The position numbers were made by a program, and so were the translations under genes. This document shows, piece by piece, positions 1 to 31,139 of a stretch of DNA of 31,139 nt. The notes under the pieces were generated by a model. That model worked only from the letters and a program-made list of their open reading frames with translations. It searched no databases and was not told the DNA's origin. The DNA lies in the IMG/VR virus record IMGVR_UViG_3300042301_001808, positions 1 to 31,139 of that record, one strand, 5' to 3'. The DNA is from a virus. Within the stretch, counting starts at the first letter, position 1. The number at the start of each line of letters is the position of its first letter.

Positions 1-431
1 TCTTCCCATGTAGCTAATCTAGGTCCTGACCAAGTTACAGGTGAATTTATATCAATACTATCAACAAAAGTAATAGCACTGTTGTTAAAAGGTAAAGAAT
101 CAGAACCTTCAATATTAATGTAGTTATCTCTAATTTTATATTGGTACACTAAGTTACCATATGTAGTAACGGCTTCTTCAAAAGCAGCATATACTGTTAA
201 ATCGCTAATATTAAGTTGAGCAGGGCTAGCTACATATTGACCAGTAGCAACATTATATAAAGGACCAGATACACCCAAACGCTGTGCTATAAATTTAGCT
301 GCGCTTTTAGCATCTCTGATAAATTCAGGGTCATTAGTATAGTATTCGAAAGGAGTATTACCTTTTACGGGGCTTAGGTATGTAGTATCACCAAAGTATA
401 CATCGTAAAGGTCTTTTAAATTTATAGCCAT
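1..431 (-). CDS. Probable virion structural protein, 3' end outside the window
   Basis: The frame is open from an ATG at 429-431 to the left edge, giving 143 residues with no stop, so the gene is cut by the window. The product starts MAINLKDLYDVYFGDTTYLS and is rich in Tyr, Asn, Thr and Ala, with no membrane segment or signal peptide. I do not recognise a named family. It follows phoH after a 40-base gap with an ATATTTATA element at 454-462, and it lies in the same direction as the head genes. Its composition fits a head, neck or tail component better than an enzyme. The role is inferred from position and composition only. Confidence 0.6.
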   Translation of the reverse strand, partial: MAINLKDLYDVYFGDTTYLSPVKGNTPFEYYTNDPEFIRDAKSAAKFIAQRLGVSGPLYNVATGQYVASPAQLNISDLTVYAAFEEAVTTYGNLVYQYKIRDNYINIEGSDSLPFNNSAITFVDSIDINSPVTWSGPRLATWE

Positions 432-453
432 TATTTAAGTAGTATTTAACACG

Positions 454-462
454 TATAAATAT
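454..462 (-). promoter_or_regulatory. Intergenic ATATTTATA element
   Basis: The plus strand reads TATAAATAT. It lies 9 bases past the phoH stop codon and 22 bases before the ATG at 431. Promoter function is a guess; see the finding on this motif. Confidence 0.4.
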
Positions 463-471
463 TAAATAACT

Positions 472-1140
472 TTATTTTCCATACTCGTATTCCAATATTT
501 TACCGACTAGATCGGATCTATGGTTTTCTTTCAGTTTAATCCACTTGATTTCTTCTATCTTTTTGGATAATTCGATAACGTAAGTTAAGCCGTTTATTTC
601 ACCCGTATTTGACTTGATATCGGTCTGTTCGTTGTCACCGTTAACTACTATTTTACCTGTTTTACCTAAACGGGTTAATATAGCTAACATTTCACCTTTA
701 GTAAGGTTTTGTGCTTCCTCTACAATCAATATATCGTCAATAGTTTTACCACGAATGAATTGAACTGGTAGTGCTTTTATTTTATTGTCTATTACAAGTT
801 TTTCTACTTCTTTTTTATCTGAACAGCATTTGCTTAGGTTCTCAATAAAGGCTTCCATGTATGGATCAAATTTACCATTTATATCCCCAGGTAAGAAACC
901 TAAACTTTTACCTACTTCTACAGCAGCTCGTGTATTATATATACACTCTATCTGTTTCTTTTTTAAAAAATCTAATGAAGCTTGGGCGCATACTAGTGAT
1001 TTACCACAACCTGCTCTTCCTGTTATAACAACGATTTGATTTTCTATTATTAATCGTTTTGCTTCTTTTTGTTCTTCGTTTAACGTAACAGCATTGATTG
1101 ATTTAATTTCGCTTTTGCGTTCGCGATTTGGTTCCTTCAT
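472..1140 (-). CDS. phoH: PhoH-like P-loop ATPase
   Basis: This 222-residue protein matches the PhoH ATPase family. It has Walker A GRAGCGKS (residues 41-48), Walker B ILIVEEAQN (137-145), and a downstream KIVVNGDNEQTDI segment that corresponds to the family's VVxGDxxQxD strand. The family has NTPase activity and is linked to phosphate stress and RNA metabolism in bacteria. Its role in phages is unsettled, although it is very common in marine myoviruses. I start it at the ATG at 1138-1140; an in-frame GTG two codons upstream (1144-1146) is possible. It sits just after the major capsid gene, separated from it by a strong terminator, so it probably has its own promoter. Family call is firm; function is not. 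Confidence 0.9.
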   Translation of the reverse strand: MKEPNRERKSEIKSINAVTLNEEQKEAKRLIIENQIVVITGRAGCGKSLVCAQASLDFLKKKQIECIYNTRAAVEVGKSLGFLPGDINGKFDPYMEAFIENLSKCCSDKKEVEKLVIDNKIKALPVQFIRGKTIDDILIVEEAQNLTKGEMLAILTRLGKTGKIVVNGDNEQTDIKSNTGEINGLTYVIELSKKIEEIKWIKLKENHRSDLVGKILEYEYGK

Positions 1141-1159
1141 AAACACTTATTTGGTTACA

Positions 1160-1168
1160 TATAAATAT
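1160..1168 (-). promoter_or_regulatory. Intergenic ATATTTATA element before phoH
   Basis: The plus strand reads TATAAATAT. It lies directly after the T-run of the capsid-gene terminator and 19 bases before the phoH ATG. This is one of the two places where the order terminator, element, start codon most resembles a promoter. Confidence 0.45.
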
Positions 1169-1170
1169 AC

Positions 1171-1201
1171 AAAAAAGAGACCCGAGCTAAGCTCAGGTCT
1201 C
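1171..1201 (-). terminator. Rho-independent terminator after the major capsid gene
   Basis: On the minus strand the arms GAGACC.GAGC and GCTC.GGTCTC pair with one C/A mismatch around a TTA loop, followed by six T (plus strand 1171-1176). It lies 40 bases after the gp23-like stop codon. A weaker 5-bp hairpin (TAGCC/GGCTA, about 1208-1223) precedes it. Confidence 0.9.
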
Positions 1202-1240
1202 AATTTATAGCCTTACGGGGCTAAATATGGTTCATCTATA

Positions 1241-2845
1241 TTAGATAGTATTTAAACCAGCAATATATACTTTACCATAGTAGTCAGGACGGATCATCTT
1301 CTTAGCGTAACGAGTCATTAAACCTTTTCTTGGAGTGAAGGTATTAGGATCGTAAAGAAGTGGAGTCATGATTAATGGAACATATGGAGCAAATACGGCA
1401 CCACACTCTAAGAATTGAGCACCTTTGTAACCCATTAAGATTACGTTCTCAGTCATGTAAGGGTTTTTGTAAACCTTGTAACGACTATTTAAAGAACCAA
1501 CCTTTTGGATACCGAAGTTGAATTCAGATTTTTCACCATCACCATCAGAAGCAAATCCAGGGATTGATTCTAAGATAGTAGCTACAGAAGGAGAAGTTAC
1601 TAAGAAATTAGCACCACCTCTTAAAGTTAACTGATGAATTGTGTTTGATACTTTTTGTAATTTAGTACCTAAAGTTTGGAACCAACCACCTTGAGTGTTA
1701 AGGAAACCTAAATCTGCAGTAGTAACACCTGAAGCACCTACAGCTTGGTTGTTAATTGCTGACCAATATTCAGTTGTATAAGCGTTTTGGATTAACATAT
1801 CTAAGATCTCTAAATCAATCTCCATAGAGATGTATTGAGATAAGATACCAGTTAATTCAGCTTCAGCATCAACACTATGGTAAGCGTTAAGATCCTGAGC
1901 GAATTCTGGAGTCCATTGTGCTTTTAACTTACGAGTCTTAGCAACGATAGCTTCAGATTTTAACTGTACGTTAATTTCTGGGATAGCGATTGTAGTTGAA
2001 CTTTGTGCGTTTGGATAACCAGCACCTGATGCATCTTCGAAATCACCACGAGCAGCTGGAGTAGGTTGGATGTCATAGTACAATTGTACTGTTTGAGCAC
2101 CACCAGTTGTAGCAGCAACTAAAGAACCAGTTACAACGAAAGAAGCTGTGTTGTTAGATACAGTTGTAAATTGTTGTAAAATGTTTGCAACAGTGATAGA
2201 ACCTGAAGTAAATACGAATGAACGAACAGCGTTCAAATCAGCAGTTGCAGGTAATGGAACTAAGACAGTCTTATATTGATCAAAAGAAGCACTATAGTTA
2301 CTATCTAAGTTAAATGTAGCCCAACTAGTAGAACCAGTTAGAGAAGCAATTGAAGATGAGAATTGGTTGATTGAGTAACCAAATTTACCAGCACCGTAAA
2401 GTGATTGAGAGGTAATGTCAGTTACGTTTGTAGTTGCATTAGCACCATATAAAGATCCACCTGCAGTAAATGGTTTAACACCAGTACCGTATTTGAAATC
2501 AAGATAGAATACAAGACCTGAAGGTAAGTTCATTGGTTGTACACTAACGAATTCTTTAGCAGCGATTTCACCGAATACACGACGAACTAATGGTAAAGCT
2601 ACACCAGCCCAGTTTTCACTGTTGTATCCACCACCAGTCATGCTGTTGGTTCCACCAGTTACACTAGATTCAGTCATTAATTGTTTTGCTTGGTTTTCCA
2701 ATAGCATAGCCATTGTGTTTTTGTCTGTAGTAGATTTGATACCTTCTAAAAGGCCAGATTTTGCCCACTTTCCAGACAATCTTTTAGCATCTTCCATTAC
2801 TACTTTGTATTGGTTAGAGCTTTCTAATAATTGTTGTACGTTCAT
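1241..2845 (-). CDS. 23: Major capsid protein, T4 gp23-like
   Basis: The 534-residue product is close to T4 gp23 in length (521). Conserved stretches are visible: WAGVALPLVRRVFGEI and FVSVQPMNLPSGLVFYLDFK near residues 79-120, and a C-terminal region with TPRKGLMTRYAKKM. The N-terminal 59 residues look like a removable propeptide. LMTE at 56-59 is followed by SSVTGG, matching the place where T4 gp23 is cut by gp21 (FLTE before AEIGG). A Thr/Ser/Ala-rich region around residues 130-270 varies most between such proteins and probably forms the surface insertion. It follows the scaffold gene by 35 bases and is closed by a strong terminator, as expected for the most highly made virion protein. Confidence 0.95.
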   Translation of the reverse strand: MNVQQLLESSNQYKVVMEDAKRLSGKWAKSGLLEGIKSTTDKNTMAMLLENQAKQLMTESSVTGGTNSMTGGGYNSENWAGVALPLVRRVFGEIAAKEFVSVQPMNLPSGLVFYLDFKYGTGVKPFTAGGSLYGANATTNVTDITSQSLYGAGKFGYSINQFSSSIASLTGSTSWATFNLDSNYSASFDQYKTVLVPLPATADLNAVRSFVFTSGSITVANILQQFTTVSNNTASFVVTGSLVAATTGGAQTVQLYYDIQPTPAARGDFEDASGAGYPNAQSSTTIAIPEINVQLKSEAIVAKTRKLKAQWTPEFAQDLNAYHSVDAEAELTGILSQYISMEIDLEILDMLIQNAYTTEYWSAINNQAVGASGVTTADLGFLNTQGGWFQTLGTKLQKVSNTIHQLTLRGGANFLVTSPSVATILESIPGFASDGDGEKSEFNFGIQKVGSLNSRYKVYKNPYMTENVILMGYKGAQFLECGAVFAPYVPLIMTPLLYDPNTFTPRKGLMTRYAKKMIRPDYYGKVYIAGLNTI

Positions 2846-2880
2846 TTTAAACGAATTTTTAGTTTTGGGTTATTGTTTAA

Positions 2881-4230
2881 TTAAAATTTTGTTATACCAG
2901 CTAACATCTTCCATCTAGCAACAGTATCGTCAACTTGTACGATTTGTTTTTGTGGAGCTACACCAGCTGCTTTTGAAGCAAATCCTAATGATTCTTTGAT
3001 TGTAGTTTTCTTAGCTACTGCTAATGCACTATTCATTGATTCGTAAAGATTTTTAGCTTCTTTTGTAGTAGTTGCTTTATCAAATTGAGCAATTACTCTT
3101 AGTTTTTGTGATTCAGTTAAGTTTTTATCTTTGAAGATTCTGTTAACGTAAAGCAACTTAGCATTTAGTAAGTTAGTTTCGTTTAATTCATTACGAAGAG
3201 CTTTAATTGTTTTAATAGCTTCGTACATTTCATTATCGTCTTCTTCAGAGATATTAGATGATAATTTAGAATATCCTTTACCAGCAGCTACTGCTTTTTT
3301 CATTGCAGCTGGAGAGTATTCGTCTTGGTATGCTTTCTTAACGTTTCCTATACCTTTTTTAACGGCGGTGCCTATTTTCTTAACAGTATCACCTATTCCT
3401 TCTTCCATATCTTCTTCTTCTTCAAGATTAGACGGTAATTTGGAATATCCTTTACCAGCAGCTACTGCTTTTTTCATTGCTTCTGGCGAAATTTCATCGT
3501 TGTAAAATTTCTTTAATTTAGCTAATTTCTCAGCGCTAAGTGAACCGATTTTCTTAACGAAATCAGATACACCTTCTTTCATGTCATCAGCATCGTTGTC
3601 TTCATTTTCATTTAATGAATCTAATTCAGCTAATAACTCATCTAAATTGAATTCTTCATCTTCAGCTCCGATTTCTTCTTCACCACCCATACCGTCTACG
3701 TCTAATGACATATCATCTCCACCCATTTCAGCTTCTTCGTCTTCTGAAGTTTCATACTCTTCAGTTTCTAATTCACTTGAAACGATGTCTTTAATCATGT
3801 CTTTTAATTCGTCAACAGTTAAGTCAGTGATTTTTTCATCTTCTTCAGATTCATCATCTTTTTTAGATGCTTTTTTGTCATCTTTCTTGTCGTCTTTTTT
3901 ATCGTCTTTTTTAGCTTCATTCATATCGTCACCGAAATCTAAATCTGCTAAAATCTCAGATAAATCAAAATCTTCTTCTAAACCATCATCTTCCATGTCA
4001 GAATAAGCCTGTGCTTGTGCGGCGTCATCTGATTCTATATCTTCTAGATCAGAATAATCGTCGTCATCATCTTCTGGGTCTTCCATTTCTTGAAGTTTTG
4101 CTGATAACATAGATTGAAGTTTTGGTGCAAGTGCTTCTTCCAAAGCTACTTTTGCGTTTGCTAACGCTGCTTCGCGAACTGCTTTGGCGTCGGCGATAGC
4201 CTCTTTGAATAAGTCTTTGTTTGTACTCAT
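2881..4230 (-). CDS. 22: Prohead core/scaffold protein, T4 gp22-like
   Basis: The gene lies between the protease and capsid genes, exactly where T4 has gene 22. The 449-residue product is very acidic and Lys-rich, helical in character and without aromatic-rich globular motifs: an Ala/Glu helix at 10-50, Asp/Glu runs at about 51-210, and a KKDD repeat near 107-128. This fits a scaffold that gp21 degrades, although T4 gp22 is much shorter (269). Two in-frame copies of a roughly 58-residue unit containing AMKKAVAAGKGYSKL lie at about 216-331. The C-terminus reads RWKMLAGITKF, a motif that recurs in the tagged proteins at 17214-18112. The start has an unusually good Shine-Dalgarno AAGGAG ten bases upstream. 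The call rests on position and composition. Confidence 0.8.
   Translation of the reverse strand: MSTNKDLFKEAIADAKAVREAALANAKVALEEALAPKLQSMLSAKLQEMEDPEDDDDDYSDLEDIESDDAAQAQAYSDMEDDGLEEDFDLSEILADLDFGDDMNEAKKDDKKDDKKDDKKASKKDDESEEDEKITDLTVDELKDMIKDIVSSELETEEYETSEDEEAEMGGDDMSLDVDGMGGEEEIGAEDEEFNLDELLAELDSLNENEDNDADDMKEGVSDFVKKIGSLSAEKLAKLKKFYNDEISPEAMKKAVAAGKGYSKLPSNLEEEEDMEEGIGDTVKKIGTAVKKGIGNVKKAYQDEYSPAAMKKAVAAGKGYSKLSSNISEEDDNEMYEAIKTIKALRNELNETNLLNAKLLYVNRIFKDKNLTESQKLRVIAQFDKATTTKEAKNLYESMNSALAVAKKTTIKESLGFASKAAGVAPQKQIVQVDDTVARWKMLAGITKF
3269..3306 (-). repeat. Copy 2 of a 38-bp perfect direct repeat in gene 22
   Basis: These 38 bases are identical to 3443-3480, at an offset of 174 bases (58 codons, in frame). 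They encode the AMKKAVAAGKGYS part of the second protein repeat. Confidence 0.95.
3443..3480 (-). repeat. Copy 1 of a 38-bp perfect direct repeat in gene 22
   Basis: Identical to 3269-3306. The flanking eight bases on the low-coordinate side differ at one position only, so the near-perfect match is about 46 bases long. Confidence 0.95.
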
Positions 4231-4240
4231 TTTGTTTTTT

Positions 4241-4246
4241 CTCCTT
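4241..4246 (-). promoter_or_regulatory. Shine-Dalgarno AAGGAG before gene 22
   Basis: Minus strand AAGGAG, then ten A-rich bases, then ATG at 4230. Most other starts in the window lack such a site, so it marks the scaffold gene for strong translation and fixes its start. A 7-bp inverted repeat (TAAGATT/AATCTTA, 4264-4283) lies just upstream in the leader. I found no clear promoter in the rest of the 150-base gap (4231-4382). Confidence 0.75.
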
Positions 4247-4320
4247 AAATTTAATTACGGAAATAAGATTATTGAGAATCTTAATAGTGGGGTTTAAAAA
4301 TTGCCGAGCTACCATGAGGA

Positions 4321-4348
4321 TAAAAATGGGTAGCTATTTAGGCTACCC
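4321..4348 (-). terminator. Terminator between genes 21 and 22
   Basis: Minus strand GGGTAGC and GCTACCC form a 7-bp stem around a 7-base loop, followed by ATTTTTA. It lies 35 bases after the protease stop codon. It separates protease expression from scaffold and capsid expression. Confidence 0.75.
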
Positions 4349-4356
4349 ATAAATAT
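4348..4356 (-). promoter_or_regulatory. ATATTTATG variant of the intergenic element
   Basis: Plus strand CATAAATAT, abutting the upstream foot of the hairpin at 4321-4348. Transcription started here would meet the hairpin at once, which argues against a simple promoter at this copy. Confidence 0.3.
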
Positions 4357-4382
4357 ATGTAAATATTAAAAACCGCAATCAT

Positions 4383-5000
4383 TTAACACAATGGACAAAC
4401 GCCAGTTGCATTACATATAATTTCAGTTATTAAACTATTTATTCTACTATAATCCTTAGATGGTTTATATTGTTTACCTTCAGCTAATGACATATACGCC
4501 TGTGGTGTACTAGGTACTGATACCAAATCCCAACATAATAATTCAAAATCATCTTGTACTTCAACTGTTTCACCTAGTTGTTTAACACTACCCATACCAC
4601 GTGATGATATACCAAGTGGAATATTAGATAATATTAATGCTTTAGCAATGTTGCCTGAAGGTGTTGGTAATAACTGTAATTTACCCATTAAATCGTTTCC
4701 TTCCCACCATACTTCTGTAATAACGTGAGATGTATTTGATAGGTTAACAACAGATGCTTCAGGGTGATCTAATTCACCTAGAGCAGTACGTGTTTTTACT
4801 GGTCCTTCCATATATTTTTGAACTTCTCTTTCAAGAATTTCACGAGGGTATACACGACCATTACCATTCTTTTGTTCAGCTTCTTGTAGTTTACCTACAA
4901 GAGTAACAAGAGATTTACCCTCGTTTAACTGTTTGTTTTCAACAATAGTTAAATTAGCTAATTGAGGGAGTGTATAATCTATTAATAATGTCTTATTCAT
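4383..5000 (-). CDS. 21: Prohead maturation protease, T4 gp21-like
   Basis: The 205-residue protein has the hallmarks of the T4 gp21 serine protease: the GELDHPE motif with candidate catalytic His79, and GISSRGMGSV with the candidate nucleophile Ser132 or Ser133. In T4 this enzyme acts inside the prohead, cutting scaffold, capsid and internal proteins after [L/I]-x-E and then destroying itself. Here QLNE at residues 24-27, followed by Gly, could be an auto-processing site. It lies one base downstream of the preceding head gene. Its presence gives meaning to the many [L/I/V]-x-E tags elsewhere in the window. Confidence 0.92.
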   Translation of the reverse strand: MNKTLLIDYTLPQLANLTIVENKQLNEGKSLVTLVGKLQEAEQKNGNGRVYPREILEREVQKYMEGPVKTRTALGELDHPEASVVNLSNTSHVITEVWWEGNDLMGKLQLLPTPSGNIAKALILSNIPLGISSRGMGSVKQLGETVEVQDDFELLCWDLVSVPSTPQAYMSLAEGKQYKPSKDYSRINSLITEIICNATGVCPLC

Positions 5001-5001
5001 A

Positions 5002-6699
5002 TTATTTCTTCATTTCACTTAATACTTCGCGTACAAGTGATTCTAATTGTGATTTGAATTTATCAAATGAACCACCTAAATCAACGTTAGATCTAAATTT
5101 ACTTTTTTCACCTAACCCTAATACTTGTTTAACAGCATGTTGAACGGTTTTATCATTATATTTTGATGAATATACAGTTGTATATACTTCTTCTTCTTCG
5201 TTGTACTCTATTTTAGCATCTGGTATTATTGCTCTTAGTCTATCATCTTCATCATTTTTAAAATAACCATAAAAAGTATATTGACCTTCTTTCACACTTA
5301 TTTTCTTACTTTTTTCACCTGTTGGGTCCATTTTTTTAACACCACGAGATGATTTAGCTACTAATGACATTAACTGTACACCAGATACACCTTTATTTGT
5401 TTCTTTATGAGCTTTGTTTGCAGACGCTTTTATCTTTTCAACACCCTTAACAGGTTTCATTTGGTTAGCTTTATCTACAAGCTCAGTTTCGTCTTTTTTC
5501 TTAGCAATAGCTTTTTTCTCTTTAGTAGGTAATGCTTTAGTATCTACACCAGATAATTTAAGCTGAGTATAGTAGAATGGGTTTTCAGCTAAATGATCCA
5601 AAGCAATTTTTTCTGCTTTTTTAGGATCGTCTGTATGTTCCATTTCAACTTGCATACCCATTCTTAATTCTTGTGGGTGTATTTGGTTTGGATGTAAGCT
5701 TTTACCTTTTTTAGATTCATATAACTCTTCATCATGGTATTGTCCTGCTATTTCTCTAGCAATATCCATATCTACACCTTCATCCCATAATCTATTTACA
5801 GCATCTTCAAATGAAGTTGCATTCATTGCTATGTCTTGTGCTGTTTCGTTATCAATACCTTCCTCTAATGGATCCCACTGTGATAATATATCTTCCTCCC
5901 CTTGCTTTTCAGTATCGTATTTGTTGATAAGATCATCTAATTCATCATCTTCTAAATCTTGTTTCTTTCTTTTAATAGCCATTGCTCTAGCATCAGCTTC
6001 TTTTTCAGGATCACCTGCTATACCATATATATCTGATTCTTTTAACCAATAACCTATACCTTTCCAGTTACCAGCATTAAATACATCTTCTTCTTCTTCA
6101 CCATCATGAATTACTTTTAAGATAATTTTGTTCCATTTGTATTTTCTAATAAGATCTCCAACTATTTCTAATGTATCGTTGTAATCAAAATTTGATTTTA
6201 TAGTATCTATTTCATAATCTGTAGATCCATCAGGGCCCCAATGATAATGTTTATCTTCAATTTTGGTAATTTCATTATCATAGTCAAGGGTAATAATCAT
6301 ATCTGATTTTCCCGTATATGCTCCTTCAGTCATTCCCATAAATGGAATTTCTGGGTCATTTGGTAAAGTATTAAAAGGTGTTACACGAACTGGTTGTAAA
6401 AATTTATTAGCTGCTTGTTCTGGTGTCATTCCCTCATACTCACCTAAATCAATATTATCAGGGATAATAGATTCAGCTCCTCTATCTTTTAAAATATTAA
6501 TGAATCTTTCAATCCACATAGTGTTAGCTTCATGAGATTCAGCTAATATACCCTTATTTTTAAGGATTCTAACTGAATCATTGAATGATGTTACATTTGT
6601 AACGTATTGAGGCATAGTCATGCGTAAATTTCTCATGAAATTTGCTTGTGACATTCTACCTTCTTTTAAATCACGATATTGATTTTGTATACTTTTCAT
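5002..6699 (-). CDS. Large head-region protein with a DUF5661-like segment, function unknown
   Basis: A 565-residue acidic protein encoded between portal and protease, a place where T4 has only the small core genes 67 and 68. Two short segments resemble each other (TSFNDSVRILKNKGI near 37-51 and TSFEDAVNRLWDEGVD near 295-310). The segment near 340-385 (ELRMGMQVEMEHT, then IALDHLAENPFYYTQL) resembles the phage family I know as DUF5661. The last 20 residues (SQLESLVREVLSEMKK) resemble the N-terminal tags of other proteins here, with VLSE matching the protease consensus. A head core or internal protein is the best guess. Position is firm; function is not known. Confidence 0.7.
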   Translation of the reverse strand: MKSIQNQYRDLKEGRMSQANFMRNLRMTMPQYVTNVTSFNDSVRILKNKGILAESHEANTMWIERFINILKDRGAESIIPDNIDLGEYEGMTPEQAANKFLQPVRVTPFNTLPNDPEIPFMGMTEGAYTGKSDMIITLDYDNEITKIEDKHYHWGPDGSTDYEIDTIKSNFDYNDTLEIVGDLIRKYKWNKIILKVIHDGEEEEDVFNAGNWKGIGYWLKESDIYGIAGDPEKEADARAMAIKRKKQDLEDDELDDLINKYDTEKQGEEDILSQWDPLEEGIDNETAQDIAMNATSFEDAVNRLWDEGVDMDIAREIAGQYHDEELYESKKGKSLHPNQIHPQELRMGMQVEMEHTDDPKKAEKIALDHLAENPFYYTQLKLSGVDTKALPTKEKKAIAKKKDETELVDKANQMKPVKGVEKIKASANKAHKETNKGVSGVQLMSLVAKSSRGVKKMDPTGEKSKKISVKEGQYTFYGYFKNDEDDRLRAIIPDAKIEYNEEEEVYTTVYSSKYNDKTVQHAVKQVLGLGEKSKFRSNVDLGGSFDKFKSQLESLVREVLSEMKK

Positions 6700-6711
6700 T
6701 ATTGTATTTAT

Positions 6712-6840
6712 TTATCTACCTTGTCCTCTATAAGCCTTTGGACGTGGATTGTGTTTATTATATGATTTCTTAGCTGCGCCTTGTTTACGTTTACCAAAGT
6801 TAACCTTATTATTGGAAGCGGATGATTTTGCTTTTGCCAT
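6712..6840 (-). CDS. Small basic head-cassette protein (42 residues)
   Basis: A short frame from an ATG at 6838-6840 to TAA at 6712-6714 encodes a 42-residue protein starting MAKAKSSASNNKVNFGKRKQ. It is extremely basic (many Lys and Arg) and rich in Asn, Gln and Ser, ending RPKAYRGQGR. Its start overlaps the stop of the preceding gene by one base (TAATG), which implies coupled translation, and it is 12 bases from the next gene. T4 has small core genes 67 and 68 at this place, but those products are larger, so I only claim a positional parallel. A nucleic-acid-binding or scaffold-binding role fits the charge. Confidence 0.75.
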   Translation of the reverse strand: MAKAKSSASNNKVNFGKRKQGAAKKSYNKHNPRPKAYRGQGR

Positions 6841-8285
6841 TATTGGTTAAGATTTTTAATTTTATTGTTAAGTTGGTTTACCATTTCTGATATATTTGCT
6901 ACATTTTTCTGTGTTGCTTTCCAATATCTAATACCTTCTTCACCTTCACTCAATTCTTGTTTCATACGAGAAGTGTATTCTACTATACGATCAATTTCAG
7001 TTAATTTACGTTTTACTTCACGAATAGCTTTATGTAGTTGTTCAGATTTAGTTCTGAATTTAACATCTTTTTTAAATTTACCGTATGATACTTCATTAAG
7101 TAATTCTTCTTTAATGATATCACTCAATGATTCGTATAATTTAGTGTTAATACCACCGTGTACTCTTACTCTATCATATACATCAGCATCTTTATCACTT
7201 TTCTTTTTTTGCTTTACAGCAAATGGATTTTTTACATACCATATATCATCACTAACAGCAGGCATTAATTTTTCAACATTGATTGCGTTGCTGCTCGCTA
7301 ACTTATTTGCTATTCTGGAAGCTAATTGTATTGAATTACCAGTATCTAATGAAAATTGTCTAGGCGTATTTTCTTTATCTTTATTTTTATATAACCAAAT
7401 TAAGAATTCTAGTTCATTTTCTAAACCTGCTGCTTTACTAGGCTCAGCTTTAATAGCTTTTAAAAACTGTATTCCTTTAGGAGCAATACTTACAATATCG
7501 TTAGAAACAGAAGAACTAACTGGATCTGGTGTTCTAGATAAAATTAAATCTAAAGCAATAAAACCATTGCTGGTTATTTTAGCACCTTGAGCTGCTTTTT
7601 TAATTTCTCCTCTAGTACCAGCTGGCATTTTTTCTTTTAAATATCTAGTTAAAGCAGGTAGTAATATTTCTTTATCAAAAGAACTTCTACCCCTTTCAAT
7701 AGCGTCTAATGCAGTTTTAACTAAAGGATCAATCATTAATATTGTTTCCCCTTTACTATTGGTAAATATTTTAAAATATATTTTAGATGTTTCCCCTAAT
7801 TTAATAGGTTCAAGTAAAAATGAAGGAAATTCATATTCAAGTGGAATTCGAAAAGATTTAGATCCTGCTTTTTTCTTGTTAGGATCATAGAATGAAAATT
7901 CTGCTTCGTTCATATCAGTATTGTTTTGGTAATAATTATCACCCTTAATACCACCTCCTGTATAACCGCTAGCTGCTGTATAGCCACTAGCTGCTCCATA
8001 AGATGATGCTTGATCATAATTACTTTCTTTGTATATATTGTATTTTTTCTTTTTAGCTGAGGGCCATATAGATTTATAATCTCTCACTTTGGAATCTCCA
8101 GGCATTTGTGTTTCGCCTTTTGTTACTTTCCAACCTTCATCTTCAGCTGCAGCCACTGCTGCATTTTTCTTTTGGCCTTTCTTAGCAAAGGCAAATGGAG
8201 TAGAATAACCACCAACACCAGATGTAGATGATTCTTCATCTAACAGTTCTTGTACTAGTTTTTTGATGTATTCTTTAAATTCCAT
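6840..8285 (-). CDS. Head-region protein with a capsid-targeting-like N-terminus, function unknown
   Basis: The 481-residue product starts MEFKEYIKKLVQELLDEESS, an amphipathic helix ending LLDE, which matches the prohead-protease consensus. Residues 25-75 are Gly/Ala/Lys-rich (PFAFAKKGQKKNAAVAAAEDEGWKV spread over about 31-56), and a short repeat AASGYT occurs twice near 97-110. The middle (130-380) looks globular with no catalytic motif I recognise. The C-terminal 80 residues are a Lys/Glu-rich coiled coil. It lies between portal and protease and is coupled to the small basic gene through TAATG. It is likely to be a prohead core protein or an internal head protein. Confidence 0.7.
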   Translation of the reverse strand: MEFKEYIKKLVQELLDEESSTSGVGGYSTPFAFAKKGQKKNAAVAAAEDEGWKVTKGETQMPGDSKVRDYKSIWPSAKKKKYNIYKESNYDQASSYGAASGYTAASGYTGGGIKGDNYYQNNTDMNEAEFSFYDPNKKKAGSKSFRIPLEYEFPSFLLEPIKLGETSKIYFKIFTNSKGETILMIDPLVKTALDAIERGRSSFDKEILLPALTRYLKEKMPAGTRGEIKKAAQGAKITSNGFIALDLILSRTPDPVSSSVSNDIVSIAPKGIQFLKAIKAEPSKAAGLENELEFLIWLYKNKDKENTPRQFSLDTGNSIQLASRIANKLASSNAINVEKLMPAVSDDIWYVKNPFAVKQKKKSDKDADVYDRVRVHGGINTKLYESLSDIIKEELLNEVSYGKFKKDVKFRTKSEQLHKAIREVKRKLTEIDRIVEYTSRMKQELSEGEEGIRYWKATQKNVANISEMVNQLNNKIKNLNQ

Positions 8286-9142
8286 TACTTAATTGATTTT
8301 AATTCGTCAATCAATTGATAATATTGTAAAAGTGAAATAACATTCTCATCTCTTACATTTTGAGTTTTATCTAATGGTTTTAACAGTGTTACTACCTCTG
8401 TTAATTTAATTTGAGTAGTTTTATCAGATACTGTTGGAATTATTTTGTTAATTTCAGAAATTATTGTAATAAAATTTTTATTAACAAATTCTCTTAATTT
8501 AACAGTATTAGTAATATTATTGATAAACTCTTTTAATATTAATTTCTGACGATCGGATAATGTGGAATATTTGCTGTTGAATTTCTCTAACAACATACGA
8601 TAAACTAGCAAACGAGAGCCTTTATCCATACTAGAAAATTCTTCCATTACACGATCTTTAACACCTTCCTTGTCAATTTCTTTACGAGTGATGTGTTCTA
8701 ATAATGTAATTTTATTATCAATAATATGTTGAGGTGCTACAAATTCTAGTGAATTGTGTGCTTCAATTAAGTTATATACAGCAGCATATTCTTTATAGTT
8801 ATTGATCTTTGCTTTAAAGAATTCTTCTAAATCGTAATTTTCACGTATATCTTTAATAAGATTATACTTTTCTTTACGTAGTGCCGTTTTATTTAGACGC
8901 AGAGATGCTTCTAACGTAGCATTGATAAATGTTTCAGCTTTACCTTCACTAAGAGCCCTAGGAGAAATTAACGCTTGGTATAATTTATACTCCTTAGACA
9001 ACTCAGATTTATTAAAGTACTTTCTAACTAATCCAATAGCTGCTGAGTCTTTATTGGATACGGTATCTGATGCTATTTGTCTTACAAGTAGCTCAAATAA
9101 AATACCGGTATTTTTGAATTTGCTGTGTTTAATCTTTGTCAT
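8285..9142 (-). CDS. Helical head-cassette protein, function unknown
   Basis: A 285-residue, almost wholly alpha-helical, Lys/Glu/Leu-rich protein that starts MTKIKHSKFKNTGILFELLV. I know similar proteins next to the portal gene in marine T4-type phages but no function for them. It has no tag-like N-terminus, no Cys cluster and no nucleotide-binding motif. It follows the portal gene by 27 bases containing an ATATTTATA element. Its last codon region meets the next gene at 8285, where TAA and ATG share a base. Portal assembly or scaffold work is inferred from position. Confidence 0.7.
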   Translation of the reverse strand: MTKIKHSKFKNTGILFELLVRQIASDTVSNKDSAAIGLVRKYFNKSELSKEYKLYQALISPRALSEGKAETFINATLEASLRLNKTALRKEKYNLIKDIRENYDLEEFFKAKINNYKEYAAVYNLIEAHNSLEFVAPQHIIDNKITLLEHITRKEIDKEGVKDRVMEEFSSMDKGSRLLVYRMLLEKFNSKYSTLSDRQKLILKEFINNITNTVKLREFVNKNFITIISEINKIIPTVSDKTTQIKLTEVVTLLKPLDKTQNVRDENVISLLQYYQLIDELKSIK

Positions 9143-9156
9143 AGTATTGCACTACC

Positions 9157-9165
9157 TATAAATAT
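9157..9165 (-). promoter_or_regulatory. Intergenic ATATTTATA element after the portal gene
   Basis: Plus strand TATAAATAT, 4 bases past the portal stop codon and 14 bases before the ATG at 9142. Confidence 0.4.
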
Positions 9166-9169
9166 GTAT

Positions 9170-11050
9170 TTATTTTATGTTCTTGATATTTTTCTCACTT
9201 AATAATGACGGTTCTTGTTCAGGTCCTAATACAATCTCTTTACGAGCTATATCTATCCCCTCAAGTAAAGTTTTATTTTTCTTAAATTCAAACATGGCTT
9301 TTGGTGTACCACTACCTTCAGGAGCAGCATTTGGTTTATATAGTTCACCATTTTCTTGGCTACCTAATCTATCTTTACCTAATGGATCTTGTTGTGTACC
9401 AATAATAGATGCTTTTTGTTTAGGGCGACCGGGTTTTCTTTCATCATATCCTGCTGGTACAGGTCCATTAACGTCCATTCCTGCTCTACCCTTACCATAT
9501 AATGAAGCTAAATCATGTGGTGTACCATATGATTTACCAGTTCTAGCTGGGTCATTACCTTCATTTTCAATTTGGGCTAAGCGGAATGTGCGTTTCTTAT
9601 CTTCAATTACTAGATCACGGTATTCATCGTATTGATCTTCACTAAACTGGAATATATTGTGGTAGATAAAATCTGATGGTAATAGATTAGTGTCTTGTAT
9701 TGATTTAGCTAATTCTACTTTTTCCTTCCATAATGCTACTTTTTCTTGTTCGTATATAACAGAAGGAGTAGTTAAAGATAATTCAAAATTAGATAGTCCT
9801 TCACCATCATATCCTTGTACATATAAATGTACTAATGCCATCTTATATAGTTCAGATAAAATAATACGTTGGATACGTTCTACTGTACGAGCAAATCTAA
9901 TATCTTCAGCAGCTAATGTAGCTTTACCTTGTAAATCTTTTTCAAATCCAAAATATGCTTTAGGTATTTTTAATGCAGCTAACATCTCATCACGTAAGAA
10001 ATTAACGTCTTCTATTGCATTATATTCTAAACCTTTAATTGTATCAATCTTAGTTGCAGTATCATTACCACGAGTTGGAAGATAATAATCCTCCATCATA
10101 TTCATCATGTTATAACGCAAATTATATTCACCCGTTTGTTGATCTATGTGAGGTGTTTTTTTCATTTTTTGCATTACTTTCTGCATATATCCATCAACTT
10201 CATGTGGTGGGATATTACCAACATTAATAGTAAATACACGTTTTTCTGGGGCACGAGTAATACGATGTAATAACATCGCGTCTTTCATCAGCACATACTG
10301 CTTGTAAGTTTTACGAGCAGGTTCAATAAACGAACGTCCATAAGGTAGATAGTTAGCGTCAGTTAATAACCTAAAATGCGCTATTTCATAGTTTTGGAAT
10401 GTGATCTTACCCTCTTTATCTTTACGATAATCAGGATAACTAGCACCACCTGCTGATATTACCATAGGATCAATCCTGAATATTACTAGCGATGGGTTGG
10501 AAGGTTCTGTTCCCTCTTCACGCACCATATCATAAACAGACATTGGTGTTACATTGTATATTCCGAATTTTTCTGCAATCTCCATATGTAAATAAAAATC
10601 ACCATATTTACACATATTACGAGTCCATAACCATAAGTTAAATTCGATGTTTAATACATCATAAAATAAATTATATAATATACGTTGAATGTTTTCATCG
10701 GCACTTCTAATCTGTAGTACCTCACCCATTTCGTTTTTTAAAGTTGATTCATCTGCTAAAATATCTAATGCAGATGCTATAATTGATTCGGTATCCATTG
10801 CTTCATAGTCAGTATATAATTGAATACGAAGTGTTTGATAGTTCATGGTTGGGTTGTAAGGCATATTAGCCCCAAACCTATGTAGTTTAGTAAATCTATC
10901 TATTAATGCATTTGTCTTTACATTACCGTAAGCTTGAATCCTATCTACGTCTATAGATTTTAGTTGATTTCCACCAACGTTTCTGATGATAACATCAGTA
11001 CTAAATAAACGTGTTAGTCTACCAAATAACCCTGGTTGTTGTTCTGCCAT
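9170..11050 (-). CDS. 20: Portal vertex protein, T4 gp20-like
   Basis: The 626-residue protein is longer than T4 gp20 (524) because of a low-complexity C-terminal extension rich in Gly, Pro, Lys and Asn (about 495-626). Conserved portal segments are visible: IIASALDILADES near 87-99, NICP-like YDVLNIEFNLWLWTRNMCKYGDFYLH around 130-155, TRAPEKRVFTINVGNIPP near 263-280, and a long region DTIKGLEYNAIEDVNFLRDEMLAALKIPKAYFG near 330-365. The portal forms the twelve-fold DNA channel of the head and docks the terminase. It lies 31 bases downstream of the terminase gene, the T4 order without genes 18 and 19 between them. Confidence 0.93.
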   Translation of the reverse strand: MAEQQPGLFGRLTRLFSTDVIIRNVGGNQLKSIDVDRIQAYGNVKTNALIDRFTKLHRFGANMPYNPTMNYQTLRIQLYTDYEAMDTESIIASALDILADESTLKNEMGEVLQIRSADENIQRILYNLFYDVLNIEFNLWLWTRNMCKYGDFYLHMEIAEKFGIYNVTPMSVYDMVREEGTEPSNPSLVIFRIDPMVISAGGASYPDYRKDKEGKITFQNYEIAHFRLLTDANYLPYGRSFIEPARKTYKQYVLMKDAMLLHRITRAPEKRVFTINVGNIPPHEVDGYMQKVMQKMKKTPHIDQQTGEYNLRYNMMNMMEDYYLPTRGNDTATKIDTIKGLEYNAIEDVNFLRDEMLAALKIPKAYFGFEKDLQGKATLAAEDIRFARTVERIQRIILSELYKMALVHLYVQGYDGEGLSNFELSLTTPSVIYEQEKVALWKEKVELAKSIQDTNLLPSDFIYHNIFQFSEDQYDEYRDLVIEDKKRTFRLAQIENEGNDPARTGKSYGTPHDLASLYGKGRAGMDVNGPVPAGYDERKPGRPKQKASIIGTQQDPLGKDRLGSQENGELYKPNAAPEGSGTPKAMFEFKKNKTLLEGIDIARKEIVLGPEQEPSLLSEKNIKNIK

Positions 11051-11070
11051 TTTGTTGTTTTATTATATCA

Positions 11071-11078
11071 ATAAATAT
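11071..11078 (-). promoter_or_regulatory. ATATTTAT variant of the intergenic element before the portal gene
   Basis: Plus strand ATAAATAT within the palindrome AATAAATATTTATT. It lies 3 bases past the terminase stop codon and 20 bases before the portal ATG. Because of the palindrome it also contains AATAAATA in the direction of the genes. Confidence 0.4.
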
Positions 11079-11081
11079 TTA

Positions 11082-12671
11082 TTACCCTAACACCCACGTC
11101 ATATCTTCAAATTGTCCATGACCGTTATTAACCATATATGGATTTTGTTGTCCATTAGGTAATTGAGGCATAAATCCACCTTCGTATCCTGTTCTAGTTA
11201 TATTAGATATCATTGCTCTGTTTATGTCCATTCCTTGTTCATAGAATTTCATTGCAGTATCTCTGGTGAATAACCCAATGCCCAATGCCATTACTAAGTC
11301 ATCGTTATATCCATTTTGTGCTTGTGCTTTGCCATTCATCCAAATAAACACACGTAATTCTTCTAATAAACGTTTAGAGCGGAAAGTAAATGCCTTCTCC
11401 CTAATATACGACTCCATTTTGGATATAACAAGTGGTCTTGTTTTAGTTGATGTAGTGAAACCAGGAACTGTTTGATCAGATTCCATCTTAGACATCCATT
11501 TATCTATATTTACTTCTCCATATGTTCTAGGAGAATAATATAATTTAGGATATCCTTTCTCAATTATTGTATTAACTACATCCCAACCTACGTTAGCGTT
11601 TTCCACTACTAACAATGCGTTGTTATATTCAGTAGCTACGGCTACTAACATATTACCAAAAGTTCTAGTATCTACTTGTGACTTAAATTCAGCCACTTGT
11701 TCACAGTTTGTAGTGTCAATAACATGGAATGTCGAGTAGTCCGAACCATCACCACGAGCAACGTCAGCACAGACAATATAAGACTTACTATAGTCAGGGT
11801 AATTCCATATCCAATAATCTCCACCAAGAAAGCGACGTTCAACAGGATCTTGTATAAATGTTTCTTCATAAAATGATAATAAATCTGGTTCAACAACTGA
11901 GTTACCTGAGCCCAAAAAGTCACAATCATACTCTTGAGCAAATTCACGAGGCGACATATTCGCTCGTTCGGTTTCTTCCCATTTTTCATCTCTATCTGGA
12001 TGAAGATTCCATGGCAGTTTTATTGCTTTAAAATCACCTTTTCCTATTTCTGCATCTGAATACATTTTATGGAACCAGTTACCAACACCATTTGGTGATG
12101 ATAATGCTATGATACCTCCACCCGTTGCAATTGTAGGTTTAATACTGGTGTATATTTTATCAATACCTTCAATGAAGGCTGCCTCATCTACTAATAACAA
12201 AGATACAGCGTAAGATCTACCTGCATCTGATGCAGCGGATGTTGCTACTATTCTAGAATTATTAGCTAACTGAAACGATAGTTTGTTATTTGATATTGGT
12301 TTTTGGTTACCCTTCAACCAACTAGGTAGGTTTTCATACATAAATTGTACTTTCTCCACCATACCACGAGCGGTTTCTTGTTTTGTTGCTATACAAAGTA
12401 CAGTTTTATCCTTATTGAATAGCATAGTCCATAAAGCAAACCCAGCAGATAGGGTTGATATACCTAACTGTCTTGATTTATTTATGATACAAAATCTATT
12501 GTTTCTAAAATCCGATAGTACTTCTTCTTGAAAGGGATATAAATGAAATAATACTCTACCTTTAACCGGGTGAGTAATGTAGCAGTATTTTCTAAAGAAA
12601 TGTACAGGGTCCGTAGCACACTTTATGTACTCCTGTTTAATAATTTCTTTAATATTTGCTTGTTGAGACAT
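11082..12671 (-). CDS. 17: Terminase large subunit, T4 gp17-like
   Basis: Counting from the ATG at 12669-12671, the product has 529 residues. The ATPase domain has Walker A SRQLGIST (66-73), Walker B LLLVDEAAF (158-166) and the coupling motif SSPNG (191-195). The RNase H-like nuclease domain has Asp303 in CADVARGDGSD, Glu357 in LLVVENAN and Asp457/458 in YNDDLVMA. It packages DNA into the prohead through the portal and makes the headful cut. A longer reading from 12707 would run back through the ATATTTATA element and add a hydrophobic MDLFYIFIY leader, so I prefer MSQQ. No small terminase gene was seen in the window. Confidence 0.95.
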   Translation of the reverse strand: MSQQANIKEIIKQEYIKCATDPVHFFRKYCYITHPVKGRVLFHLYPFQEEVLSDFRNNRFCIINKSRQLGISTLSAGFALWTMLFNKDKTVLCIATKQETARGMVEKVQFMYENLPSWLKGNQKPISNNKLSFQLANNSRIVATSAASDAGRSYAVSLLLVDEAAFIEGIDKIYTSIKPTIATGGGIIALSSPNGVGNWFHKMYSDAEIGKGDFKAIKLPWNLHPDRDEKWEETERANMSPREFAQEYDCDFLGSGNSVVEPDLLSFYEETFIQDPVERRFLGGDYWIWNYPDYSKSYIVCADVARGDGSDYSTFHVIDTTNCEQVAEFKSQVDTRTFGNMLVAVATEYNNALLVVENANVGWDVVNTIIEKGYPKLYYSPRTYGEVNIDKWMSKMESDQTVPGFTTSTKTRPLVISKMESYIREKAFTFRSKRLLEELRVFIWMNGKAQAQNGYNDDLVMALGIGLFTRDTAMKFYEQGMDINRAMISNITRTGYEGGFMPQLPNGQQNPYMVNNGHGQFEDMTWVLG

Positions 12672-12683
12672 ATATTGTTTATA

Positions 12684-12692
12684 TATAAATAT
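12684..12692 (-). promoter_or_regulatory. Intergenic ATATTTATA element before the terminase gene
   Basis: Plus strand TATAAATAT, directly after the T-run of the terminator at 12695-12723 and 12 bases before the terminase ATG. Together with the copy before phoH this is the most promoter-like placement. Confidence 0.45.
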
Positions 12693-12694
12693 AT

Positions 12695-12723
12695 AAAAAA
12701 GGTCCAACCTTGTGGGTTGGACC
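12695..12723 (-). terminator. Rho-independent terminator before the terminase gene
   Basis: Minus strand GGTCCAACC and GGTTGGACC form a perfect 9-bp stem around a 5-base loop, followed by six T. It closes the unit that ends with the coiled-coil membrane protein at 12745. Confidence 0.93.
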
Positions 12724-12744
12724 TGTATAGTCTGGGTGGCGTGG

Positions 12745-13437
12745 TTATTTTGCTAGTAATAGGTATGTTAATCCACCTATAATAATGTAGCTAGTTATAT
12801 TTTTAAATTTAGATTTAAATTTATGTTTTTTATATTCTGTTTCTAATCTACTGTATTGGTCTTCCCAACTGTTAATAGCATTATCTTTATTTAATATAAT
12901 GTGTTTGTAATTAAGTTCATTATTAATATGTTTACTTATAATACTATCTTTAGTAGATATTCTTGATTCAGATAGAGTAATAATACTATCTTGAATTACT
13001 AATAATTGTCTGTCACCATCTAGCTCTACTAAATCTTTTATAGTTGATACTAATACTGGTTGTGCTACTGGTAATGGGTTTGTTGTGGTATCTGTTGGGT
13101 AACGATTATTAAGTGATTGTACTAATTCACTACTGGTGAATTTGTCTACAGCGTGTTTAGATGAATCTACATATTTGATAATAGGTTTTATTTTAGATTT
13201 TTGATGTAATGCTTGATCTTCTAATATAGAATCTTTAACCATTAATATCTCAATAACAACATTGTTATCTTTAATAACACTTTGTAATGAATCTGTTACA
13301 CGATTTAAACTATCTAATTTAGCTCCAAATCCTTTATCAAGACCACTGTTACATTTTTCAAACAAAATACTAGCTATTCCTACAATAAAGACAATAGATA
13401 ATACTACTGTTAATACATTTTTAATTTTGTTATACAT
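12745..13437 (-). CDS. Coiled-coil membrane protein, spanin-like
   Basis: The 230-residue protein has an N-terminal membrane segment (about 8-26, with Lys before it), a long polar helical middle rich in Asp, Ser, Leu and Ile (SLNRVTDSLQSVIKDNN and similar), and a hydrophobic C-terminal segment (about 213-229). Such a layout fits an envelope-spanning lysis protein or another periplasmic coiled coil. I associate Ser/Asp-rich proteins of this build with Bacteroidetes phages. A Cys at 29 follows the first hydrophobic stretch, but the context (LFEKC) is not a good lipobox. No endolysin or holin is seen nearby, so the lysis role is only inferred. Confidence 0.55.
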   Translation of the reverse strand: MYNKIKNVLTVVLSIVFIVGIASILFEKCNSGLDKGFGAKLDSLNRVTDSLQSVIKDNNVVIEILMVKDSILEDQALHQKSKIKPIIKYVDSSKHAVDKFTSSELVQSLNNRYPTDTTTNPLPVAQPVLVSTIKDLVELDGDRQLLVIQDSIITLSESRISTKDSIISKHINNELNYKHIILNKDNAINSWEDQYSRLETEYKKHKFKSKFKNITSYIIIGGLTYLLLAK

Positions 13438-13444
13438 GATTTTA

Positions 13445-14437
13445 TTATTTTATAATTCCTGCACGGTATTTTAATTGTTCCATAAACCATTCATCAATTG
13501 GCTCTTCTGGTTTTTCTTTAGCCTGATTTGCTTTGGCTTGACGTTTTTGCAAATATTCTGATCCTGCTATTAGATCATTTATTCTTTGCTCTAATGAGGC
13601 TTTTAAATCTATCAAACGTTGTAATTCAGATGATGGTTTATCTTTGAAATCACCAGCTACATTTTTTGATCTTCTTGCTTTAAATATATCACTTTTTACT
13701 TTATTTAAACGTGCTTCTAAATCAGATACTTTCATGAAGTTTTGATAATCTTCATCAGGTATTCCAAGATCAGATGTTTTGCTTACTATTGGTTCTTCTT
13801 CACCGGATTGTTTCATTTTAGCAAACATTGCGTCTACTTCTTCATCACTCATATCACCTACGATAAAGTCAAATTCATCGCTTGTTTCTTCTTCTTCATC
13901 ATCCTCTTCATCATCAGCTACATCGCTCGGTACATCTCCGAAACCACCAATATCTCTTTTCTTTATAGTTACGGGTTTAATAGGAGTAAAATCATCAGCG
14001 GCTGCTCGTGGTGCTTTTTGTTCCTCAGCAGCTACAATTACACCTCTAGCTACCAATTCCATAAAATCTGAGTTTACTGGCTGTTGTTTGTTATATCCTA
14101 ACTCATATGCTAAGTCTATTTTAGAAATAGGCTCATCAATCTCTTTCATTTTACTTACGATACGATTTTTCTTACCAGTAAATTTTCCGGGATCAACATC
14201 AGGAGCTAATTCATAACGTAATGCTACGTTAGCTAATTCATCTAATTTATCTTCAGATACTACTGATGTTCTACCTGATGATAGGTCTGATTTTTTAGCG
14301 TTTAATGCCGTTATTTGTTTATTAATAGAATTTAATTCTGCATCTTTAGCTGCTTTCTCTTGGGGAGTTATTTCAGCTTCGTTCACTACTTCATTTATAG
14401 CTTTACGTATAATTTGTCTTAATTCAGATTTTTTCAT
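13445..14437 (-). CDS. Acidic protein with capsid-targeting-like N-terminus, function unknown
   Basis: I start it at the ATG at 14435-14437; the longer frame reading adds an unlikely hydrophobic leader and covers the ATATTTATA element. The 330-residue product begins MKKSELRQIIRKAINEVVNE, an amphipathic helix with two overlapping [I/V]-N-E sites. The centre has a Glu/Asp run (about 175-190) and the helix-rich C-terminal third is a probable coiled coil. It ends QLKYRAGIIK, a loose match to the RWKMLAGITKF end of the gp22-like scaffold. Together these features suggest a prohead core or internal protein. No enzymatic motif is visible. Confidence 0.7.
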   Translation of the reverse strand: MKKSELRQIIRKAINEVVNEAEITPQEKAAKDAELNSINKQITALNAKKSDLSSGRTSVVSEDKLDELANVALRYELAPDVDPGKFTGKKNRIVSKMKEIDEPISKIDLAYELGYNKQQPVNSDFMELVARGVIVAAEEQKAPRAAADDFTPIKPVTIKKRDIGGFGDVPSDVADDEEDDEEEETSDEFDFIVGDMSDEEVDAMFAKMKQSGEEEPIVSKTSDLGIPDEDYQNFMKVSDLEARLNKVKSDIFKARRSKNVAGDFKDKPSSELQRLIDLKASLEQRINDLIAGSEYLQKRQAKANQAKEKPEEPIDEWFMEQLKYRAGIIK

Positions 14438-14457
14438 GTGTTGTTGATAGTTGTGAA

Positions 14458-14466
14458 TATAAATAT
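14458..14466 (-). promoter_or_regulatory. Intergenic ATATTTATA element overlapping a stop codon
   Basis: Plus strand TATAAATAT. Its upstream end shares one base with the TAA (14466-14468) of the kinase gene, and it lies 21 bases before the ATG at 14437. Confidence 0.4.
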
Positions 14467-14984
14467 TAAATATTTTGCAAAATAGTAGCAATACGTTCTT
14501 CTGTTGTACCTTTTATATGAACTAGTTTATTAGGTTTATATTCTTCTAATGATTCTTTAATAACCCAATCAATTTTATTACGGTATTCAGGATCAACAGT
14601 GCGAACACCATTATCCTCAATTTCAACACCCTCTGGTGAAACGTAAAATACTACATCATATTGATTGCGAAGTCTCATAGCGGCCTCAACAAATGAATGT
14701 TTAGCAAACCAATCAATAGATTTAGCTGAAAATGTAAAGGCGCATACATCCCATATTGTTCTATCAGTGATGATATTTGGTTGTAATAATTCAGTAGCTC
14801 GTTCTGCTAAAAATACAAACTGACCATTTAATGTAGAATCTGTATTTAGTGGTATACCTAAATTACTAAGATATTTACTACGTTCAGTTTGTACAACATG
14901 ATCTTTAAAACGATCAGTTTCACCTAACGCTCTAGCTAATGTAGTTTTACCTACACTCATTGTACCTGCTAACCCTATTCTCAT
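14466..14984 (-). CDS. Small P-loop kinase (AAA/NadR-like)
   Basis: The 172-residue protein has the P-loop GTMSVGKTT at residues 7-15 and a Walker B-like hydrophobic strand NIITDRTIWDV near 70-80. The segment DVVFYVSPEG at about 109-118 looks like the substrate-lid region of nucleoside or nucleotide kinases. The size and layout match phage AAA-type kinases related to the kinase domain of NadR or to deoxynucleoside kinases, but the substrate cannot be told from sequence. Its ATG overlaps the stop of the upstream small gene (ATGA, 14981-14984), so the two are translated together. Confidence 0.75.
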   Translation of the reverse strand: MRIGLAGTMSVGKTTLARALGETDRFKDHVVQTERSKYLSNLGIPLNTDSTLNGQFVFLAERATELLQPNIITDRTIWDVCAFTFSAKSIDWFAKHSFVEAAMRLRNQYDVVFYVSPEGVEIEDNGVRTVDPEYRNKIDWVIKESLEEYKPNKLVHIKGTTEERIATILQNI

Positions 14985-15187
14985 TTGTTATTTTTTTCGT
15001 TTATTTTTTTCATTTGACGCGCTACACGACGATCGTCTTTAGCTTCTTTTTGTATCTTACTCCATTTTTTATCAAAACCATTTTTATACTTAATATCAAC
15101 ACTGATAGGTCCGTTTGCGAACCTATCAGTATCGAATGACCAAACTTCGATCATATTTTCATCTTCGTATGTACGTTGAAATTTCAT
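14981..15187 (-). CDS. Small charged protein, function unknown
   Basis: A 68-residue protein starting MKFQRTYEDENMIEVWSFDT. The first half looks like a small beta structure (IEVWSFD, ISVDIKY) and the second is a Lys/Arg-rich helix (KKWSKIQKEAKDDRRVARQM). It has a proper ATG and overlaps the kinase gene by four bases, which supports it as a real gene. I do not recognise the family. Confidence 0.65.
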   Translation of the reverse strand: MKFQRTYEDENMIEVWSFDTDRFANGPISVDIKYKNGFDKKWSKIQKEAKDDRRVARQMKKINEKNNK

Positions 15188-15214
15188 ATATTAAATATAC
15201 AAATTAATTTTGCC

Positions 15215-15451
15215 TTATACTCTAGCTCCTGCTGCTTTAGCGGCTGCTGTTTTATGCCATGGTACACCATTAGTATCTTTTTTAAAGAACTCCCATTGGT
15301 CTTTTGAATATTTTATTCCAAATAAATAATATTCAGCTGCTCGTTTATTGCCTTGGGGTATATAAGCTGGACCATCCCAATTATGCATTTTTCCGTTTAG
15401 GTGGTATACTATAGTTTTATCTGCTGTTTTTAGTTTCTTAGTTTCTGACAT
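15215..15451 (-). CDS. Small protein with a single NG..H..GPA motif
   Basis: The 78-residue protein contains YHLNGKMHNWDGPAYIPQG (about 16-34), then EYYLFGIKYSKDQWEFF. This Asn-Gly, His, Gly-Pro-Ala pattern occurs, often repeated, in many phage and viral proteins of unknown function; here there is one copy. The tail is Ala/Lys-rich. It lies two bases after the FAD dehydrogenase stop codon. Function unknown. Confidence 0.65.
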   Translation of the reverse strand: MSETKKLKTADKTIVYHLNGKMHNWDGPAYIPQGNKRAAEYYLFGIKYSKDQWEFFKKDTNGVPWHKTAAAKAAGARV

Positions 15452-15453
15452 GT

Positions 15454-16761
15454 TTATTTAATTAATTTTTCTGCAATGTATATTCCGTGTGCTCCTGATA
15501 CTGTTATTCCTCTAGCTGATAAAGCATCACCAGCAAAATACACATTTGGATAATCAGTTAATGATAAATCAGTATAGTTAACTAGTGGTTCAGGTGATAA
15601 ATACTTTACTTCCGGTAAATATATTCCCCAATCATCTCCAAAGTTAAATACTTTATTCATATCGTCTATAAAATCTTCAATATAATAGAAATATGATCCC
15701 ATAGCTTCAATTAATGGTACTAAAGTATCTATTGGATAAGATGTCACTGGAGTACCTTCTGATGTTAGTCCTGAAATACGAGTACGATTAGGTGAATAGT
15801 ATAATCCTTTTCCATTGACTTGTAATTTAGAAACAACTTTTCTACTCCATTCAAATGGATTTTCAATACCTTTAATTTCCATTAAGATGCCAAAATTAGT
15901 CATATCGTTTCTAAATTCCTCACCTTTCTTAGCATGACCATTATATGTAATATCACCATATGTTTCCTCTACTGCTACATAAGCAGCATTGTTGTTAGTA
16001 CAGAATGAACGTATAGATACATTTTCAAATTTTTGATATAATTTGAAATCATAAGACACATCAATCAATTTTTGGAAATAATGTTGTGGTGCTTCAAAAC
16101 GAGCTCCTATTTGTACTGATTTGGGTTCAGTTGGTAATTTATATTGGTCTGCTAATTGTTTACCGAAGTCTATTCCTGATTTACCTACTGCAAATATCAA
16201 TTCATCATAATTCATCCACCCTCCGATTTCAGAACTAGGATCATCTAACAAATATACATTGCTTTGTTCAAATTCAATCTTAGTTACTTCAGTATTCCAT
16301 TTAAACTTAACACCTTTATCTAACAAATATTGATACCATGTTTTAGCAATCTCATGTAAGAAATTAGAACCAATGTGCCATACAGGAAACATACGTAATC
16401 CAAAATATGGTTTAATAAATTCAGGTTCCTCTTGTGGATTAGATAAGAATATTTCATCTGGTTTAGGGTGAAAACGAGTAAAGTTATCTACTACTTGTTT
16501 CATCAATTCCATAGCTTTTTCTTCACCACAATATTTTGACAATTGTCCACCAATTGATGTGTGGTATGTTAATTTACCATCACTCCATCCACCAGCGCCT
16601 AGCATACCAGTCATTACTTCTTCAGGTAAACGACTGTGTGGGTCATTACCTTTGTCTATGATAGTAATCAGTTCACCAGGATAGCCATTGTCTACTAGCT
16701 TAGTAGCAGCATTAATTCCTGCTACTCCAGCTCCAATAATCACAATTTTTTTACTTTGCAT
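15454..16761 (-). CDS. FAD-dependent dehydrogenase, COG2509-like
   Basis: The 435-residue protein begins with a dinucleotide-binding fold: KIVIIGAGVAG (GxGxxG at 10-15) and an acidic end of strand 2 at TIIDKG. It ends with the second FAD-binding motif VYFAGDALSARGI and SGAHGIYIAEKLI (about 407-434). The segment GAGGWSDGKLT near 56-66 is characteristic of the uncharacterised FAD-dependent dehydrogenase group COG2509. The physiological substrate is unknown. It is full length with all FAD motifs intact, so it is probably active. It overlaps the denV-like gene by 11 bases. A metabolic or redox enzyme like this is unusual in a T4-type phage and was probably captured from a cellular genome. Confidence 0.85.
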   Translation of the reverse strand: MQSKKIVIIGAGVAGINAATKLVDNGYPGELITIIDKGNDPHSRLPEEVMTGMLGAGGWSDGKLTYHTSIGGQLSKYCGEEKAMELMKQVVDNFTRFHPKPDEIFLSNPQEEPEFIKPYFGLRMFPVWHIGSNFLHEIAKTWYQYLLDKGVKFKWNTEVTKIEFEQSNVYLLDDPSSEIGGWMNYDELIFAVGKSGIDFGKQLADQYKLPTEPKSVQIGARFEAPQHYFQKLIDVSYDFKLYQKFENVSIRSFCTNNNAAYVAVEETYGDITYNGHAKKGEEFRNDMTNFGILMEIKGIENPFEWSRKVVSKLQVNGKGLYYSPNRTRISGLTSEGTPVTSYPIDTLVPLIEAMGSYFYYIEDFIDDMNKVFNFGDDWGIYLPEVKYLSPEPLVNYTDLSLTDYPNVYFAGDALSARGITVSGAHGIYIAEKLIK

Positions 16762-17113
16762 TTAGTCTTTCGTTTATACGTTGTCTGATAATTTGTTCAT
16801 CTTCTATAGTTGGTGTGTAATCACCCATTAGATGTTGTGGTACTGTTTCCCAAGCATTGCCGTAGTAAGCTACATTGAATTCTCTCGCTTTACATTCAGC
16901 ATATACTTCTTCGTATCTATTTTTTAGATAGCCTAATTTATCATAGAAAAAGGCAACATGGCCTTTACCTAATGTAAATCTAGGTGGTACACTTTTCATA
17001 TTATATCTACCTCTAGACACAACATTGGGTATACGTTTCATTTCACGGTGTTCAGCTAACAGATGTTTATTTGTTAGTTCTTTTGGTGGGATCGCAACAT
17101 TTATTCTAGTCAT
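16751..17113 (-). CDS. denV: Pyrimidine-dimer DNA glycosylase/AP lyase, T4 endonuclease V-like
   Basis: The 120-residue protein aligns by eye with T4 endonuclease V. It begins MTRINVAIPPKELTNKHLLA, giving the Thr2 whose free amino group attacks the sugar, and continues EHREMKR, where Glu24 corresponds to catalytic Glu23 of T4. The central TLGKGHVAFFYDKLGYLKNR matches the T4 segment [20 protein letters not shown]. It would cut at UV-induced dimers as the first step of base-excision repair. It is shorter than T4 DenV (138) and stops before the WYKYYGKA tail that in T4 takes part in dimer binding, so substrate range may differ. It is coupled to the following FAD dehydrogenase gene. Confidence 0.92.
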   Translation of the reverse strand: MTRINVAIPPKELTNKHLLAEHREMKRIPNVVSRGRYNMKSVPPRFTLGKGHVAFFYDKLGYLKNRYEEVYAECKAREFNVAYYGNAWETVPQHLMGDYTPTIEDEQIIRQRINERLNAK

Positions 17114-17156
17114 ATAATTAAATTAAACGTCTAAATATACGAACTTTATTCTGACC

Positions 17157-17192
17157 TAAAAAATAAAAGCGCACCTTTATAGAGTGCGCTTT
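17157..17192 (-). terminator. Rho-independent terminator before denV
   Basis: Minus strand AAAGCGCAC and GTGCGCTTT form a perfect 9-bp stem around a 9-base loop, then TATTTTTTAG. It lies 21 bases after the stop codon at 17214. Confidence 0.88.
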
Positions 17193-17213
17193 AATGTATT
17201 GTAATAGATTTAA

Positions 17214-17663
17214 TTACACTTCATCATCCATTTCGAAATCAGCTAAGATATCATCAACACTCTTTGTAGCTTTATTAGTTCCACCCATAGAGCTTCCAGC
17301 TGTGTACCCAGCTCTACTAGCAAATCCAAGTTCTTCTACTGTGTTAAAGAATTTATTAACATCCGGTTGTTTTTTACCTAATAAATTAGCATAGTCTATC
17401 TTTTGTACTCTTTTACCATCTTTTTTAGCATTGTATAAGAATTTTAAAATTTCAAGATGATTAATTCCGATACCCATAGGTAAGGAACCACCAGCTTTTA
17501 AACTTCTTAATAATGATTCACCTTCAGGAGTGATAGTGTAGGCACCACCCGTACCTGCTGTACGAGCCATTTCGTCCATTTCTTCAGCTTCGTTGAACTG
17601 AGATTCGTTAATCATACCAGCTAATAGCTGTAATCTTCTTGTTTCGATTATTTGTTTTTTCAT
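17214..17663 (-). CDS. Tagged small protein, possibly winged-helix
   Basis: A 149-residue protein starting MKKQIIETRRLQLLAGMINE, which contains the LAGI-type tag and ends in INE, a prohead-protease consensus site. The core (about 70-115: LEILKFLYNAKKDGKRV, then NKFFNTVEELGFASR) looks like a small helical DNA-binding domain of winged-helix type, but this is a weak reading. The end is acidic (DDILADFEMDDEV). The gene is followed by a strong terminator and lies 14 bases after another gene with the same kind of tag. A packaged, DNA-associated internal protein is my best guess. Confidence 0.65.
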   Translation of the reverse strand: MKKQIIETRRLQLLAGMINESQFNEAEEMDEMARTAGTGGAYTITPEGESLLRSLKAGGSLPMGIGINHLEILKFLYNAKKDGKRVQKIDYANLLGKKQPDVNKFFNTVEELGFASRAGYTAGSSMGGTNKATKSVDDILADFEMDDEV

Positions 17664-17677
17664 TTTGGGTTTTTATT

Positions 17678-18112
17678 TTATTGTACTTTGTAAACGTTGT
17701 TTCCTATTTTTAAATTATTAATTGTGCTAACATTAATCATTCTATATCCTGAATCACTACCGCTTTTTGCTTTAGGATCCCATACTGGTATTAATCCTTT
17801 AGCTTCTGGGTTGTATGGTAGTTCTCCACCTTTAAGATAAGCTTTAACTCCTAAACGAGCATTCATTACACGTGTTGTACCATCTTTTTTAGTAAATGTT
17901 ACAGTGAAGAATTTACCTTTAGTATTTTTAATTAATTCCTTAGCTTTATCTTTTGATATAGTACCAGATGGTTCTTCAGGAGTACTAGCGTCGCTGTCAG
18001 GCTTTACTTCATCCGGTATTTCAGAATCAGGCACGGCTTGTTCATCCTCGTCTGCTTCTTTTAAAATACCAGCTAGTTTTTGCCAACGTTTAGCCTCTTT
18101 TATTAAATACAT
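17678..18112 (-). CDS. Tagged small protein with SH3-like barrel domain
   Basis: The 144-residue product begins MYLIKEAKRWQKLAGILKEA: the RWxxLAGI tag followed by LKE before Ala, matching the protease consensus. An acidic linker (20-50) leads to a beta-rich domain: KGKFFTVTFTKKDGTTRVMN, then ARLGVKAYLKGG and a YRMINV strand near the end. I know this domain from phage proteins, and it resembles those described as SH3-like barrels; its function is unknown. It starts the short unit ended by the terminator at 17157-17192. Confidence 0.7.
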   Translation of the reverse strand: MYLIKEAKRWQKLAGILKEADEDEQAVPDSEIPDEVKPDSDASTPEEPSGTISKDKAKELIKNTKGKFFTVTFTKKDGTTRVMNARLGVKAYLKGGELPYNPEAKGLIPVWDPKAKSGSDSGYRMINVSTINNLKIGNNVYKVQ

Positions 18113-18128
18113 CTAGTATGTGTTTGCG

Positions 18129-18137
18129 TATAAATAT
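18129..18137 (-). promoter_or_regulatory. Intergenic ATATTTATA element
   Basis: Plus strand TATAAATAT, one base past the stop codon of the exonuclease gene (18139) and 16 bases before the ATG at 18112. Confidence 0.4.
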
Positions 18138-18138
18138 A

Positions 18139-18900
18139 TTAAATGGTGTCACTAGCTAACTTAGTTTCATATATTCTACTAGAAACTGTGTGATAGGTAT
18201 GACAATTTTTACATTGTAATTGAATTCTTGGTGTTCCTGACGCTGTATACCGTTTTTGTGAAAACTTCATATCTTCCGATGCGCATTTAGGACATGAATA
18301 TCTCTCACCCCCATTAGCTACACCGTGGTGTGTTTTGGCAGGAATGTAACTTGACATTTCATTATATACTTGTTCAAGTATCAATACGTCATTTTTACAA
18401 TATTCCACCATACTATCTAATGCTTCTTGGTCTTTATCTAGCACTACTTTTTTCCACAGGTCATAACCTGTTTTAATCTTAGCACCAATACCTAAAAATT
18501 TAGCAATATAATCTAACTTATTACTGTTAAATTTAAATTTAGAACGGGCGTTTTTTAACGTGTCTAATGTAGTGTATGTTGGGAATACTGGTATTCTGTG
18601 GTACAGGCATCTAGTTCTAACCCAAGGTAAATCAAATCGATCACCATTGTGACCTATTAATTCATCTGCTTCATTAGCTACTTTTATAAACTGTTCTAAT
18701 AATTTCTTATCATCTTGATTTTTATCCCAGCTTAAAGAATACACTTTATCATCACCTGCCCATTTATAGCAAATACAAATAATAGCTCTTTCTTTAATAA
18801 TGTTATCGGGACTAATAGATAATCTGTAACCAGCTGTCCAAAACAAACCAATGTTTGGACTTGTTTCAATGTCAAAAAATAACCTTTTAATTTGACTCAT
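18139..18900 (-). CDS. DEDDy 3'-5' exonuclease with C-terminal zinc ribbon
   Basis: The 253-residue protein has the three motifs of the DnaQ-like fold: Exo I FFDIETSPN (Asp10, Glu12), Exo II LIGHNGDRFDLPW (Asp90) and Exo III EYCKNDVLIL (Tyr167, Asp171). The Tyr puts it in the DEDDy group. A zinc ribbon follows: Cys203-Pro-Lys-Cys206 and Cys230-Lys-Asn-Cys233. No polymerase domain is attached, so this is a stand-alone exonuclease, perhaps for DNA repair, recombination or RNA/DNA end trimming. Gene spacing suggests it is read from its own leader: the terminator of the upstream gene ends at 18935. Confidence 0.88.
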   Translation of the reverse strand: MSQIKRLFFDIETSPNIGLFWTAGYRLSISPDNIIKERAIICICYKWAGDDKVYSLSWDKNQDDKKLLEQFIKVANEADELIGHNGDRFDLPWVRTRCLYHRIPVFPTYTTLDTLKNARSKFKFNSNKLDYIAKFLGIGAKIKTGYDLWKKVVLDKDQEALDSMVEYCKNDVLILEQVYNEMSSYIPAKTHHGVANGGERYSCPKCASEDMKFSQKRYTASGTPRIQLQCKNCHTYHTVSSRIYETKLASDTI

Positions 18901-18930
18901 AGTATTTTGTTAAGTTAGGGATGAAGATAC

Positions 18931-18957
18931 AAAAGAGATTTGACTAAGCCAAATCTC
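18931..18957 (-). terminator. Terminator whose loop holds a stop codon
   Basis: Minus strand GAGATTTG and CAAATCTC form a perfect 8-bp stem followed by TTTTGT. The 5' arm encodes the last residues of the gene at 18944-19165 and its TAG (18944-18946) lies in the 7-base loop. Confidence 0.8.
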
Positions 18958-19165
18958 CAAAATCATCATCTCGATCTAAATAGAAGGTATCTTTATCACC
19001 TTCTTCATTAGACAAATGTAATTCAATATCGTTACCAAATGAGCGTACATCATCTACAGTGACTTTGTCGCCTTCGTTAAATTTACCTATGCTATTAGAT
19101 ACAGTAAATGTATCTCCTATTTTAATATTAATAGCTTTAATCTCGTCTAATATACTTCTATTCAT
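18944..19165 (-). CDS. Small acidic beta-rich protein, function unknown
   Basis: A 73-residue protein with the pattern INIKIGDTFTVSNSIGKF, GDKVTVDDV, then NDIELHLSNEEGDKDTFYLD. This looks like a small SH3-like or KOW-like barrel of five strands, ending in an acidic tail. I know similar short proteins in marine phages but no function. It is six bases downstream of the ADP-ribosyltransferase-like gene, so the two are probably co-expressed. Confidence 0.65.
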   Translation of the reverse strand: MNRSILDEIKAINIKIGDTFTVSNSIGKFNEGDKVTVDDVRSFGNDIELHLSNEEGDKDTFYLDRDDDFGDLA

Positions 19166-19171
19166 TGTTGT

Positions 19172-19807
19172 TTATTTAAAATCCTCCATGTAAAACAATA
19201 TGTATGTTGAAAATTCAGAACCATATCCTAAAGTAGCATCTTCAGCACTAGGATCATCAACAGTAAAATCATCAATGTTTTCTTTTAGAAAATCTTGGTT
19301 TATTTTTTCAAATTCTTCTCTATCTTCTTCATCATCAATACCTTCAAAAGCGTATTCTCTTAATAAAGCGATATATTTTTTACTAAGTATAAATTTAGAA
19401 TCAATACATTTAGTAACATAACATATATTACCGGGTCCTGAGAAATAGTCCATCATTCTAACATTTTCTACATCATCAGCCCAAAATGTTATTTTACGTT
19501 GTGGTTTATAATTGTAAAGAGAAGTAGTAATATATGTTTTGTTTCCATACCAATCAGATAAATTGGTTTGTTTTATATTATTATTATCAATACAATCTTT
19601 AATAAAATCATATGTTTTATCACTAATTGGGGTACCTCTGTATAGATGTCGTCCTACAGGAGGTTGTAATAGGGGATTAGATGATTTATATTTTTCTATT
19701 TTTTTAATAAAATTATATACTCTATTGTAGTCTATATCTGTTGTCCAGTCATGTCCTAGTAATGGAGCTAAAGTATTTGTTATAGTTTTAATAGAAATTT
19801 TTTCCAT
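19172..19807 (-). CDS. ADP-ribosyltransferase-like protein (R-S-E type)
   Basis: The 211-residue product shows the three landmarks of arginine-type mono-ADP-ribosyltransferases in order: LYRGTPIS with Arg57, YITTSLYNY with the STS-like Thr-Thr-Ser at 94-96, and GYGSEFSTYILF with Glu198 in the last strand. T4 Alt, ModA and ModB use this fold to modify host RNA polymerase, ribosomal and other proteins. The target here is unknown. The glutamate motif shows only one of the usual two acidic residues (SEF, not ExE), so activity or residue specificity is uncertain. Unlike its neighbours it has no clear capsid tag (MEKISIKTITNTLA). It lies 10 bases after the gene at 19818. Confidence 0.65.
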   Translation of the reverse strand: MEKISIKTITNTLAPLLGHDWTTDIDYNRVYNFIKKIEKYKSSNPLLQPPVGRHLYRGTPISDKTYDFIKDCIDNNNIKQTNLSDWYGNKTYITTSLYNYKPQRKITFWADDVENVRMMDYFSGPGNICYVTKCIDSKFILSKKYIALLREYAFEGIDDEEDREEFEKINQDFLKENIDDFTVDDPSAEDATLGYGSEFSTYILFYMEDFK

Positions 19808-19817
19808 TGTATTTTAT

Positions 19818-20381
19818 TTAAGCTTCAGCAGGTGGTGTTTCTTCTTCTTCAGGTGCGGCTGGTGCTTCAGCTCCAGCTGGTGTTTCTGTAGGGGGCGCAG
19901 CAGGTGCTCCACCTGGTATTTCAGCTGGTGGGGCTCCTGTAACAGCATTAAATGCTTCAGCTCCAGCATCAGGTGTATTAGTTTCAATCTCTGATGTTTT
20001 TTCATCAATTGAATAATTTAATTCTAATAAATCTGATATACCCTGTGATGCTCTTTCTAGTTCGCCTAAATTTTGAATATTATATCTTTTACCTGCTACT
20101 TTAGCGGTATATGTACCTTTTCCATTATATATAATAGTGAAATCTTCATTATTAATTAATTTAACAGAAAATGTAGTTGGTTTAGGGGCAACTATTTCAA
20201 TATCAGAAATGAATCGACCAAATGCCGGAGACATTAGGTCGATCATTACTTCTTTTAATTTAGGAAAACGATATACTAAATACATTGCTTGTGTAGCACG
20301 TTTTTCTTTTTCTTCTTGTTCTTGAAGAGCCTTACGTACTGCTACTTTAATGTATTTTTCTAATAATAGTTTTTTATTCAT
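19818..20381 (-). CDS. Tagged virion-associated protein with Pro/Ala tail
   Basis: The 187-residue protein begins MNKKLLLEKYIKVAVRKALQ and continues EQEEKE, so the helical tag ends at LQE. Residues 30-125 form a mixed domain (VYRFPKLKEVMIDLMSPAFG, then TFSVKLINNEDFTIIYNGKG, YNIQNLGELERASQ). The last 55 residues are a Pro/Ala/Glu-rich flexible tail. I know the domain from T4-type marine phages but not its function. It is the last of six successive genes whose products start with such a tag (22828 to 19818). Confidence 0.7.
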   Translation of the reverse strand: MNKKLLLEKYIKVAVRKALQEQEEKEKRATQAMYLVYRFPKLKEVMIDLMSPAFGRFISDIEIVAPKPTTFSVKLINNEDFTIIYNGKGTYTAKVAGKRYNIQNLGELERASQGISDLLELNYSIDEKTSEIETNTPDAGAEAFNAVTGAPPAEIPGGAPAAPPTETPAGAEAPAAPEEEETPPAEA

Positions 20382-20383
20382 TG

Positions 20384-21517
20384 TTATTTTTTAGCTTGAC
20401 CTTTCCACATAGCAGCAGCTGCTATTTTTTTTCCTTTTTCACCACCACCCGCAGCAGCAGCTACTTTTTCAAATCCTTTACCTTTTTTACCTATATCTTT
20501 ACCAGCACGAGCTTTTGTAGCTACAGCTGACTTTTCCTTTTTAGTCATACCAGCAGATGGCTTTTTCTTCTTAGCTTTAGCTTCTCTTATGAAGTCACTC
20601 CAGCTTAAACCTCTAGAAGATAAAGATCCACTATTCCAATCTTGTTCATCGTAGTAAGTAGTAATCCAATCTGCTATATCGCTTTCAAGTTTTGCATCAT
20701 TATTTTCATAGTCAGTGTATTTAAATTCACCTAATATAGCATCAATTATATCTTTAGCTTCTCTAGGAGTTACATCACTCTCACCAACATTAAGATTATC
20801 ATTTACATACTTTTCAACTTTATCTTCAAAGTCATATTGACATTCTTCACATCCAAGATTTTCTCTCATTTGTGGTTTTAATGTTTTAACAGATATAATC
20901 TTATTTCCATCTGGGAATTTTACATATATCTTTGCTCCTTCTTTAGCTTGAGTTACAGGAGATACTGGATCTACTTTAGTTATGGTTCCAGTGCCATATT
21001 TTTTATGGTGAAATTTTTGATCTACTCTATAATCTGTTTTAGGAGTGTAATCGTATTCTTCTCCGTAATCTTTAGATTTAGCGCTGTGTTGTCTTCCTTT
21101 ATCTCCTCTTACTTCTTCTAATTCTTCTTTAGGTTTTTTATCTTTTTTAGTAGGTTTAACAGGAGCCTTTTCAATTAAACCAACCATTTCTTTAATCTTT
21201 TCAGTTTCAGAAGCAACTTTACCTTCAACTTCAGAAATTTGGTTATCTAACATTTCAGATAATTTGGCGTGTGCTACTTTAATTTTTTCTAACTCATTAA
21301 CAAACTTTTGCATATGAGCATATTCAGCTACAAATGATGATGGGTTTTCTCCATTTTCGTTAATAGCATATTGGCCTAAAGATTCTTTCATTTTTCTTAA
21401 GCCATTTAATTCTTTTTTAAGGTGTACTAATTTACCACCACTTTTAGGTAAACCACCTTCTTTTTTAACTTCTAGTATTACTTGGCGAATAACTTCGCGT
21501 ACTTCTGATAAATTCAT
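20384..21517 (-). CDS. Tagged basic protein with Tudor-like domain
   Basis: The 377-residue product begins MNLSEVREVIRQVILEVKKE with ILE at the tag end. Residues 30-125 are a coiled coil. A segment near 163-207 (FHHKKYGTGTITKVDP, then KIYVKFPDGNKIISVKTLKP) resembles the Tudor-like domain at the C-terminus of UvrD/PcrA helicases, which binds RNA polymerase or nucleic acid. The C-terminal 55 residues are Lys/Ala/Gly-rich (GKDIGKKGKGFEKVAAAAGG), like a histone tail. A protein packed with DNA in the head, or a host RNA polymerase binder, would both fit; neither is shown. It ends three bases before the next tagged gene. Confidence 0.68.
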   Translation of the reverse strand: MNLSEVREVIRQVILEVKKEGGLPKSGGKLVHLKKELNGLRKMKESLGQYAINENGENPSSFVAEYAHMQKFVNELEKIKVAHAKLSEMLDNQISEVEGKVASETEKIKEMVGLIEKAPVKPTKKDKKPKEELEEVRGDKGRQHSAKSKDYGEEYDYTPKTDYRVDQKFHHKKYGTGTITKVDPVSPVTQAKEGAKIYVKFPDGNKIISVKTLKPQMRENLGCEECQYDFEDKVEKYVNDNLNVGESDVTPREAKDIIDAILGEFKYTDYENNDAKLESDIADWITTYYDEQDWNSGSLSSRGLSWSDFIREAKAKKKKPSAGMTKKEKSAVATKARAGKDIGKKGKGFEKVAAAAGGGEKGKKIAAAAMWKGQAKK

Positions 21518-21528
21518 TTTTATTATGT

Positions 21529-21711
21529 TTATTTGTATTTATTTGGTTTACCGATAGTTGCATCTTTATATCCATTAGTGTATCCTTGTTGGTATATTTC
21601 TTCAAATTTCTTCCAATTATCTGTTGGTAGATCTAATTCGTTTAATTTCTTTTCGTTTATTGCTTCTTTTACAAGCTTACGAAGAACTTCTTTTAATTTG
21701 TTATTTGCCAT
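21529..21711 (-). CDS. Tagged 60-residue protein
   Basis: I take the ATG at 21709-21711 (MANNKLKEVLRKLVKEAINE); the longer frame reading runs back over the neighbouring gene. The product is little more than the amphipathic tag, ending VKE and INE, plus a short tail with NWKKFEEIYQQGYTNGYKDA. That makes it the shortest candidate cargo or a core filler. Function unknown. Confidence 0.65.
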   Translation of the reverse strand: MANNKLKEVLRKLVKEAINEKKLNELDLPTDNWKKFEEIYQQGYTNGYKDATIGKPNKYK

Positions 21712-21733
21712 TTTATATTTTTTATTTATTAGT

Positions 21734-22171
21734 TTACCATTTTTTACAAGACCAATAATTAGCTTTCCATCTTGGTCCTGGGTTATCACAATTATGTCTT
21801 TTACGATATGCACTGCGGCGTTTTGGGTTGTTTACTTTGATGTTCATTCTTTTACCCTTAGCTGATTTTCCACCAAAACCAAAGTTAACTTTTACAACCT
21901 TACCCTTATTATTCTTAACATATACCTTAAACTTTTTAACATCACCTTGCATTGGTTTACCTAGTGTAACTTTACGGCCGTGATACTCAGCTTCAAGTAA
22001 ACAAGGGCAATCAGCTTCCGCTAATACTTGTTTATAATCACGCATAAATTGAATGAATTCCTTAAGATCTTGTTCATTTTCAACATCATATTCATCAACT
22101 TCATCTTCATTAGTATAAAGTGTTTCTATAATAGCTTTTTTAACTAACTGTCTTAATTCTGTTATTTTCAT
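21734..22171 (-). CDS. Tagged basic protein with C-terminal His/Cys motif
   Basis: The 145-residue protein starts MKITELRQLVKKAIIETLYT, with IIE closing the tag. After an acidic linker comes a basic domain: YHGRKVTLGKPMQGDVKKFK, VKVNFGFGGKSAKGKRMNIK, then RKRHNCDNPGPRWKA and YWSCKKW at the end. I recognise this C-terminal pattern from many marine-phage proteins of unknown function; the His and two Cys could bind metal. The strong positive charge fits contact with packaged DNA. Confidence 0.72.
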   Translation of the reverse strand: MKITELRQLVKKAIIETLYTNEDEVDEYDVENEQDLKEFIQFMRDYKQVLAEADCPCLLEAEYHGRKVTLGKPMQGDVKKFKVYVKNNKGKVVKVNFGFGGKSAKGKRMNIKVNNPKRRSAYRKRHNCDNPGPRWKANYWSCKKW

Positions 22172-22174
22172 AAT

Positions 22175-22591
22175 TTATTTGTTAAACTTTACTTTTGCTT
22201 TATCAGTATTAGGTACAAATTGTTTACCTTTTTTAGATCCAGCTACTTTTTTACGAGATGTTGCAGCGCGTTCTGCTTTAGTTAAGCTATTTGCTTTAGC
22301 ACGAGGTAAACAACGAGTTGTTGCTTTACCTTTTTTCATTGTACCACATGGACCAGCAATATTACCTTGTGTATCTATACGAACCCAATCTTCTTTTTTA
22401 AACCAATCACGAAGTGATTCATCTAAATCATCTTCTTTCATTAATCCTTTACATACTTTAGTAGCACGACCAGAAAGATAAGCTGATGGTTTTTCACCCG
22501 CTGCTCTACGACGATTATAATAAGCTTTACCTTTCTTACACAGTTTTTTTTCAGCTATTATATCTTGTAATATTTCGGTTAGTTTAATCAT
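22175..22591 (-). CDS. Tagged basic protein, DUF5872-like C-terminus
   Basis: The 138-residue product starts MIKLTEILQDIIAE, a short tag ending IAE. It continues with two segments I know from phage genomes: CKKGKAYYNRRRAAGEKPSA followed by YLSGRATKVCKG, and SLRDWFKKEDWVRIDTQG followed by GPCGTMKKGKATTRCLPRAK. The second resembles the small domain DUF5872. Four Cys are spread over both parts. Net charge is strongly positive. It lies three bases before the start of the next tagged gene. Confidence 0.72.
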   Translation of the reverse strand: MIKLTEILQDIIAEKKLCKKGKAYYNRRRAAGEKPSAYLSGRATKVCKGLMKEDDLDESLRDWFKKEDWVRIDTQGNIAGPCGTMKKGKATTRCLPRAKANSLTKAERAATSRKKVAGSKKGKQFVPNTDKAKVKFNK

Positions 22592-22597
22592 TTTTAT

Positions 22598-22828
22598 TTA
22601 TTTTTCATGCCACCAATTACAACAATATTCATCTGCCGGATATGGTATTTCTTCGTTATTATCATGCCATTTTAACCAATATTTGTTATTACATATATTG
22701 CCTTTATCTTCATGATACTCACAATTAGCACACATTGAACCACCTTTAGTTACACGCATTCCCGGTTGATGGTTTGATGGGTACTCTGCTGGTCCTTCTA
22801 CAATTAGAAATTCTGATAATTTAATCAT
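22598..22828 (-). CDS. Tagged small cysteine-rich protein
   Basis: The 76-residue product begins MIKLSEFLIVEGPAEYPSN; IVE before Gly is a near-ideal match to the T4 prohead protease site. The rest contains CANCEYHEDKGNICNNKYW and YPADEYCCNWWHEK, giving five Cys and several His and Trp. This looks like a small metal-binding or iron-sulfur knuckle, though I do not know its function. Its ATG overlaps the stop of the preceding membrane-protein gene (ATGA, 22825-22828). Confidence 0.72.
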   Translation of the reverse strand: MIKLSEFLIVEGPAEYPSNHQPGMRVTKGGSMCANCEYHEDKGNICNNKYWLKWHDNNEEIPYPADEYCCNWWHEK

Positions 22829-23097
22829 TTGTTATATGTTTCAAAAAATTCAACTTTAACACGTAACTCAGCTACTTCCGCTGTTAATTTCAATACTAAA
22901 TTCCTCAATTCATCTTTTTCTTTAGCTGACTGCTCTAATAAAGCTTCCAATTTAGCAATACGATCTTTACAATCATGACGAATAAATTCGTCATCGCGTT
23001 CTTTACGCATTGCTCGTTTTTCATAATATCTAAATGCTGATGTACCTCCTAAAACCGTTATTGCTGTTATTAATACTGACCAGATATTATCATTCAT
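22825..23097 (-). CDS. Small membrane protein with coiled coil
   Basis: A 90-residue protein with one N-terminal membrane segment (about 5-22: IWSVLITAITVLGGTSAF) and then a charged helix RYYEKRAMRKERDDE that leads into a heptad coiled coil to the end. The topology suits an inner-membrane protein with a long cytoplasmic or periplasmic helix, such as a spanin partner or holin accessory. No lysis gene adjoins it, so this remains open. It is coupled by ATGA to the Cys-rich tagged gene. Confidence 0.6.
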   Translation of the reverse strand: MNDNIWSVLITAITVLGGTSAFRYYEKRAMRKERDDEFIRHDCKDRIAKLEALLEQSAKEKDELRNLVLKLTAEVAELRVKVEFFETYNK

Positions 23098-23135
23098 TGC
23101 TATTTATGTTACTTAGTTTGTAAATTATTATACCA

Positions 23136-23143
23136 ATAAATAT
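23136..23143 (-). promoter_or_regulatory. ATATTTAT variant of the intergenic element
   Basis: Plus strand ATAAATAT, sharing one base with the stop codon at 23143-23145 and 38 bases before the ATG at 23097. Confidence 0.35.
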
Positions 23144-23727
23144 TATACATCAATGTGATTCCGTAATTCTTGTATATGTTCTTGTATTTCCGTAGTTATC
23201 TTTTTAGCATCTATACCCTTACCAGTCCATTTTTCTACATCGCCTTGTTCAGTTATAAAATCATTATTTGATTCAGATGATAGATCTAATAAAGCATCTT
23301 CAAGATCCTGAATGTATGTTTTAACTCCACGTGATATTAAATTACTAGCATATTCGTCAAATTTACCTTGGCGTTTTAGTTCAGTTTCCATTGTGATGAC
23401 ACAATCAAAACAAGTGCCATGGATTGGCCACATCTTTTTATTTAATGTAGTTGGTTTCATAGCTTTACTACATTTAGGACATGTTAATGGTATTGATATT
23501 AGTTTTTTTAAGCTATCAAAACGCGTTACTGTTTGTTTAACACCGTTTTTAATAGTCCATTTCTTACCATCCTCTTCCCAAACATCACCTTCACTGTGGT
23601 CAATATGTTTTTTAGTATAACCTATTTGGGTTGTTGTTTTAGCATTGTGGTTTTTAGTAATGATGTTACGCATACGCTGTACATCTTTACTTTTAAATTC
23701 CCGTTGTAACATTGATTCGTTATTCAT
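23143..23727 (-). CDS. Zinc-ribbon-like phage protein, function unknown
   Basis: The 194-residue protein has CPKCSKAMKP (about 83-92) and GTCFDCVITME near 103-113, a CxxC pair that probably binds one zinc. The N-terminal part (MLQREFKSKDVQRMRNIITK, then GYTKKHIDHSEGDVWEEDGK) is of a type I have seen in other T4-like marine phages. Residues 125 to the end are helical. No catalytic residues are evident. It lies four bases after the large protease/ADP-ribosyltransferase gene and may be co-expressed with it. Confidence 0.7.
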   Translation of the reverse strand: MNNESMLQREFKSKDVQRMRNIITKNHNAKTTTQIGYTKKHIDHSEGDVWEEDGKKWTIKNGVKQTVTRFDSLKKLISIPLTCPKCSKAMKPTTLNKKMWPIHGTCFDCVITMETELKRQGKFDEYASNLISRGVKTYIQDLEDALLDLSSESNNDFITEQGDVEKWTGKGIDAKKITTEIQEHIQELRNHIDV

Positions 23728-23731
23728 AAAC

Positions 23732-25930
23732 CTATTTTTGTTTTGTATGTTGATAACCTGCTTCTATATTTTCAAAGTCATCTTTATAATTTTCTAATAC
23801 CATTACGTCAGCCGGGATCGGGTTAGTAATACTAAATGTTTCGTCTTCTAACTGTGAGCTTAATTTATCCATAAACTCTGGTTTAAAGAATAATTCAGCA
23901 TTTTTAGCTTTGGCTCTCATTATTACCGGTACTCCTCCTTTTGTTTCCGCTGTAGACGCAGCAAATGTAGCAGCATTATTATAATTAATACTCCATGATT
24001 GTACTTTACGTCTAGAAGAATACATTTGATTCATTATTATAATACCTTGATCATATGTTTTAGTGTATGGTTCTGTTTTAGCTCCATACATTAGTTCGTT
24101 TAGTTTTTCTTTAGGTATTGATGTTCCTCTATAGATGTAAGTTTCACCATTTAGTTTAGGATCTGCTATTTCAGGATAGTCTTTTTTTAATATTTTAAGT
24201 ATAGGAATTAAATGATCTAAATTAATAGTACCATAAATATCTGCTGTAGAGCTTGCATATTTTTTTAATAGTTTAAACAATGCATGTTCAGCTAGCGTAT
24301 CTTCTTCTTTTTCATTGTCATACCATAATATTGATACTCCCGATTCTTTATCTCCAAATAAATAATTTCCATACACTCCTTCTCTTAATAATACTTCGTA
24401 TATGTCTTTATTTTGTTTACCAAAATCTCTTAACAATATTCCTGCTTGAGCGTTTGCTTCATTTTCAATTTCAGAACCAGTTTCACCACTTGTATTATCT
24501 ATCTTACCATCTTCATCTTGCTTACGATGAACTAATTCATGAGCTAATGTTCTTAAAATATCAGCCATATTTCTATTAGCACAATAGATCCATATTTTAT
24601 TATTATTTGGATCAAAATAACCAAAGCTACTCATATCTTTAGCTTTGTTATTATCGTATGATAGTGTTAAGTTACGTGGAGGTTTTTGTATTCCCAAATT
24701 CTTAATAGCGTATTTAACAAACTCACCAATAGTAGCCGTTTGGCTTTCGTTTAGTTTATTATTGTGTTTTAGATTTTCTTTTAGTAGATTTAATTTGCCT
24801 ATTTCACTTCTATATCTATCTGCTATTTTTTTAACACCTTCATAGTATTTTCTAGCACAACTAATGTTGTCTACTCTATATGATGTTATTTTAAAATCAC
24901 TTAATATTTCTTCTTTACTTCTTTTATCTTCTGTTGTATCAATATGAAGAAGTATTAACTTTGTAAATGAGTCATATCCTTTATTAATTTCTTCTGGGTT
25001 GATTAATTGTTGCTGTCCAATTATCCTTTGATGATTATGGTATTCTTTGTTTTTTATTACTTCTGCCTTAAACTGATATACTTGTATTTTCCCACTTAAT
25101 ATATCATCAATAATTTTACTACTTTTTTCTGCATTATAGAATTCATAAATATCACTACAGTTTTTCTCAACCGTTGTAGTATACCTATTTAATATACTAT
25201 TATATTTATCTCTAACGTCATATTCCGCTTTTTCTTTTGAGTCTGCATCTACAGGTTTAATTATATTTTTTAGAAATTTTAATTTTGGTTGTTCAGGATA
25301 AGCTTTTACTAATTCATCCCAATTCTCAAAATATTCTTCTCCTCCTTTATTATTAGCTTTTGTTACTGAGTATGACATTTCACGGTCCTCATAGATGAAT
25401 ATTACAAGTAAATGATAGTCGTCTATAAATTTTCCATTTTCATCCTTTTTAGAAGATTTAGTATCGTCAAATATAAAATAAGGTGTTCCTTTTTCCTCAT
25501 ATCTATAACTTGTATACATTTCTTCTCCTTCTCCTCCTCGAGCAGATATACAAAATGAATATCCATTACCATATTTGATACAGGCTTTACGGTCTTTACC
25601 AACATATACTCTTAATTCATTTTGATTATAAACCAAATCAGCATTTTCTGGTTCACCATCATTTATTTTACCTGCTTTAATACGTTTTGGTTGATTAGAA
25701 TTAATAATATTTTCTAATTCTTTCCAACTATATTTAGTAATATCTTTATTAGATATTTTAGGACTACTTTTAATTTGATCAAAACGATTGATATATGCTT
25801 TGATAACGTCTGTTTCTAAACTAGGTTCTTCTTGCTTAAATTTGTCTACTAATGTATTAACTACTTTATTAGAGTATTCATCAAGATCTAATACTTCTTT
25901 CCACCAACCAACAGTAAAATTATTGTTCAT
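23732..25930 (-). CDS. Zinc metalloprotease / ADP-ribosyltransferase fusion
   Basis: From the ATG at 25928-25930 the product has 732 residues. A longer frame start adds a hydrophobic leader read from the AT-rich gap and is unlikely. Part 1 (1-390) is a helical region plus a domain with KACIKYGNGYSFCISARG (Cys117, Cys127). Part 2 (about 396-516) is a zincin-like domain: TLAHELVHRKQ, with HExxH at His464-His468 and a likely third ligand among Glu487-Glu491 (SEIENEANAQ). Part 3 (about 530-732) is an ADP-ribosyltransferase: YIYRGTS with Arg601, QSWSINYNNAATFA with Ser645/Ser647, and QLEDETF giving Glu695-Asp-Glu697, the full R-S-ExE set. LNE (ends 395) and LRE (ends 517) flank the zincin part and could be prohead-protease sites. 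Substrates are unknown. Confidence 0.78.
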   Translation of the reverse strand: MNNNFTVGWWKEVLDLDEYSNKVVNTLVDKFKQEEPSLETDVIKAYINRFDQIKSSPKISNKDITKYSWKELENIINSNQPKRIKAGKINDGEPENADLVYNQNELRVYVGKDRKACIKYGNGYSFCISARGGEGEEMYTSYRYEEKGTPYFIFDDTKSSKKDENGKFIDDYHLLVIFIYEDREMSYSVTKANNKGGEEYFENWDELVKAYPEQPKLKFLKNIIKPVDADSKEKAEYDVRDKYNSILNRYTTTVEKNCSDIYEFYNAEKSSKIIDDILSGKIQVYQFKAEVIKNKEYHNHQRIIGQQQLINPEEINKGYDSFTKLILLHIDTTEDKRSKEEILSDFKITSYRVDNISCARKYYEGVKKIADRYRSEIGKLNLLKENLKHNNKLNESQTATIGEFVKYAIKNLGIQKPPRNLTLSYDNNKAKDMSSFGYFDPNNNKIWIYCANRNMADILRTLAHELVHRKQDEDGKIDNTSGETGSEIENEANAQAGILLRDFGKQNKDIYEVLLREGVYGNYLFGDKESGVSILWYDNEKEEDTLAEHALFKLLKKYASSTADIYGTINLDHLIPILKILKKDYPEIADPKLNGETYIYRGTSIPKEKLNELMYGAKTEPYTKTYDQGIIIMNQMYSSRRKVQSWSINYNNAATFAASTAETKGGVPVIMRAKAKNAELFFKPEFMDKLSSQLEDETFSITNPIPADVMVLENYKDDFENIEAGYQHTKQK

Positions 25931-25949
25931 GTTTAAATATAATATATAA

Positions 25950-25984
25950 ATAAAAATAGGCGGTTTGAACAAGTCAAACCACCT
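25950..25984 (-). terminator. Rho-independent terminator before the protease/ART gene
   Basis: Minus strand AGGTGGTTTGA and TCAAACCGCCT pair with one A/C mismatch around a 5-base loop, followed by ATTTTTA. It closes the primase and nuclease unit. Confidence 0.85.
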
Positions 25985-25992
25985 ATAAATAT
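25984..25992 (-). promoter_or_regulatory. Intergenic ATATTTATA element abutting a terminator
   Basis: Plus strand TATAAATAT. It ends at the first base of the hairpin at 25958-25984, and lies 16 bases past the nuclease stop codon, an order like that at 4321-4356. Confidence 0.35.
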
Positions 25993-26008
25993 ATATAATT
26001 CTTGTAAA

Positions 26009-26794
26009 TTATTGTTGTACTTTAATAGATGTAGGTAATAATTCCGTAATAGGTTCGTGTTCTGGGTTTTCTAATTTGTATATTTCATATATATTTTTAA
26101 ACATATTAAAGTTCTTTTCAATGTCACTTATCACTTTTAGCTCCCATCCTTTACCTTGTATTTTACCTTTTTTACCTTCACCACGAGTAGATGCTTTTAA
26201 CCATAATATTCCCGTTTCTTCGACATGTTGATCATGTGTTTCGTTCCAGGCTTTAGCATATGACGCTAACTGTAAATCATATGATGTGTGTAGTGAATTT
26301 GATGTTTTAATGTCTAGTAACCATATTTTATCATTTAATTTAACAATCAAATCTGCTGTTCCAGCATATTGGTGTTCATCTGAGAATAAATGATATTCTG
26401 CCGCTATTAACTCTGGTTTATGTGTGTTCCAAAATTCAGCAAATTTTAATATCATTTTCCAAACATCTAAATTATATTTGACATTTCCATAATCATCAAT
26501 CCAATTTATTTCTTCTCCATTTATAAAGGCCTCTACAGCATTGTGTACTTGTGTACCTTCGGCCGCTGCCTTAGACGCTATTATCTCAGCATTATGTCCT
26601 ACATCTTTCAACCAGTTATGGAAAAATTGGTTTTTTGGGAAATAATTTAATATTGTGCTCACAGATGGATAATATTTACCATTACGTCTATAGAAACGTT
26701 GGTCCAATACATTTATCTGTTTGTTGTCCTCACTATATTCTACAATACGTTTGATTTTAGAATCTTTAATGATGTTTGTGTTTTTTTCTATCAT
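26009..26794 (-). CDS. PD-(D/E)XK nuclease, RecB/Cas4-like
   Basis: The 261-residue protein carries the RecB-type nuclease core in order: EGTQVHNAVEAF with His84, Glu133 in AAEYHLFS, Asp148 in AGTADLI, Asp161-x-Lys163 in WLLDIKTSN, and the downstream Gln175 and Tyr179 in YDLQLASYAKAW. Residues 1-60 resemble the N-terminal part of phage exonucleases of this group (YPSVSTILNYFP). It probably degrades or trims DNA ends in recombination or replication. It is translationally coupled to the primase gene through a four-base overlap (26791-26794). Confidence 0.88.
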   Translation of the reverse strand: MIEKNTNIIKDSKIKRIVEYSEDNKQINVLDQRFYRRNGKYYPSVSTILNYFPKNQFFHNWLKDVGHNAEIIASKAAAEGTQVHNAVEAFINGEEINWIDDYGNVKYNLDVWKMILKFAEFWNTHKPELIAAEYHLFSDEHQYAGTADLIVKLNDKIWLLDIKTSNSLHTSYDLQLASYAKAWNETHDQHVEETGILWLKASTRGEGKKGKIQGKGWELKVISDIEKNFNMFKNIYEIYKLENPEHEPITELLPTSIKVQQ

Positions 26795-27732
26795 AATAGT
26801 TGTAATTTTTTCTCAAGCAAGCTATGGAAGGTTAGTGGCTGTGTTTGTTCAATTGTATTTAAAAATGCTTCAAATCCTATTTCATTAGCATCTTTACCAT
26901 CCATTTCTACCATATATACTTCTTTACCATATGACATTAATTTTTCAGCTTGTTTAAGTGCATCTTTTCTAGCATCTTTATCTAAGGCAATATAGATACG
27001 ATTAACAGAAGATTCAACTAGTCTTTTCATTAATTTATCATGTAGTACTTTACCAAACAATGGTATAACATTTCGTTTGATAGTTAATGCATCGAATATA
27101 CCTTCAACAAGTATTATAGGTGCATCCCAATTTATATATAGTTCCCAACCAATAGCGTCTTTAGCAGCTACTGGAGGGTTTTTATATTTGCGATCTGAGT
27201 CATCATAGGCTCTGGCTATAAAATAGTTTAGTGATTTATTGTTATCATATGAGGGAATAATAACTCTGTTATTGTAAGGTCCGTCTTTGCAAAAACCAAT
27301 ATTATATTTTATAATATCATCTTGAGTAATACCTCGTTTCTTTAATGATATAAGAGCATGTTTTGCTTCAATTTGTGTTAGTTTGTCTAAACTATCAATA
27401 CGGGATAGGGAAATAAATTCTTTTGGTAATTCTAAAACACTATTTTCAGTGTGTTTTTCGTATTTAGATGGAACTATTAATATATTTAGTTCAGCTATCT
27501 TATCGGATGGTGCTTTAATTTTTTTAAATAAAGACAACAATGTTTTACCCTTAACACCACATATCCAGCAGTGCCAAAAGTTTTCACGTTTATCCGTTGT
27601 TCGTAAATTAATTTCTAATTTATTCTTATGATGTGAACAGAAGGGACATTTAAAGGCATAATTACCTTTACTTGTGGATTGTCCTTTATCTAATACCGAT
27701 TCAACTAGAAACAATAAAGCTGCATTATCCAT
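26791..27732 (-). CDS. DNA primase with zinc finger and TOPRIM domain
   Basis: The 313-residue protein has an N-terminal zinc finger, KCPFCSHHKNK (Cys29, Cys32) and FWHCWICGVKGK (Cys55, Cys58), and a TOPRIM domain with Glu210 and Asp214 in ILVEGIFDAL and Asp251-x-Asp253 in IYIALDKDARK. Size and layout match T4 gp61, the primase of the T4 primosome, which lays RNA primers for lagging-strand synthesis. No helicase domain is fused, so a separate gp41-like helicase is expected elsewhere in the genome. It forms a coupled pair with the PD-(D/E)XK nuclease. Confidence 0.88.
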   Translation of the reverse strand: MDNAALLFLVESVLDKGQSTSKGNYAFKCPFCSHHKNKLEINLRTTDKRENFWHCWICGVKGKTLLSLFKKIKAPSDKIAELNILIVPSKYEKHTENSVLELPKEFISLSRIDSLDKLTQIEAKHALISLKKRGITQDDIIKYNIGFCKDGPYNNRVIIPSYDNNKSLNYFIARAYDDSDRKYKNPPVAAKDAIGWELYINWDAPIILVEGIFDALTIKRNVIPLFGKVLHDKLMKRLVESSVNRIYIALDKDARKDALKQAEKLMSYGKEVYMVEMDGKDANEIGFEAFLNTIEQTQPLTFHSLLEKKLQLL

Positions 27733-27749
27733 ACAATGAATGTATGTTT

Positions 27750-28202
27750 TTATTCGGCCTCTAACAAATCTTTTCTGAAGAATGTACCTAATATATTATC
27801 ATTCATAAACCTATCATCTTCTAACACATTATATTCAAACAAACATTTTGTTTCCCAATATGTTAGTTGTTTAGATGTTTTACATAACCTTATTAAATAG
27901 CGTTTTAGTTCGTTATGAGGTAGTTGTTTAACCTCTTCTGACGAACCATAATATGTTTTCCAGTTGCTCTCTGTAATAACTTTTTTCTTAGTTGGTCTGC
28001 GGCCTCTAGTAACAGGTATAGCTGCTAATTCTTTTTTACCTAATTTTTTATTTTGGCTACTAAAGAATTGTTTTTTACCAATATACAATTTGTTGGTTGG
28101 AATATGTACTGTTAAATAAACATAACCAAACCATTCGTTTATATTGAAATTAGGATCGTTTATCATATCCTCTATTTCAATTTTACTTATAGTTTCTATC
28201 AT
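27750..28202 (-). CDS. GIY-YIG nuclease
   Basis: The 150-residue protein has the GIY-YIG fold signature with GYVYLTV (26-32) and LYIGKK (39-44), a later TYYGSS (84-88 region) and Glu117 in YWETK as the likely metal-binding residue. The end RFMNDNILG is typical of phage members of this group. Such enzymes are stand-alone homing nucleases or host-DNA/repair nucleases. No intron or extra DNA-binding domain is seen next to it, so I do not call it a homing endonuclease. It lies 17 bases before the primase gene. Confidence 0.8.
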   Translation of the reverse strand: MIETISKIEIEDMINDPNFNINEWFGYVYLTVHIPTNKLYIGKKQFFSSQNKKLGKKELAAIPVTRGRRPTKKKVITESNWKTYYGSSEEVKQLPHNELKRYLIRLCKTSKQLTYWETKCLFEYNVLEDDRFMNDNILGTFFRKDLLEAE

Positions 28203-28214
28203 AACTTGTTTTTA

Positions 28215-28862
28215 TTAGAAATCAAATAATTTTAAATTTCCTTGTTTATCATAACCTAAATTTTCAAATGAAAAATCAAATCCTAGTCCTATTTTTGAAT
28301 TTACTAAGTTTATAAAATCTATCCATTTTTTATAAACATTGTATAAATGACTAGACTCTTTCTTAAAAACAGACATTATGAATTTTACATCTTGATCATT
28401 ACCCTCCATAATACCCCATCTAGTTATATTTATAAAATCAATAATACCAGATTTCTGTATTATTGGCCAGAATGTTTTATCCTTATCTTCCAACCTATCA
28501 CCATACCATGTGTCTCCAACAAAAAATGATCTATTATTATAATATTCAGGATTATCTTCAAAAATTTTATTCATTTCTTCATTTTCTCTTACTAATCTCT
28601 TAGCATCTACCTTTTCAATAACTAAATATCCTTTTTCTTCATTATATTTGTATACTTTAACAAATATATCTGGGTTTTCTATCATTATAGCCATACGATC
28701 ATCCCATGATTTCTCGGCATTACCCCAAGTTGGATATCTATGACTCGTAATTACCTTGTCGGGCTGAGTTTCAAAATCATAAACTGTAGACTCAGTTCCT
28801 GATCCCAGCTCTTGTTTTTTTCTAATACTTATTTCGTTTAATAAATCAATTAATTTAATCAT
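28215..28862 (-). CDS. Tagged protein-kinase-like protein
   Basis: The 215-residue product starts MIKLIDLLNEISIRKKQ: a tag ending LNE. Then comes a kinase-like N-lobe: LGSGTESTVYDF (19-30) as glycine loop and Lys36 in PDKVI as the likely lysine. Near the end, GFDFSFENLGYDKQGNLKLFDF has Asp196 and Asn201 of the catalytic loop, and FDF in place of DFG. The protein stops right there, so it lacks the usual activation segment and most of the C-lobe. This resembles small phage kinase-like proteins of the Rio/ABC1 style. Targets are unknown. The tag suggests it is packed in the head and delivered to the new host cell. Confidence 0.65.
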   Translation of the reverse strand: MIKLIDLLNEISIRKKQELGSGTESTVYDFETQPDKVITSHRYPTWGNAEKSWDDRMAIMIENPDIFVKVYKYNEEKGYLVIEKVDAKRLVRENEEMNKIFEDNPEYYNNRSFFVGDTWYGDRLEDKDKTFWPIIQKSGIIDFINITRWGIMEGNDQDVKFIMSVFKKESSHLYNVYKKWIDFINLVNSKIGLGFDFSFENLGYDKQGNLKLFDF

Positions 28863-28867
28863 TATAT
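28843..28867. repeat. 25-bp direct repeat spanning a start codon, copy 1
   Basis: Identical to 29314-29338. It covers the ATG, the MIKLID codons and the five bases upstream of the kinase-like gene. Confidence 0.95.
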
Positions 28868-28916
28868 GGTATATTTTTTTTCTTTAATAAAGATTCAATA
28901 TTAGGATTAAATTTAT

Positions 28917-29333
28917 TTAAACATTTTCAATATTAATGAAATATTTAGGATCTAAGTAACCTTCTCTATTAGACAATATTCTTTCTTCAAAAAATTCCGT
29001 AAATTTAGAAATAACAGGTGTTCCTTCTTCTTCAAACTCATCTTTATTCCATACGTTTTCTACATTAATGGGTTCAATTTTATATCTTTCAGATATTTTA
29101 TTTCCATCTAATGTAATCCTAACATTTAAATCTTTATAATCTAGATATTTAAATAAACCTTTTCCACTTTTATCTCTAGTAGCAGCAATATAAAATTGAT
29201 TTGGATAAAGTCCTGAATTGTCTGGTTCAAATTTTATACCTTTTTCTTTTATGCTATTAAGAAAGGAACTATTTGTAAAATGGTATAGTATCCCTACTTG
29301 TTTAGCTTCTATTAAATCAATTAATTTAATCAT
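28917..29333 (-). CDS. Tagged ADP-ribosyltransferase-like protein (small, H-Y-E type)
   Basis: The 138-residue protein begins MIKLIDLIEAKQVGILYHFT. The tag MIKLIDLIE is followed by Ala, a good prohead-protease site, and the domain then starts with YHFTNSSFLNSIKEKGIKFE. Landmarks resembling the DarT/KptA branch of the ADP-ribosyltransferase fold are His18, NQFYIAATRD (Tyr48, Arg53) and a final FEERIL (Glu116 or Glu117) before YLDPKYFINI. DarT modifies DNA and KptA modifies RNA; the substrate here cannot be told from sequence. Homology is by pattern only. The start is coupled to the upstream structural gene by TAATG (29331-29335). Confidence 0.6.
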   Translation of the reverse strand: MIKLIDLIEAKQVGILYHFTNSSFLNSIKEKGIKFEPDNSGLYPNQFYIAATRDKSGKGLFKYLDYKDLNVRITLDGNKISERYKIEPINVENVWNKDEFEEEGTPVISKFTEFFEERILSNREGYLDPKYFINIENV

Positions 29334-29338
29334 TATAT
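29314..29338. repeat. 25-bp direct repeat spanning a start codon, copy 2
   Basis: Identical to 28843-28867; covers the ATG and MIKLID codons of the ADP-ribosyltransferase-like gene. Confidence 0.95.
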
Positions 29339-29644
29339 ATCATATTTAACTACAAACGTCATATCTGTATTAGGTGACATCATAATTGGTTTACCAAGTT
29401 TAGCAACAGCTAATAATTCATTTTCGTCATTATATAACCCAATAGTAGTAGCATATACATAAAAATCAGAACCAGTAGCAAAGTCTTTTAAAATACCATT
29501 ACTGTAGCTACCTGATACTAATGTTGGATTGTAAGATAAATTATAATCGCTCTCCAATACTAAACAACGAACCTCATTTTCGTATATAGTATGTTCGTTT
29601 TTAAATATTACTGCGAAAGAACCTGAATGTATTATTGCTGGCAT
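29333..29644 (-). CDS. Small virion structural protein
   Basis: The 103-residue protein is beta-rich and ends TTIGLYNDENELLAVAKLGK followed by PIMMSPNTDMTFVVKYDI. This end motif is one I know from tail or baseplate-associated proteins in phages of Bacteroidetes and other aquatic hosts, including proteins encoded beside fibre genes. Its location next to two Pro-Thr-repeat proteins supports a tail or adhesion role. Start is the ATG at 29642-29644, three bases after an ATATTTATA element. Confidence 0.6.
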   Translation of the reverse strand: MPAIIHSGSFAVIFKNEHTIYENEVRCLVLESDYNLSYNPTLVSGSYSNGILKDFATGSDFYVYATTIGLYNDENELLAVAKLGKPIMMSPNTDMTFVVKYDI

Positions 29645-29647
29645 GGT

Positions 29648-29656
29648 TATAAATAT
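29648..29656 (-). promoter_or_regulatory. Intergenic ATATTTATA element three bases from a start codon
   Basis: Plus strand TATAAATAT, 5 bases past the stop codon at 29662 and only 3 before the ATG. A promoter here would give a transcript that begins inside the gene or a leaderless one, which is evidence against a plain -10 role. Confidence 0.35.
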
Positions 29657-29661
29657 TTAAA

Positions 29662-30633
29662 TTAACATGATCCGTCTAATCCTGTTATATAAACAGGGTT
29701 AGTATTATTTACAGCTACGTTAGTAAATGTATAGGTTCCGTTACCAGTAAATGAAGTACAAGGGTACGAGCTTCCATTACTATCTGTTAATAATATACGT
29801 TCAGTACTAACATAACCACTTAAACTTAAAACAATAGTACAGAAAGGTCCACTTTCACTAGTAGTAAATACATTTAAAGCACCACTTGAGAATGGAAAAT
29901 CGTTTCCAGCATAATTAGTAACTGACGTTCCGTTTACCGTAGCTCCCGTAACTGTCATACTTAATGCTCCCGACCAATCAAAGTATAAGTAATTGTTTGG
30001 GTCTAGTGTCGGCGTAGGCGTTGGTGTTGGTGTCGGTGTTGGCGTCGGCGTCGGTGTCGGTGTAGGTGTAGGTGTTGGCGTTTCTGTTGGCGTAGGCGTA
30101 GGCGTTAAAGTAGGCGTAGGCGTAGGTGTTGGCGTTTCTGTTGGCGTAGGCGTAGGCGTAGGCGTAGGCGTAGGCGTAGGCGTAGGCGTAGACGTAGGCG
30201 TTGGCGTCGGTGTTGGCGTCGGTGTTGGCGTTAAAGTAGGTGTTGGCGTAGGCGTTTCTGTCGGCGTCGGTGTAGGCGTAGGCGTAGGCGTTTCTGTTGG
30301 TGTTGGCGTTGGTGTTAACGTTGGTGTCGGTGTTGGCGTCGGTGTTAGTGTCGGTGTAGGTGTTAACGTTGGCGTCGGTGTAGGCGTTAACGTTGGCGTC
30401 GGTGTAGGCGTTGGCGTCGGTACTCCTGTTATAGGTAAAATAAGAGAATTAGTACAACTTCCTATTGATGTTATTGTTACTTGAGTAGCAGTATCATCCA
30501 CTACTACTCCTAAACTAGATAATAATTCAGATACAGTTGCCGTGTTGGGGTTTACAACACCAACATCTGCTGTTAATGTAAAGGGTCCTAAATCTACCCC
30601 CAGTCCTGAATTAAGTGTTAATAATACATTCAT
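29662..30633 (-). CDS. Fibre-like protein with long Pro-Thr repeat linker
   Basis: The 323-residue protein has three parts. Residues 1-70 are a small beta-rich domain ([20 protein letters not shown], with [18 protein letters not shown] at its end). Residues about 72-209 are a (Pro-Thr)n repeat interrupted by Leu, Glu and one Ser, which will be extended and flexible. Residues 210-323 are a second beta domain ([20 protein letters not shown], several Thr/Ser-rich strands, two Cys near the end). Such proteins in aquatic phages are taken to be tail-fibre or head-decoration adhesins with a stalk. There is no signal peptide. The exact role is inferred. Confidence 0.65.
30007..30420. repeat. Hexanucleotide repeat encoding (Pro-Thr)n
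   Basis: About 414 bases of CCN-ACN units on the coding (minus) strand, seen as GGNGTN on the plus strand. Third codon positions vary through all four bases along the array. TTA (Leu), GAA (Glu) and TCT-type (Ser) codons interrupt it at intervals. Confidence 0.95.
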
Positions 30634-30654
30634 TTATTTTACTTATATTGTATT

Positions 30655-31139
30655 TTAATTGTGTCTAACATCTATAGTTATAGATGTTTTACTAGTTAAA
30701 TCAACAGATAAACTTAATGTAAAGCTTGTACCTTGTGGAGTAAGGTAATTAGTTGATGTTGTAGATCCACCTGGTGACGTTGTAGCATCAAAGTTGTATA
30801 TTAGTGATGGGTTAGCATTATTCATTGATACAGATATACTTTGTACCCCACTCTGTAATACACCTGATGAATTATACATGTTGCCTGGTGTTATTGATAT
30901 TGTTCCACTACCAATACTTCCTACTATTACCTCAGTTACATCTCCAGTAGTACATGAATTTGTTAAATTTATGCTAAGAGAAGATGGTGTAGGCGTTGGG
31001 GTTGGTGTAGGCGTTGGCGTTATAGTTGGCGTTGGCGTAGGTGTTAGCGTCGGCGTCGGAGTTGGCGTCGGTGTAGGTGTAGGTGTTGGCGTCGGCGTTG
31101 GTGTTAATGTCGGCGTAGGAGTTGGTGTCAACGTTGGCG
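30655..31139 (-). CDS. Second Pro-Thr-repeat fibre-like protein, 5' end outside the window
   Basis: The frame is open to the right edge and no ATG is present; the only in-window start-type codon near the edge is TTG at 31129-31131, which lies inside the repeat and is read as Leu. The visible part has a (Pro-Thr)n stretch with Leu and Ile interruptions, then a 105-residue beta-rich domain: SSLSINLTNSCTTGDVTEVI, VGSIGSGTISITPGN and a last strand SKTSITIDVRHN. This C-terminal domain does not obviously match that of the neighbour, so the two share the stalk rather than the tip. They are 21 bases apart and form one unit. Confidence 0.65.
   Translation of the reverse strand, partial: PTLTPTPTPTLTPTPTPTPTPTPTPTPTPTLTPTPTPTITPTPTPTPTPTPSSLSINLTNSCTTGDVTEVIVGSIGSGTISITPGNMYNSSGVLQSGVQSISVSMNNANPSLIYNFDATTSPGGSTTSTNYLTPQGTSFTLSLSVDLTSKTSITIDVRHN
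30985..31139. repeat. Hexanucleotide repeat encoding (Pro-Thr)n, second array, cut by the edge
   Basis: Same GGNGTN plus-strand unit as 30007-30420, separated from it by 564 bases of unique sequence. It continues to the window edge. Confidence 0.95.

What the first reader, a model, noticed from the sequence alone, without database searches (positions are those of the whole stretch)
23732..25930. Metalloprotease fused to an ADP-ribosyltransferase, with protease sites at domain borders
One 732-residue chain joins a Cys-containing N-terminal domain, an HELVH zincin domain and a full R-S-ExE ADP-ribosyltransferase. LNE before Ser396 and LRE before Gly518 lie just outside the zincin domain, so gp21 could release the parts in the prohead. 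I do not know of this domain combination in T4. Short [L/I]-x-E motifs do occur by chance in a protein this long, so the placement, not the presence, is the point.
Basis: partly seen in the sequence, partly recalled or inferred. Interest (0 to 1): 0.78.

Follow-up and report, generated by a model that had tools for sequence, protein, structure and literature searches.

The report
Phage head polyprotein with protease borders
A T4-like virus appears to make several host-takeover enzymes, among them a metallopeptidase and an ADP-ribosyltransferase, as one long chain with a head-protease cutting signal at each joint, so the parts could be cut free inside the virus head before injection.

Summary
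The ORF is real (minus strand, 23732-25930, 732 aa): leader, two-Cys domain, zincin, R-S-ExE ADP-ribosyltransferase. The phage has a gp21 prohead protease (Peptidase_S77, E=5e-31). In non-redundant relatives, 59 of 65 proteins with another domain before the zincin carry [LI]xE within 25 residues of it (random windows of the same proteins 19%; shuffled borders 26 of 65). Every two-Cys-domain start (27/27) and ART start (12/12) has a site. P3 is L/I, P1 is E, P2 is free, as for T4 gp21. The same cassettes occur as separate genes behind T4-IPIII-like leaders (MLTFKQYIAE|), and the same leader types recur inside other polyproteins. I read this as a capsid-targeted polyprotein: a polyvalent protein of the Iyer et al. 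kind, but pre-cut by gp21 rather than by its own zincin. Zincin-ART fusion itself is known. The second border (LRE|G518) is weaker: some relatives have only IYE, also the zincin's natural end. Cleavage, packaging and enzyme activity are untested.

The parts
25877..25930 (-). N-terminal leader MNNNFTVGWWKEVLDLDE|, proposed capsid-targeting sequence ending in a gp21-type site (LDE|Y19, codons 25877-25885)
   Evidence: Disordered in the model. WW-type leaders also start ParB-like and NMNAT cassettes and lie directly before the zincin inside 6 other proteins. All 27 distinct starts of this cassette have a site.
24746..25876 (-). First cassette, residues 19-395: two-Cys 'KACI...YSFCI' domain (19-230), an alpha/beta segment (231-389) and the border linker
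   Evidence: Homologues as separate genes with their own leaders, and inside 1117-1358-aa polyproteins. No Pfam or PHROG family.
24776..24784 (-). [L/I]-x-E motif LKE385, accessory site (M-x-E in most relatives of this class)
24746..24754 (-). Border site LNE395|S396 before the zincin
   Evidence: [LI]xE within 25 aa in 59/65 fusions; shuffle control; 9 of 11 upstream classes
24401..24745 (-). Zincin metallopeptidase cassette, residues 396-510 (HELVH 464-468, E489/E491)
   Evidence: Best VIA rows selecase Z 8.1, lethal-factor-type zincin 7.6, IrrE 7.4; at least 585 relatives in viral contigs
24380..24403 (-). Zincin/ART border: IYE512|VL and LRE517|G518
   Evidence: All 12 distinct ART starts have [LI]xE just before, but IYE/IFE is also the natural C-terminus of standalone zincins; without it 30/58 C-borders vs 17% background
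23735..24379 (-). ADP-ribosyltransferase cassette, residues 518-732 (R601, S645-W-S647, E695-x-E697)
   Evidence: Catalytic residues kept in 13 sequences; all 50 listed VIA rows of the ART-only model read as ART-superfamily chains
4383..5000 (-). Prohead protease gp21 (Peptidase_S77), the proposed cutter
   Evidence: Pfam E=4.9e-31, PHROG head maturation protease E=1.5e-52; own [LI]xE motifs near both ends
1241..2845 (-). gp23-type major capsid protein; propeptide carries LLE| motifs and LMTE|SSV at the expected maturation site

Best explanation
The gene encodes a capsid-targeted polyprotein. Its first 18 residues act as a T4-type capsid-targeting leader. The chain is co-assembled into the prohead core. 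During head maturation the phage's gp21 serine protease cuts after Glu at [L/I]-x-E sites: E18, E385/E395, and E512/E517. This frees three cargoes: a two-Cys domain of unknown activity, a zincin peptidase and an R-S-ExE mono-ADP-ribosyltransferase. They are packed with the DNA and ejected at infection, where the ART would modify host proteins as T4 Alt does. Relatives shuffle the same cassettes (Pol-beta-like NTase, NMN adenylyltransferase, ParB-like, two-Cys domain, zincin, ART, HAD nucleotidase, ligase-like) into other chains. Shown: ORF, domains, gp21 gene, non-random placement and conservation of the sites, interchangeable leaders. Inferred: packaging, cleavage, ejection, substrates.
For: Zincin N-border: 59/65 fusions, L-x-E ranked first of all residue pairs by excess, 26.2 +- 3.6 expected on shuffling, 9 of 11 unrelated upstream classes. 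First-cassette starts 21/21 as leaders and 6/6 internal; NMNAT starts 31/31 as leaders and 7/8 internal; ART starts 12/12. P3 L/I, P1 E, variable P2, the L/I-X-E rule of T4 gp21 (PMC9026906). Standalone zincins begin MLTFKQYIAE|, MKKFREYLKE|, MNYKQFLRE|, like T4 IPIII. The LGxY leader starts NMNAT, ParB-like and first-cassette genes, and sits inside five polyproteins. gp21 in the window and in 17 of 19 zincin-bearing records of at least 100 kb. Borders poorly ordered in the model. Precedent: T4 Alt is a packaged ART cut by gp21 at both ends.
Against: No virion mass spectrum or cleavage assay. The gene sits next to primase and exonuclease, not the head genes. The LxE linkers share ancestry, so the 65 cases are not independent. 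At the ART border about half the relatives have only IYE, also the zincin's natural end. One downstream class ('EDINVDVDKGD') mostly lacks a C-border site (6 of 20). Published prohead-protease cuts outside scaffold proteins almost all remove terminal propeptides (13 of 14 N-terminal, 1 C-terminal in SPN3US).
Confidence: 0.7

Rival explanations
1. The embedded zincin cuts the chain itself (the autoproteolysis model of Iyer et al. for polyvalent proteins); the [LI]xE motifs are its sites or irrelevant.
For: Zincin-like peptidases are the hub domain of polyvalent proteins and self-processing was proposed for them (PMC5512222). The zincin active-site residues are intact.
Against: The same [LI]xE borders precede first cassettes, NMNAT and other genes that carry no zincin, and occur in leaders of many small window proteins. 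The motif is that of gp21, which the phage encodes.
Confidence: 0.12
2. The motifs are relics of fusing leader-tagged genes; the chain is packaged and works uncut.
For: Whole leaders are preserved inside polyproteins, e.g. ETNLGRYLASLILE|AED. N4 virion RNA polymerase is packaged unprocessed although it has a peptidase domain (PMC5512222).
Against: P3 and P1 are held while P2 and the rest of the linker vary; relics should decay. gp21 would meet these sites in the prohead.
Confidence: 0.1
3. An early cytoplasmic protein made after infection, never packaged; the sites are not used.
For: Its neighbours are primase, exonuclease and a GIY-YIG endonuclease; no head gene is adjacent.
Against: Leader and site conservation; standalone homologues with IPIII-like leaders.
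Confidence: 0.06
4. Chance: short motifs in a long Glu- and Leu-rich protein.
For: Ten [LI]xE motifs in 732 residues.
Against: Both controls are exceeded far beyond the highest random draw.
Confidence: 0.02

Closest known systems
Polyvalent proteins of phages and conjugative elements (Iyer et al. 2017, PMC5512222)
   Same: Multidomain chain joining a zincin-like peptidase and an ART, proposed to be delivered with the DNA; zincin-ART fusions listed there; the authors compare them with viral polyproteins.
   Different: There, release was ascribed to the embedded peptidase. Here, gp21-type sites and capsid-targeting-like leaders sit at cassette borders, pointing to the prohead protease acting in trans before packaging.
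T4 Alt and internal proteins IPI-IPIII with capsid-targeting sequences
   Same: Head-packaged cargo with a short N-terminal leader ending in [L/I]-x-E; Alt is an ART cut by gp21 at both ends (PMC9026906).
   Different: T4 cargoes are one protein per gene and only end peptides are removed; here several cargoes share one chain with sites at the joints.
Head ejection proteins of giant phages (SPN3US, phiKZ) cut by their prohead proteases
   Same: Packaged, ejected proteins cut after Glu at a short motif (A-X-E in SPN3US; PMC10052503).
   Different: Known cuts remove propeptides; none is reported there to part functional domains. The P3 preference differs.
Immutovirus NMN adenylyltransferase protein (QQO92100, Flavobacterium phage immuto)
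   Same: Syntenic gene behind primase and exonuclease; NTase, NMNAT and zincin in one 907-aa chain, with LAE| before NMNAT and LPE| before the zincin.
   Different: Lacks the two-Cys and ART cassettes of the window protein; annotated only for its NMNAT part.

Membership tests
Polyvalent protein | Two or more unrelated effector-type domains in one phage chain | tested here: met
   Two-Cys domain, zincin fold, ART fold
Polyvalent protein | Delivered into the host with the DNA | not testable with these tools
   needs virion proteomics
gp21 (prohead protease) substrate | L/I-x-E motif at the cut | tested here: met
   Sites at all three borders
gp21 (prohead protease) substrate | Protease present in the same phage | tested here: met
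   Pfam S77 at 4383-5000
gp21 (prohead protease) substrate | Actual cleavage in proheads | not testable with these tools
   no mass spectra held
T4-type capsid-targeting sequence | Short N-terminal leader ending in [L/I]-x-E | tested here: met
   MNNNFTVGWWKEVLDLDE|; same place in all homologous starts
T4-type capsid-targeting sequence | Directs cargo into the prohead | not testable with these tools
   needs a packaging assay
Zincin metallopeptidase | HExxH plus downstream third ligand in a zincin fold | tested here: met
   HELVH 464-468, invariant E489/E491; selecase, LF and IrrE among top rows
ADP-ribosyltransferase, R-S-E clade | Arg, S-x-S and E-x-E in an ART fold | tested here: met
   (Z 4.0-6.5, modest; Foldseek alone gave no E below 0.001)
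ADP-ribosyltransferase, R-S-E clade | Sequence match to a curated ART family (supporting, not a catalytic definition) | tested here: inconclusive
   No Pfam match and no PDB sequence match to an ART; the assignment rests on residues and fold

The most novel reading that the evidence does not exclude
T4-like phages build modular capsid-targeted polyproteins: interchangeable leader-plus-cassette units fused in shuffled order and cut apart at every joint by the prohead protease before DNA packaging, delivering several enzymes in equal copy number. This would be a phage counterpart of RNA-virus polyproteins, processed in trans.
Probability: 0.6. Interest if true: 0.85.

Novelty: new variant of a known kind. 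Interest (0 to 1): 0.74.

Why it matters
It would explain how a phage packs several injected enzymes in fixed ratio, and give a rule, leader plus [L/I]-x-E borders, for finding head-packaged effectors in uncultured T4-like phages. It also makes an open question testable: whether the zincins that are the hub of polyvalent proteins are processing enzymes or cargo.

Tried and rejected
Whole-protein Pfam, PHROG, NCBIfam, PADLOC and PDB sequence searches gave no usable domain call. Chance was tested with random windows and with shuffling, and rejected for the N-terminal borders. I first counted IYE at the zincin C-end as a site; standalone zincins end in the same IYE/IFE, so C-border counts were repeated without it. 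Foldseek of the whole model against the PDB gave no E below 0.001, so the ART was modelled alone. The two contigs of at least 100 kb with zincin but no S77 (L048, L056) also lack gp23, so they cannot serve as a clean gp21-negative control. No bacterial reservoir: four hits in bacterial assemblies, all MAG contigs. Literature searches found no description of prohead-protease sites between domains of polyvalent proteins; most subscription journals are not held.

Full report
WHAT IS THERE. The finding is an ORF on the minus strand, 23732-25930, 732 aa from ATG. The window is a fragment of a T4-like phage: gp23 capsid protein, gp21 protease, portal and terminase on one side, and exonuclease, primase and a GIY-YIG endonuclease directly upstream. 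The closest relative found is an IMG/VR contig, about 79% identical over the whole length. In it the zincin and ART are nearly unchanged while the segment around residues 240-380 has diverged. Flavobacterium phage immuto has a syntenic gene, so a Bacteroidota host is likely but not shown.

DOMAINS. The full-length model has mean pLDDT 78.8; residues 1-14 are below 50, 510-541 is largely below 60, and the block 381-390 averages 58. Residues 392-510 match zincins (selecase Z 8.1, lethal-factor type 7.6, IrrE 7.4). The ART modelled alone has pLDDT 70; all 50 listed VIA-align rows read as ART-superfamily chains (KptA/Tpt1 6.5, Arr-2 6.0, Vis 6.0), though every Z is below 8. R601, S645-x-S647 and E695-x-E697 are kept in all 13 aligned sequences, the most distant being 27% identical. 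The N-terminal two-Cys domain has no described family in the libraries searched.

THE SITES. [LI]xE occurs 10 times in the chain, so presence is ordinary. Placement is not. In 113 non-redundant zincin ORFs from 220 loci, 59 of 65 with a domain upstream have the motif in the 25 residues before the zincin; random windows of the same proteins give 18.7% (SD 5.0, max 34.4%) and L-x-E is the residue pair with the largest excess. Shuffling the border segments, which keeps their composition, gives 26.2 of 65 (SD 3.6, max 39 in 2000). Grouping by upstream domain leaves 11 classes, 9 with the site. The starts of other cassettes behave alike: two-Cys domain 21/21 N-terminal and 6/6 internal, NMNAT 31/31 and 7/8, ART 12/12, ParB-like 7/7 and 9/12. 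P3 is mostly L or I, P1 E, and P2 ranges over many residues. That table selects for [LIVMF]-x-E, so the informative points are the L/I preference within that set and the free P2. The zincin C-border is weaker: 30/58 against 17% once the natural IYE end is excluded.

LEADERS. Standalone zincins begin with MLTFKQYIAE|, MKKFREYLKE|, MNYKQFLRE| and similar, resembling the T4 IPIII capsid-targeting sequence as I know it. The cyanophage S-SRM01 cytidyltransferase begins MKNFHQFITE|. The WW-type leader of the window protein also starts ParB-like and NMNAT genes, and lies immediately before the zincin inside six other proteins. The LGxY leader starts NMNAT, ParB-like and first-cassette genes, and lies inside five polyproteins. 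L013, 1117 aa, strings together a Pol-beta-like NTase, NMNAT, ParB-like, two-Cys and zincin cassettes with such joints. Several small window genes carry similar leaders.

THE PROTEASE. gp21 is in the window (Peptidase_S77, E=4.9e-31) and in 17 of 19 zincin-bearing records of at least 100 kb. The gp23 propeptides of this clade carry several LLE motifs, with L-[MVI]-[TV]-E or LLDE at the expected maturation site. That suggests a P3 preference slightly broader than L/I, which I inferred from resemblance to T4 gp23 and did not test.

MECHANISM. Most likely the chain is carried into the prohead by its leader and cut by gp21 into a two-Cys cargo, a zincin cargo and an ART cargo, which are ejected with the DNA. 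T4 Alt, a packaged ART cut by gp21 at both ends, is the precedent (PMC9026906). Self-cleavage by the zincin, as proposed for polyvalent proteins (PMC5512222), is the main rival. It does not explain the same borders in front of genes that have no zincin. What the cargoes do in the host is not addressed by this evidence.

NOVELTY. Zincin-ART fusions and head-packaged ARTs are known (PMC5512222, PMC9503650). Prohead-protease cuts are known as propeptide removal (PMC10052503). I found no account of prohead-protease sites placed between effector domains, within an open-access library only. Hence a new variant of a known kind.

LIMITS. No virion data. Sites share ancestry. Contigs are mostly incomplete. 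The ART fold scores are modest.

Noticed in passing
L001 2389-4926 (+): 845-aa ORF that looks like a SusC/RagA-type TonB-dependent receptor between the exonuclease and the homologue of the finding; absent at the same place in the window; a related 838-aa ORF is in L171.
   Followed up: partly
window 19172-19807 and 28917-29333: Two more possibly ART-like ORFs (HLYRGTP...YITTSLY; ILYHFTNSSFLNSIKEKGI), the second with a leader MIKLIDLIE|; no Pfam match.
   Followed up: partly
window 6840-8285, 13445-14440, 17214-17663, 17678-18112, 19818-20381, 20384-21517, 21734-22171, 22175-22591, 28215-28862, 28917-29333: Short amphipathic-looking N-termini ending in [L/I]-x-E, like capsid-targeting leaders; possibly a large set of head cargoes.
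   Followed up: partly
window 29662-31131: Long TPTP repeats in two ORFs.
   Followed up: no
L092 1277-5350 (1358 aa): Carries two copies of the two-Cys cassette, each preceded by its own [LI]xE.
   Followed up: partly
zincin ORFs, e.g. L034, L036, L075, L010, L013: When nothing follows, the zincin ends exactly at I[YF]E or EIYQ, as if genes were split or joined at the cleavage boundary.
   Followed up: yes
L229 (gp23 of the L009 contig): In-frame TAA reported inside the capsid-protein match.
   Followed up: no
contig of L038 (84,923 bases), 70842-72509: S77 protease found as two pieces within a 653-aa open frame, perhaps an insertion or fusion.
   Followed up: no
Prevotella Lak megaphages (records MK250015-MK250029): NMNAT-cassette relatives by tblastn.
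   Followed up: no

Follow-up and report, generated by a model that had tools for sequence, protein, structure and literature searches.

Two adjacent genes of a T4-like phage, with unrelated bodies, begin with the same DNA across their start codons and first codons. This raises the question of whether the shared segment is a piece of DNA that recombination moves from gene to gene, or only the trace of a peptide kept alike by selection in an AT-rich genome. The original prediction favoured the former, and proposed that recombination at the segment would give a new gene both its start site and its packaging signal. We examined the question in the whole stretch of DNA (31,139 nucleotides, here the window), in relatives carrying the same site, and in tagged genes gathered from other phages.

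Gene layout of the cargo site

The 31-kb window, a virus record, belongs to a T4-like phage, as judged by its gp23-type capsid and gp21-type protease genes (Table 1). Its major capsid protein was 61% identical to the counterpart in Flavobacterium phage immuto, and the hosts of phages of this type are probably Bacteroidota. On the minus strand a small flank gene is followed by a gene for an ADP-ribosyltransferase (ART)-fold protein, a kinase-like gene, the GIY-YIG gene and the putative primase/helicase gene, with the ART and kinase-like genes occupying a cargo site bounded by a conserved tail-type gene on one side and the GIY-YIG gene on the other. Long runs of Thr-Pro repeats (TPTPTP) were present at 29999-30420 and 30980-31139, in two tail-type proteins adjoining the site.

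Table 1. Features of the window discussed in the text
Feature	Position	Strand	Remarks
Major capsid protein, T4 gp23 family	1241-2845	-	Places the phage near Flavobacterium phage immuto
Prohead protease, T4 gp21 family	4383-5000	-	Peptidase_S77, E 5e-31; PHROG 207 head maturation protease, E 2e-52
Further gene of the same tag class	22175-22591	-	MIKLTEILQDIIAE, then KK
Further gene of the same tag class	22598-22828	-	MIKLSEFLIVE, then GPA
Putative primase/helicase-like gene	26791-27732	-	Name read from sequence
GIY-YIG (SegE-like) gene	27750-28202	-	Pfam PF19835, E 5e-24; closes the cargo site on the side away from the flank gene
Protein-kinase-like gene, tagged, 215 aa	28215-28862	-	MIKLIDLLNE, then ISI; without counterpart in close relatives L001-L004
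26-bp segment, copy 1, kinase-like gene start	28842-28867	-	5 leader bases, ATG, MIKLIDL codons
Spacer ahead of kinase-like gene, 54 bp	28863-28916	-	Last 14 bases: 11/14 match the end of gene 29333-29644
ART-fold gene (predicted), tagged, 138 aa	28917-29333	-	MIKLIDLIE, then AKQVG; 96% aa conserved in L001-L004
26-bp segment, copy 2, ART-like gene start	29313-29338	-	Direct reading and search
Conserved small flank gene	29333-29644	-	Ends ..NTDMTFVVKYDI*; last codons form the ART leader

A likely capsid-targeting tag

An IMG/VR scan for MIKLIDL-coding starts yielded, among the matches listed, many unrelated bodies headed by this N-terminus. This short peptide was common to 324 distinct tagged genes from many body families, and N-termini of the form MIKLxx[LI][LI] were found on 302 distinct proteins in all the loci gathered. 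Glutamate stood at residue 10 in 247 of these 302, and 41 more had a [LIVMF]xE motif ending at residue 9; a cleavage motif at residues 6-14 was present in 98% of tagged proteins, compared with 11-16% at control positions. Complete or large genomes contained suites of such tags with varied residues. The T4 prohead protease follows the cleavage rule L/I-x-E, and the T4 capsid-targeting signal (CTS) has about 10 residues (PMC9026906, PMC7697877); the CTS has been suggested to let T4-like phages package varied proteins (PMC9026906). Given the glutamate at residue 10 or the motif ending at residue 9, and a gp21-family protease gene in the window, the tag fits both the T4 rule and the CTS length. 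The MIKLIDL segment is likely the start of a tag of the T4 internal-protein type, which would direct the protein into the capsid and then be removed, presumably by the gp21-family protease encoded in the window. Like the CTS of T4 IPI-III and Alt, it comprises about 10 N-terminal residues on otherwise unrelated small proteins, has an L/I-x-E end and occurs with a gp21-family protease, but it reads MIKLxxLLxE and heads putative ART-fold and kinase-like cargo in phages of probably Bacteroidota hosts. The likeness is one of motif and length, and 10 residues are too few for a claim of homology.

Other N-terminal classes were seen alongside this one. A second, [RK]xQxLAG[IL][ILM]xE, lay near the N-terminus of putative products of 17214-17663 and 17678-18112 (RLQLLAGMINE, RWQKLAGILKE) and of proteins in relatives; pairs of this class (RMQxLAGLLTE) were too few in number for a test. 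A third, longer and amphipathic class (MKKSELRQIIRKAINEV type), which may serve head core proteins, was present at 13445-14437, 20384-21517 and 21734-22171. In five other loci (L064, L082, L102, L104 and G020), tagged paralogues with leucine-rich-repeat-like bodies (MIKLIDLLENKI..LPQGL) formed arrays of up to eight.

The two bodies

The original prediction described the two bodies as unrelated, and this held: one is modelled as an ART fold and the other is protein-kinase-like. The structure model of the ART gene product (pLDDT 76) had Tpt1/KptA and DarT1 as its top Foldseek matches (probability up to 1.00, TM about 0.49, E 5e-3), and two members of its family matched Tox-ART-HYD1 (best E 0.001), so that the predicted fold of the 28917-29333 product is that of an ADP-ribosyltransferase. 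This protein had no match in the phage collection, and the kinase-like protein, used as a single query, had none in either IMG/VR or the phage collection; Pfam and PHROGs gave nothing significant for either tagged protein. ART-type readings with YRGT.. motifs and no MIKL tag may also be made at 19172-19807 and at the C-terminus of 23732-25972, for which Pfam and PHROGs gave no firm match.

The kinase-like family comprised 15 homologues. A profile of 12 members searched against the PDB had almost exclusively protein kinases as its top matches, all weak (best E 0.002), with the Gly-loop, Lys, catalytic-loop Asn and DF motifs visible in the alignments; the structure model (pLDDT 52) was too poor for a fold search. 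The tag was present in all members except the type found in L207 and L358; at its position 7, 13 of the 15 had Ile and one further member had Leu, as did the window gene and its ART neighbour. Elsewhere, an ART-like domain with its tag was fused to a kinase-like one in a single 353-aa ORF (L361:5503-6564), with what is left of the kinase tag, LKELNIQ, at their joint, and three consecutive tagged genes (L362:4909-6585) were kinase-like, ART-like and kinase-like. At a contig end (L319:6614-7267) an apparent kinase-like N-lobe continued into class III nucleotide cyclase-like sequence, a join that is possibly an assembly chimera.

The 26-bp identity

Identical DNA across the two start codons was confirmed at a length of 26 bases rather than the 25 first reported: by direct reading and by search, both copies read 5'-ATATAATGATTAAATTAATTGATTTA-3' on the minus strand, comprising the leader ATATA, the ATG and the IKLIDL codons. 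The identity is bounded at 28868 upstream (G vs A) and 28841 downstream (A vs T); past three upstream mismatches, six further leader bases (AAATAT) agree. No third copy with up to 3 mismatches was found in the window, and none in 100 shuffles. The "leader" of the ART gene is itself coding, since it is the end of the upstream flank gene (..KYDI*, with a TAATG overlap, ..GAT ATA TAA TG), and the kinase-like leader, AAATATACCATATA, resembles that end, AAATATGATATATA.

The simplest alternative to recombination is convergence at the protein level only, in which the same peptide in the commonest AT-rich codons behind an AT-rich leader gave 26 identical bases by chance. Codon bias in this AT-rich genome gave a 1.7% chance of identical codons for the same seven residues, which makes the coding part, taken by itself, no more than a mild surprise. 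Of 5,226 unlinked pairs whose first seven residues agree and whose bodies are unrelated, 158 shared all 21 nt. Convergence is also in keeping with the finding, given below, that tag DNA diverges like that of the bodies. However, while at least 11 of 14 leader bases were shared in 49 of these unlinked pairs, codon and leader identity like that of the window pair occurred together in only 3 of the 5,226. Convergence likewise leaves unexplained a systematic excess of sharing in neighbouring genes that is absent from distant genes of the same locus, and we consider it an unlikely account. For the window pair, the likeliest cause of the identity is local copying of leader, start codon and tag.

The neighbour excess was seen in 158 neighbouring tagged pairs with unrelated bodies, in which codon identity at shared residues was.628 against.536 expected, compared with.538 against.535 for distant pairs of the same locus. 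Bootstrapping over loci placed the excess at.058-.126 (.042-.115 with long runs removed), and at -.037 to.040 for the distant pairs. Runs of at least 26 bp were found in 5/158 neighbour pairs vs 44/50,052 unlinked pairs, making them about 36 times commoner (p 5e-7), and the excess persisted without the window pair (p 1.6e-5). Among the longest was a 44-bp direct repeat in L016 that includes 13 leader bases, with both genes ART-like, and a 42-bp repeat in L263, in which ATGATTAAACTAA follows the final 29 flank bases and which stands ahead of both an ART gene and a gene unrelated to it. The build of the window pair is like the latter, with the kinase-like leader resembling the end of the upstream gene. 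Leader identity as such showed no general excess in neighbours of the complete-genome set. We conclude that neighbouring tagged genes with unrelated bodies share leader, start and tag DNA beyond codon bias, and to this extent the idea of recombination at the tag stands; part of the excess could reflect old tandem duplicates whose bodies have diverged beyond recognition, as in the G005/L016 pair, where both are ART-like.

A further alternative is that a whole tagged gene was duplicated in tandem and that one of the two bodies was then replaced or diverged to an extreme degree. This is very unlikely for the window pair: several neighbour pairs are both ART-like (L016) or obvious paralogues (G020), and L362 has its kinase-ART-kinase row, but the window bodies differ in predicted fold and both families occur elsewhere as separate cassettes.

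A shared leader, AATATTTATA, was considered as part of a mobile unit and rejected; pairs sharing it were discounted because the element precedes tagged and untagged genes alike. The ATATTTAT element is strand-specific and lies 12 or 22-29 nt before the ATG in 12-19% of genes, compared with 0.7% for its reverse complement, and is possibly a promoter of this phage group. Read in reverse complement, it is similar to the T4 late promoter TATAAATA.

Tag DNA and body DNA in homologues

If tag DNA were conserved as such, homologous genes should retain it better than their bodies. In 1,733 homologous pairs of tagged genes, binned by divergence class, tag and body codon identities in order of falling class were.863/.877,.692/.733,.654/.702,.644/.666,.581/.590 and.550/.559, so that tag identity was equal to or just below that of the body in every class, and no extra synonymous conservation of tag DNA was found. 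Selection on the peptide, in this reading, keeps the tags alike, and at the DNA level they change at the same pace as the bodies. Such divergence is largely the outcome that the original prediction had named as speaking against it.

Gene exchange behind fixed flanks

The same conclusion emerged from sites where different phages carry unrelated bodies behind the same upstream DNA. Identity there was.873 over positions -10 to -1 and fell within the tag; for untagged genes it was.746. In one pair of phages (L220, ART; L320, kinase-like) the only gene that differs between identical neighbours is the tagged one, and its tag codons differ too. At the window's own site, the flank end ..NTDMTFVVKYD[I/T]* is constant and the next gene varies: it is the ART gene in the window and L219, other tagged genes in L364, L303, L310 and L043, and in L207 and L358 a kinase-like gene fused to the flank with loss of the first (5') half of its tag, while in L195 the cargo gene is absent. 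Between L219 and L364 the 16 bases before the ATG are identical and both tag DNA and body differ; L364 also has the kinase-like gene at the same site, with a different tagged gene ahead of it. The joint with the flank in L207 and L358 looks like a microhomology junction inside the tag.

Since the swapped genes each carry their own tag DNA, the unit exchanged is the ATG with tag and body, not a resident tag receiving a new body. Whole cassettes of this kind are exchanged at fixed sites, and their left junction falls on the start codon or immediately behind it. Swaps, counted pairwise after single-linkage body families (F0) proved to have merged unrelated genes, occurred at 21/47 tag-gene flanks vs 27/214 other flanks (p 3e-6; p values are approximate, given a sampling that focused on tagged genes and an uneven relatedness).

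These data bear directly on the original model, in which recombination within a conserved, resident tag routinely supplies new bodies with a start site and packaging signal. Consistent with it, swap junctions lie at the start codon, direct repeats end inside the tag in L263 and L289, and the junction in L207 and L358 falls inside the kinase-like tag. On the other hand, orthologous sites have a near-identical flank with different tag DNA as well as a different body, genes without a tag likewise exchange at start codons, if less frequently, and one leader type shared by L289, L035 and L207 is explained by the general ATATTTAT element. Tag codons in same-flank swaps were.61 and.75 identical vs a background of.52 and.60, a slight excess with wide intervals from 14 independent flanks. 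The related claim that new genes gain a start and tag in this way finds some support in that tag-gene sites swap more often; in the window, by contrast, the kinase-like gene has its own spacer, and in the relatives that keep the ART gene and lack the kinase-like gene (L001-L004) homology breaks off some 11 bp beyond the ART stop codon instead of at the tag. Routine supply from a resident tag therefore seems improbable to us.

Proposed history and significance

We favour a reading, at a probability of roughly 0.7, in which a CTS-like tag is kept at the protein level, whole cassettes are exchanged, and copying between neighbours occurs occasionally and is the likeliest cause of the 26-bp identity. 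Selection on the peptide would maintain the tags while their DNA drifts with the gene, and different phages would fill a cargo site with different ready-tagged genes, exchanged as ATG, tag and body. Neighbours would now and then gain the same leader end, start codon and tag by local recombination, perhaps unequal exchange or gene conversion. In the window, the end of the upstream gene and the ART tag may have been copied ahead of the kinase-like gene. Polarising the window tag with family tags gave no signal; the kinase-like tag was equally near to other ART tags (20.8 of 27 nt) and other kinase-like tags (20.6), and tag distances thus lend no support to either direction.

A bolder proposal, which we hold only tentatively, is that the start codon and tag act as a plug-in joint, at which recombination in imperfect ATGATWAAAYTW.. 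repeats, present in every tagged gene, swaps, duplicates, deletes and fuses genes for injected proteins in frame. If true, the packaging signal would be kept through exchange, and tag homology itself would raise cargo turnover.

In T4-type phages, Arbiol et al. (2010) reportedly described mobile promoter cassettes and proposed their short repeated 5' segments as recombination sites that shuffle accessory genes. The tagged genes resemble these in their short repeated 5' segments; those cassettes, however, consist of intergenic early promoters and stem-loops, whereas here the repeat spans the start codon and coding tag. Recombination near the shared 5' segment of T-even internal-protein genes is said to have been discussed by Repoila et al. 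(1994). The T-even internal proteins are described as many different genes with a common N-terminal signal at two variable loci (PMC12373910, which cites Repoila et al. 1994). The cargo sites studied here are alike in holding varied genes with such a signal in variable loci, but at these sites the flank stays and the tag DNA changes along with the body.

Some of the proteins that phages inject disable the defences of the host, and the tagged genes bear on the question of how a gene comes to belong to the injected set. With its recognisable tag and orthologous cargo sites with different occupants, this phage group offers a large natural data set in which upkeep at the protein level can be told from DNA copying. 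The data suggest that cargo genes change hands with their tags already attached, that turnover at cargo sites exceeds that elsewhere several-fold, and that neighbours occasionally acquire tag DNA from one another by copying. With the tag as a marker, sequence is enough to compile a list of candidate injected proteins, including ART and kinase-like ones.
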